Origin: Spinellus fusiger
Taxonomy: Eukaryota > Mucoromycota > Mucoromycetes > Mucorales > Phycomycetaceae
Assembly: GCA_025094145.1 (NCBI GenBank)
Contig: JALLLS010000007.1
Span: forward strand, 620,001 to 684,000
DNA length: 64,000 bases
Direction: 5' to 3'
Shown: positions 1-64,000 of the stretch, one piece after another
Position numbering within the stretch: the stretch's first letter is position 1
Layout: each line of letters opens with the position of its first letter
Notes under the pieces: generated by a model
The model's database searches: none
Seen by the model: only the letters and a program-made list of their open reading frames with translations
Told to the model about the DNA's origin: nothing
Program-made: the position numbers and the translations under genes

Positions 1-418
1 TGGTGAAGCTCCTTCATGCTCTGGAAGAAATATCTTGCCACCTCTCGAGAGACTTCTCTCTCGTCCCTCTCCTTCAGAATGGACTTGCACCCAGAGCCCT
101 TTCCTGATTTGAAGCTGCCAGTTTCCCTGTATCTCTTCATGATAAGGCTGACAGCGGGCTGACTGACGCCAAACATGGCTGCAATCTCCACTGGCTGGTG
201 CCATGTTGGATGGCCTCGTGAACAATGAGTTGACGACTTCACTCGTCGACATTATTCTTCTTGTTTCAAATGGGTTTGGTGGTTTGTTCAGTAGTGTTAG
301 ACATAGTAGATGTTATAGCGGAAAAAGAAGAAATGAGAAATATTTTTTTAAAAAAAGAATTTAGAGCAAAATGAAGGTTGGAAAATGAAAAAGATTATAG
401 AGTTTATACTGGACACTG
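1..418 (-). mobile_element. Decayed Tc1/mariner element (family A), truncated by window edge
   Basis: Read on the minus strand this is the 5' end of a Tc1/mariner transposon. The element starts next to a TA at 419-420 with a CAGTGTCC-type terminus, and a transposase start codon lies at 304. The first codons (MSNTTEQTTKPI) are followed by stop codons and a frameshift. A helix-turn-helix region (AAMFGVSQPAVSLIMKR in another frame) is still readable. The copy at 41128-41829 shares the same terminus and the same N-terminal sequence, which fixes the family. The rest of the copy lies upstream of the window. It is a non-functional remnant. Confidence 0.75.
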
Positions 419-420
419 TA

Positions 421-909
421 TATATCTGCTCTCTACCACCCATTCTTAACCTGTTTAGCAAAGCCAGAAGCTGCTAGTGTAGCTGTTGTACTTGTGTCCT
501 CAGGATTGTCCGAGTTGCTCTAAGTATCCCTTGTTGGATTTCGGATTACCATAGGACAGCGGTTATCTTTTTGGTGTTCTGGTTTCCATGCTGACTTTAT
601 GGCCTTTTTGGATGTCTATTCATAATTCTCATTTTACCATTATTTCTCACTTTTCAGCATTTCCCCCCTCATTTGAGGTTTTATATTTCTCTGTCCTTCT
701 GTTTCCTTCTTCTTTGCATTAATTTTTTCACTTTTGTATTTGAAGTATTTCTATGTATATCCCTTTTTTTTTCACACAATCTTACAGGGTGGCTAATATG
801 CCCAATGCGCGAATAGCAACCAACGCCCAAAAATAAAAAATACTTTGAACTGTAGATATCTGTTAATAGTAAACCAATATTTGGAATTTAATCATAGATC
901 TACGAGATT
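421..909. other. AT-rich spacer between two transposon copies
   Basis: No open reading frame, RNA gene or repeat that I can support lies here. The sequence is AT-rich with long T runs and sim­ply separates the family A and family B Tc1 copies. Confidence 0.5.
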
Positions 910-911
910 TA

Positions 912-1927
912 CAGTCCCATGTAATAAGTGAGTAGACAAAAAATCACTTATTTTTTATTCTTCAAAAATAAAATAGATGTCTTTTTCTTTTCTTTTCTAA
1001 CTTATTCAAAAAATAACTTCAATGAAAATCAGCCAACTCTTAGCCAAGAACATGAAGATAGTCCCACCAAAAGAAGATATCATACTATGTTTATTAGAGG
1101 TCAAATCATAGGACAATGAAAAAGACATTCTACTTATCAAGAGATTTCTGTTAATCTTGACATCCCAAAGAGCACAATGGGCAAGAGTGTTCCATTGTAT
1201 AAAAACAAAGGTATAAGTCGACTCAAAATACATACAGGCAGACCTGAGAAGATGTCATCTACTTTAAAAATGGCTATCGTTTTGTCTATTCAAAGAACCC
1301 TTATGCAAACAATTACATATCATTTGAGAAATATGAATGATACAGGCGTGGATATTTGTCGTAGCACATTTTTAAAATACATGAATGAACTCGGGTTTTT
1401 TTCATGCTCACCATCAAGAAAGCCTGGTATGACACTTACTCACAAGCAAAGACAACTGGAATGGTGTAAAAACAAGGCTGATTGGCCAGTGGAGAGGTGG
1501 AGTAACGTCGTTTGGTCTGATGAGTTCCGTTTTACAGTTGTGGACAATGATAAAGAGACAAGTGTGATAAGGAAGAAAGGTGAAAGGTATGAAGAGGGTC
1601 ATCCGCAATAAACATACAAGCATTTCAATATAATTGCTAAATAATTTCTTCCTTGGTTCCAAAAATTACAAGAGGACCTCAAGAAGACCATGCTCTTCCA
1701 AGGTGCTCCACTATGATTAAGAATAAAGGCTTTACTACAAATTAATGAGCAATATCTTTATAACAGAAATTTAGAGAGCCATTTAAAGAACAACTATTCC
1801 AAATCATGTTTTTACATGAATCTTTTATTATGAACATCTTAGACTGATAGATATACCTTTATTTTTCAAAATAAAATAATAACATAAAACATTGATTTGT
1901 CGTCCACTCATTTATTGCATGGGGCTT
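912..1927 (+). mobile_element. Tc1/mariner element (family B) with inverted ends and TA duplication
   Basis: The left end begins CAGTCCCATGTAATAAGTGA after TA at 910-911. The right end, read in reverse, begins AAGCCCCATGCAATAAATGA before TA at 1928-1929. The two ends match at about 80% over roughly 35 bp, which defines a 1016-bp element with the TA target duplication typical of Tc1/mariner. The interior carries a broken transposase. The divergence of the ends and the stops show an old copy. Confidence 0.8.
1021..1611 (+). pseudogene. Tc1-type transposase, broken and C-terminally decayed
   Basis: In one frame the sequence reads through a helix-turn-helix region (TYQEISVNLDIPKSTMGK) and into the start of a DDE catalytic domain (WSNVVWSDEFRFTV, whose WSDE holds the first catalytic Asp). 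An in-frame TGA at 1117-1119 interrupts it. After 1611 the frame is lost, although pieces of the C-terminal half can be picked out up to about 1760. The family would normally be about 340 residues with a second Asp and a Glu; neither is readable here. It sits centrally in the element at 912-1927. Confidence 0.75.
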
Positions 1928-2060
1928 TATTTCACTCATTAAATAGTATCTTTTATTAAGACATACTAACACATAGTTTTGTAGGCTTATAAGTGTAGAT
2001 GTGTCATTATTCAACTGTATTTATATAGTTTATTTGTAAATATATTCACTACAATCCTCA

Positions 2061-2077
2061 TGGTAAATCTATCTGAA
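2061..2077. repeat. Target-site duplication, 3' flank of the LINE
   Basis: The 17-mer tggtaaatctatctgaa at 2061-2077 is repeated without mismatch at 7317-7333. The two copies bracket the LINE exactly: a run of seven T (the A-tail of the minus-strand element) begins at 2078. Confidence 0.9.
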
Positions 2078-2254
2078 TTTTTTTGTAGGAAGGCGACAGG
2101 CCTTGAAGGTTAATTTATTAAAGAGGAGAAAATATATAAGAATAAAATAAAGAGATTCAAGCAGGGCGAATCACCCACCATCAAGATGAATGGATGACCC
2201 CAAGTAAATAATACAAAAAGAAAGATCAAAAATAGGGAATATTAAAGTTGAAAA

Positions 2255-5200
2255 TTAAGTAAGATCAACTTCATCAGTAAATATAGAAACAAGAGAGTGT
2301 GCAGTACGGGTGACAGAAGCAGAGACAAAAGGTACCCCATCAAATACACACCTCCAATAGGCTCTCCAACACGCCAACAGACAAGAGCTGACTACTTGGC
2401 AGGATTCAATGGATATTCCGCTAGATACGGCAGGAAACTTAAACTCATAAATAGCAGCCGTTATATCTGACAATTGAAGCTCACATCCAAAACATGACTG
2501 CCACATCTCCTGCCAAACAGAGAGTTTGTTGGGGCATAAGAACAAGAAGTGGGCTGGATGGTCTTCTGAAGTCAGACAAATAGAACACACAGTATCTGGA
2601 AACAGTACTGGAACAATCTGATGAAGAACAAGACGACAGGACAGTTTACTATGCAATGCACAATACCAGATAGAGCGAGAAGAGTGGTGAATAGGAGATG
2701 CCCAAAAAGAAATCCAGCGGCTGTGAGTCCAAACAGGGCGGAAAGGAAGAACTGGTAATCTAGCAGACAGTATACGACGAAACTGTTGAGAGGTTAATTT
2801 ATACAATTCATATTTAGGCAGAAGGACTATTGCATCACGATACACTCTAAGATCGGGTGGTTCAAATGGTGGCTCAAGTGGGTGTGAGGGGGTCGGAAAA
2901 CAGTGTCGAACAAAGAACAGTTTGAAAAGGATCTTATGCTGAGAATGCGCCTTGAAGAATGAGGCACAAAGATTAGGACTTTTTAGGTTCTCTTGATGTA
3001 ATCGACGGCGAAGATAACCCTGTGAAGTGTCATAGGTAAAGAAATCTTTTACTAAAGACTTGGAGAATCCTGACCTGGGAGTAAAACCAGCCTGACGTTC
3101 TTGCCATATCTCACTCAATGGCAGCTCCAAACATGTGGGGAGAGACGGTAAGCACCTGGAAAAGTCTCGCGGTAAAAGGTCCACGGCACGAAAAAGGAGT
3201 GAGAGTGTGCTTGGAGGAAGACATAATTGATCAGGACGGCAGGTAGGAAAGAGCAGAGGAAGAAGAGGATCCATAACCTTACATCGAGAACGAAGGGCAT
3301 GTTGCAGTGGCTGTAAGATAATGGACTCAGCATACTGGTTGGGAAAGAAAAGGGGTAAAAGCCAACGAAGTTGCAAAACAGATTGCTTCTTCAATGGATC
3401 CAAAAGACCAAGACCACCTTGACCTTTCTTGAGCTGCATGTATGTCTGACTAATAGGAGGGAGCATCTTCTGCATCATGTACCCTCGACCCAAAGACCGT
3501 AATTTTTGTAGAACCTTCTTGGGAACAGAAGCAAAGCGAAGCACATACCAGACCTTTGACATGATCAAAGTATTGAGTACAGTTGCCCTACCAAGCAGAG
3601 AGAGTTGTCTCTGGCTGTGGATGTTGCAAGCTGTCTCCTTTGACAATCATTTGGTCAGTAAAAACACGGCGTTGTGCCTGAGATGTACACAAAGGAAATC
3701 CCAAATAAGTGACTGGAGCTGCAGAACGTCGATCGTGCCATGCAGTAATATTATGAGAGGCTAGGACAGAAGACCAAAGAGGTAAAGGTACGCCAGAGAG
3801 TGACAATGCCTGTGTCTTTCTAAGGTTGACACGAGCATTGAAAGCAAAAGAATATATAGCAAGAAGGTCAAGTAAACGAGGCAGATCCGACTGATCCTGC
3901 ATAAACACCAAATCATCATCAGCATAAGCCAAAATCTTGACAGGCTCAGGTGCCGTGGATTCAGATGAAAAAGAAGATGGGCTCCAGCGATATCCAATAA
4001 ATTGTGGATCGTGCACAATTGATCTTAGTAATGGCTCAAAAGCAAGGTTAAACAGTATAGGTGATATAGGATCTCCCTGTCGTAGTCCACGACCTTGATG
4101 TACTGTGGGAGAGAGATGACCATTTACATTGATGCGGATCTTAGTCTGAAAGAACAGATGATCAACGCACCGAACAAAGCTATCTGGAAATCCAAAATGC
4201 ACAAGAACACAAGAGAGATACACAGGATGCACACGATCGTATGCTTTTTCCTGATCAAGAAGAAGGCCAATTCCAGGATTGTCAAATGTATAAGCATCTT
4301 CTATAATCAAGCTAGTAAGCAGACCATTATCAGCAATAAAACAATCATGCATGAAGCCTGTCTGGTTTCTAGTGATCAGTGGTCGAGTTATTGGAATGAT
4401 TCGAGCATTCAAAAGTCTAGTAGATGTCTTGGCATCTATGTTAATAAGTGAAATAGGGCGCCAGTTGGCCAAGTTAGCAAGATCACCCTTCTTAGGAAGC
4501 AGGGACACACAAGTGTGCTGCCAACTGTCAGGGAATATCCCAGTGAGAACATCCGAGTAGACTCGGACAAGTAGATCCTGGTATTCACAATGGTGAAACA
4601 CTAATGCTAGAATCTCATAAGGTATTCTATCTGGCCCTGGACTGCTTCCAGAAGGCACACGACGAATTTCCTGAAGAAGTTCTTCAAGCACAAAAGAACT
4701 AGAGATATAGCTTGCATCTTCAGCAGAAATACAACACTCCTCTGGGATGGCTGACAATAACTGATCAATTGAAGCTTCCTCTATGGGCTCTGGTGTGTAT
4801 AGCTGTTGATAGAAGGCCTGAGCTGCTGAGGTCATTGTAGTGGGTGAGTCACACAGTTCTGAAGTATCAGGGTGGATGAGTGGTGGCATCATTTTACGTG
4901 CCTGGCGATGCTCTATTGTTCTTTTCAAATATCCGGCAGATATTTCTCCATTCTCTCTCTAATGGTGACCAGCTTTGAGAGCCACAATGGTAGCTGTCTC
5001 TTGTTGCATAGCACCAATCTTCTGTTCCACAGGAAGAAGTCGGTCAGGAAGAAGAGTAGGAGCAGGGGACAAAGTAGTAATGATATGTGAGCGCTTCTTT
5101 TAGAGGGCCTCGAGGTGTCCAACACACCATGCTGCACGTTATCTACCATACTTCTTGGTGATCCTCACAATCATCCTCTTGGTGGCATCCCATTGTTCTT

Positions 5201-6041
5201 ATGGAGAATCCCAGGTGTCCCGTTGAGGTATAAAGTTGGTCAGGGCATTCTGGAGACAACGTTGATATGCAGGAACAGAAGTCAGTACTGGATTAGCTCG
5301 ACACACACCACAACCATGGGGAGAAGGTCCAAGAGACAAGCAGATAGAAACCAATGCATGGTCTGTCCAAGTAGAATTAATGAATTGTATGTTGGATGAA
5401 TTTAAGAAAGGAGAAAAATTGGTAGAGACAAAGATATAGTCAATACAGGTAGCTGAATTACTGCAACGATAAGTGGGAGTAAAGGGCCCTTGAGGGAGGT
5501 TCACACCATCCACAAATCTCGAAGCAATAAAGCGTAGCCACACAGATGGAGCAAGAATACGTCTGGCTGTAGAGCGTAAGTTGTAATAATAGTTGAAATC
5601 ACCAGCCGGAATGATGTGAGAAGTAGGAGAGTCAAAGATTGGTAGTTTCATCAAATTCTCAAAGAAAAGATGTCGAGGAGTGGATGAAAATGGGGCATAG
5701 ATGCCTAATAAATAAAAAGGAGCGAATTTATCCTGGCAGTAGGAAATTGTAACAAAAATTGCTCTTCCATCCCTAGTAATAAAGGAAGGTGTAATGATAA
5801 GGTTGGGGTCGAGAGAAACTATACCACAGTGCTGTGACCAGACACTATGGGTAGTTTGAAATTCCATGTTGAGAGTGGATTGTATAGCAAGTGAAGAAGC
5901 ATGAGTTTCTTGTAAAACAAGAATCTGAGAAGAAAGTGAGCGTAAGTATCTAATGAAAAGTTGTCATTAGTCCGGGCAGTGCAGTTTTTGAAGGCCTCTA
6001 CAATTGAGAGTGCCAATGTCTAGTAGGGCTATACTATTCAT
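2255..6041 (-). pseudogene. LINE ORF2: endonuclease and reverse transcriptase, broken
   Basis: The start ATG at 6041-6039 overlaps the ORF1 stop as ATGA. The reading begins MNSIALLDIGTLNCRGL, the usual start of a LINE endonuclease, then meets tandem TAA TGA stops. The endonuclease follows at 5867-5199 with the metal/catalytic blocks AGDFN and WTDHALVS. After further stops the reverse transcriptase occupies 4928-3588, with RPISLIN, GLRQGDPISP and the catalytic LAYADDDLVF. A frameshift near 3600-3646 moves to a C-terminal domain ending at 2255 that contains a CCHC-like zinc region (CSICLTSEDHPAHFLFLC). Known role of the family: target-primed reverse transcription of its own RNA. This copy cannot make the protein. 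Confidence 0.92.
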
Positions 6042-7315
6042 TGGTATCTAATAGGTTTGTTGCGCTCGCGAGCTGGATAGCAAGATGGAAAAGGTAAGTC
6101 AGGACAGGTATTCAAAGAAGACGTATCGATTGAAGATTTTGGGGACTCCAATTGCTTAATGACAAAAGGATCTAGAACCATATGTTCTTCTGTAAACACA
6201 CTGTCATCTGTAACAGTAGTGGCTTTGGCAGAGGAAGACACAATGGGAGCAGCAGAACTCTCAAGAGTAGTCATATTCTCACGAGCAACATTAGTATTAG
6301 GAACAACAGTATCAAGAGAAGGAGAAGACGTTGACTCATTAGAGGCTTTATGAGTAACGGTCTTGTCAGTAGTAGTAAGAGAATAGTCAGAAGAGTCAGA
6401 CGCACTAGGTACAATAGGGAGCTTATTCTTCTGAATCTTAGGCTTTTTACGGCCCAAGTCCTCTCTATTTTGAGAGCATTGGGCTGCAATATGACCCTCA
6501 GAATTACACCCAAAGCATAGACGACGAGGACGAATTGGACAGTCTTCACGCGAGTGATCTGCAGCGTGACAGTATCGACAGAAACTAGGCATATATTGCC
6601 AATTAGCAAAAAAGGTACTGGAGCCATCAAACCACTCCATCTGGTGGCTTAGTGGCAAAAAGGAAGAAACAGAAGCAGAAGTAGAAAAGGAAATAAAAGC
6701 ATATCCTCGGCCCATGAACCAGCCACCATGTTCCTCAACATGCAGACCGAGTTCAAGTATCTACCCGTAGGGCTCAAGAGTCTTTTCTAGTCCCAAACGA
6801 ACATCTTCAGCATCTTCAGCATCTTCAATGGGAAGATTCTTAAGTGATAATTTTGTTACTTTGCAATCACCAGGCAAAGCAGGGTATGCCTTCAGAGTGA
6901 CCCCATCAACTACAAGGCTCTCTCCATTACAGATTTCTAGGCACTGATCCTCTGACTTGAGGATGACTTCTACTAGAGTCCGAGATCCTTCTTTGTGGGT
7001 GGTTATTCCAAAACCCACTCCCACCGGAAAAACTTTTCTAGCCTCTCTATAGAAGGCTGCTGATGTCACCAACACCAAGGTGACATCAAAAAACACACAG
7101 GGGTATTTGCTGGAGACCTGTTTCTAGACTCGAGGGGTGCGTGATGAGGTGCCATGAGTGGTGTTGGGTGCAGACAAAGGCACATATTTTTACTTTTCTG
7201 CTACCGAGTACAAACGAAAAGGTATAGCATTACGCTGTTGTTTTGGTCCATGAGGGGTGTTGTGTGGGCTATTGGCGCCACTTGGCGAGTCTGAATTTTT
7301 AGCAGGAAGAGCCAT
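6038..7315 (-). pseudogene. LINE ORF1: gag-like nucleic-acid-binding protein, broken
   Basis: One frame runs from ATG 7315 to the TGA at 6040-6038, 425 codons, interrupted by three in-frame stops (one TAA and two TAG). The C-terminal third shows two zinc knuckles, CRYCHAADHSREDC and CFGCNSEGHIAAQC, the arrangement of retrotransposon gag proteins that coat the element RNA. A Ser/Thr-rich tail follows. The last codons overlap the ORF2 start in ATGA, an arrangement known in LINEs to allow termination-reinitiation of translation. Confidence 0.85.
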
Positions 7316-7316
7316 G

Positions 7317-7333
7317 TGGTAAATCTATCTGAA
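7317..7333. repeat. Target-site duplication, 5' flank of the LINE
   Basis: Perfect second copy of the 17-mer at 2061-2077, immediately outside the 5' end of the LINE. Confidence 0.9.
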
Positions 7334-7436
7334 CAAGATGGCTGTACAATGGTAGGAATGAATGACTGTCACGTCACACGGAATATCCTGCTAAAGGCAA
7401 CTTCACTACTCGTTCGCTTTAATTTGACTTCTTCTT

Positions 7437-7442
7437 TATAAA
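7437..7442 (+). promoter_or_regulatory. Candidate TATA box of the Zap1-like gene
   Basis: TATAAA lies 94 bp upstream of the first in-frame ATG (7531) and about 100 bp downstream of the LINE insertion. The distance and motif fit a core promoter, so the LINE probably replaced or displaced upstream control DNA rather than the core promoter itself. Inference from motif only. Confidence 0.4.
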
Positions 7443-7530
7443 GCCTCGTTTCCTTTTTGGTTTCTTTAACAGCCTATCACTTCTATTGGATTGGATTCTT
7501 CCCATTAGAATAATAGAAATCAGTAGAATA

Positions 7531-9108
7531 ATGTGTGCCTGTTGTTTAGCTTTGTCTTCTGTCATGTCACAACAACGTCATTACTTTAACCCATCAGCAA
7601 CACTGACACAAGTTGAGTCCAATGCATTATCACAGCAACAGCCGAGTCAAGTGCTTTGCTTTCTAAAAGACCAAGAACAGAGACAAGCAATAAATAAAGA
7701 AACTCCCCTGTGTCAATTGGCATTGACACAAAGACCAGTAAATACAACAGTCTCAACTACACCAATCTCAACACCCATGCCTCGTCTTATTGCTCCTCTG
7801 ATAATTCCAAAGTCACAATGTACCGCATATAACCAGCTTCTTTACAGACTCCACACCAATACATCTAAGGGTGTAGTGACTGAGAATATCCACTGTACCG
7901 AGATAACTTCTTTGTCAACTCAAATCCAACCACCCGAATCAATTACACCAACACAACAGCAAATAAATGATAATCATAGCACACAAATATCCCATGATGT
8001 CCCAGAAGTCTCGTGTACGCTTACTTTGTTCTTTCATAGTAATTGTAATAGTGATAATAAACAAACTAACCACGGAAAAATTAGCACTGAATGCCGAGAG
8101 AAAGAGAAACCAGGCTGATATGAATGGTGATGATACTATGTTATGCAAATGGCAATTCTGCTCAGCAACCTTTTCCACTCTTGATGATTTGACACCACAT
8201 CTCTTCAAAATCCATCTTAATAGCCGTACCATTGATTTTCAATGTCATTGGGAAGCCTGTACAGTTTCTACAGAGGAGTCAGAGGAGCTATTCAATCATT
8301 TAACAAATCATCTCGGCACAAAATTGCATGGATGTCGCTGGACTGACTGTAGAGAGCGATTTGATACATTTAACCAATTGACAGGACATTTAACAGAGCT
8401 ACATGTGGGTGCTGGCCAAAGCGAGTACAAATGCCAATGGAAAGAATGTGATCGTGAAGGGAAAGTGTTCTCACAACGTCAGAAAGTCATCCGTCATATA
8501 CAGACACATACAGGTGAAAACCCCATTATTAAGCTTCTGCTAACAATAGACCCTTTTAGGTGACAAACCCTACCAATGCCATCTCTGTACAAAGAAGTTC
8601 TCAGAAGCCAATAGTATGACCCACCACATGCGTACTCATACAGGTGAAAAGCCCTACAAGTGCCTTGAAAAAGATTGTCAGCGTGCATTCTCCATCTCAA
8701 GTGCTTTGACAATCCACAGGAGAATACATTCTGGTGAGAAACCATTTAGTTGCAAACATAAAGATTGTGAAAGAAGGTTCTCTGAGAGCAGTAATCTCAC
8801 TAAACATGTAAGATGAAGACATATTTCCAGAGAATACAACTGTATTGAAAAGCACTCTTTATTTAATCTAATTTGATGTCTATGTATGGATGTGTCCATA
8901 TGAATTGTGTATATATATAATACTATAGATGCGTGTTCATACAGGAGAGCGTCCATTTCGATGTACTTTTATGCCTTGTGGAAAATCATTTTCTCGTCCA
9001 GATCAAGTATCAAGGCACCTCAAGATACATGAAAAGCGAGAAAAGTCGGGGCACTCTATACCTATCGAGCATTCTAGATCTTCTCTAAATACAAACCTTA
9101 CCAACTAA
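7531..9108 (+). CDS. Zap1-like multi-zinc-finger transcription factor
   Basis: Four exons (7531-8038, 8085-8513, 8560-8807, 8929-9108) join in frame to 454 residues; introns are 46, 46 and 121 nt with CTAAC-type branch sites. The N-terminal half is Gln/Thr-rich with no domain. The C-terminal half has about eight C2H2 fingers. The first three or four have the C-x4-C form (CKWQFC, CHWEAC, CRWTDC, CQWKEC), and the last are linked by TGEKP-type linkers. The finger order and the run SEYKCQW followed by SQRQKVIRHIQTH resemble the zinc-sensing and DNA-binding fingers of yeast Zap1, the activator of zinc-uptake genes. The fingers are what I see; zinc-responsive regulation is inferred. The first ATG (7531) is used; a second is at 7564. 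A LINE is inserted about 200 bp upstream. Confidence 0.75.
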
Positions 9109-9495
9109 ATCCCACAACGCACTATTCCAGTCTATTCATAATTGCTACTTTACACTTTGGTTATTAGTTCGAGAGAATACATGAGTGCCCTGAATCTTGA
9201 ATGATCTGTATTTTCTAGAACTTTGCTTTATAGAAAGTATTTTAAATCACTCAAATCTAATAAATAGCTGACTATATACTGCCTCTATTCAACACATATG
9301 ACTAAATGAATTTACAGAAGCAATCTCTCCCAAGAGCATCGACAGGATTCTACATAATATATGTCAGCGAAAGATCAGATAACAGTAGTTTTAAAGATAG
9401 ACAAATCCCCGCTACTTTGTCTTTCGCTGTCACATATCTTGATCTCTTTACTGTATAATTTTTTATCTTTCACTTTTATAAGGGTGAGTTTCTTC
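9109..9495 (+). promoter_or_regulatory. Intergenic region with the 3' end of the Zap1-like gene and MSH1 promoter
   Basis: There is no coding sequence here. It contains AATAAA-like sequence near 9260 that could end the upstream gene, and AT-rich DNA before MSH1. No specific operator is recognisable. Confidence 0.35.
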
Positions 9496-12362
9496 ATGCT
9501 AAGGCATTGGACACGTATTGGGCTGGGTCGGTATCGACCGTATCACTCTTTATTCACTCGTCGTCTCATAAGCACCACACCCTTTAATGCTAAGAAAGTG
9601 ACTTTGGGATCAGCAACAGATGTCTTTGCAGAACAGCTCAAACAAGTCCCTATAGCCCTGGAGCCTAAAATGACTGCGAGTGGTTCTATGGTATTAGACA
9701 CTGTCCGAGAACAAACAAAGCTTTATCCCCACTGTGTCTTATTGATACAAGTGGGAGATTTCTATGAAGTGAGAATCATCCATCTATTATACTCTGTCAT
9801 TAAACTTTTTAGCTTTATGAGTCTCACGCTGCCAATTACGCTGCTAAACTTGATATCAAACTGACCCGCAAAGATATGGCCTCGGGAGTGACTGTAGATT
9901 TTGCCGGATTTCCCTTACGCTCTCTTGATAGATATCTAGATATTCTTGTGAATCGGCTTGGATGTCGAGTGGCATTGTGTGAACAAGCAGGAACAGTCAC
10001 ACGCGAAGATGGATCTGTCATGGGAAAACGACGTCGTATGACACGTATTATTACTCCTGGTACTGTCATTGAAGAGAGATTCTTGGATGCCTCTTCCAAC
10101 AGCTATCTTATGGCGGTTAGTACCAATGGAGATGACGTGGGATTGGCATGGATAGATCTTTCTGTGGGTGAATTCGTCCTTCAATACTCGAAACTGGATG
10201 CTTTCAAAGATGATCTGGCACGTATTCGACCACGTGAAGTCATTTTACCACTTTCTATGAAGCCAAAACAAGATCCCGTAGAAGACATTGAGGATCCTAT
10301 CGCAAGAGCATTGATCAATGAGCCTTATATTGCTATTAGTTATCAAAAGGATACGGATTTCGATGCTGCGGGTGGAAGGGAGGCTTTGAATACTATACTG
10401 ATGGCTGATTCAACAACATCCTCTCTAGGAGAAGAAGCGTTAGAATCACTGGATACACTGGATTCTTTAGAGTCAACTGAGCTCTCTTCTGCAATGGCCA
10501 TTATTAGTTACATTAACGGTACACACATAGAAGACAAACCACAGCTCCAGCGACCTGTACGATACAATGCAAAAGATAATCTGAGAATTGATAGTGCGGC
10601 CATTGTGTCTCTTGAACTTGTCAAGGGTCTTAAAGATGGAAGAAAAGCTGATAGTTTAGTGGGTGTGATTGACAGTACTGTCACCAGTGCCGGTTCTCGG
10701 TTATTAGCCAGATGGCTAACCTCTCCACTCACATCTATTGAGAGAATCAACCAAAGACTTAATGCTGTAGAATTTTTCTATGATCGGCCAGAGCTACTTT
10801 CTTCTGTAAGAGAAATCTTCAAACAAAGCACAGATGCCCAAAGAGCTTTGCAGAGAATAGCAGTGCGTCGTGGACAACGCTCTGATTTACTGGATATCTG
10901 CAACACATTGGATGTGATAAAAAAGTTTAAGGCGGAAGTAATACCCTATCTTGATCAGAAACCTCTTACCCTGAATGCAATGTCCATTTATAATATTGCT
11001 CATCTCTTGGATCCTCATGAGAAACTCACTCAGTATGTCAAAAAGGCTATTGGTCATCAGATACTTGACAAAGACAAAGACAAACCCTACGGTATTGTCA
11101 ACAGATCCTTCAAACCTGCACTTGAGAGGCTCCATAGCCAACTGGATCAAATGGAGATTGAACGCGATGGTTTTCATTACAATCTACGCCTTCAGTGTGG
11201 TAATTCTGTTAGTTTGACAAGCAGTGGTCTTTACAAACATGTAGTAGAAATCAATGGTACTCAAGCAAGTAAGCTCTTGGCTATTTATGACTGTCACTTG
11301 GTAAACAAAACAAAAACAAAACATCGGTACCAAGTTGATACATGGACAAATCTTTCTGTTGAGATTGAAACCAAGCGTTCACAGTTGATTGAGATGGAAG
11401 CTAGAATCATAGAGGAGATAGTAGAAAAGGTGATGGGCCATTCTCTTACTATTTTACATAGTTGTAGAGTAATGGCTCAACTTGATGTGTTTGCCTCTTT
11501 TGCCCAACTTAGCAATGAACAGCGTTATGTAAGACCCAAACTTGTCACTGATAACCAAATATCCATTACTGGTGGTCGACATCCTGTGGTCGAATCCCAT
11601 TTAGCTCGCAAGGGACGTTCATTTGTTCAAAACGACTTGAAGTTGGGTGATCAGCAAGAAGTATGGCTCTTGACGGGTCCCAATATGGGTGGCAAAAGTA
11701 CCTTTCTTCGCCAAAATGCTGTTATTGTTCTTTTGGCCCATATGGGATGCTTTGTTCCTGCCAGGAAGGCCACCATAGGCATTACTGATCGAATCTTTAG
11801 TAGAGTGGGAGCAGCAGATAATCTGGCACAAGATCAATCGACCTTTATGGTAGAGATGGCAGAAACAGCGACTATTTTACAGCAAGCGACAGAACGCTCC
11901 ATGGTGATTATGGATGAAGTGGGAAGAGGAACCTCCACCACCGATGGATTTTCATTGGCTTATGCTATCTTGTATGATCTCAGTAGTCGCATCCAATGTC
12001 GCACTCTCTTTGCCACTCATTATCATGAATTGGCAGATGCTCTGGATGATGATCGACACCCCGAGTTGAATAGAATCAAATGTTTTATGACTAGTCTCCA
12101 TGAAGATGAAAATGGGTTTACCTTTCTACACCGTGTAAGGCCGGGCGTGTGTCGCCAATCTCATGGCTTAAAGGTGGCGCAACTTGCAGGTATTTCATTT
12201 TCTTCTTTTTTCTTCTTATTGGCGCCAATGTAATGTTACTCGTGTGTTATAGGACTACCACCTTCTGTTGTGGCCATGGCACAGGATGTGTGGACCCAAT
12301 TGAACCAAGAAGGTAAAACTTCGGTATTCTATGGTGGTGAAGAGAAGAAAATGAACGCATAA
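9496..12362 (+). CDS. MSH1: Mitochondrial DNA mismatch repair protein, MutS family (Msh1)
   Basis: Three exons (9496-9768, 9813-12189, 12253-12362) give 919 residues, close to yeast Msh1 (about 960). The start was chosen at 9496 because MLRHWTRIGLGRYRPYHSLF, with its Arg-rich, acid-free N-terminus and following RRLIST, is a typical mitochondrial targeting peptide. Next come the mismatch-recognition domain (QVGDFYELYE, a MutS-I block with the Phe-x-Glu that contacts mismatches), connector, lever and clamp regions, then the ATPase with Walker A GPNMGGKST, VIMDEVGRGTST (Walker B and signature) and FATHYHEL. It is expected to repair mismatches and stabilise mitochondrial DNA. Oddity: after the stop, another frame remains open and reads NERIKVSRVMKDAATFAHVE to about 12450, so the last exon or the C-terminus may be mis-joined or frameshifted. 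Confidence 0.93.
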
Positions 12363-12715
12363 AAGTCAGTCGTGTTATGAAAGATGCTGCCACATTTGCT
12401 CATGTTGAGACATTATTTCTACCAAGGAGAATATCACAGCCAAGTGATTTGTAACACAGCTTTTATATATAAATATATACAGATAATAGTACATTGTTAA
12501 GCATTCTTTATGATCATTATAATAAATTTAATAGTAAATATACTAGAGTATAAGTAAATAAAAATAAAAATAAAAATAAATGTTTATCTTGTGTACACTT
12601 TGAGTTAAGAAAAGCAGCAGGAACTCTACTCTTTATGCAGTGAATCGTTAGGTTAGTAAATCCATCTTGTGCTACTTTATTAATTTAGATTAAGAAGAAT
12701 AGTTGATCTAATTAA
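12363..12715. other. Spacer downstream of MSH1
   Basis: It contains the residual open frame of MSH1 to about 12450, AT-rich sequence with AATAAA-like motifs suited to 3' end formation, and a short (AAATAA)n run near 12557-12580. No separate gene is seen. Confidence 0.4.
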
Positions 12716-14500
12716 GGAGATTTTCTGGCTTTTAGGCGGGGATATCTCTTTCCTTTTACGTCTACGAATTTCTTGCCTTTATGGAACTGTGTTTAAAATC
12801 AAAGGTTTGCAAGTATCTAAATTATTATTTCTTTTTGTAGTATACCTCAATATCAAATTGTATTATCAATAGAATATAGTGTTGATGAATAGCATTGTTT
12901 ATTGTAATGGTATAGATAATACTATATTATGTAAAATAGCTACTGCCCAAGTACATTCCCTCATAGCAATAGAATCTATACCCTGAAAGCCTTATGCCTT
13001 GTTCTTGAGAGATAGATAGATATGCTCAGGAGTATACTCTAGATAGCATTGACCTTGTAGAGGATCACCTAATACTGATTTGAAAGGAGTCTTCACTTGC
13101 CTAATAACAATTCAATGAGTGACTTGTGGAATACAATAAGCTCAAGCCCAGATGAAGACACTGCTTACCTTTTTACCTTAAGAATAGCCTTTGGTAGTGT
13201 CTATCACCTCCTTCTATTGTTTCTCTTTGTTAATAATGGCACATTACCTTGCTCAGTTATGCTTATCTTGATGAGTACACACAAGAAGATTTTTGGGATA
13301 TATAAGGAAATATTCTGAGGATAAAATCAAAATCTTCTTATGATTGGCTAATGTGTTTGAAAATGCCTTTTTGTTGTCCAGAGGGTCGATTTCAAACTCT
13401 GCCTGCCTATCAGAACAAAGATAATTGACTTTGCAATTATAAAGTAGAAAATTGGCTGTAAAGACAAGAAATAGAACAAGAATCTTCTTAATTTTATAAC
13501 TCAGTCACTGATATTCCTCTCTTAACATAATATGTTATCCTTAAGCCCACAGTATTTGCAGCATAACAATGTTTAAAAAAGATTTGTTACAGGACACACT
13601 GAATTAACTCTAATGGTCATTGTCCATAAAAAAGAGCCAATGCCACTTATATTAACAAATGTATAGCCATTCATTGAATCCATATCCATAATCACCTCAG
13701 TAACTGTTATTGTAACTGGTATTAACCGTAGTGCTTAATGATAACAAAGTATTGTTTCTAATACTGAACTTTAAGCCCAAGGCAAATAGAGTGTGAATTG
13801 TTTGACTTGTGAATTTGACTTGTGAATTTTATGGGTGGAGGCTAGTGTATACCCCACCAGAATAGAGAAAGAAAAATTATTATTTGTTTTGATATTCCCC
13901 TCCTTTTGTTATTTCTCACACTGTCCATACAACTTAACGCCCAAGTACTCTTCAAGATGAGCATAAATAAACAAGGTAATGTGCTATTATTAACAAAGAA
14001 AAACAATAGGTGATAGACACTACCAAAGACTATTTTTGAGATAGAAAAGTAAGTAGTGTCTTCATCTGGTATTGAGCTCATCGTAATCCACAAGACACTC
14101 AACGTATTATTATTAGACAAGTAAAGAATCCTTTCAAGTCAGTCCCAGGTGGTCTTCTATACTATCTAGAGTGTCTAGAGTATACTCCTGAGCATAGTTA
14201 TCTATCTCCCAAGAATAAAGCACAAAGCTTTTAGGGTATACATTCTATTGCTATGAGGGAGTGTACTTTGGCAGTGGCTATAGTCATACTATAGTATTAG
14301 CTACATTATTATGATAAACTATTTTATTCATCAACACTATATTTTACTGATAATATAATTTGATATTGAGGTACCCACAAAAGGAAACAATTATTTAGAT
14401 ACTTGCAAACCTTTGATTTTAAACACAGTTCCATAAAGGCAAGAAATTCGTAGACGTAAAAGGAAGGAAGTAACACCGCTTAAAGGTCAGAAAAATCTCC
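12716..14500. repeat. 1.8-kb inverted-repeat structure (two head-out copies of one repeat)
   Basis: Both outer ends carry the same sequence, facing inward: GGAGATTTTCTGGC at 12716 and its complement ending at 14500. From the left, about 570 bp (to about 13285) matches the minus strand from 14500 down to about 13910, including the blocks TTTACGTCTACGAATTTCTT and GGAACTGTGTTTAAAATCAA. The minus-strand copy continues with material also present in the third copy at 56574-57330. The two arms meet around 13275-13340, where AAGAAGATTTT and its complement form the centre of the palindrome. A short open frame of about 55 codons (SDLWNT...DEDTAYLF) is present in all three copies. The family is not recognised. 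It has no transposase and could be a non-autonomous DNA element or a rearranged retroelement end. Confidence 0.7.
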
Positions 14501-17500
14501 TGGTGTGTACTATGCATTATCCAATCGGATTATTTAAGGGAATCTAGACCATTACATGAATTATAACTTCTTGGCTCCTTCAATTCAACACATCTTCTTA
14601 GATGTATATTAAGTTTGGCTGTTTTTTTCGTCTTAATTGATGAAACAAAGCATCTATCTTTGATTCAAAGATAGCTGCGATGAAAACGAGTTACACAAGT
14701 ATACTGTCTTCATGAAAACATTGAGCTTTAATAGAAATTCATAATGATAAACACATGATAGAGTAGTAAAGAGAGCTTATTGAAGTCTTATTAGTGATGG
14801 AATGAATTGAAGGGTTATAGTGTATAACAATAGTCTATAAAGGTGTTCTATTGATGACTGTTATTGTTTCTATAACTTTCAAAACAAAGAAAATAATTAT
14901 AAAGGCATTCAGCTATTAGCCCGATGAAATGGACGCGTGCTACTTTATTTAAGTTGTTGTTTTTGCAGGGTCATGTAGTCTACCTTTAATAGAAATAAGC
15001 TTTTTAAATTTTTATCGGTCCCATGTGTTAATCGGCGTTTGAGTAAAATAAGTTCTTAAAAGTACTCATAAAAAAAAGATTAATTAGAAATAAATTTAAA
15101 TGAAAAGATCAAAAACATAAATCAGAAAACATGAATCTCAGATGTCAGTTATTTTCCTTAAAAAATCTTAGTTTAAACTCTTCTAGCATCCATTTTCCTA
15201 TCTTAGTAAAGGCTAAAGAAAACAATATATAAATATAAAAAAACTTGGATTGATTAAAGAAGAATAGAAGAAAACAAACAAATGATACGATTGGATAAAA
15301 AAGTTCAATTTCATTTTTTGGCAACTATTCCGTATGTTTATTTTAAATAATATTTTAAATAGCAATGTGCCCATATAGTATCTACTGAATAAATTGACGT
15401 TTTTAAGCATAAAAAGAAGGGTTAGTTAGAATCACTTTCAGCCCATGAAAAGGAGGTATAAAGAGAAAGAATACCAAAAGATAGAGTATAGGGTCCAATA
15501 AAATTCCCCTTACAAAAAATGATAGTCATTGGTGCTATTACAATAGTAACTACGTTTACTAGCTCTTTAAATTGTATTCTCCTTTACACTTAAAAATCCT
15601 CTGTTTTGTTTGTTTGTATTATTTATACTCTAACCAAATGTAGTGTCTCAGAAATAAACTTGATATATATACAAATTGATAAATAAATAGGCAATCAGTT
15701 ATTTACTCTATGTTTTTTTATTGATTGAACCTACAAACACAATGGCAATAGACATTTCTGAATAGACATTTCTAAGCAGTCTACATATGGTTTTGCATAA
15801 TGGAGTATGAATATACAAATGTGCATAAACTGAAATGAGAGAATTATTTGAATATTTTAAATTCCGGATAATTCTTCCTATTTGCCTATTTGGAACTTAA
15901 GGCATTTAAATAATTCGTCACTTTTATGTATTAATAAATCCATATCCATTTACTCATATTTATCTACCTGTGATATTATTTCCATTCATCCAAGCATTCA
16001 TATCTATTTAAATACCCATAATCTTCTTTATTTCGCATGACTTGAAGCTTTAACAAATGAAGAGATGTGTAAGATTGCTATTTATTTCTAATTGTTAGCC
16101 TATACAGTTGTATTTTCTTCTTTTAAAATGTATATATTTCTATTTAGGCTTGGAAAGTGCCTGTTTATATTTTTCTTTTATACTTTGCCTTTTCGTGTTG
16201 ATCTTTTTATTATTCTTATTATTCTTATTATTTTTATTATTTTTATTATTATTATAAAATATTGATTTCTTTGATTTCTTCGTTGCAGAAAAGTACTCGG
16301 TGACACATCTTTTTTGTGTAATTTATTCTTTGTAAATCCATTATTACTACTCATAGCATCTAGAATAACTTTTAATCAGCAGGCACATGCAGGTCATGAA
16401 GATAGTGAGTATTTAAAGGTACAAGCCATTTCTACCCTAATAATAATGCCTTTTAATAATAATAAAGACATCCATGCATTGTTTAAGTTCATAAATACAT
16501 GGGTTAAAGAATAAAACATTCATAAGGCTGAAGATATAAAATAGGCAGCCCCCTCTTCTTTTTTAGTGTCTTTGCTAGTACAACCCTCGGTCTTATCCTA
16601 TTGAAAGGTATGGCTTACGACTGGGTTCAATGAGAAGATAACACATAGGTCGAGGCAAACTACATGTGTGTATTTAAGAATGAAATTGACAGAATTAATA
16701 TTGTACTACCCCTTCTTAAACCTTTAACTTTAATACCACAACTATTAATAAAATGATGGAAAAAAATAAAGTTCTTTATTCTATAAGCCACTGGCTTTTT
16801 TTCTTCTTCTCCCGGTGGTGATGTTGATAATTAGTTAGTAGTTTGAGTTATTGGCTTAACAAGAACATTCTTCTGCTTGTACCATCAATGACTTTTTTTC
16901 CTTTTGTGGATGTGTGAGAGTATGTTTATATATGTTTATGTAATAAAGAAGTCGGGTCTCTTTATTCTACTTATAATAAAGAGTCAATATTAAGGTGTTT
17001 ATTTCTTTGAATACTATACTCATTGTTTCATTTAATTCAAGGACTTCTCTCTCTCTCTTTGTTTTCTTCTTATTCAGAATATGGATTCTTTGTACGAAGA
17101 AGAAAAGATTTTAATCTGAGAAAAGCTCAGTTTCTTTGTCACTATTGAGAGTGGGCAAAACAATTTTATGAAATTCACAATGAAAGCAGCATTCATTGTC
17201 ATCCTTCTAGTTGGAGTATAGAATGAACTAAACATGATTTTATACCAGAATGGATCTATTGTTTTTAACTATGAAATAATAGATACTGTTTATTTATTAC
17301 AAAGTAAGCAAACACACTACACTGGCTGATTATCTTATTTACTATTGATAATTAAATGAAATTTGATTAAGAACGCTATAGCCAAATATAACAGGATGGA
17401 CTATCTAAATATTAATATACATTGAGCCAACACATCGTCATTATGATAGTGCTTGGTTGATAATATAAGTAGGAGTCTTACAAATGAATTCATTGCGTTC

Positions 17501-17682
17501 AGTATTTGTATTACTCTAGGGGATCTATTGAATCAATGGTCATATTTTTTACTATCAATCTTTCTCAAGTTATATATCTCAAAGTAATATTTATTGGCAT
17601 TCTTTTATATGTGTCAAATATTCTGATGAACAAAAGATTTACATGAATTCAAGGTCGAATGAGTTCTCTAAAGAATTGTATG
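14501..17682. other. Gene-free AT-rich region
   Basis: Both strands were read. Only short frames of fewer than 70 codons occur (for example at 15213-15410 and 16314-16514), with no domain, no splice support and composition like non-coding DNA. No RNA gene or transposon terminus is recognisable. Confidence 0.55.
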
Positions 17683-17851
17683 AGACCGTCAGAAACAAAG
17701 TAGGAATAAATGTGCTTTATCTTCTTTTTATTAAACCTCAGAGCAATTTCTCAAAGTATAAAAGCTTTTTTGAGTTATTGTTAAGTTAATCTTCTTTTTC
17801 GCTCGGTCATTACCGCATTATTTGATTCATATACACTCTTATTATTCCAAA

Positions 17852-18703
17852 ATGTCTACTGAGGAAAGCATACAGGCCTTGCAACAGCAAATTGCTTCAT
17901 TGTGTAAGGTGGTTTTGGCTCTTGACCAATAACAAGCTCCCCAAGTGTCTCTCCAGGCTGAAGCCATGGTCACCGACTTGCCAGCACAGGCGGCAGAGGG
18001 TCCTGTTGCTTTGGATCCTTTCCCAGTGTGTCCTTCTTATGAATGGACTCCCTCAGAGTTCTTGAATGAACACTTTGGTTTGGATCGTCCGTTACACACT
18101 TCTCCTCTTATGGAAGAAGAATCCCGTAAACGGGTAATCGAGTCCTATCCCAGTATTATGGGAATGGACTACAAGGCACCTTCTACTCTACCAGAAGTTG
18201 AGAAGAGAATGGACAAAGGCCAACAGAATGAAGAAAGGTCTCTTAGGAACATGCAATACATGCTCTCTGCCTTTTTCCGCTCTCTAGATATTCTCATCTA
18301 TGAACTTACTTTGGCTGAACTCAATAATCATAATATGGAACACTATGCCAGGATGCTATATGATCATAGGGAGTTACTCCTTCATTCATGTGCCACCATT
18401 ACACAATCTTGTAATGAGACTGCTGCTAGAGCCTTCAACCCTGCTTTCTCGGCAAAGACCAATGATGCACATAACTACACTATGTCCAGTGCAGATTTTC
18501 AGGCTATGCTCTCAAGACAAACAGCAGCCAACAAGGTGTACCTTGAGACCAGAACACTCAAGCCCTCTAGACAATTCAATAGTTACACTAGTTCTCTTAG
18601 TTTCTCTGGTTCTTCTGGCCCTCCTGAAATGTCTTTGCAGTTTTTTTCGATCCGGTCCATCCTCTCAGCAGAGCGGTTACAAACACAGCAATGCCTAAAA
18701 TAG
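17852..18703 (+). pseudogene. DIRS gag-like ORF, broken
   Basis: ATG at 17852 reads MSTEESIQALQQQIASLCKV, then a TAA at 17930-17932. The same frame is open again to 18703. The protein has an N-terminal heptad-like stretch and a central helical region (LRNMQYMLSAFFRSLDI). It is expected to form the particle that packages element RNA; nothing beyond its position and general character supports that role. Confidence 0.6.
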
Positions 18704-19309
18704 CAATAGTCATCTCCATTACCAAAGCAAGCCCAAGGACAGTGCTATGACCAACCAGCACAAAGGTCACTACAACAGCAACAATCCCTTCAGGAAGCCC
18801 CAACAACAGTAATTCCTTCAGTGGAAGGCAAAGTGATTGGGCGACTCAGCCAGCTTGCTTCACATTGGACAACACTTTATACCAACATATGGCTACAAAA
18901 CACAATTTCTCAGGGGTTCAACATCCCCTTCCACGCTTTACCCCCTCTTTCTTACAACCCGACTCCGATCATTGCATACGACGCACAACCATTTTGTTGC
19001 AAATAAGAAAATATTCTATCCATGGAAATCTATTAAGAGAAGATTATTACCTGTGCATTTTTGGAGAATGCTGTTGAATAATTAGTCCTATATCAGTCAT
19101 GCCTTGGAAGAGAATGCATACAAGTAGTTTTCATATATAGAATGAAGTCTTTGAGAAATATGACTTAACTACTTAATACACCTCTTGTTTATTGGGTTTT
19201 TAAACAATCTGTTCACCTAGAGACAGAAATACAATAACAACTGGCAAAGAATGTGATACAAACAGTATCAGAACAATAAGTAGAGAGCATACCATGCTTC
19301 CAAAGCTCA

Positions 19310-20909
19310 ATGTTTGCCATCCCTAAGAAGGACAGAGGCTCCAGGCCAGTGTTCAACTTAAAGTTGAACCAGTATGTCAACACCCCTCACTTCAAGATAG
19401 AGACACTCAAATAAGTCTCACTCATGCTCTGCCCCAAAGACTAATTGACATCCATCGACCTCTCAGATGCTTTTCTCTACATTTCTGTGCACCCAGACTC
19501 CCCCTCATACTTACACTTCCAATGGAAATCTCAGGTGTACCAATGGTTGTTTACAAAGGTAACCAGGCCCATGCTGGAGTGGGTTTTGTACCCAAAGAAT
19601 AAGAGTATCAAGCTATATCGACAACCAGATCATTGCAGCAGAATCACCTCAACAGGCTTCTTTCCACACAGAGATGGTAGTAAAGAAACTGTAATAGTTA
19701 GGATGGTTAGTCAACCTCAAAAAATCTGATCTACAGCCCAAACAAGTACTGGAACACCTAGGCCTCTCATTGGATATAACAACAATGATGGCATCTCTGC
19801 CAGCCAAGAAGCTGAGAGATCTACAGAAGTCTATCCAACAGATATTGAAGTCCCCTTCACAAACACCCCGAATAGTCCACAGCCTGACGATGCATCTCAA
19901 AGCAGCAACATTTACAATCTTCCCTGCTCGTCTGTACACTCAACACCTCCTACGATTCAAGAACATTCATGTTCATACGGAGAAGGATTGGGATGCCCCA
20001 CAGACAATGGATCAAAACTGCATAGTGGAGTTGAAATGGTGGCTCACCAACCTCAAGAATTGGAATGGAAGATCCTGGATCCCTACAACACCATCAGAGA
20101 CCCTATACGTGGATGACAGCAACACAGGATGGGGATGCAGCTGGAAGAACCACTGTGCCCATGGATTTTGGACAGCAGAGGAGACGAACTACCCGATCCA
20201 TTGGAGGGAGCTGAAGGCAGCCCAATGAGCCCTAATGACATTCCCACAATTGAAGAACACTACTATTTTGATCAGGACAGACAACACAACCTCACTCTCC
20301 TACATCAACAAGCAAGGCGGAACAAAGTCCTTGGACCTGATGAACCTGGCTACGACCCTGTGGAAGTGGTGTCTCAAGAACAATCTGTCCATCAAAGCAC
20401 AACACATCAAGGGACAGCAAAACGTAGTGGCGGATTTCGAATCCAGGAGGACGTTTACCAAGAATACGTGGCAAATCAAGCCCTCAAGCTTCAATTTGAT
20501 TCAGAGAACATGGGGCCCTCACTCAATAGACCTGTTTGCGGATCGCACCTCCCACCTCCTTCCAAAGTATGTATCGTGGACGCCAAACCCAGGAGCAATA
20601 CACACAGACGCATTCACTATGAGCTGGTCTCAGTGGAAGAATCCCTACATCAATCCACCTTGGAATCTGATCACCAGAGTTCTCGCAAAATTGATAAGGG
20701 AAAGAATCCCATTAGCTACAGTAGTAGTGCCGTTCTGGCCGAGTGCCCTCTGGTTCCCCATGATCCAGGCTATGGCTCAAGCACCTCCACTGTTCCTCTC
20801 CCACCAGCACATTCAGACAACCACACCAACAACACCGTGGCCACTACAGCACACCTGGATGCTATCCGTTTGGAGACTCTCAGGAACAAATTTACCAATA
20901 TCGGCCTAG
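19310..20909 (+). pseudogene. DIRS reverse transcriptase and RNase H, frameshifted
   Basis: Reverse-transcriptase blocks are spread over frames: VFNLKLNQYVNTPHFKIETL, the motif A region IDLSDAFLYISVH at 19448, and LFTKVTRPMLEW. The catalytic YLDD-type motif has decayed (the matching frame reads IDNQIIAA near 19620). RNase H follows at 20100-20500 with LYVDDSNTGWGC and RTDNTTSLSYINKQGG, both typical of DIRS elements. Stops and frame changes at about 19730 and 20228 break the coding sequence. Confidence 0.8.
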
Positions 20910-21920
20910 CGCCTGAAACAGTAACAATGCTCATGCATCAATATACTTCCAATACCACAACCAACAAAGGGTACCGCATTTACCAAAATGCTTTCATCAA
21001 ATGGGCCCTCCAACAACATCCACAGGTCTCTGTATAAGAATTCTCGGTGCAAGACCTCATCAACTTTCTTTCTTCCTCACGTAACAGTAGACAGCTGAAA
21101 GTGGGTACATTACAAATGGCCAGGTCTGCCATATTGCACCTCAGTTCGACTCCAGAGCCCATTCGTGAGCATGCACTTTTGCATACGTTCTTCAATACTC
21201 CAAGTCACTTGGCACCACCTGTTTCCCTGAACAAACCACTCATAGACATGCGTCCCATCCATTGAGTATGCTCAAGGAATCCCTTCTTCTGTGGATACTC
21301 CATTCTCTTTTCTACAGCAAAAACTGGCTTTCTTACTAGCAATGGTTGCTTTTCTCAGACCTTCATATCTAGAAAGATCTCCCTTTTCTTCCTGCACTAT
21401 CAAAGACGATTTTCTCTTGTTCTATGTGATGGCTCCCAAGGAAAGGCACAAGAAACAGGCCATTATCAAGCCATTTACAGTACACTTACACACTAACTCT
21501 TCTCTTTGTCTGCTTGTTTGTTTCTCTTGTCTAAGAGATTACCCTTTGGTTTCTCCTCCAAGGTCGCAAGACTCTACCTTATTCCTGATCTCACCTGTCA
21601 AACACGCTCCTGTCAAGGCCACCACTATCTCCACCTGGTTACGTAGATTTATCAACAAGTCTACAACAGACAAGGTCTCCATTCGTTCCATTGCCTCTTC
21701 TCGTGCACTGGCACAAGGTATTGCCTTGGATGATATTGTGGCCCTGGGCAACTGGACTTCCTCAACAACCTTCCACAATTATTACAAGCGTCAACACATG
21801 ACAACGGTGGATTTTACTTGTGTTGTTCTCTCAGGTTCCTCTACTGCTCTTTCTGAGTCTGAAGATGATTTTCATGATGCTATGGATACAGTGGATGAAG
21901 ATGAGGATTTTTTTTCTTGA
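20880..21920 (+). pseudogene. DIRS tyrosine recombinase, broken into fragments
   Basis: The N-terminal core-binding part (FTNIGLAPETVTMLMHQYTS onwards) runs to a stop at 21037, then continues in fragments. The catalytic part at 21291-21920 is open, with AFLRPSYLERS (first catalytic Arg), IRSIASSRALAQGIALDDIV (helix with the second Arg) and LGNWTSSTTFHNYYKR, which carries the Trp and nucleophilic Tyr of the family. The acidic tail (ESEDDFHDAMDTVDEDEDF) follows. It would normally circularise and integrate the cDNA. Confidence 0.85.
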
Positions 21921-22116
21921 TCTGGATTAGCACATTTATTCTTATTATTTTGTATCATTCATTTCCCATTATTTATTATTTATTCATGACCGAGCTCAAT
22001 TCGATTAACTTAACAATAACTCAAAAAAGCTTTTACTTATACTTTGAAAAATCGCTCTGAGCTTTAATAGAAAAGAAGATAAAGCACATTTATTCCTATT
22101 TTGTTTCCTCTGGTCT

Positions 22117-23128
22117 AAATAGACAATAAAATCTAATAGTATATATTGGTATATATTGGTATATATTGGTATATATTAGTATATATTGGTATTTAGTGAT
22201 ATTTAGTGATATTTGGTAACGTGTTATTACATGTAATAACATATAGCAAAGTTTAAGCAATGGCATTCAATCTTAATGAATCTAAATCAAGAGGTAAGAA
22301 ACTATAGTGGAATAGAGTAAATTATGGCATAATTATTTTCCAAATACTCTTACCTCTTCTGTGCACTTGTTTTAAAGTCTAAAGTCTAAAGTCTAATCTA
22401 AAATAAAATAAAGAAGTAACCCCTTCTCACCCCCTTTGTCACTCATCTACTCACTTGTTTGTACACCTATTGACACACATCTTTAGTTTGTCTCTCCTTT
22501 CTCCATTGTACCCACCATACTTACTGTATTTACTGTATTTACTGTATTTACTGTATCCACTATATCCACTATATCCACTATATCCATTATACTTACTATG
22601 TCTACTGTATCCACTCTATCTATTCTGTTCATTACCCCTAATCTCCTTTTTGTTTTTGTTTTTGTTTTCTTTATTGCTATGAAAAAGAAAATGGTCCGCT
22701 CCTCTTAGTATTAGTATTCATTGAGATGCCATTTGTTCTGCTTCAGGTGACAAGGTCTGTTCATCAGTCTCCATCTTTATCCGTCATCTTGGTAGTATTT
22801 GTGAATCGATAGAACCGATCAACTGTCCCACTTTCTTCTCTCTACGTCTGCTGTGCAACCTTCAACACGGTGCTTCCTCGTTACGTGCATGATCGAGGAT
22901 TAAAGTTAGAAATACCCATAAGCTTCCGAGGGTTGGGTGCGTTTCAAACCCAAAAAGTAGCACAAGTGAATGAGAAGACAGCCTCGGATACATGAGGAAG
23001 ATTTTAGCCTTGAGAATTATCACTTAAGGAAAATGTTCTGATTCCATTGCTTTTCACTTATTTCAACTATTTTCTTCCCTTCCTTTTTTTTTTTTATTTG
23101 CCCCTCTTAAATTAGCGACTTGATTTGA
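22117..23128. other. Spacer with short tandem repeats upstream of the WD40 gene
   Basis: Two simple repeats are visible: TATATTGGTA units at 22138-22200 and TACTGTATT/CCACTATAT units at 22515-22610. No coding region or RNA gene is supported. Sequence from about 22700 to 23128 is the likely promoter and leader of the downstream gene, with a pyrimidine tract at 23070-23110 just before the ATG. Confidence 0.45.
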
Positions 23129-25081
23129 ATGACAGAACTCGACCCCATAGATGACAGTGATTCCGACTATTCGCTTGATTATGAGTATATTGGCCCACGC
23201 CAGGCTCATTACCGAGATGCCAGTGATGCCAACAGTGACTGCTCAGAAATATCAGAACACCCTCCACCTCCAGGATTCGATATGTGGGATGAAGACCCCT
23301 ATAGCACAAATGACTTTACTTGGGAGTCCAATGACATGCGCCTCTCGTGTGCTATTTACAAACACTACACTGTGCCACGCACCAGCCTGTGGAGAAAAGA
23401 CAGAGGCTGGCCTCGACAGCTACTGAACAGCCAGTCAACCACCAACCACGATCAAAGTGCGAGCGCTGTGTGCTTGGCAGTATCTCATTACGGAATGGTA
23501 GAACAACTCTATGCTGTGTATCGAGATCGCATTCTCAAGTGCGGCCAACAAAAGTCCAAGAGCAGCCATCGTCCTAGAACCAAGCGCTGTCTTGACGCGA
23601 CATGGATTGAGGCCTCTCTCACTCCTACCCCCACTGACACTGATACTCCTCCAAGCACAACAGACACTACAGCAAGTGCACCCACGGCCAAATTCACAGA
23701 AACTCACTTGGCTTTGAGCCAGCCTGCATTCAAGGCCACACAGCCAACCTCCCCTCCCACAGATGTTACGGATCCAATCGCAAGGTTTGTGGACTATACC
23801 AAGTACATCCAACGACAGGACTTTCCACCGGTGTCTGTAGAAGATGCTTACATTAGTCCTGGATTCGAACCACTGTGCATTGCCCACAAGTATGGCTACA
23901 TGGCCATTGGTGGCATTGAAGGAGAATTCGAACTGTACTGCTGCATGGGAGAGCCTACCAAAATATGGGGGACAAAATTCAAAGGAAAAAAGAATGTTTT
24001 GTTGATGACCAACAATATACAAATTGTACGGCGGAAGACATTAGACAGCCATGAGCATTATCTGATTGTGTGCATGAACGAAGCAGGTGTACTTGTATAC
24101 CGATTGCCCCCTCACTGTGAATGCATGACATTCAAAGTCCAACTCCACGCCCATTTACGCCATTTCCGTATGGCCGTCAACCACGCTCAAATCAGTCCTG
24201 ATGGACAGTGGATGGTGTGTGTGGGGGATGATAATGCAGTACTTTTGTTTCGCTGTGGGGGAGAAAATACGCTTGTCTTTGATCCACCGGTCCGTCTAGT
24301 CATTTCCTCTTCTTCTTCTCCTTCTCCTTCTTCTTCTCCTTCTTCTTCTCCTTCTTCCTCACCGTCTTCTTCATCACCGTCTTCCTCATCTGCATCTGCA
24401 TCTTCATCTTCATCTCCTTCTTCATCATCATCGTCTTCATCGTCTTCTTCATCATCATCGTCTTCATCGTCTTCTTCATCATCATCGTCTTCTTCTACAA
24501 CCCATACACATACACCCTATTCCGCACAGTATGTAGCATGGAATCCTTCTTCTACCCATTTTGCCCATACGTCTGATTCCCATTCCCAAGTCACTGTATG
24601 GGACTGTCTCCACCAATGCATCGTAAAGACCATTGATGCTCGTGGCTATACCTATGCTATTCAGTTCCATCCGTTCTTGGATAATCTCCTAGTGTTTTCC
24701 AACCGCTATGGCTATTTCCATACAGTACAATGGGATGCTTCTTTTCATGACACAACCCATGAGATTACACTGGTATCTTTTCGAGGAGAAAAGGACACCC
24801 GACTGCGGATTCTTGCCAAGATCAATGGCATCCAATGGTCTCATAAGGGCGACTACCTGTATGTAGCCACTAAGAAGCGGGTACTTGCCTATGAACTGAA
24901 AACAAAACAAGTGCCTTCTTTGGTGACTCTCTCCTGCCAAGAAACAAAGAAGCTGCTCGTCAACCCTAAAAAGAGAAAAAGACAGTACATGCTCAGTCTA
25001 TCTCATCCTCAGTGGCAAACAGTGCCTCCCACTATCAAAGCCATGGTATTAGCAGAAGCCACACTGTCAACTCATTCATGA
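23129..25081 (+). CDS. WD40-repeat protein, DUF2415-like
   Basis: An intronless frame of 650 residues. The N-terminus is acidic (MTELDPIDDSDSDYSLDYEY). Beta-propeller strands are recognisable from about residue 230: GYMAIGGIEGEFELYCC, HAQISPDGQWMVCVGDDNAV, YVAWNPSSTHFAHTSDSHSQ, VTVWDCLHQCIVKTIDARGY and YAIQFHPFLDNLLVFSNRYG. The last blocks match what I recall of the fungal DUF2415 family, whose molecular function is not established. A serine tract of more than 60 residues, encoded by TCT/TCA/TCC microsatellite at 24303-24495, lies between two blades; such loops can be tolerated on the propeller surface. A basic patch (KKRKR) is near the C-terminus. It is convergent with EF2, 291 bp apart. Confidence 0.8.
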   Translation: MTELDPIDDSDSDYSLDYEYIGPRQAHYRDASDANSDCSEISEHPPPPGFDMWDEDPYSTNDFTWESNDMRLSCAIYKHYTVPRTSLWRKDRGWPRQLLNSQSTTNHDQSASAVCLAVSHYGMVEQLYAVYRDRILKCGQQKSKSSHRPRTKRCLDATWIEASLTPTPTDTDTPPSTTDTTASAPTAKFTETHLALSQPAFKATQPTSPPTDVTDPIARFVDYTKYIQRQDFPPVSVEDAYISPGFEPLCIAHKYGYMAIGGIEGEFELYCCMGEPTKIWGTKFKGKKNVLLMTNNIQIVRRKTLDSHEHYLIVCMNEAGVLVYRLPPHCECMTFKVQLHAHLRHFRMAVNHAQISPDGQWMVCVGDDNAVLLFRCGGENTLVFDPPVRLVISSSSSPSPSSSPSSSPSSSPSSSSPSSSSASASSSSSPSSSSSSSSSSSSSSSSSSSSSSSSSSTTHTHTPYSAQYVAWNPSSTHFAHTSDSHSQVTVWDCLHQCIVKTIDARGYTYAIQFHPFLDNLLVFSNRYGYFHTVQWDASFHDTTHEITLVSFRGEKDTRLRILAKINGIQWSHKGDYLYVATKKRVLAYELKTKQVPSLVTLSCQETKKLLVNPKKRKRQYMLSLSHPQWQTVPPTIKAMVLAEATLSTHS

Positions 25082-25372
25082 TATTGAGGGAGGAGGTTGT
25101 TAATCCATCCAGTAGACCTCGCTCCATCTTTCTTGCCCTCCTTCCTCCCTTGTTTTTATAGATACATATAGATACATATAGATACAGATACATATATAAA
25201 TATAAATATAAAAGATCTTATTTCATTTGTGGAAACAAGATTGAAGTGATAACAAAATAAAATAGAGAGAGAGAGCAAGGGGGGGGAATAAAGTAGAAAA
25301 TAGAAAATAATAATAATATAAAAGAAAGAAAGAAAAAAAAGTATATAGAAAAAGAATAATAATACAAAAAGC
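25082..25372. terminator. Convergent 3' region of the WD40 gene and EF2
   Basis: AT-rich, with (GATACATA)n-like repeats at 25160-25210 and AATAAA motifs on both strands (for example near 25254-25260). No coding sequence. It probably carries both polyadenylation sites. Confidence 0.4.
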
Positions 25373-28135
25373 TTAGAGCTTGTCGTAGTACTTGTCAAGA
25401 CCGGGGATGTCTTCAACAAGACCCTTTCTCTTACGAACAGCACGAATAATGTCATACACCTTGTTACCGGCCTCCAATGGGTTGCCAGTCATGTTCTGCC
25501 AGTGATCAAACACAGCCTGGGGGAAGGCCTGACCAGCAGTGGCAGCACGCAAATCAGCAGTGAAGCCAAAGGATTCGTTGACAGGCAAGTAGGCCTTGAC
25601 AGTCATCATGGGAGTACCAGGGCGGGTTTCCTCAGAGAAGACGACACCACGACGTCTGTTGAGACAGCTGTAAATACCACCAATCACAGAGTCAGGGCAC
25701 TGGATCTCCACCAAGTAGACGGGCTCCTGGATACCGGGAGTGGCAGTCAGCACAGAGGCGTACACGACACGACGACAGGTAGGAATGATCTGTCCACCAC
25801 CTCTGTGGATGGCATCAGCGTGCAACACAACATCGAGAATGTTGAAACGACAACCACGCATGTTCTCCTCAGCCACAGGTCCTTCCTTGGTAGCCCACTG
25901 GAAGGCAGCTACACAGGAGTCCTTGATTTCGTTCAAGTACTGGACAGCCTTGGTGACATCCACCATCAAGTTGGGGCCGGTACCGTCGGGACCGAAACAC
26001 CAGATCTTACGGGCCTCGGTGACATCCCACTCGAAGCGATCAGCCAAAGCACGGGCACGGATCTTGAAATCATCCTTGGGACCAATTTTGCCAGCATCAA
26101 TCTCGTTGGCAAGGTCGTCGTTCAAGGGGGCAGCACGCATGAAAATACGGTTGTGCTTGTTGGGGGACTTGGACAAGCAGTCCATGGTGGACTCGGCAGT
26201 GACAGTCTCGCGGTACTGCACAACGGGATCACCGTACTTCAAGGGAACCTGGGCGTGGTCTTCTTCAAGATCCTTCAAGCAAATCTCCAGATGGAGCTCA
26301 CCAGCACCAGCGACAATGTGTTCACCAGAGTCAGAGGTGAAGGTAAGGACACAGGGGTCGGACTTGGAGAGACGCTTCAAACCTTCGACCAACTTGGGGA
26401 GATCGTTGGCGTTCTTGACATCAACAGCCACCTGCACGACGGGGGAAACAGAGAACTTCATGATCTTCATGTTGTGGGCGACATCGGAGGTGGTGATGGT
26501 ACCACTCTTGACCAAGAACTGATCGACACCGACAAGACCAATGATGTTACCAGCAGGGCAGTCATCGATCGCCTCAACGTTACGTCCCATCATCAATACA
26601 GTGCGCTGGATGGACTTGACGGACAAATCACTCTTGGATCCAGGAGTGTAGTTGGGGCCTTGGATTCTGACCTTGAGACCAGCACGGACAGTACCAGAGA
26701 AGACACGACCGAAAGCATAGAAACGACCCTTGTCGGAAGTAGGCACCATCTTGGACACGTACAACATAAGAGGACCAGCAGGGTTGCAGTCTCTGATACC
26801 AATGGCACACTCGTCATCCATAGGACCTTCGTACAAGCTGGTCACACGGTATCTCTGGGCAGTGACGGGAGAGGGCAAGTGGATACAGATCATCTCCAAG
26901 AGAGCATCACCAGCAGGCAAGAACTTGCGCATGACGACCTTCAACAGCTGCTTTCCTTCCAACTCACGCTCCTCGCTCTTCAAGTTGATTTCCAACTTCT
27001 CCAAGAGAGTGGTGACCTGGTCCTTCTTGAAGTTCATGACAGAGTCAAAGATCTTGAAGATGGGGTCCAAGATGAACATGTTGAAGGCACGCTCAAGGGG
27101 AGCACCACTGGCATCAGTGCCTTTGGTGGTCCACTTCTTGGTCTTGGGGTTGAAGTAGTTCTCACCCCACAGCTTGCCCATCATCTTCTCCTTGTCTACA
27201 CCGAACTTCTTGGCATAACGGACAGCAAACTGACGGAGAGTGAAGCCCCAGCCGTGGAGACCAGAGGCAAAGGCAACAGTACCGCGCTCAGGGTAGACCT
27301 GAACATCACCCAAGACTTCATCCAAGTAGGTGGAGATGATGACGTTGACGGATTCAATGGTACGAGCAAAGGTCTATTGTCATCTATTTTGTTGAGTTGA
27401 TCTGCCCTACACACCCCTACACACACATCGAGAGGTATCTATCAATAGAACTTACGTTGTACAACTCTTCCTTGCCCAACTGTAACTCCAACAAGGCACG
27501 ATCCACCTTGTTAATGACAATCACAGGTTTAATGCGCTCAGTCAAGGCCTGGCGCAACACAGTCTCAGTCTGCACACACACACCATCAATGCAGTCCACA
27601 ACAACAAGAGCACCGTCAGTCACACGGAGAGCAGCAGTCACTTCAGAGGAAAAGTCAACGTGACCAGGAGAATCGATCAAGTTGATCAAGAAGGAAGAAC
27701 CGTCTGTCTTTTGGTTCTTGATTTCGTTAATGTCATCGGGGTTTTCCATTTGGAAGTACATGGAAATGGCAGTGGACTTGATGGTAATACCACGCTCCTG
27801 TTCATCCTTGCGGGTGTCCATGAAACGGGTCTCACCAGCACGACCAGCAGAAATAATACCGGCCTTGGACACGAGGGAATCGGTCAAGGTGGATTTACCG
27901 TGATCGACGTGAGCAATCACAGACATGTTACGCACATTGGTGACCTTGTCCATAAGACCACGGATCTCCTCAATAGTAAAGTTCTAAGAATGAAGAGTGA
28001 CATGAGCTTCCTTTCTTTTTCTTTTTTTTTTCTTTTTTCTCTGTTGACATGGAGTCGTTTCTTCATTGGTCTCTAATAACCTACCACTAAAATACATTAG
28101 ATGATGTTATTCCATCATGTAGTATGCTTACCCAT
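25373..28135 (-). CDS. EFT1: Translation elongation factor 2
   Basis: Exons 28135-28132, 28086-28085, 27983-27456 and 27373-25373 join to 844 residues (yeast eEF2 has 842). The GTPase domain shows AHVDHGKST (P-loop), DEQERGITI (switch I), DSPGHVDF (G3) and NKVDR (G4). Domain IV carries [12 protein letters not shown], which contains the His converted to diphthamide. eEF2 moves tRNAs and mRNA through the ribosome using GTP. The coding strand has the biased codons of a highly expressed gene, which also leaves a 632-codon antisense frame open. The odd part is the start: MV before NFTIEE needs ATGG, then TG alone between two introns of 45 and 101 nt. The symbol follows yeast usage. Confidence 0.96.
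28085..28086 (-). other. Putative 2-nt microexon in EF2
   Basis: Upstream is ATGG|GTAAGC (intron 28131-28087, 45 nt, ending TTTTAG). Downstream is GTAGGT (intron 28084-27984, ending TTCTTAG). The two bases TG between them complete the second codon (GTG, Val), giving the conserved MVNFT start of fungal EF2. No single-intron model gives an ATG in frame: direct read-through hits stops, and skipping TG shifts the frame. Confidence 0.6.
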
Positions 28136-28277
28136 AATGCCTAGTGTAGGAAAAGAAAAAAGATAAAATAGAGTAAAGGAAAGGAAAAAAAAAAAAAAAC
28201 ACGGTCAAGAGATCTTCATGTTCGGTGATTAAAATGATTAAAACTTTTGATTGGTAGGTAATAAGAGAGAAAGAACA

Positions 28278-29515
28278 CTAGTGAGGTTTAATAGCTGTCT
28301 TGAAATCAATGCCATAAAGATACGAGGACACCATGACAGTACTGGCACCAAGAACAAAGGGAAGTGTGGGCTGGAAATCAAACAGATAAAAGCTAATAAT
28401 CCCAGAGACAATAATCGACAGACTGGTGGCAAATCCCTTGAGAATATTGTCCGCATACTTCACGACAATCGCCACCAACAGTCCACCCAATGCCTGGTTC
28501 ATCACCACCACCCACGTCAGCCAGTCATAGCCCTGCAACAGGCTACCCTCCCAAATGATCTGTCGGTCATAGGCGATCATCCCCACCAGAGAGAAGAATG
28601 CACCCGACAGCCCCAATTGGATGTTGCGCACCCACATGGAGGTGTCCGATGCCTTGAGAATCTTTTCAAAATAACACCCCGCAAAGCCAGAAGAGATGCA
28701 GCTCGTCAACACTGCCAATAGACCCACCACCGGACTCTGTACGCTGCTCTGATTGGGCTCACTCTGAATGCTCTGGGACTGTACCATCGTCACGCCAATC
28801 ATCAGTAGGATCAGGGCAAACCACTGCTCCCTGGGCAAGGACCGTCCCAGCAGCAGGACCGAAAACAGAGCCGTCGAAAGAATCTTCATCTGGTAAGTGA
28901 CTTGGAAAGTGGCGGCCTCGAGATTGCTGAGGGCGACATACAGCAAGTTGTTCTGCAGTGCATACAGACCAGAGGGAATCAACATGGTCAGCGTATCGCG
29001 GGGCTTGCAGAGGATATCATCATAGACCATGCGTCTAAACTCTTTCCAGCTCCCTTGCTGATGGTACATGACAAGAAGACAAGCGATGATCTTGAGCACC
29101 TCTGCCAAGAACACTGCTGTAGAAGCCACATACATGGCCTGACCTGGCTTCTGTACTATACGAGAATAGCGCATCATCAGCACGAGTGTACTGTTCTGCA
29201 CCACCAGTACAATCAGTGAGAGCTGCTTACGAGACATGCCCAAGACAGTGTCTTCTACATGAGGAAAGAGAGAAAGAGCGAGAGAGAGAGAAGGAAAGAA
29301 GGAAAAATAGAAAGAAAGAAAGAAAGAAAAAAAGAAAAAAATAGAGAAAAAAAAGACGATCCCATGTCTGATGAGCCTTGTTTCTTTTACACCTTCTTCT
29401 CTTCCTTTTCCTCACTGTTGATCTCTAGGTTAGGTTTACCTTTGTCGTTGGCATGACTGTGCGTAGGTAAGAGATCACGCTTGGTGAACGTCCGTCGTGT
29501 GTGGTAGGCGGACAT
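28278..29515 (-). CDS. Nucleotide-sugar transporter, SLC35A (UDP-galactose/UDP-GlcNAc type)
   Basis: Two exons (29515-29440 and 29254-28278, intron 185 nt) give 350 residues. The first exon supplies a 25-residue Arg-rich cytosolic tail (MSAYHTRRTFTKRDLL). It is followed by about ten hydrophobic segments. Family signatures are VQNSTLVLMMRYSR, YALQNNLLYVALSNLEAATF, QVTYQMKILSTALFSVLLLG and GGLLVAIVVKYADNILKGFA. The family exchanges UDP-sugar for UMP across the Golgi or ER membrane to feed glycosylation. Which sugar is carried cannot be read from sequence alone. The intron contains a G/A-rich simple repeat at 29261-29355. Confidence 0.88.
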
Positions 29516-29840
29516 GAGTGGACACAAACAAAAATTTTGGTTACGCCAGTAAATGGACTTTTAAGGGCAGTCCTAAAGTGCATGAAATGGAGCCAATTTA
29601 TTTTATTGGGCTCCTTCTAGTTTTTCAAAGTGTTTTTTGGCAGCTGCAATATTAAGCAGAGTAGCAGCGGATTCTTGTGGACGGCAATAAAAATATAAAA
29701 AATATAAAAAAAAGAAAAAAAAAAGAGATTGAGAGAGAGATTGAGAGAGTTAGAGTTAGCTATAAATACAAAATATAAAATATAAAAAGATAGAATAGAA
29801 AATGGATCTATAGAAAGATAAAAATAGACACACGGTCTTT
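29516..29840. other. Spacer between transporter and Gtr1, with A-rich tracts
   Basis: No coding sequence. It contains AAAAATATAAAAAA-type runs at 29690-29725 and AATATAAAATATAAAA at 29770-29790. It is probably the promoter of the transporter gene and the 3' end of Gtr1. Confidence 0.4.
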
Positions 29841-31084
<1,244 letters not shown>

Positions 31085-31230
31085 TGTGGTAGTTGGAGAC
31101 AGAGGAGGAGGATTAGTCAAGAAGGAAGGAAGCAGCGTAGTCCTCTCTTCTCGCTGTGACTTTGTTTCATGGACGTCATGGTAAGAAACAAGGCGATGTT
31201 CTCCACCCGCCTCCCTCCCTTTGTACAAGT
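31085..31230. promoter_or_regulatory. Shared 146-bp promoter between GTR1 and the USP-like gene
   Basis: The two start codons (31084 minus, 31231 plus) are only 146 bp apart, so both promoters and both 5' leaders must fit here. No TATA box is evident. The segment is G/C-richer than the flanks, with CT-rich stretches. Coregulation is an inference. Confidence 0.55.
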
Positions 31231-34200
31231 ATGGCATCCCATGAAGCTATTAGGCAGCTGATGGACCTAGTAAGGCAGTCTGTTATAAAGTGTAGACTAC
31301 TGATATAAGCAGGGTATCAGCCAAGAACAAGCACGGGAGGCATTAGCAGTAAGCGAATGAGACTGTCCATGATAATGTTGGCTAATAGGAGACAGCGCTA
31401 TAACAATGATGTAGCGCATGCTGCTGATTATATCTTCTCTGGGGCTGTAGACACAAGCAATGAACAGGTGGTGAGAGGAAGAAGAGAGAAAGAGGAAGAG
31501 GAAGAAGACATGATGTGACCTTAAACTAGGCCAATTCCCCCAGTAATATTACTACTGCTACTGCTACTACTGCTACTACCACCACTACTGCAGCTGCTGT
31601 TTGGGATGATACTTCAGTATGGCCTCCTTGGTCTACTATGGAGATGGATACACAGTCTGTTGATTCTACACGAGGCAGTGCTGGATCAACTCAAGGTAGA
31701 TCTATTCAAATTCCAGTGTATATGTAGAGTGTATATGTATATGTAGATGTATATGTATATGTAGATGTAGATGTAGATGGATAGATAGCAACAGAGCAAT
31801 GGCACTGAATTCAATGACTCTATTAGGTGGAGAGCCATTAGAACAGGAACAGACTGAAGATACAGGGAGAGAGCAGCAACAGCACCTACAACAACAGCAG
31901 GAGTGGAGTGTTGTGCCTTTTAGACCTTATTCTTCTACTTCTGGTGTAGAGAAAAGAGGACGCAATGGAATAGCATGGGAAGAACCTTCTGATCCAAGAG
32001 ACAGAGCAGCTGTGGAGAATAGGCAAGGAGTGTTAATACACTGGCAATGAAAATGAAGGAAGTGGCTAATAGACACTCTAAGCAGACCTATTGGATTGCG
32101 TCCTCCCAAGCACAAGATGCCTTTTACCCCTGCCGTCTTCCAAGCACTCTTTCATCTTCCTTGTCTTCAACAGTCTGTTATGTCTTTTCATCCAAAGAAA
32201 TTTCTGTGGGGATCTCCTCAAGACTATTGGCAAGGCCGTGGAGAAAAGACATCACTCTACAGTCTAGGGAGTCTACCTGCTTCTGAACAACAGGAGATGG
32301 GAAGGAGTAGATTAGAAGCAAAAGAAATGCAAGATCCATGGTGCACAAAAATGAATGAAGAAGAATCAGACAAGGCATCAGAAAAAGATGGGACAGAGGG
32401 ATTTGAGCTCCTCTCACTTTCTCAATCATTACCAGAAGTACCAGAAGTATCCACAGTAAATATGGATATGAATGAAAATTACAGCATGGATCTAGAACCA
32501 ATACCAAGATGCCTGCAAGGTATTCTTCCTTCTGTTGGGGATAAAAGGCACAGAAAAGAAAAGAAAAAACTCACTACAGAATAAACACTATAGCATTTGC
32601 AGAGATACAAAAGCTATTTGCATTTCTCCTCTGCTCACAAAGAGGCTATGGAAATGTCACTCATGTTGTGGATGCTCTGACTCAACATTTAGATACTGAA
32701 GAATGGAATTCTGCTGACAATCATTTGGACAGTAAGGCATTCTCATTCTCCCAATGATATAGGCTACTCTACTCTACTCTATTCTTCTAATAGGGTGTAT
32801 CTATACCGTATGATAGGCTTTGTGGATTTGATCATCAATTGTCTTATAGACACAGACCAATATACCACACAACCTATGAAAAGATTTCAAGAGTAAGTAA
32901 TAATGAATGCACTTTATCTACTTCTTACTGTGAATTAGTCTATTCTCAATCAAAGTCATGGTGGATTATGGTGAAGAAATAGAGACAGAAGAGATCAACT
33001 GCCTTATATCCTTTATTACTATTACTACTATTACTATTCACATGAATGCATAATCTACCTAAATGCATGTCCTTGACTCTTTGATCCAACATTCTAGGCA
33101 TAGACCAAAATGCATGCAACTTCTACGAGTGCCTTGATCCTTTTGTTTTTCAAAGAGAAGAGCCAGGAGACGACAGAAGCTTCAGTAGTGACAAGACAGA
33201 AACCCCACACCAAAAGATCACTACATTCAACCACATCCCACCTGTCCTTTACATTGCCCTTGAGAATAGAATGGAATCCAGTAGAGAACCAGAAGACCGC
33301 TACTCTTCTCTTTACCGGATAGATCCTGTGATCTATCTCGACAGATACCTTACTGAGAACAAACATGAAGTGCTTTCTGCCTACCAACAATCAGACCAAT
33401 GGAGAAAAGAAATGAACCAACTTCAGCAGCAACAGAGAGAGTTAAAGGAGATCGTGGTGGGGGAGACAGTGTATGAGACACAACTACTACTAGATCATAC
33501 CCTAAAGTACCTTGAAACTATATCTGAGCAGAGTGAAGCATGTCTCACTACAAAGACAGTGCTTCAAACTACCCGTGAATCCATGGAGCAACAGATCCAG
33601 GGTAGGCGTCATAAACATAGTAGGATACTAGACTACGTGGTCTTATTGAGCTTTTTTTTATCCGATAGCATTGCAAGAGAAAGAACAAATAACACACCAA
33701 CAATGTTCTCGATTCTTGGAATCGTCAGAGATGCAAAAGGCAGGGTATACGCTTCATGCTACTCTCCATAGGAATGAACATAGAGATGTGGATGAGACAT
33801 GGGCCTATGTTCTAGTGACTACAGAAGATACTACAGAAGATACTTCAGGAAACACAGCAGGAAACACGGCAGGAAACACTTTCTATCCTTCTGAACCCAC
33901 GTCATGCTGGTTCCGTTTCTGTGATACTTTAGTTGAACCAGTAACACTAGACACGGTTCTAAATGAATCTTGTAGGCCGCATGCTCTATTTTATGTGGCA
34001 CAGACATGTCCTACATTTAGCAAAAGGGAATGTCTGGCTGCCATGCCGAAGGATCTCAAGGCAAGTTCATGAAAAGGAAAAGAAAGAAAAAAAGAAAGGA
34101 ATATTAAATGTGGATTCTATTAGGACTTTATTCATAAAGACAATATCATTTTCAAAGAAGAACTGGAGACGACCACTTCATGGTACAAGACAGGCCATGG

Positions 34201-35247
34201 GCCAATGACCAGTACTTTGAGTGAAGATGGATTTTCTTCCATGGAGGCCTCTGTAGATACAGCTGTGGGGCTCACAGGCCATTGTCAGTCTTCTCTTAAT
34301 GCCAAGATGGAATTAGACATGATAGAAGAACATATCAATGCTATTGTGAGAGAAGCCAAAGAGGCACCCATGAGTCTTCTTCTGAACAAGTACAGTGACA
34401 TTATAAGGGTGTATTGGATCTAATTCTATGTATGTTATATAGTGTAGGTATTTTTTTGGCTCATATTGGGAACATGGCTCTGTTACGACATTTGGTTAGT
34501 TTTCATTGGAAAATGTCCAGTGTAAGTCTACTTTCTTATTATTATATGACCTGTACTAAGTGTGGAAGAGGGTGGTGGTGGCTATAGTTACCTTTCAATG
34601 AAAAACAAGCACGTCAGGATGTGTCATTGCAGTGGATCTTTTCTGAATACGATGCCTTTGTAACGATTGCTCAATGGGTCATCGTTGCCTTTTCATGGTG
34701 TGGTAAAGACAACACTAAGGCCCTCAAGGCATTTGTCCGGGCAAAAATACTCGAAGAAAATTGGAAAACTCATTTACTCATGGACGTGGAGAGTATGGAT
34801 TTCCCTCATCTCGAATCTTTGGGATTTAATCCTATAGTGAGGCAGTTTGGAAAAGCCCTTTTATTGGAACTGAACAAGGCAGCTTATAAGAAAGCAAGTG
34901 AGGATAGGGATAGAACAAAAGCAATGAAAGAAGCATTATGGATTGCCTCTCAAGCTCATAAGATAATGAGACCCTCTAAAGTGTCAGAAGAAGAGACTTG
35001 CAATGCTCTTGTTGAAGTCTGGTATGGATTATTTTCAAGCCAAAGTACGGTGCTGCTCCCTGATCAACAAGAAATCCTTAATGATGTGATTACAACGTAC
35101 TTGGATGGACAGGCAGGCTCAGATTTTGAAACATCTGAGGAGTCAATGGAACAAGCGGGTGGTGGGGAAAACAATAAGATGTCTTTAGGAGAAATGTATG
35201 ACGAAGGGTACAAAATAGCCACTTTTTTATTGAATATTAAGCTTTAA
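31231..35247 (+). CDS. USP25/28-like protein with UBA domain, catalytically dead deubiquitinase
   Basis: Fourteen exons join to about 1050 residues (31231-31269, 31313-31348, 31396-31467, 31530-31695, 31797-32022, 32086-32519, 32603-32731, 32817-32892, 32939-33005, 33091-33601, 33669-34060, 34124-34394, 34448-34521, 34588-35247). A UBA-like domain (MASHEAIRQLMDLGISQEQA, ending AADYIFSG) is followed by a USP fold: PIGLRPPKHKMPFTPAVFQA, EIQKLFAFLLCSQRGYG, HIPPVLYIALENR, DPVIYLDRYL, a long coiled-coil insert, then DETWAYVLV and CWFRFCDTLVEPVTLDTVL. In active USP25/28 the first block holds NTCW and the last GHYWAY; here the Cys and His are both gone. It probably binds ubiquitin without cleaving it. 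Two introns are GC-AG and one is U12-type AT-AC. The exon 12-13 junction is uncertain. Confidence 0.78.
33006..33090 (+). other. U12-type AT-AC spliceosomal intron
   Basis: The donor is ATATCCTTT, the exact U12 consensus. The segment TCCTTGACT at 33070-33078 matches the U12 branch-site consensus (TCCTTAACT class). The acceptor AC is at 33089-33090, 14 nt beyond the branch A, within the normal U12 range. The exons join phase 0 to phase 0 (EEINCL then ILGIDQNACNFYEC) with no stop. There is no GT donor between the last conserved codons and the in-frame TAA inside the intron, and using the nearby AG shifts the frame. Confidence 0.85.
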
Positions 35248-35442
35248 AGATACTATTATTTATTTAATAAATGGTCAGTCGTAAGGGCGATATACAGAAT
35301 AAATAAACCAATGTAATCTATGTACAGAATAGGGCAGGGTAAGGAAAGGATAAGGGAAAATAGAAGGGAAAATAGAAGGAATTACAATTGGAAACACCAA
35401 CTGTAATGATGATGATAATAATAATAAAGATTGGAAGTGCAA

Positions 35443-36654
35443 TTAGTGTGTAAGGATAGTATCAAGCGATGGCTCATAGCGAGGTGTGTATTCTGGCAAG
35501 TCAAAATCAACATAGGCTGCCTCATCACCACCTACTGCCACTGCCAATGGACGCTGGTAGAGACATACTTCTTGTAGAGTCGTTGGAGATAGATCGCTGG
35601 TTGTAGGATATTCTGTAATAATAATAGGAAACTCGAGGACAAAAGGTGCTACCCTTGACTCTGTGGAGAAATGAAGAACAAGTCTCAGACGATGAGTCAC
35701 TTCCAAGAAGGGGCTAAAATGATGAACATGCATTGAGGGAGTAGTTCTGTCGATGTTTGGAATAAGTGTACGGATAAAATGCGTCTCTGAACTGTCAATA
35801 GCACTCTCAGGATGGTAACTGGCAGAAGGAAATTGAGTCACTACTGGGGCTAGGTTATGTACCACATTCTTCAAAGAGAATCTATAAGTAAATAATATAT
35901 TATAAATATAATGTTAGTATGGGTATTTTGTGTTTGTTCATGGAAGATGGGGTATCTTCTATTACCTATAAGCTTCTAATTGTTCAATGCATAATTCCAC
36001 TCTGGAGACATCCATGCATTCTTTCTCTACACTCCATCGCAAAGCAACTACCACTTCTCCAGAATCAACTGCCACTGCCTTGGGGACATCCACAGACCAC
36101 CCAAACCACTGACTCACACCATGATATGAAACACTAGGGATCATGGCACTAGGACTGGGTAAATAGTGTCGATTCACTGCCACTGGACATTGGATAGAGT
36201 GCTTTTTAAAAGGACCAGCAGATAGATTCACCACCAACTCGTACTTGACAAAGGCATGTTTTGTTTTGATGCTGGGTGGCAAATGAATAGGCAAATGAAG
36301 ACCGAAATCAATGGATTTCTCTCCTGAAAATATCAGTTCTTTCTCAATATCACAAATAGTGATTGTAGTGTGCAAATGAGTGCGATTGGCATCAAAAGCA
36401 GTCTCTGACGGCACTATGGAAGGAGAGGCTTCTATCGATAGGCCTGATTTGCCTATCAATTGAAGTGTTACTCGGTTCCACTTTACTTTACGATCGTTGA
36501 AATGTACTGTTCCCATTAGCTTTGAGCGTAGGTGAGGAGAAGTGTCTCCTGCTGAGGGACCCAAATAAAAGACAGGACCATTCAAATGCACCTTGACGGG
36601 TGGGTTTTTGTCTTTTAGAGAAGGGGATCTGCTAGGTACACTCGGTAACTTCAT
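35443..36654 (-). CDS. Alpha-arrestin (arrestin-related trafficking adaptor)
   Basis: Two exons (36654-35966 and 35881-35443, intron 84 nt) give 375 residues. The N-terminal arrestin fold covers VKVHLNGPVFYLGPSAGDT, LMGTVHFNDRKVKWNRVTLQ and the central block FGLHLPIHLPPSIKTKHAFV. The C-terminal arrestin fold lies around FLEVTHRLRLVLHFS and FVLEFPIIITEYP. Near the end is DLPEYTPRYE, an LPxY-type motif of the kind that binds WW domains of Rsp5/NEDD4 ubiquitin ligases. Such proteins link the ligase to plasma-membrane transporters for endocytosis. The first ATG after an upstream hydrophobic but unsupported frame was taken as start. It is convergent with the USP-like gene, 195 bp apart. Confidence 0.88.
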
Positions 36655-38554
36655 GGAGAAGGTGATAAAACAAACAGGCAAAAAGATAAACAAGCAAAAC
36701 AACAACAACAATTAAAAACAATAAAGAGAATTCAATATGGGAAATAAGAAATGACATGAGAGAATAAAATATAAAAGTAAGTATTTCTATTTTAGGATGA
36801 ATTGTCCTATCTGAGTCTACAAATACCCCACCCTCTAACATATAAACAACGCTCTTCATTACTGTTTCCACTCATCACCTGTTTGTTATGTTAGAGAATA
36901 GCAGAATAGATATAAAAGGAAATTATGGAGTCAACAGTGACACTGAGCAACAAGTGTTACCATGGAAATAGAGAACAGTAGCTTTTATTTTATTTATTTA
37001 TTAGACTATTTTATCATTACTCCTCAGTCACACGTCCCAGCATTCGGTCTGGCGGGTGATGTATAATCTATACAAGTCCATGTATAGAAGAGAAGAAAGA
37101 AAAAAAAGAGGGTAGTATAGGTCATGTAGGCTTCATTCACCAATAAAAACAGATGAACAGACATAGTGTAATAGACATTCTTCTGTTGATGCTGTTATAT
37201 ACTCTTATTGTATAGGAGTAGCGTATATAAAAGAAAAGAAAAAGGGGTGACATCTATTCATACAGAAGAATGTTGGGTGAATTTTAGTATTATACATTAA
37301 ATCCTGTGTCTATATTATATCACAAGACCCACTGTTGATTGTTTTACTTTATACTTTTCGTCTCTTTAGATTCTAATCATAAGAACTATATTGGCGAATG
37401 GCAGATGATATCTTCCCCAGTGAAACTACCTCAGTGAATAGTTAATACAACCAGAGGATGAAAGTGACTCCATCTCATGTCTTTATAGGGCATTATAATA
37501 AATACAGTGTGTACAATACCAAATGGCATATTTTAAAACATGTCAGTGAGAATTAAAACCCCAGTCTTCGTAATAAAACTTTTAAGTGAGTGGACTCAAG
37601 TCTTCCAAATAATAGTTTTTTAATAATCCAACTATTATGAATACTTTGATGTCTGATTTGAGCAAAGTAACGATTACAGGCGACAATGAAATATCAAAGA
37701 AATATGACCCTGATCAGTCCTGCCGCTTCATTGAGATTATACAAAAAGAAGCACTAGTACCAATAGCTGTAGAGATGGCTATAATTTCTCGTAGCTCTGC
37801 ATATAAATTGTTCCACGAGTACAACAAGAGAGATGGTACAGTGTTGCCTGTTGCTGTTTTTTAAAATAAAATAATAATAATAATAATAATAAAAGAAGGG
37901 GGCGGGAAAGAGCAGAGGCATTTCACAAAAACTCTTTATTGTGTACGGACTATTTTTATCAAGACTTTTGGTAGCGGTACCTCTTGCATGTTAATATTAT
38001 TAAGTGAGAAGTTGGCTACACCGTTTAATGGTATGACCATCTCATTCCATGAAACTGTGGGGGCTTATAACAGAGCATTGCACTCTGTCTCTTAAGTAAT
38101 CCTCAAAGTAAAATTTTGAAAGAGATTTGCTCTAAATAATTGATCTTTGACATATAATAGCGAGTAAATGAAAAGTAAGATATGTTAACTAAGAAAACGT
38201 GTTTTTATCAATAAAGCTGGATTTAATTCCCACATAATAAAAGGTAAGAAACCATCTACTTACTATTGATTGAGATTTTCTATTATTAATTTTTATACCT
38301 ATCTTAAGTGAGAATTTTAGTTTTGATTTGCCTTGTTATCATAAGAATGTAGCACTATCATCAGATGAAGGTCATCAATCTTCTAATGATCTCATAGCTA
38401 TAGGAAAAAATGATTATTCTAGTAATTATATGATTATTAAATGTAAATAGGATTTATTTTTTATAATAGTGTTTTATCCAAATTCAAAACAAAAGGACTG
38501 ATGAATGATAGGACTTGATCCAAAATTAGGTTGCTTTTTTTTTAGTGAAATATA
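36655..38554. other. Arrestin promoter and AT-rich spacer with transposon debris
   Basis: Apart from the transposase fragment at 37637-37864 I see no gene. An (AAT)n tract lies at 37866-37892. The first 200 bp beyond 36655 is the likely promoter of the arrestin gene. Confidence 0.45.
37637..37864 (+). pseudogene. N-terminal fragment of a Tc1-like transposase
   Basis: 75 codons read MNTLMSDLSKVTITGDNEIS..., then YDPDQSCRFIEIIQKEALVP and ISRSSAYKLFHEYNKRDGTV. The spacing is a helix-turn-helix DNA-binding region of the kind found at the start of Tc1/mariner transposases in Mucoromycota. The frame stops at an AAT microsatellite and no catalytic domain follows. A decayed catalytic fragment with the expected downstream character is at 41838-42660 on the other strand. 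Confidence 0.5.
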
Positions 38555-39696
38555 CACTTTTTTCGGAAAGTATTCGCACAACCTCAGAAAAAAATCGCAC
38601 ACTTTTTTTTTCACTTTTCGCACACTTTATATTTTACTTTTTGCACAAAGTGTGCGAAATTTATTAAAGGGTATGTCTACTTGAACATGTTTTAAATTTA
38701 GAAGAGGAGTAACGACAAAATCCCTTAAGATCACTAATAAGAACAGTGCTACATGCTTCAGTAATCCTCATGTTTAACGTCTCATCTTCTAAGAGCTTTT
38801 CTCTTTTAAGCTTACTCTTCACAACAGACCAAAATTGTTCAATTAGATTAAGCTCAGGAGAGTAGGGTGGAAGTTATACACATCCATAGTCACGACTTTC
38901 AATAAGTCTGCTAATACTTTCAGCTGCGTGGATAGGTGCATTATCCATTATTATACAATGTCCTTTAAATTCATTGTAAAGATCCAAAACATCCAAAGTG
39001 CTTGCAATAAAGTTAAAGTAATGATCAGTAACTGTTCAGTAAGACTGTCCATTGCTTGATCTAACGTTGCAGAAGGGTGATCCAAAAACTTCTCAGAAAG
39101 ATGTTTCTTATGGTCTTTATTTAATAATGCTGGTCGGCCCATTTTTGGGGTCTCTACTGGCTCAACTTCGAGATCTCTGTTCATATTTTGCATGATTTGT
39201 TCCTGATCTCTTTTAAGCCAGTCGTATGCGGTTCGACGAGCAATAACCAACTGCTTAGCTGCTTTACCTGAAGTCATATCTAGTTCATAAACTAGATGAA
39301 AAAAGTGACCTTTAACATCACTACCATGTTTCTTGTAGTAAGACACAGGTGCTGGAGTAGAAGTTGTATTCTTTTTGGTGGCCTTGGGTTTTGGCTGAGG
39401 CTTCTCGGGTGGTTTTAAGTCCAAGTAAGTACTGTAGTCTACGATATTTTGAAGAGGAGAAGATCCTTTATCTACATCCATCAATATAGGCTCATTGCCC
39501 GGTTCATCGATAGTATTTCCCTGTCCATCTTCATAGTAGATTTGTAAGCTCATTGTTGAAAAAATTGCATTTCGAAAAGTGTGCAAAAAGAATTTATGAA
39601 ATTGTGCAAAAAGTGAAATATAAAGTGTGCGAAAAGTGAAAAAAAAAAGTGTGCGATTTTTTTCTGAGGTTGTGCGAATACTTTCCGAAAAAAGTG
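38555..39696 (-). mobile_element. Tc1/mariner element with 93-bp inverted repeats, internally deleted
   Basis: The left end (38555-38647) begins CACTTTTTTCGGAAAGTATT and the right end (39604-39696), read in reverse, begins identically. The ends differ by about one indel and one substitution over 93 bp. TA dinucleotides flank it at 38553-38554 and 39697-39698. The repeats contain sub-repeats of TCGCACACTTT, likely transposase binding sites. The close match of the ends points to recent mobility. The 1142-bp length is short for an autonomous element and the transposase has lost its central part. Confidence 0.88.
38700..39553 (-). pseudogene. Tc1-like transposase with central deletion
   Basis: Read on the minus strand from ATG 39553 (MSLQIYYEDGQGNTIDEPG). 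A helix-turn-helix region follows (LDMTSGKAAKQLVIARRTAY) and a linker with KMGRPALLNKDHKKHLSEKF. Then the frame jumps to the C-terminal part of the catalytic domain: CIIMDNAPIHAAESI (second catalytic Asp) and PPYSPELNLIEQFWSVVKSK (catalytic Glu), with an in-frame TAA between them. The segment with the first catalytic Asp is missing, so this copy cannot transpose by itself. Confidence 0.82.
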
Positions 39697-39698
39697 TA

Positions 39699-41125
39699 CA
39701 GCTCTTTTCTTACTTTTCAATTACTATGGTTACACTTATGTGCCAGTTGTAGTTGAACCTACGCACATGCCCCATCTTACTTATCAGTGGTGTGCCATTG
39801 ATGGGTGCTACTTTTGTTAGACATGTCTCTGTGTTGACTATGAATACAATAAATAGCCTTTATACCTAATGGTATGGAACTAAATAATAAGTACAGCTCC
39901 TCTATAAGAGTGTTTATAGCACAAAAAAGTAGTTTTATTGCAAGGTTACCCTTGGCATCTTTGCCCTATTCTGGCAGTGAGGTTGTCTGTTGTTTCTTTC
40001 GATATTTTACCTTATTCAACCATCATGGCAGCCTCTGAACCTCACACTATTTCCTACAGTATTAAGAAGCACGTTGAACACGCAAGATACATTGGCCATA
40101 GTAGTGTTCATGTTCAGCACCTCGTGTAAGATGACTGAAGAATTCTTGAAGCTGTATAAAAGGTATAACAGCTTCAAGAATTTCTGGTAAAGATGTTCAC
40201 GGTCTTGGATGAGTCAGCCATTATGAAAAAGTAGTGTCATATATATAAATAAAAATAAAAAGAGATAGTGTATGTTATTTTTTTAGTATAAAAATAGCCG
40301 AGAAAAAAGAAAAAGAAAAGACTTTTACTCGATCACTAGGGGGGTTTTTTTATGCAGTCTGAATAGCAAAGAATATAATTAGAGAGTAGTAATTGAAAGA
40401 GTAGGCAAAAGAATGATGGGCACAAGAAGGTGGGTATGAAGTTTAAAATACTAACAGGTAATATATTACATATGAATTTTCGCAGATATACTACTAGCAA
40501 GATCACTAAAGCAAGAAGGGATCTACAGGTGATAATAATAAAGAAATATATTTATACACTTAAATAATATGTGATGTCTTGCCCAGTTTCTCCACCATGT
40601 AATGTTAGGTAAAGGTAGATCGTAAGAGACATATGGGGTCTTTGAGTAGGGCAGCCAATGTCACAGATAAAAGGGTTTAAGGAAGGATTCGGGAGATGTC
40701 CTTGTCAGTACAAGGAGTATCTGGCAGAAAATAAAGATAATAATGTAGCATATACTTCTATAAATCCTAGCAGAGACTGAGAGAATGCCAATGAAAGAAA
40801 TAGAAACACACAAATAACAGAATCAAAGTAAGAAACCGTCAACTGTTTATGTCTTGGAGTCTATAGTACTTCATCAGCCTCAAAGTATTACTCGGATAAA
40901 GCTGTTGTTTATTAATGTATAGAATATGTGAGTTTATACAGCTATGAAAAGGCTCATATCAGTAACTTAACAAATCTTTATAGACCTTTCTTGTACATTT
41001 ATTCATCTACTTACATCTATTCAAATTGAGGCGTCCAGCCTCTTTATTTTACAGTATCTTTTTGTAAGATAGTCTTTTTTTTTAATGTCTTTATCAACCA
41101 TAATATTCTTTCATGTTTGAACAAC
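39699..41125. other. Spacer with one strong hairpin and no supported gene
   Basis: Short frames at 39938-40190 show no domain. The hairpin at 40141-40182 is described separately. The remainder is AT-rich. Confidence 0.5.
40141..40182. repeat. 15-bp perfect inverted repeat
   Basis: aattcttgaagctgt at 40141-40155 pairs with acagcttcaagaatt at 40168-40182 around a 12-nt loop. There is no T tract typical of a terminator, and no host gene is near. Confidence 0.7.
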
Positions 41126-41127
41126 TA

Positions 41128-41829
41128 CAGTATCCGGCAAAATAACTATAATTCTATTCATATTCTAACTTTTTTTTTTTACTCAAAAAACTCATTTATA
41201 AATATTTATATACTTATTCCTCTTTTTTTCCCCACTATAACATATATATTATGTCTAACACCACTGAATAAGCCATCAAGCCTATTGGAAACAAGAAAAA
41301 CATCAATGACTTCACTGGTCAACTTATTGTTCACGAGGCCACAGTAAATGGCACCAGACACGTGGATAGTGCAGCCATGTTTGGCGTCAGTCATCCCACT
41401 GTCAGCCTTATCATAAAGAGATAAAGGGAAACTGCCAGTTTCATATCAGAGAAGGGCTCTAGATGAAAGCCTATTCCGAGGAAGAGGAACGAGAGAGAAG
41501 TTGTATGCGAGGTGGAAAGGAATTCATTTCAGACAATGGATCAGCTTCACAAGCAGATGACCACCAAAGAAGTTACCAACAAGCTCATTGCCAGCATGCA
41601 TCGGAGATGTAGGGCTGTGATAGAGGCCAATGATAGAAGCACCAAATATTAAGGGTTTCCACCCAATAACTTTGTATTTATTATCCTGTTGACCTTTTTT
41701 ATACTCTATCTTATTTTGAAGTCTCTAATGTGTGTGTTTAATGTGTATTTTTATTACAAAGAATAAGTATTTCCTTATACAAGAATTATATCAGAAAATA
41801 AAATAAATTAGTGTTTAAACCGGACACTG
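41128..41829 (+). mobile_element. Short Tc1/mariner derivative (family A) with TA duplication
   Basis: The left end, CAGTATCCGG at 41128, and the right end, complement CAGTGTCCGG ending at 41829, are flanked by TA at 41126-41127 and 41830-41831. The 702-bp interior begins a transposase (MSNTTE, then a stop). A helix-turn-helix segment (DSAAMFGVSHPTVSLIIKR) is followed by stops, and there is no catalytic domain. It is a deleted, non-autonomous copy of the family at 1-418. Confidence 0.88.
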
Positions 41830-41837
41830 TATAACAT

Positions 41838-42660
41838 CTCTATTGATAACTTCAAAAGCTGAATTTCTCCTAGAAGGCCTTGTATTAATATCAAAACCAG
41901 ATTCGTTAATAAAAACACAATTTCCAGGATAATCTATATCTGTTGAAATCAAGTATTGGACCCATTCATCTCTCTCATTCATACACTTCTCGTCATTACA
42001 AGCAACAGACTGACAAGCAGGTGTTTTTCTAGATGATAAACCCCATTCGCTGACAATAAATATAATAACTGTGGTTATTTTTTAAATGAAAACCATTGAA
42101 TGATTCTATAAGACTATCTTAAGCTTCTTCAGCTGTTACAGATGGTTTATGTTTATAGAATTTGACTAGATAGCATTTCTATTTTTCCTGTAGTTGACTT
42201 TTAGGATGGTTAACTAAATTCACCTGCTTTTCACATCTATTCCATTCAGACTCATTTTTAATTCTTTTGGTCCAAGTCTATACAGTACATCAATAATGCC
42301 AGCTATTCTTCAAGGTTTTGCAGTTGGAAAAAGAACCTTATCTTCAAATAGTAGAGAAATAAAGTTTTTTGATTCTCGGTATGTTAACTATAGCCATTAT
42401 CAGCATGTCATCTCTCTACTTTAACTACAACTTTATGATTTCTAAGTTTTCATCTTTGGGATCCAGTTCAATCGGAATGGGTTTTACGCCTCTTCTTATT
42501 CTGTTAAATTTGATAAATTCTTCAAATTAGACTCATGTCCTTTTTCAATGATAGAATCCATAACACCATCATCTTACTCTTTAGTGATTCTAACTTGTCT
42601 ATCCTTTATAAATAAATGTGTTTCTTGCTACGACTCATGTTTAAAAATATAAAGACACTA
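41838..42660 (-). pseudogene. Decayed DDE transposase fragment
   Basis: On the minus strand the best-preserved part reads NERDEWVQYLISTDIDYPGN, then CVFINESGFDINTRPSRRNS. This matches the start of a Tc1-like DDE domain, in which the expected Asp of the DEAGF block has become Asn (NESGF). Upstream the frame is full of stops. No inverted ends were found for this copy. Confidence 0.6.
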
Positions 42661-43164
42661 TTTGACTATAAAAGTCTGCTATTTAGATTTTTCAAGACCG
42701 CTACTTGGAAGACTTGAGTATTCTCATTGGTTAGTTTTATCATGATCATCTGGATTTTCAACCCCCGCTGGTTGGAGTTTAAGACCCGCCAATTGAACCC
42801 ATCAGCACTGCTATAGTGCTTCCTCTCTCAATTGGTTACTTTACCGATAATATTGGTTCATTTGGAGATTTCAATTGGATACTTTACCAATAATATTGAT
42901 CAAAGGTAAACAGAGAGATACTAATTTTTCTTTTTTGGTAGTGTTCAATTGAACTCATTAGCACTGTGGCAGTAGTAATGGCTACGAATAGCAATGCTAT
43001 TACATAGAACTATAGAAATCCCTCATATATCACTGTAAAGACTACTCTATGCAATTGCAATACTACTATGATTGTAATACTATCACAGATGACAGTGTTG
43101 GTGACACACACACACACACACAATACTATACAACTACAGTTCAAAGTATTTTTCATTTTATTTC
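42661..43164. other. Spacer with a short CA microsatellite
   Basis: It holds a (CA)n tract at 43107-43122 and a partial direct repeat containing TTGGTTACTTTACC and TTGGATACTTTACC (about 42830-42895). No gene is seen. Confidence 0.4.
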
Positions 43165-43416
43165 TTGGGTGTGAGATGCTATTCGTGCATTGGACATATT
43201 AGCCAACCTATGAGATTGTTTGAAAACTATACAAGTACAGCCATAAGTAGTAGGGATGATAGCACCTCCATGGAGGAAGACAGTGAGGGTCCTGGTCTTA
43301 TTCTATACACTCCAAACTACATAAAATGGTCATTGGATCACAAAGGTACCAAGTTGATTCCTTTCTCTAATGAAGGAGTCCCATGGCCTACAGGGGATCA
43401 CTCCAAGACGCAATGA
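43165..43416 (+). other. Unrecognised open frame, possible exon
   Basis: 84 codons, from a GTG; the first ATG is at about 43210. Sequence includes SMEEDSEGPGLILYTPNYIK and GTKLIPFSNEGVPWPTGDHS. The composition looks more protein-like than the surrounding AT-rich DNA. It might be an exon of the gene suggested by the next entry, but I could not join the two with convincing splice sites. Confidence 0.2.
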
Positions 43417-43709
43417 AAGAGCAAACCTACTAGTAGCCTATGACTATTTTCTTTGTTATAACATCTCACGGTGAGTATGAAAATAGAAGAAAAAAGTACA
43501 ACGATTCAATCCCATTTCTTGTTGTCTTGGTAATGCCAGGAAATACAAAAAAAAACACACACACGCACACCTATAAAATAACAAAGCATTTCTATAGGTA
43601 TGCTTCTTCCTTTGTATCTATAAGAAGGATACCACATGCATTATAGGTGGTTTCTATCTGATCTCTTATATTTTTGGTTATGAACTGTAGTCATTATAGT
43701 GTGGTATAG

Positions 43710-44282
43710 ATGAACAGGTCTACCCCCTCTACTTTTTTCAGACCTCTGCTGTATCTTGGGCCCATTCTCCTGCTGTGCTACACTCATGATAGAATGGGTC
43801 TTTTAGGCCGCTTTCTTACAGGTCAATTCATAGTACCCCACTCGTGCTGGAGGGTTATATTTTTATTTTTATCTTTATTTTCACCGATCCTCATGTTTAT
43901 TGCATGGTTATTTATTGTGGCAATAAAAATAGAGGTTTCATTATCCACTGATTCACTGACACTCTCCTACAAGCACAGTGATCTGCAAATATATAACCCC
44001 ACGCTCTGTACATCCTTGTGGGAAGTTGTGTTTCTTTGTATCAGCCATTCACGTAGCCCTACACCAATTAGAAATGAAAGAAAAATGAAAAGGGTTACTA
44101 TTGTTTTTTTTTTCTTTTTTTTCCCTTTTTCATTAAATCACACAGTCCATTCTATACAACACTATAGCCTACTCGGTCGGTCGGTATGTGAACTTTATCG
44201 ATGCAAGGCACATTGCATTTTCATATCTCGACATTTCCATAGACAAGTACCAGTGATAGTGATAAGTCAGAATAATACCTAA
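43710..44282 (+). CDS. Possible small membrane protein, unrecognised
   Basis: An open frame of 190 codons from ATG 43710 with two strongly hydrophobic stretches, PLLYLGPILLLCYTH and VIFLFLSLFSPILMFIAWLF. A typical splice acceptor (CTACTTTTTTCAG) ends at 43740, so the real exon may start there and belong to a longer gene upstream. The last third crosses a T-rich tract and is probably untranslated. No family is recognised; it may be chance. Confidence 0.25.
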   Translation: MNRSTPSTFFRPLLYLGPILLLCYTHDRMGLLGRFLTGQFIVPHSCWRVIFLFLSLFSPILMFIAWLFIVAIKIEVSLSTDSLTLSYKHSDLQIYNPTLCTSLWEVVFLCISHSRSPTPIRNERKMKRVTIVFFFFFFPFSLNHTVHSIQHYSLLGRSVCELYRCKAHCIFISRHFHRQVPVIVISQNNT

Positions 44283-44470
44283 TACTAATAATACTTAATA
44301 CCTAATACTAATAATACTTAATACCTAATACTAATAATACTTAATACCTAATACTAATAATACTTAATACCTAATACTAATAATACTAAATACTTAATAC
44401 TTAATACTTAATACTAAATACTTAATACTTAATACTTAACACCAACACCAACACCAACACCAACACTAAT
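44279..44470. repeat. TAATAC-type tandem repeat
   Basis: Units of about 23 bp (CTAATACTAATAATACTTAATAC) repeat five times from 44279, then degenerate into TACTTAATAC and ACCAAC units to 44467. It lies just beyond the 3' end of the SR-type gene on the minus strand. Confidence 0.8.
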
Positions 44471-44649
44471 AACAGCAGCAGTATGAATGACGCTAAAGAG
44501 ACCCGACTTTATTATTATTCCTAGAATCTATGCTTATGCTAGGCATAATAATAGTAACATTAACAAAGCAAGAAACACCACACCCTTCACAGACACCACA
44601 GACACCACAGACACCACACCTTTCACAGCCTATAAGTGAAGAAAGAGGA

Positions 44650-46205
44650 CTATCGCCTCCGTCTGTCTCTGTTCTCAGAGTAGCGGTGGGGCGACAATGG
44701 GCGATGGCCTTGGAGATAAATACAAGCAATAATAAATGACTTACTTCTTCTGCTGTCTCTGCTGCCTCGACTGTCACTTGTATGTGGTTTGTAGCTGTCT
44801 CTGCTGCTTCTGCTTCTATGTCTGTCGCTGGAATATCTATCACTGGAATATCTGTCCATGTACCGATCCCTGGAGTGTCTTTCTCTGGAGTGTCTGTCCA
44901 CATACCGATCCCTAGAGTGTCTTTCTCTAGAGTGTCTGTCGCTAGAGTGTCTATCCACATACTTATCACTTATGTATTTGTCATTCAAATGTCTCTCATG
45001 ACGGCGCATTAACCGGGATTCCTCCTGTTTCTGTTTCTGTTCCTGTTCCTGTTCCTGCTCCAATGCCTCCTTTGCCTTGTCATAATACTCTATCCTAGTA
45101 CCACCATCTTAAGAGTTCGTTCCTATTCACTCTTTACTTGTTCACCTTGTTTAAACTTACTTGATGGGATTGGATCCAAAATACTGTGACTGCATATAAA
45201 GAGCTGCCTCTGTGTATTCTTCACTGGAGAAAGTGACAATGGCACGACTATCTACACGCTCTACAGAGAGAGGCTTCAACTGTTGAAAGAATGCCTTGAT
45301 GTGGGATGATCTGCAGTGGTCTGGTAGACAAGACACTCTTACTTGCAAGTTCTTTTCTTTTGGTAGTGGTGGTGCTGCTGTTGCTGTTGCTGCTGTTGGT
45401 AGGGTGTGTGGTGGTAGTGCTGGAGCGAGTACAGGCATAGGCATGGACATGGGCATAGGCATGGACATGGGCATGGGCATGGGCATGGACATGGACATGG
45501 ACATGGACATGGACATGGGCACAGGCGCAGGTACAGGCACAGGCGCAGGCGCAGGTGTAGTATCCAGTGTCCACTCATGAGAAGACAGAGTGGACAAGAG
45601 AGCAATAACAAGAATACGGTCTCCTAGTTGTGTACCTGACAGATAGAGGGCGGCTGCTGCAGACTGAGGATTATTGTAGGCAATGACAGCCTCTTGTATT
45701 CCATGGGGTGAGCTGTATTCCAGGAACAAGTTATTAGTAGTGGTGATGATGAGAACAAGTCAATAATAACAATGACAATAACAATAACAATAACAATAAC
45801 AATAACAATAACAATAACAATAACAATAACAATAACAATAACAATAACAATAACAATAACAATAACAATAACAATAACAATAACAATAACAATAACAATA
45901 ACAATAACAATAACAATAACAATAACAATAACAATAACAATAACAGCAACAATAACAGCAACAATAACAGCAACAATAACAGCAACAATAACAGCAACAA
46001 TAACAGCAACAATAACAGCAACAATAACAGCAACAATAACAACAATAACAATAACAAAAGAAAAAGACGACTACCTTTTGAGTTCAAGACGTGTAATGAG
46101 ACCGAAAAAGGAAAACATCTGCTGTAGTGTAGAAGTGTCTGCTTGTGGCGTTATATTGAAGGCCTTGAGAGTGCATGGGTCGATATAATTAGAATTCAAA
46201 GTCAT
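44650..46205 (-). CDS. SR-related splicing factor with RRMs and RS domain (SREK1/SRSF11-like)
   Basis: Exons 46205-46075, 45712-45161, 45094-44745 and 44708-44650 give 363 residues. The first RRM-like domain (PCTLKAFNITPQADTSTLQQ, MFSFFGLITRLELK, then AVIAYNNPQSAAAALYLSGT) is split by an intron filled with a hexanucleotide repeat. A Pro-Met-Ser low-complexity linker encoded by a GGACAT repeat follows. A second RRM-like domain comes next (LQVRVSCLPDHCRSSHIKAF, AIVTFSSEEYTEAALYMQ), then an EQ/KQ stretch and an RS domain of RHSRDR-type repeats. This order resembles SREK1/SRSF11, regulators of splice-site choice. The last 36-nt intron keeps the frame whether removed or retained (375 residues if retained). 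Confidence 0.8.
45765..46060. repeat. Hexanucleotide AACAAT tandem array inside an intron
   Basis: About 49 units of six bases: AACAAT on the plus strand, changing to an AACAGC AACAAT 12-bp higher unit at about 45943-46035. The array fills most of the 362-nt first intron (46074-45713) of the SR-type gene. The splice sites and the CTACTAAT branch site lie just outside it. Confidence 0.95.
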
Positions 46206-46573
46206 GACACCAAGACAAGCGAATAAATAGGAGTAGAGAGGAGCCCAAGAAGAAGTGCTTATCGGATAATGAAAAGAGGAGTTGTAAAGAAATAAGCTAT
46301 ATTTCATCCTTTGCATTTTAAGAGGATGAGAAATAGAGTTATAGAAATCTACAGGGAATCTACAGGGAATCTACAGGGAATCTAGGAAAGAAAAGAAATG
46401 TTGAGGTGGTCTATGAGGTAGTTATTGAATTCTGTTATTCTGTTATCCTACTATTCTTGTCACTGAGAACCCTTCATTTCACCCTCTTCTCTGTTGGATA
46501 AGGGTGTATCTGGAGGATGGGGTGGTATATCACATGCTGGTTTATTATATTATATAGGTAACGAGTTATTCTA
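46206..46573. other. Spacer between SR-type gene and coiled-coil gene
   Basis: It has the promoter and leader of the SR-type gene, with a three-fold ATCTACAGGGA repeat at 46349-46384. No coding sequence is seen. Confidence 0.45.
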
Positions 46574-48201
46574 TCAAGATCGCATACTATGCCATTCGGG
46601 TGCATTTGGATTCAGTGCCTTTTTGGAGCCAAGGGGCTGACGAAGACACTGGGGAGAAGCGGCTCGGGTGATGGGAGGAGTCACCAACCAAGGATAGTCC
46701 AATGGCCGTTGGTGTGGGGATCTCATTGGCTCACTTGCGCCTGGAATCTTGACTCGGCAATGCACCAGTTCACCATTCATATGTGTATCAAACACAAGGT
46801 ATCCACCTTCCTCCTTGAATGAGTTGTGTGGGGTGTGAATGGCGGAAATAGAAGGAGATGTACGTGGACTGGGAAGTGTGCCCAGGGAAGGGAAGGTTCG
46901 TGAAGAGGGAAGAGGGAGTGGTGTGGGGTAGTCCTGCTGAATCTGTTGTGGGCGCTGGTACAGAGGCTTGCTGGGGCGTGGTTTGGCTCTGTATTTATTC
47001 TCAAGAGAACGGATTCTCTGCTCCAACTGATCTATCTGCAGTGCGCTGGATGTCTGCTGTTGATGCATTGTGACATGTTCCTGCTCCAGTTGCTTACATT
47101 TCTCTTGCTCTTCACACAGCTGTTGAGAGGCCTTGTTACAGGAGGATTGTAGGGTGCGTACGCGCGTCTCACAGTCAAGATGGGTGACCTGCAGCTGTTG
47201 GTATTTGACCTGCAGCTGGCTGTTGTGCACTAGTAGATCACGATAGCGGGAAGAGGTGTGTTCTAGCTTCTTGGCTGTTTTGATGTACTGCTCCTTCCAG
47301 TAGAGGGGAGTGTCTGTCTGCAGGTTGCCTAGACACTCTTCTATCTTGTGGGTCTTGTCCACGAGGGATTCTGTCTTTTGCTCCAGTCGGGCCATCATAG
47401 CATGGAGGGTGTGTACTGCGGGTAGGGAATAGTCTTGGAGTGGTTGTGAGTAGTGCATGGGTGGGTAGTGGGTGTGGAGGGGAGGATAATGTATGGATGG
47501 GTAGTGGGTGTGGACATCACCTCCAATCACATCGCCCAATGTCCCTCTGTGCACCCTATTCCCCATCGATTCCTTCTCTCCTACAGTGATTCTGTCTTCT
47601 CTGTCTGCACTGTCACTACCTTTGTATCCTTGTGCATTGCTGTCATATCCGTCTCCACCCACATACACATCATGGGCATTATATCCATTAGGCATTTCCT
47701 GGTGTGGAGTGTGTGCATTTTGGAGTGCATTCTGGGGAAGATGGGTGTCGTAGCCATTATAATTATAATTATAATTATGATACTCATTATCATCATTATA
47801 ACCACTGTCTTTTTCTTGTTCTTCCGCTTGTTCCTGCTCATGTTCCTGCTCTTGTTCCTGCTCATGTTCCTGCTCATGTTCCTGCTCATGTTCCTGCTCA
47901 TGTTCTTCCGCTTGTTCCTGCTCATGTTCCTGCTCATGTTCCTGCTCATGTTCTTCCTCTTCTCTTCCTCCTCCTCTTCCTCTTCCTCCTCCTGTGCTGA
48001 TGGTCGAGGCTCTCTCGTCTTCATTCTCGCTAATGTATCATCACACCATTGATATGATCCATGTTACATTTAAATGTCATATTCAAATCCCACCCTCTCT
48101 CCACTCCTCTCTTCATCTTTAACCCACCTTGGACACTCCTCGCTCGAATCATCGGGATGTCCTATACGCATAGGGCAACTGACACTGGGCTTAAAGATCA
48201 T
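46574..48201 (-). CDS. Coiled-coil protein with C-terminal PAM2-like motif
   Basis: Exon 1 (48201-48128: MIFKPSVSCPMRIGHPDDSS...) joins exon 2 (48029-46574) in phase, giving 509 residues. Exon 2 opens with a Gly/Arg run and a long Glu-rich repeat (EHEQ units). Tyr/Asn-rich sequence follows, then a coiled coil of about 150 residues (ARLEQKTESLVDKTHKIEEC to LEQRIRSLENKYR) and a Pro/Ser-rich tail. The end reads KKALNPNAPEWHSMRS. LNPNAPEW (residues about 497-504) matches the PAM2 consensus, with Trp in place of Phe as in LARP4-type variants. PAM2 motifs bind the MLLE domain of poly(A)-binding protein, so a role in mRNA regulation is inferred. An alternative start at 48024 in another frame (NMSR repeats) with a different intron cannot be excluded. 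Confidence 0.65.
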
Positions 48202-48995
48202 CGTCAGTCCACTTGTCCTCCACCCTCTTTATTACCCTCTCTATCACCCTCTCTATCACCTCACCTCACCTCACCTCACCTCACCGCACCTTACCTTGAT
48301 CCTGCCACTAAGACTCGAGCTGAGACTGGAACTGTCAGAGGCTCCTGTGCTAGTCTATCATGTCTTAAGCTGTCTATTCCACCCCATCTTCTTACATGGA
48401 CAAGTTGAGACAAAAGGCGCTGGACATTGGTGTGGATGGGGGAGTTTTGCATAGTAGTTGACATAATAGTTGAAAAAGAAGATAAAGCAAGGGGTTATTC
48501 TATAGTATTTATCCTTTCTGTCATCATCGCCTGTCTCACCGTCTCCTCGTGTTCCCTTTATGTGGAGGGGCATCATAGCAACACTCACCTTTTTTTATTT
48601 TTATTTTTATTTCTTATTTATTTTTATTTTTATTTTTATTTTTATTTCTTATTTATTTTTATTTTTATTTTTATTTTTATTTTTATTTCTTATTTCTTAT
48701 TTCTTATTTCTTATTTCTTATTTCTTATTTCTTATTTCTTATTTCTTATTTCTTATTTCTTATTTCTTATTTTTAACATTTAATATTTTTACACCTATTT
48801 TCAATTGCCTATTCTACAAGGAAAATCAATATAATCCAATGACTCGTTGTAGTTTGAACAAACCATCCCCATGGTGGCACGTGGAGATAGCTGCCAAATA
48901 CAGATATCGATCGGGCCGCCCTTATCGCAGTCACACCTCGGCCATGGGTTGCAGGAGAGCCTGTGGGGCTTCTTTTCTTCCTTCCTTCCTTCCTC
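48202..48995. promoter_or_regulatory. Divergent intergenic region with a large T-rich repeat
   Basis: It lies between the start codons of the coiled-coil gene (minus) and FHIP (plus). It contains CACCT pentamers at 48250-48290 and the T-rich array at 48590-48778. A C/T-rich stretch precedes the FHIP ATG. No gene is seen. Confidence 0.45.
48590..48778. repeat. TTTTTA and TTTCTTA tandem arrays
   Basis: TATTTT units make up 48590-48690 and are followed by about twelve TTTCTTA heptamers to 48770. It is a pure pyrimidine/A tract between two divergent genes. Confidence 0.9.
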
Positions 48996-51900
48996 ATGTC
49001 CATGTTCCTTTCAAAGTTCCTCACAGGAAGGAATATCTCAAAGACAAATTTAGAACTCCTCACTGATGCTTGGCTGAGTATTCAAAAGTACTACGAGACA
49101 GCCACAGGTAATTTATCCCCTTCCCCCCCCCTCTCTTCCACAGCCTCTGTTCAGCTCACCCATTCATGCAGACCCACTGAGAGATGCCGTCGACCTTACA
49201 CCTATTCCATGCTGTCTTCAGAACATCGTCAAACTCGTCCAAGCAGAAGAGCTAGAACATGAACGCGTGCCAGATAGCCTCGACACTGGGCCTTGTCTGG
49301 AGTTTCTTCTTCATCGCCGTGTCCTTGAAGAGCTGGTGGAATTCGCCAAAGTGGATGTATGTACACTATGAAAACAAAAGAAATAGGACTCACCTTCAGA
49401 CACCCTATGGCATGCGTATCCACTGTCTGCGTTTTTTCTGTAGTCTAGTCACCAATGTCCATGCCCAGCTTCTTCCAGAGAGAGCAGTCCATGTCCCTCT
49501 CCAGAAACTCATCACCTCCTGCCACCGCCTGATTGCCCACCACTATGAACAGCTCACCACCAGCACAGAGGGATGCACCGAAGAACGCTATGCTGCCATC
49601 TCTGAGCTGTCGCTTGAGCTGGTGAAGTTGATGCACGGTGTCTTTTCACACTTCAAGGGGGCCAATGCTGCCCTTATGGATCTATTCTTTGAGCGTGGGT
49701 GGTGTCGAGGGTTGGGTGAGAATGTATGGAGAAGCAGCAAAGATGGAAAGACATTTCATAAGCGAAGAGAGAGCATGGATGAGAAGATTGCCTGGACAAT
49801 GTTCTTGATGGTAAAGTAGTATTTGACCCACACCTACTCTTTGTGTTTTTGTGTTTTTGTGTTTAATTGCTTTTTCTTTTCTTTTTTCTTTTTTCTGCTT
49901 AACTCTATCAAAGCCTCGGTTTGATATGTTTACGTTCCTAATTGATTACATGAACATTCCTGGAGAAACTGGAGAGATTGCCAGAGAAGCCATTCTCTTT
50001 GCCCTAAGGCTGCTCGAGGGAGATCCAGAATACGTATGCTATGTCGTAGAGTATTCTGGATTATGTGAGGTCATGGTAAGTCACTGAGGAGATGGACAAG
50101 GAGGTGCACCCATAAAGGGGAGAGGATGTTCTAATGTAGAACAAGGCAGAGAGACTGGCCTTGTCATTTGCCAGTCTACCCAAGAACGTAGACGCCTTCT
50201 CTATTTCTGCCAACAACCGAGTCCTCCCCACACGCCCCCTCCATCGCTCTGTCCATTTCTCCATTCCTGCCCTCATTACGAACCACAGCCTTATGATCAC
50301 CGTCAATGTCCACAACAGCTTCAAGAAGAAACGCAGAAAAAGAAGCCCCTTTGATATGAACTTTATCCGCAGTCTGGATCCAATGCGAGAAGGCGACAAG
50401 GGGAGGGGGGTCGATGAGTTTTATAGCTTCTGGGAGTACCTGAATGATGTGGCAAGAGTGGCTGACAGACGCCTTATGATTGCCCTCATGGCACAACTCA
50501 CAACCATCTTCTGGCATCCTGTCCTTTGCAATGCGCTGTGTTCTCCTTCTCCAGAAACAGTGACAGCCGCCACTGCCTACACAACAGAGATGATTCGGTC
50601 TCTCACAGATCAGAAGCTACTGCATGCATTTATTGTTGTGTTGGTGGGTGAAGAGGGAGGGATTGGGAAAGATCTGGAGCCAGAAGTGAGAAGCACCGAT
50701 AGAATGGACAGGGAAGACCAACAACAACAACAACAACACCAGTCATTCGTGGAAGAAGACGAGCGGTCAGAACAAGAAGACAGTGAGATCCATCAAGGTC
50801 CAGTCACACTACGCACCTTGTTAATCCGTCGGATTGGTGCTGAGGATCAAGAAGTGTCTTTGGCTACTCTCCGTCTGTTTGATACAGTGCTAGAGACCTA
50901 TAACCAGTTTGCTATTTACAATCTTGTTCTGCGTAACTTTCTTGATATTACACCAGAAGGAGATTACATGAAGCAGGAGGACATGGACAGCTCTTCTCTT
51001 GGTTCTCGTATTCAAGAAGATCCCTCTGTCTTGGAGGAGGAGTCGGGCAGAGTAGAGGATTTGGCAGTAGGCGACACAGAGGTAGAGCCCCAAGACAATA
51101 AGACAGAAAAGGTGCGATGGCTGGTGGAAAGGTAATATATAGATGTATAGATGTATAAATGTATAGATGTATAGATATATAGATATATAGATGTATAGAT
51201 GTATAGATGTATAGATGTATAGATGTATAGATGTATAGATGTATAGATATATAGAAAGAGAGAAAGAAAGCCTACTGATAGCTGTGGATGCTGCATAGAG
51301 TCCTTTCCCTGCTGCCTTTGGAGGATGAACTGGAGAGAATGAAAACGCCACCCTTGTCTTCTGTGATCTCTTCTGAATCCTTTGCCTCTACTGTTCATGG
51401 CAAGGACACTCTTATCAAGGCACAGGAGGACAAGAACAATAGCAACAGCAACAGCAACAACAATAGCATCAGCATCAGCAGTAGCAGTAGCAACAGCAGT
51501 CGACACAGTGCAGAAGAGAGTGTCACCACCACCACAACACCACTGCACAATGTCGTTGTCCCTGGGAACAGCTACAACGACTACTTCCACGAAGCACAAG
51601 AACGGTTCCGCTACGGATTGTTGGCTAGAAACTTCTGGCAATCTCCCTACCCTCCCCAAAAGACACGCAAAGACATGGAGCGAGAAGTAGAGGATCAAAA
51701 AAAGAGACTCGATCGTCCCAAGAGGACTTCCCTCGAAGAAAACGACAACGACGATGAACATGCGATGGAAGTGGGCAGCCAAAGCAGTGAGGTGGGCCAG
51801 CCTGAAGGATTTGAAGGACTGTTCCTTAGCCAGATATTTGACCAGTTCTTCAAGATGCTTGAGTGCACCATGGAGCAGAACCTACTGATCACAAGTATTC

Positions 51901-52793
51901 TTCAGAAGATAGCCGGGATTGTGGATCGTCGTGTGGATGGTGTGATCTGTGACTGGCGGGCTGTGCGTGTAGGCCTTGATGGCTCTCTGTATGGAGGTGT
52001 GTGGACTCTTCCTAGTGCCAAAAACAACCGTCGCAGTCTGTACTCTCTCTTGGAGCAAGTGACATTTGAAGCCCTCAAGCGTGCCCAGCTCGTCCCCAAC
52101 TTTGAGACCCGCATTTCCCTTGCCAAGAAGCGTGGCGTGCTTCCTGGTCAGCCCAAGCCCAGTCGATCGGCCTCTGCCTACCTCCCCTCCCCTTCTTCTC
52201 CCAAAGGCCTCTCTCGCCATCCCAGTCTCTCTCAGCTGGTCTTTTCAAAATCATCACACCGGACAGCCGCCCCTGCTACCACTCAATCCGCCGGTCTTTT
52301 GTCCACCCGCACCGTGCGTCCTACCGCCTCCCTGTCCTCTCTGACAGCCTCTCTGTCAGTCAACACCCATGTGTCCTCCCCTTCAACCAACAACAACCCT
52401 GCCTCTCCATCTTCCTCCTTTTTCCAACAGTCCCAGCGCGCCAATGCCACTCCTGTCACTATGACCAATCCCTTTGCTAAGCTCAGTAACTTTGTGAATT
52501 CCTACATTGTCCTTCAAGAGTTCTGCAAGGAGCTGGCAGCAGTGATTCTTGTCCGGCATGCCACCAACTACGATGACATTGGGTTTGTAAAGTACCAGGA
52601 CCCGTCTCCCTCTGAACGGGTGGATGCCTGGGTGCATGAAGAAGAAGAGGCAGACTATAAACGGACATTGGACAAGTGGAAAAACAGAATCTCTGTTGTG
52701 TCTACATTGGCTGATTGGAAGAGTATTCGTAGTATGGAGACCATTGATGAAGCCATTACATCGCGTGTATCTAATTCTTCTTCTCTTCATTGA
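48996..52793 (+). CDS. FHIP family protein (FTS-Hook-interacting, RAI16-like)
   Basis: Six exons (48996-49107, 49172-49356, 49400-49810, 49914-50075, 50140-51131, 51299-52793) give 1118 residues. The helical N-terminal region contains ELLTDAWLSIQKYYETAT, CLEFLLHRRVLEELVEFAK and TPYGMRIHCLRFFCSLV, the hallmarks of the RAI16/FHIP fold. A second conserved helical block includes TLRTLLIRRIGAEDQEVSLA and LRLFDTVLETYNQFAIYNLV. Then come a Ser/Asn-rich linker, SQIFDQFFKMLECTMEQNLL and FVNSYIVLQEFCKELAAVIL. FHIP joins FTS and Hook proteins in the FHF complex that attaches early endosomes to dynein. The exon 1-2 join uses the acceptor at 49171; the nearer one breaks the frame. Confidence 0.82.
51138..51255. 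repeat. GTATAGAT minisatellite in FHIP intron 5
   Basis: About fourteen units of GTATAGAT/ATATAGAT fill most of the 167-nt intron (51132-51298) between conserved exons. The splice sites are intact outside the array. Confidence 0.85.
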
Positions 52794-52992
52794 GTGTTTC
52801 TTTTTCTTTCTTTCTTTCTCTTTTTCTTATTCTATCAACATTATAGGATTGCATTGTTTATTATTAAATATGAAAAAAAAAAATACAAAATACAAAATAC
52901 AAGATACAGGATACAGGATACAAGATATATATATATTACAAAGGAAGGAGCAGAGCTCTCTTTTTCTTTCTTTTTTCTTTTTTTTTCTCTCT

Positions 52993-53700
52993 TTAAGATC
53001 GCATCAAAAGACTGGACATAAGCACACCTGCAGCCACACCCACATTCAGACTGTCTACACTGCCCTGATAAGAGGGACGCCCAGTGCTTCCTGGGATAGT
53101 CACAAAGGAATCACACAGGTACTTGATATTGGTACGCAGTCCTGTGGCTTCATTTCCCAGAACAAGGAGAATAGGTTGTTGGGCCATAGTGTGATGAGGA
53201 TCCATGAGTTGCTTGTGGAGTGCTCCTAAAGTGTTGAGGGGGGCTGGAGGAGGAGTGTGGGTGGTAAAGGGGGATTCTCCAACAGCACCCATAACATGCC
53301 AGCCATTCTCTTTGGATGTCTAGTATTGGCCCAGGAGTGTTCATTAGAAGAAGAAAAAGAAGAAAAAGAAAAGAGGGAGGAGGAGGCCTTGTCTACTGTC
53401 TACTGTCTACTGTATTGTATTTTACCTTGAGACAGCGTACAAGACTAGAGGTGGCATGGATAGGCATCAGTTCCATAGCACCTGCACTCACTTTAGAGAC
53501 AGTACCATTCAAAGGAGCACTATGAAAAGAGGGGAAGATTAGAGGGCTGAACAAGTAACAGAAGATCGATGATGGCCTATTACCTGTTCTTGGAGCATAA
53601 AAGAACACCCTCCATGCCAAGGAAATGGGCGGTTCTGTTTGTGTGTGTATGGGCTGAGTATCATGACAATTGAATAGTATAGGAACACATCAAGGCTGTT

Positions 53701-53740
<40 letters not shown>

Positions 53741-54402
53741 ATTACCTTAGAATAGAACCGAGATTCTTGGAGATAAAACCAATCAACAAGGATACTTATG
53801 GAATAGCACTTACATTGGGGTCTTGTACTTCATCCAGGGCTATCCATACAGGTGGACGTTGGTGTTCTGGTGTGTGTACTGGATCAAGATGTGTCATATG
53901 GGTAGGAGAGAGATAGGAGGCGTGCAATACCACTCCCTTGTCCATACAAGTCAGCCAACCCACTACTTATTGAATGGCTGGATCTACACTCTATGGATCT
54001 TACTTACTTGGTGGGGCCTGTCCCCTGTCAGATTGTTCAAAGCCCCCTTATCAGTAACAATAGTAGGAATATTCTTGGTTTTACACATCTCTCGAATAGA
54101 CTCTACCATGGGACTGTTATAAAACACAGTCAGTTAAAATACAAAATATTGAAACATTAATAATAAAAGAGTTACCTTTCTTTCTTATCCTCTTTATTAT
54201 ACTGGAAATACACCTTTTCTAATAGACTACGCTTATTGGCTTTGAGGGCAGCCATAACACTCGCATGCCCATACACATAGTCCACTGTTGTGTCTGTTGT
54301 GTTTTTATAGTCTCTTCTATACCCAACATAGGAGCGTAGGGCTCCAGTCCCCTGAAGAAGAGAACGCACAGGACGCACAGAACGCATACCCATCCACACC
54401 AT
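52993..54402 (-). CDS. MRM1: rRNA 2'-O-methyltransferase, SpoU/TrmH family (mitochondrial Mrm1-like)
   Basis: Seven exons (54402-54176, 54113-54008, 53936-53814, 53765-53746, 53634-53584, 53519-53426, 53319-52993) give 315 residues. The N-terminus is Arg-rich (VWMGMRSVRPVRSLLQGTGA), consistent with mitochondrial import. DYVYGHASVMAALKANKRSL is the substrate-binding domain start. LTGDRPHQGVVL, ALDEVQDPNNLGSILRTAHF (motif 1), VLGNEATGLR (motif 2) and IPGSTGRPSYQGSVDSLNVG (motif 3) form the knotted SAM-binding fold. Mrm1 methylates a ribose in the peptidyl-transferase centre of the large mitochondrial rRNA. Exon 4 is only 20 nt. Introns contain TCTA repeats. Confidence 0.88.
53701..53741. repeat. 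TCTA tetranucleotide repeat in an MRM1 intron
   Basis: About ten TCTA units lie immediately downstream of the 20-nt exon 4 donor on the minus strand. Confidence 0.9.
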
Positions 54403-54689
54403 GATAGAAAGCAAACAAGAGAAAAAAAAAGAGCGAGAGAAAGAGCGAGAAAAGAATGAGAAAAAAAGACAGTCAAAAAGTACAAGAGAGTGTTATTATA
54501 ATTTTAGCAGTCCACACACACACACACACACACACACATATAGATAGATAGATAGATAGAGATAGATATATAGATATATAAGTGAAGGAGGGGAGGAGGG
54601 GAGGAGGGAAGGAGGGAAGGCTCTACTACCACTGCCACTGTAGGGAAAAGAAGAAAGAGTAAAAAGAAAAGAGACTCGACACGGCTGAA
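54403..54689. other. Spacer with CA and GATA repeats
   Basis: It contains (CA)n at 54513-54537, (TAGA)n at 54541-54562 and GGAGG-type units at 54586-54620. It lies between the MRM1 start and the septin 3' end. Confidence 0.6.
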
Positions 54690-56364
54690 TTAGCGGCGGA
54701 TAGTACCACGCATCTGGTAGGAGGATTCCAATTCAACTTCCATGGCCTTGATCTGGGCATGTTGTGCCTCAAGATCCTTGTTCAGTCTGTCACGTTCGGC
54801 CACCAACTAAATCCAATCATAGTTAATAAGGTCATCCTGCTGCTCTACAGTAGACACACAGGACAAGAGTGGCATTTACCTGTGCCTCCCATTGACGGAA
54901 TCGGTTCTCCTCCTTCTTCACCTGCTCAGTGAATGTCTGACGCAACTGCTCTTCTTGCTCTTTGAACTTTGGATTCTCGTACTTTCTGATCTTTGGCTCA
55001 CCAAACTTCCTGGTCTCCATCTGTGTCTGTCGGTAGTTCTCATAGTGGATCTCTTCTGATGTCGAAATAAGGTCGTGCATGTGGGACCGGATGAGGAGAT
55101 TTCTTAGCTTCTTAAAGTCACAGTGGTTCTCATTCTCCACCTCGGCCACACCCCACAAGTACTGTCTGCCCTTGACAGTTCTTCCGTCGGCCGTGACTAC
55201 ATCTGTTGTGGAGCCAATGATGGAGAAGGGCATGGCCTGCATGATGCTCTGGTTGACATGAGTGACAGACTCGTCATCACTCTCAATTGGGCAGGAGTAG
55301 ATGCGGATATCCTGAGCAGAGATCACATCTAGTATCTATTGAGGAACAGGGTGTTATTAGTGGTGTTATTAGTGGTGGTGGTAGTAGTTGAGGTGTGCCA
55401 CTTACATTCCGCTTGAATTTGACCAGATCCTTGGGTGTAAGGGTGTCTGCCTTTGCAATGACTGGAATCAAATTCACTCGGGAGCCCAAATGCTTCATGA
55501 TCTCAATGTCCAATGGCTTCAATCTAAGCAGAAACAAAAGAGAACAAGACGATAAGAAACAGAAACAGAAACAGAAACAGAAAGAATAAAGAAAAAAGAA
55601 AAAGCATCCAACTTACGAATGGCCAGTGGGTCGGATAAAGTACAGACAGGCATGGACACGCAGATCAATAATACCTGCACGTGTAGGCTGCTGTTCCTGG
55701 GCCATGTAGGCCTCGTGCTGGTCATCAATGAACTCAATGATAGGCAGCCAACTCTCTCTGTTGTTGACGTAATCACCAAACCCGGGTGTGTCAATCACTG
55801 TGAGTTTGACTTTGAAGTTCTTTTCCTCGAGTTCTGGTGAAGAAGTATAAGCAGAGGACACACAATACAGTGAAGAAGCAGGAGTGGGCGGGGTGTTAAA
55901 TAGCCTCGTGGCTTTACTTGCCTGCTTTGGTAATTTCTATCTCTACTGTTTTCTCAATGTGTTTTGAGTGACGGGCTTTGAGTGTCTTTGGGTCTTTGAT
56001 ACCCGTCGTAAAGAGAGTGTTGACAAATGTGGACTTGCCTACGCCTGATTCGCCTGTGGTGTGGGTGGTGTTGGTGGGTGATGAGGGTGGTAATGGTGGT
56101 GATGACGGTGGTGATGACGGTGGTAGTGGTGGTGATGATGACGGTGAAATAACAGTCATGGCAGCAGTAGTAGTAAAGAGGACAAGAACAAGAACATTTG
56201 TGATGAGCACTCTACTTCCTCACACTTATTCTACACACTTATTCTACACACTTACCACACACCATCACAGTGAAATTGGCTCCTCTCTTGGAGACTATTT
56301 TGTGACGTTGATTGGGCAAATGGGCAATACCAACGCCATCTGTCACAAGAGAAGAAGGAGACAT
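54690..56364 (-). CDS. Septin
   Basis: Six exons (56364-56256, 56053-55922, 55833-55617, 55523-55406, 55335-54880, 54806-54690) give 382 residues. The GTPase motifs are [10 protein letters not shown] (G1), DTPGFGD (G3) and AKADTLT (G4). The septin unique element region carries [20 protein letters not shown], then [20 protein letters not shown] and HYENYR. A short coiled coil closes the protein. Septins form hetero-oligomeric filaments at septa and bud or hyphal necks. The subgroup (Cdc3, Cdc10 or Cdc12) is not decided here. Intron 2 (55921-55834) is GC-AG (CAG|GCAAGT), required to keep the frame. Intron 1 contains a GGTGAT-type repeat at 56074-56148 in the opposite sense. Confidence 0.92.
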
Positions 56365-56571
56365 ATCAAACTTGGAAATTGAAAGAAAAATAAAGACAAA
56401 GGGAAAAATAAAGATAAAAAATAAGTAAAGAGAAAACAAGCTTACAATGAACAGAGAGAAGAATAAAAAATGGCCTTGGTCTGCTCATCCCATAGGTGGT
56501 GGATTGAATGCCCGCCATGTGTCACTGGCTATCAATTTTGGTTTCTGACCTCATGCAGCCTATATCAACCC
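56365..56571. promoter_or_regulatory. Septin upstream region
   Basis: A/G-rich on the plus strand (AAAATAAAGAC-type runs near the gene), giving a pyrimidine-rich leader for the minus-strand septin. No specific motif is recognised. Confidence 0.35.
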
Positions 56572-56573
56572 AA

Positions 56574-57330
56574 AGATTTTTCTGGCCTTTAAGCGGGGAT
56601 ATCTCCTTCCTTTTACGTCTAAAAATATTTTGCCCTTTTATGGAACTGTATTTAAAATCAAAAGGTTTGCGGATATCAAAATAATTATTTCCTTTTGTGG
56701 ATACCTCACTATCAAATTGTATTATCAATAGAATATAGTGTTGATGAATAGTATTGTCTATCATAATAATGTAGCTAATACTATATTATGTACTATAGCT
56801 ACTGCCAAAGTACATTCCCTCATAACAATAGAATCCACACCCTAAAGGCTTTATGCCTTGTTCTTGGGAGATAGATAGATATGCTCAGGATAATACTCTA
56901 GATAGTATTGATAGTATTGACCTTGTAGAAGATCACCTAATACTGATTTGAAAGGAGTCTTCACTTGCCTAATAACAATTCAATGAGTGACTTGTGGAAT
57001 ACAATGAACTCACGCCCAGATGAAGACACTGCTTACCTTTTTATCTCAAGAATAGTCCTTGGTAGTGTCTATCACCTCCTTCTATTGTTTCTCTTTGTTA
57101 ATAATAGCACATTACCTTGCTTATTTATGCTTATCTTGATGAGTACTTGATTGTTATACTGTGGGCTTAAGGATAGCACATGTTAAACAATAAATGCAGT
57201 GATTGAGTTGTAATGTCAGGTTTACTCTTTCCTTTTATCCAACTTTATAGTGTTTAATTGCACAGTCCATAGTCAATGCTAAAACAGACAGACAATGAAA
57301 AGGCTCTTTTCAAACACATTAGCCAACCAA
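56574..57330 (+). repeat. Third copy of the 12.7-kb repeat family
   Basis: It starts AGATTTTTCTGGCCTTTAAG and follows the left arm at 12716-13285 (for example AATATAGTGTTGATGAATAG) at roughly 85-90% by eye. It then continues (ACTGTGGGCTTAAGGATAGC, TTTCAAACACATTAGCCAA) in line with the minus strand of 13600-13330. It therefore shows the uninterrupted order of the unit. The short SDLWNT-type open frame is at 56983-57150. No transposase is present. Confidence 0.75.
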
Positions 57331-58395
57331 AGAAAACAAGTCGAGAATAAGAAACAGTCAGCTACTCAAGTCCTTAAAGATTATCTTGTTTATACTCTAG
57401 GAAGCTGTTTGGATTAAAGTCTATTTTATTAAAGATGTAGACAACTACACCTTTTATATTAGTTTGGCATTTCTTTTTTTTACTATGAATTTGTCTAATT
57501 TGCCATTCTCAAGCAATAGCTATGGCTTTCATAGAACATTCAAGCAGACTGGGAAGGGTGGCTGTCCTGTCCTACAGTGTGTATAATATTGGTTCTGTAT
57601 TTCAAGGCCATAGAATTCAATAAAGTGATTTTGTTGTAAAAAGGGTTTATCTCTTCCCTTGAAACATACATAAGACAAGAAAAAGGAATCCATCTCTGAA
57701 TTTACAGAGATGTTATTATCGTATAGCTTTGATCCTTATAGCTTAAAAATATATAAAAGTAGCCTCAAGATCTATACTATGTAACTTTGTAAAATGTATC
57801 CTTTATTCTGCAATAAAAGGCGCTGTGGTTATCAACAGGACCATTAGAGAGATAAATGTATAGATATTGGGTCTCTAGCAGGGACAACGAAATGGAGTAT
57901 TAGTACAAAGGCTGGTCTAGGGAAATCAAAGAGGGTACATGAACAGGAACACAACACACGATTTGATCACAACTGGTAACTAGGCAACTGTTCTTTAACG
58001 AATTCTTTTCTTTTTAGATGTTGTTGTAGTCTGCATTACTTTGGTGGTTCTGATTAAGCAAATGACTTGTGAAAATTCGTCCTGTTCTCTGATGCTTGAA
58101 TATAAATACCTGCTAACCACAGTCTGTTGTTCTTCATAACTTCTACCCTCTTTAACATGTTTGCCTTTGTCTGGCATATAAACCAACAGTTGTGATCTGG
58201 TGAGTATATGTTTGTGTATGTTTATTATGTCTGACATGTTAGTCAGTTTCTATTGTATATTCTTTTATTTTAATAAACTCAGTGAATCCGTTAAAAAGGC
58301 AAAGGCAAGAAAAAGGTGCCAGTGCAAGAGTAATACGACATACATAGAGAGTACATTAATACATCCCGAACTAATTATTTTTACTATTATTTTAT
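57331..58395. other. AT-rich region before the Fanzor remnant
   Basis: No coding sequence can be supported. A run of codons at 58268-58330 (SVKKAKARKRCQCKSN) is basic and might be an upstream relic of the same broken gene, but this is a guess. Confidence 0.4.
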
Positions 58396-58866
58396 TATTG
58401 AAAAGGGGTATTGGCACCTAGAAAGATTGGAGTATGATCCTACCAAACTGCCTGTAATTGCTTATGGCACAGGAATAAAGGTAAAAGAGGCAGCCAAGTT
58501 CAAAGGTCATTGTGTTGGTTTGACAAGAATTTTATATCAATCATTGAAAAAAGAGATAAAAGAATGGTGATCTTCTTGTGGTTGATGTCGATGAGTTCCT
58601 TACATAGAGAGTAAACATGATTGACTTCTCACCCAATATGAAAAGCTCTTCTAACAGTTACTCTTATTTTTATTCTCAGGATCTGCCACACTTATAACAC
58701 AAATATTCTCACTGAGGTATTAGTGAATTTCAACAGTATCCACGCTTGCCAAGATTATGGAGTTGTTTAGAACAGAGATGTGAATGCATCAAAGAATATC
58801 TATACAATTGTAGAAGAGTGTTTAAAGGGTCTCCATCGACCAGTTACACTCTGTCGAGAAGAATAG
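58396..58866 (+). pseudogene. Fanzor (eukaryotic TnpB-like RNA-guided nuclease), C-terminal remnant
   Basis: Three pieces in three frames line up with the C-terminal RuvC region of Fanzor proteins of Mucoromycota. LPVIAYGTGIKVKEAAKFKG and HCVGLTRILYQSLKKEIK are in frame 2. GDLLVVDVDEF holds the RuvC Glu block in a shifted frame. After an apparent 69-nt intron (58611-58679, GTAAAC to TTCTCAG) comes RICHTYNTNILTE, then HACQDYGVV and NRDVNASKNIYTI. The last block has the final RuvC Asp. Two of the four zinc-ribbon Cys are lost (CHTY for CHTC, CQDY for CQDC), and the Trp before NRD is a stop. The RuvC-I Asp part is absent. The family motif match is from memory. Confidence 0.62.
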
Positions 58867-59567
58867 ATATTCTTATTCGTATTCATATTATATATCGCCA
58901 CATCGAAAGTGGTTTCCTCCAGAATTCAGATATTTACAGGTAAATCTACATAATAATCTTTATTTATTTAAGAACTAACATGAATACATAATTTATTTTT
59001 GCTCCGTCTCAAATCGATGTGTCATTTTTAAACAATTGTAGTTTGACTATTTCCTTTTATATCCTAAAGATCTCCTGGTGTGTATTTCAACCCACAGACA
59101 AGAACTCAAATGCACAGAAAACACCAGAAAAAAACAAAAGTCCATCTAGGGGTGGCAACAGTGATAGACATGTCATGTGATCCTGTGCAAGGTAGAATCC
59201 AAAGGAGATGTGTGTGTACCCAGACACCTACTTTGGTCATTGCCCGCACTGTGAGAAGAAAGAAAGAAAAGGGGAGGGGAGAGGAGGGGGACAGATGATA
59301 GGCTGTAGAATAAAGTGTGTTGTGGTGGACTCATAAAAACACTGATAATAAGAATAATAGAGGTGATAATAAGAATAATAGAGGTGATAATAAGAATAAT
59401 AGAGGTGATAATAAGAATAATAGAAGTGATGACGTTGCTTCTCCACTTTTTATCCCCCTCCCAGTGTTACTGTTTATTTTATTTTATTTTATTGCCTCTA
59501 CCCTTTCTATTTATTATATATCTATTATAGATCTATCTGTTATCACTTTCCTACTACTTACTCTACC
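58867..59567. other. Spacer with a 21-bp tandem repeat, NDUFA11 promoter
   Basis: A 21-bp unit (GATAATAAGAATAATAGAGGT) repeats about four times at 59343-59425. No gene is seen. The AT-rich stretch after 59470 is the likely promoter and leader of the complex I gene. Confidence 0.5.
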
Positions 59568-59733
59568 ATGACAGCCAACAAGGATATCATTGCTGAAGCA
59601 GGAAAGGTGGCAGGTATCTCTGCTGGTTTGGGTCTGTTTGTGTCTGCTATCCAAAACACTCTCCAGGTCCACTCAGAGGGTGCCAAGGGTGTCTTTACCC
59701 GCACAGGTGGCACCATTACAATGTTTGGTAGGT

Positions 59734-59766
<33 letters not shown>

Positions 59767-60135
59767 AAGAAAGAGTTATTAACGCATAGTCTGGACATAC
59801 AGCTGCCATGGGTGGTATCTTCTCATTGGGTGAATCGGTGGCCCAGGCTGCCCGTGGTGAAGACGACGCTATCAACGCTGGTATTGGTGGATGTGCTGCT
59901 GGTCTGGTAGCTGGTCTGAGAAGTAAGTGAAGTTGTGTTCTGCATGGATTTCACCCATGCCTGTCACTTCCTAGCCAAATCCATAGCAAAGATGTGTGCT
60001 GCCTGTGCTGGTATTGGCGCCACAATGTACGCCTATGAGGCTTCAGGTGGATTAAAGGGTACAATGGCAGGCAAAAGCCGTGAAGAGAGAAGAGAGATCC
60101 ACACCTCTTTCTTCAAGTCACAAAACAACGCATAA
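59568..60135 (+). CDS. Complex I subunit of the Tim17/22/23 fold (NDUFA11/B14.7-like)
   Basis: Exons 59568-59727, 59803-59922 and 59975-60135 give 146 residues. Four short hydrophobic, Gly/Ala-rich segments are visible: GKVAGISAGLGLFVSAIQNT, TRTGGTITMFAAMGGIFSLG, AGIGGCAAGLVAGLR and MCAACAGIGATMYAYEAS. GxxxG spacing and the length fit NDUFA11, an accessory membrane subunit of NADH dehydrogenase. The alternative is a small Tim17/Tim22 translocase subunit, but the sequence lacks their longer loops. Intron 1 contains CA and GA microsatellites. Confidence 0.75.
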
Positions 60136-60328
60136 AACAACGCATAAAACAATAAAAAAGAGGAGAAAGAGAGGAGAAAGAGAGGAAGCCATTTGAAGCC
60201 ATTTGAAGCCATTTGAGGGCAGTTTTTAATCAGTTGTAATCAGTCACAGCAGTAGAGCCACTAGTAGCCATTCAATCAGTGAGAAAGACAGAGAAAACAG
60301 GGAGATGAGAAGTGGGTTATAGAATGGG

Positions 60329-62545
60329 CTAAAGGTATTCACGCAGACAGGATAGAAAGTGTGTACAAAAGACAGCTTCTGAGAATCGATCGGACGCACT
60401 GGCACGGGCATTCAGGGCCATGGTCGCATAGTCACTCTCTGTGAGGGAAAGAGCAGCATGAAGACACTCAGCAAATGTTTCCTCAGAGTGAGCAAGATAG
60501 CCTAAGAGGAATGGAACTGCATTCAACAGATGTCATTGGGCAATGGAGTTACCTGTAGGAGCTCCAGCATAGTCAGTGACAATATCTAGCTTGGGTCCTG
60601 CTGAATTGTGAGCCACTGGAATCAATCCTGCTGCCTGTGGTGTGGTGTAGGGTTGGTGTAGGGTTGGTGTGGTATGGTGTGGTGTGGTATGGTGTGGTAT
60701 GGTGTGGTATGGTATGGTATGGTATGATATGTTATGATATGTTATGATACGTCACAAGTCAGAAACAACCTACCATATACTCCACAACACCAATGCCAAA
60801 ATGTTCATTCCACATGGTATGCAGTCCTACCCGTGCCTTTCCTAGATGAGAAACAAGTACATCATAAGGAGCATTGACTTCAAACTGGACATAATCCTAT
60901 ACAGTGGGAGAGTGAATAGGGTAGTGTAGAGTCATCTCCTTTTACTTGTATGCCAAGATGGACTGCTTCATTATGCAATGCCTTGATTCTATCTTCATCC
61001 CCTTGGTTGCGTGCACTTCCCACAAATACCAAACAAAATCCTGGAGTTGTCTTCCATACAGGATAACGACTGAGCAAATGTGCCAATGCCTTTAATTGCA
61101 TAGAGTGGTCTTTTTCTGGTCTAATGGGGACAAGCATGGATAAGCATGGATATGTAGAAAGAGGGCTTTCTTACCTGAACTGGGCTACACTCACAATACG
61201 AGGGTGTCTGTTGGCAATGGGTAGTGTTTCCATACGCTGGGTATCGCAGGGAGGATACACAACACGAGCATGTGTATGCCACAGAGTGTTGATATGTCCC
61301 TGTGTCCATGTAGAATTGACCATGACAGTATGAGCAAAAGAACCACATACACTGTATATCTTGGCAAAGGCATGGTAATAGCTATGTAAGGAGAACAAGA
61401 AGAAAGAGGTTAGTCAATCATCCATGGCATACACAGAGAATAAAGAGAAAGAAAGAAAGAAAGACTTGCATAAGTTTGCCAGTAGTCCACAGCCAATGGT
61501 GGGTGAAGGGTGTGGTATTCTGTGCATTTCTTTGCTCATGAACACGTTGGAGCATATCTGAACTACTCAACCAAGGAAGGAGAAGGTGTGTTTCTCTTGT
61601 TATTCTATGCACTCCTCCATGGTTCAGACTCTTACCTGATAGTAGGATAGTGTACATAAGCAGCTATTTTGGCATGGGTAAAGAGAGAGACCAATGGATA
61701 GGTAAAAGCATATCCCATCGTATCTAATTAAAAAAAAACAATAGCTCCTGTTCTTAGGACTCATACGACTCACTCATACGACTCACTCATACGACTCACT
61801 CATACGACTTACCAAAGTAAATGTCAGGCACAAACTGAGTCATGGCCTCATAGCCAAGAATAAGAGAAGCAAGACTTTGAAGTATCAATGTAAAGCGAGG
61901 ATATCTTCCACATGGATAGAGGATAAGTACTCATTGGGTTCTGAAGTGTCTTACCTTGCGTCTTCTACCCAATATCGCTTCTTGAGATAGACAAAGGCAA
62001 GCCGTCTTGGATCCAATGCAATAGCAAACCGTGTCTATGAATGCAATATGAGTATCCTATCCAGTACTATCCACTCGAAAGGTCTGTTCTTTCTGGTGAG
62101 TTTTCTTTCTGGTGGAGTGTGTCCACAGCAGAAAACCAACCTTGACTTTGGCTATGATTTGATCCTGCGTGGCGTGTGTATCTCCCGTATACACTACACA
62201 AAAGACAGCAGAGTTCTGCTTCTGTAGGTCACGAATCGCCGTCCACAGTACACGCTCGCCTCCTCCCCCTGCATCACTTTGACATGTTAATATCACCGTC
62301 TACTGTGAACACTCTTCATGGGGTCTCTACCAGTAAGGATGAAAAAAGCCAAAGCAGAGAGGTGATGATGACAGTCCATTTGCTTCTGACAAGTACGGTT
62401 GGAGGATTCTTTTTCTGTTACTGTCTCTTGTCCATAGAATACGTATTTTCAGACCGAGGCATAAAAGTCCTCCTACTATCAGAGCACTCCACAGCCAATA
62501 CAGCAACACCATAGGAATAGCCACAGTTCTTGTCTGCCAATGCAT
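60329..62545 (-). CDS. ALG11: GDP-Man:Man3GlcNAc2-PP-dolichol alpha-1,2-mannosyltransferase
   Basis: Eleven exons (62545-62331, 62276-62141, 62034-61955, 61904-61813, 61723-61636, 61562-61470, 61381-61175, 61120-60946, 60896-60774, 60634-60553, 60516-60329) give 492 residues, the human length. An N-terminal membrane anchor ([20 protein letters not shown]) precedes [17 protein letters not shown]. Then come YVHYPTIS, the GT-B core ([37 protein letters not shown]) and [20 protein letters not shown], which carries the Glu-x7-Glu motif of family GT4. Alg11 adds the fourth and fifth mannoses on the cytosolic face of the ER in N-glycan assembly. Intron 6 (61469-61382) is GC-AG, needed to restore frame before [11 protein letters not shown]. 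Confidence 0.94.
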
Positions 62546-62650
62546 TCAAGTGCCTTCTCTATTGGGCCTGGACGGGAGACAGTCACATCCAATGGCATTG
62601 TCAGTTCACTGGCTGGTCATGGAACCTTAGACAAAGAATAGGTTGTCCTC
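62546..62650. promoter_or_regulatory. Shared 105-bp promoter between ALG11 and UBC6
   Basis: The start codons at 62545 (minus) and 62651 (plus) are 105 bp apart, leaving room only for a bidirectional promoter with very short leaders. No TATA box is evident. Both products act at the ER membrane, so shared control would make sense, but this is inferred from spacing alone. Confidence 0.55.
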
Positions 62651-62704
62651 ATGACAGACAAAAAGTATAACTTGAGGAATCCAGGCAAGTGTGTTTGTGT
62701 GTTT

Positions 62705-62746
<42 letters not shown>

Positions 62747-64000
62747 TGACCTATAATGACTCATTGGAGTTTGGTTGTGTTCAGCTGTGAAACGTCTTAT
62801 GCAAGAAGCAAGAGAGCTGAGTTTGCATGGGAGTGATGACTACGAAGCTCATCCACTTGAGGTAAGTTATTGTTCATGGTCCACTGGGACTTAGAGCAGG
62901 TCTATAGGAAAATATTCTAGAGTGGCATTTCACAGTTCGGGGTCCTGCAGAGACAGAATTTGATGGTGGAAGGTAAGAAAGAAAGAAAAAAAAGAAGAAA
63001 AAGAGAAGACAGGGCCATTCATATGAATGTATGGCCTTAGATACCATGGACGTATTCTTCTTCCCTCGGAATATCCCTTTAAACCACCAGAATTGATCTT
63101 TCTTACGGCAAGTCTCAAGCAAAAGTGTCCATGCATTGACGTATAGCTTCTCTTATGCAGCCCAATGGACGCTTTGAACTAAACACAAAGATATGCCTGA
63201 GTGTCACAGGATTCCATCCCGAAGAATGGCAGCCAGCATGGGGTAGTAAGTCAAATGTCTCTCATAACAGACTATGGGCTAAACAGAAGACTACACCTCC
63301 TTCAGTCCGTACGGTGCTCCTTGCTGTGGCAGGATTCTTTCCCACAGAAGCCAAGGGAGCTATTGGCGGACTTGACTATACAAAAGAAGAGCGTATAGCA
63401 TTGGCTAAAGTGTAAGACAAGCAACCAAGACAACAAGAATTAAAGTATGTGTGTGTGTGTGTGTGTGTGTGTGGATGTGGATGTGGATGTGGATGTGTGT
63501 GGATATACGTGGATATGGGGAAACAGATCCAAGGAATGGATATGTTCTGTATGCTGTAGGAGCAACCAGGAGTACTTGGGAGAGGCCAAGTGCAAGTCAA
63601 AGGAACCTGTGGAAGAATTACCCGACTTTTCCCTGACGTACCGACGAGAACCCCGGGATATTCAGGATGCTTTGAAGGGATCTGAGCAACAACAAGAGGA
63701 GGTGGTGGGTGCTTCTATAACTGAATCTATGGATACATCAACAGAAGCACCAGCAGAAGTATTTTTAGGAGAACCTATAGGCAATTCTGTACAAGAAGCC
63801 TCTGTTTCTTTCAACAGCCCCTTGGAAGCACCTCTTCTAGAGAAGGAAAACAGCAGTGTGTCTGTGGTTTCACTTGCACCTGCACATTCCAAAAATGAAT
63901 CCTCGTCAACTCCAGACAGCGATTCTTCCTCTATAGAAACAGCTTTAGTCATGGCTACAGGTCCACCTACAGTGACAGGAACAGTTACTGCTACAGTTAC
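62651..64000 (+). CDS. UBC6: ER-associated ubiquitin-conjugating enzyme Ubc6/UBE2J, 3' end beyond window
   Basis: Exons 62651-62684, 62785-62861, 62908-62972, 63041-63107, 63161-63242, 63306-63411 and 63560 onwards are in phase; the last is still open at the window end. The UBC domain reads AVKRLMQEARELSLHGSDDY, ILEWHFTVRGPAETEFDGG, YHGRILLPSEYPFKPPELIF, LTPNGRFELNTKICLSVTGF (catalytic Cys in KICLS) and HPEEWQPAWG. TPNGRF in place of the usual HPN is characteristic of Ubc6/UBE2J. A long Ser/Glu-rich linker follows. The C-terminal ER anchor expected for the family must lie beyond 64000. Ubc6 works with ER ubiquitin ligases in ERAD. Introns 1 and 4 are GC-AG (CAG|GCAAGT and ACG|GCAAGT). Confidence 0.93.
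62694..62745. repeat. GT microsatellite in UBC6 intron 1
   Basis: GTTTGT units pass into an uninterrupted (GT)n run to 62744, within the GC-AG intron at 62685-62784. Confidence 0.9.
63447..63512. repeat. GT and GGATGT repeats in UBC6 intron 6
   Basis: A (GT)n run at 63448-63472 followed by GGATGT hexamers to about 63498 and a few related units, inside the intron 63412-63559. Confidence 0.85.

Follow-up and report, generated by a model that had tools for sequence, protein, structure and literature searches.

A very probable U12-type AT-AC intron in the mould Spinellus fusiger, located in a USP25/28-like gene, and candidates for the minor spliceosome that would remove it

Spinellus fusiger belongs to the Phycomycetaceae (Mucorales), as does Phycomyces. 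For two related moulds, Rhizopus oryzae and Phycomyces blakesleeanus, U12-type introns have been in print since 2010; the part of that report drawn on here (PMC2846911) describes the RTATCCTT donor, the AT-AC subtype and U12 snRNAs, in all of which the Spinellus case resembles them, and gives EST-based numbers of 8-9 AT-AC and 8-12 GT-AG introns for Phycomyces. The first-pass annotation of the DNA presented below had pointed to the rarity of such introns in fungi; in the light of these two moulds, the surprise is smaller than it implied. Rhizophagus irregularis likewise represents a fungal minor spliceosome, and part of PMC10639083 assigns to it all four snRNAs, for which Spinellus also has genes or candidates. 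It has 205 minor introns, compared with at least 10 with coding support among 19 strict pattern matches in Spinellus. Minor snRNAs are also present, as here, in Lichtheimia corymbifera and Apophysomyces, although U4atac went undetected in the former and both U4atac and U12 in the latter, according to the sections of PMC4133162 and PMC5604411 that deal with them. The Spinellus intron is a new example of a class already published from Rhizopus, Phycomyces and Rhizophagus. We regard it as very probable that positions 33006-33090 constitute a U12-type AT-AC intron of a USP25/28-like gene, which is removed by a minor spliceosome encoded in the same genome. In the literature searched, no paper contained both "Spinellus fusiger" and "intron"; no wider absence is claimed.

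The window, i.e. the whole stretch of 64,000 nucleotides that was analysed (contig JALLLS010000007.1, positions 620,001 to 684,000), carries the USP25/28-like gene on its plus strand (31231-35247), where it is represented by two public models. P0002 starts at 31231, reads through a donor and terminates with a stop at 32584; P0001 begins with an internal Met at 33271 and extends to a stop at 35247. The interval 32585-33270 is outside both models, which omit the intron and the three exons preceding it. Two of these exons (32603-32731 and 32817-32892), absent from the public models, are predicted from frame and homology; the third (32939-33005, 67 nt) ends with EEINCL, and the exon downstream of the intron (33091-33601) starts with ILGIDQ. 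When a 547-aa model was assembled from the window, two public Spinellus fusiger proteins aligned to it, one with 100% identity over 44% of its length and the other with 99% over 27%. Elsewhere in the window, we noted a weak match to a Tc3-type transposase (1120-1608; 30.1 bits, cut-off 31.5), a minus-strand frame that clearly encodes a reverse transcriptase (3591-4958), and an open frame of 683 aa antisense to an EF-G/EF-2-like gene (25349-27400).

The elements that the first-pass annotation had ascribed to an 85-nt AT-AC intron were all found. The 5' splice site ATATCCTTT (33006-33014), for which pairing with U6atac and U11 is predicted, conforms to the U12 donor rule RTATCCTT. The branch site TCCTTGAC (33070-33077), with predicted pairing to U12, lies within TCCTTGACT (33070-33078). 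The consensus of U12 branch sites is TTCCTTRAY, and GTCCTTGAC agrees with it at 8 of 9 positions, the first base being G, not T. With the branch A placed at 33076 by analogy, the AC acceptor (33089-33090) follows at a distance of 14 nt; in U12-type introns this distance is short, about 10-15 nt. The intron is in phase 0 and contains a TAA in the unspliced frame. It is the sole match in the window, on both strands, of a strict and of a loose U12 pattern; in 150 first-order Markov resamplings of the window, the strict pattern had 0 matches and the loose one 0.15 per window.

The protein sequence is continuous over the junction in 10 of 14 Mucorales orthologs, 9 of them gap-free in this segment; the Gilbertella ortholog crosses the junction with two extra residues upstream. 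The remaining public models lack residues precisely here: 5 in R. microsporus, 43 in R. arrhizus, 36 in R. delemar and 23 in Phycomyces. As a gene caller that does not admit AT-AC introns could yield such missing residues, these four models (P0003, P0004, P0005, P0015) are probably mis-spliced at this site, and we infer from the missing residues that the three Rhizopus species and Phycomyces share the intron. A profile search with the whole alignment gave no new relatives; the four matches listed had all been seen previously.

The strongest competing explanation is that a U2-type intron is used, for example GC-AG 33001-33097 or GT-AG 32971-33097, both of which keep the frame, and that the U12 motifs are due to chance or are a relic. 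The statement of the first-pass annotation that no GT-AG alternative preserves the frame did not hold: a scan of splice pairs (donors 32945-33084, acceptors up to 33129) yielded 4 open in-frame GT-AG pairs, deleting 14-30 residues, besides 3 GC-AG, 40 AT-AC, 22 AT-AA, 16 AT-AG and 8 GT-AC pairs. Twelve valid isoforms were scored, covering 5 of the 40 in-frame AT-AC pairs, all 4 GT-AG and 2 of the 3 GC-AG pairs. The product of AT-AC 33006-33090 ranked first with 181.2 bits against a profile that was built from the 10 junction-crossing orthologs, the 4 non-crossing ones being left out, and is thus biased toward the AT-AC reading. Another AT-AC pair (33015-33090), which has no U12 donor, reached 173.5 bits and was only 8 bits behind. 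The two GC-AG products scored 166.3 and 162.6 bits, being 4 and 6 residues shorter; the better one, from 33001-33097, was only 15 bits behind. The four GT-AG products, 14-30 residues shorter, scored 128.0-144.0 bits. The U2-type alternative also gains from the R. microsporus model, which lacks 5 residues at the junction, and from a GC-AG intron (AAG/GCAAGT, 34061-34123) that, read by eye, is apparently used elsewhere in the gene, in P0001. Nevertheless, we consider it highly improbable: GCCTTATAT is a poor GC-AG donor, the residues that would be lost occur in 10 of the 14 orthologs, and in none of the 150 resampled windows did donor, branch and acceptor come together by chance.

Judged by its sequence, the gene had been labelled correctly as USP25/28-like, with E-values of 4e-8 for USP28 and 5e-4 for USP25 in the PDB set; a Pfam search of the 547-aa model did not find a UCH match. 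The family is marked by a catalytic Cys and a catalytic His, and the Spinellus gene has neither. The position of the Cys was located through an alignment to USP28 that is weak (0.4 bits); there the residue is absent in all 15 aligned rows, and the segment of Phycomyces contains a Cys at another position. The His of GHYWAY is replaced in Spinellus alone among the 14 rows holding this segment. By these residues, the gene looks like a pseudo-deubiquitinase (32057-34072; columns 241-262 and 901-915 of the alignment). The public name of P0003 is still cysteine proteinase. That the gene is a decaying pseudogene in which nothing is properly spliced, as the two catalytic positions and the annotation in two pieces might suggest, is likewise highly improbable: the 547-aa model contains no internal stops, the absence of the Cys from every row makes its loss old and shared, and the annotation in two pieces agrees with an AT-AC intron that was never modelled.

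Removal of 33006-33090 as a U12-type intron presupposes the corresponding snRNAs, whose retention had been predicted along with the intron. The genome (38.08 Mb, 197 contigs) was searched with the cut-offs of Rfam, and the prediction was supported: U11 (71.8 bits, cut-off 39) and U6atac (66.2 bits, cut-off 33) are encoded with scores above the cut-off, U12 (44.8 bits, cut-off 53) and U4atac (31.2 bits, E 0.025, cut-off 53) as candidates below it. In their 5' parts, U11, U12 and U6atac fit their models closely, and the branch-reading segment of the U12 candidate is intact. A U12 with reduced 3' stems has been described for basal fungi in parts of PMC4133162 and PMC5604411, and such a reduction may be the reason for the low U12 score in Spinellus. 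Duplexes of the snRNAs with the donor and the branch of the intron are predicted; the one with U12 bulges the G before the branch A. U4atac was not found in the genome at a threshold of E 0.001, and at the loose threshold revealing it 11 of 14 prokaryote control genomes matched as well; the score alone is therefore weak. The U4atac candidate can form 18 contiguous base pairs plus a further 6 with the genome's own U6atac, at the positions of stems II and I, respectively. The 18-bp duplex was reached in 0 of 1000 mononucleotide shuffles, where the longest run was 14; the 6-bp match is uninformative alone, other chance runs being longer, and the total duplex energy was equalled by 35 of 1000 shuffles.

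Two minor-spliceosome proteins were searched, namely U11/U12-25K and 59K. The 25K protein is encoded in two adjoining pieces, both above the cut-off of 22.8 bits (40.7 and 26.6); after the pieces were roughly joined, the score was 77.1 bits. The 59K protein, which the first-pass annotation had named for this check, was borderline: with 22.2 and 25.3 bits, it stayed below its cut-off of 27. In the established order of steps in minor splicing, the donor of intron 33006-33090 would be read by U11 and then by U6atac, the latter delivered by U4atac; U12 would read the branch site, and the intron would be released at the AC located 14 nt after the branch. What the sequence shows are the splice elements, the snRNA genes or candidates, the frame and the fit to the orthologs; that the transcript is spliced at 33006-33090 and that the snRNAs are expressed is our inference.

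In the whole genome, a strict pattern with A first (ATATCCTTTN{38,68}TYCTTRAY) had 19 matches and its reversed counterpart 3, whereas the matched strict pattern with G first had 3 matches and its reversed control 18. A loose pattern (TATCCTTN{40,70}TCCTTRAC) was not enriched (22 versus 19 reversed matches); the base preceding TATCCTT in the 22 loose matches was A in 16 cases, T in 6, and never G or C. A matched relaxed pair of patterns also showed no enrichment over control (GT: 1, control 14; AT: 8, control 6). Three of the eight relaxed AT matches, identical copies with the donor ATATCCTTGGG, were set aside. As the reversed controls span 3-19 over five runs, raw counts are weak evidence, and we relied on homology across the junction. 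In 11 of the 19 strict AT matches, an AC follows the branch A at a distance of 9-16 nt. Besides 33006-33090, nine coding-looking AT matches were chosen by eye from the 19 and submitted to Pfam together with one GT match; at each locus, the one splice taken was that whose acceptor and phase gave the longest open frames. The nine loci, candidate AT-AC introns in conserved genes, correspond to DNA-PKcs, a Foie-gras-domain protein, ChAPs, an RNB-domain protein, a TBC1D20-like protein, an Alg9-like mannosyltransferase, Npa1, VPS11 and an inositol polyphosphate kinase. Pfam matches were obtained at 8 of the 9, that of Foie-gras_1 below its cut-off; for the ninth, a search of the PDB set yielded TBC1D20 (E 1.3e-4). 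Homology spans the junction at 8 of the 9 loci; at the inositol polyphosphate kinase locus, it begins just after the junction, which is thus untouched by the match. The ChAPs locus is unusual in its acceptor, since the AC follows the branch A at a distance of 24 nt. The GT match submitted, L046 (G000:C24:352464-352530, minus strand), is the one of the three that looks plausible as a GT-AG U12-type intron; it lies a few codons downstream of an ATG, and the Pfam search gave no match for it.

Phycomyces mixes AT-AC and GT-AG introns according to the ESTs in part of PMC2846911, whereas the strict pattern search in Spinellus returned AT-AC introns almost alone. For 10 or more of 11, the comparison with Phycomyces gives P values of 0.01 or 0.0007 (Fisher: 0.05 or 0.008), which are a lead only, as a hand-picked pattern search is pitted against EST counts. 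The skew may be real, or weaker GT-AG sites and introns of other lengths may escape the strict pattern. In human, A-type introns are favoured by CENATAC (PMC8280824), whose partner is TXNL4B. A strong AT-AC excess, 77%, is also given for Blastocystis in part of PMC10639083; that organism differs in being a stramenopile, and its minor introns are very short and number in the hundreds. We tentatively put forward, as a possibility with somewhat less than even chances, that Spinellus retains its minor spliceosome nearly exclusively for AT-AC introns. Minor introns of the GT-AG type would have been turned into major-type introns or lost, while AT-AC introns, for which no single easy step leads to such a conversion, would hold the whole machinery in place.

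With Spinellus, a genome containing candidates for all four minor snRNAs is added to the fungi having them. The gene studied here illustrates the likely cost of ignoring AT-AC introns: Spinellus has a broken public model of it, and the models in Rhizopus and Phycomyces are probably damaged. Should the AT-AC skew prove true, Spinellus would be a natural system in which to ask why minor spliceosomes are retained.
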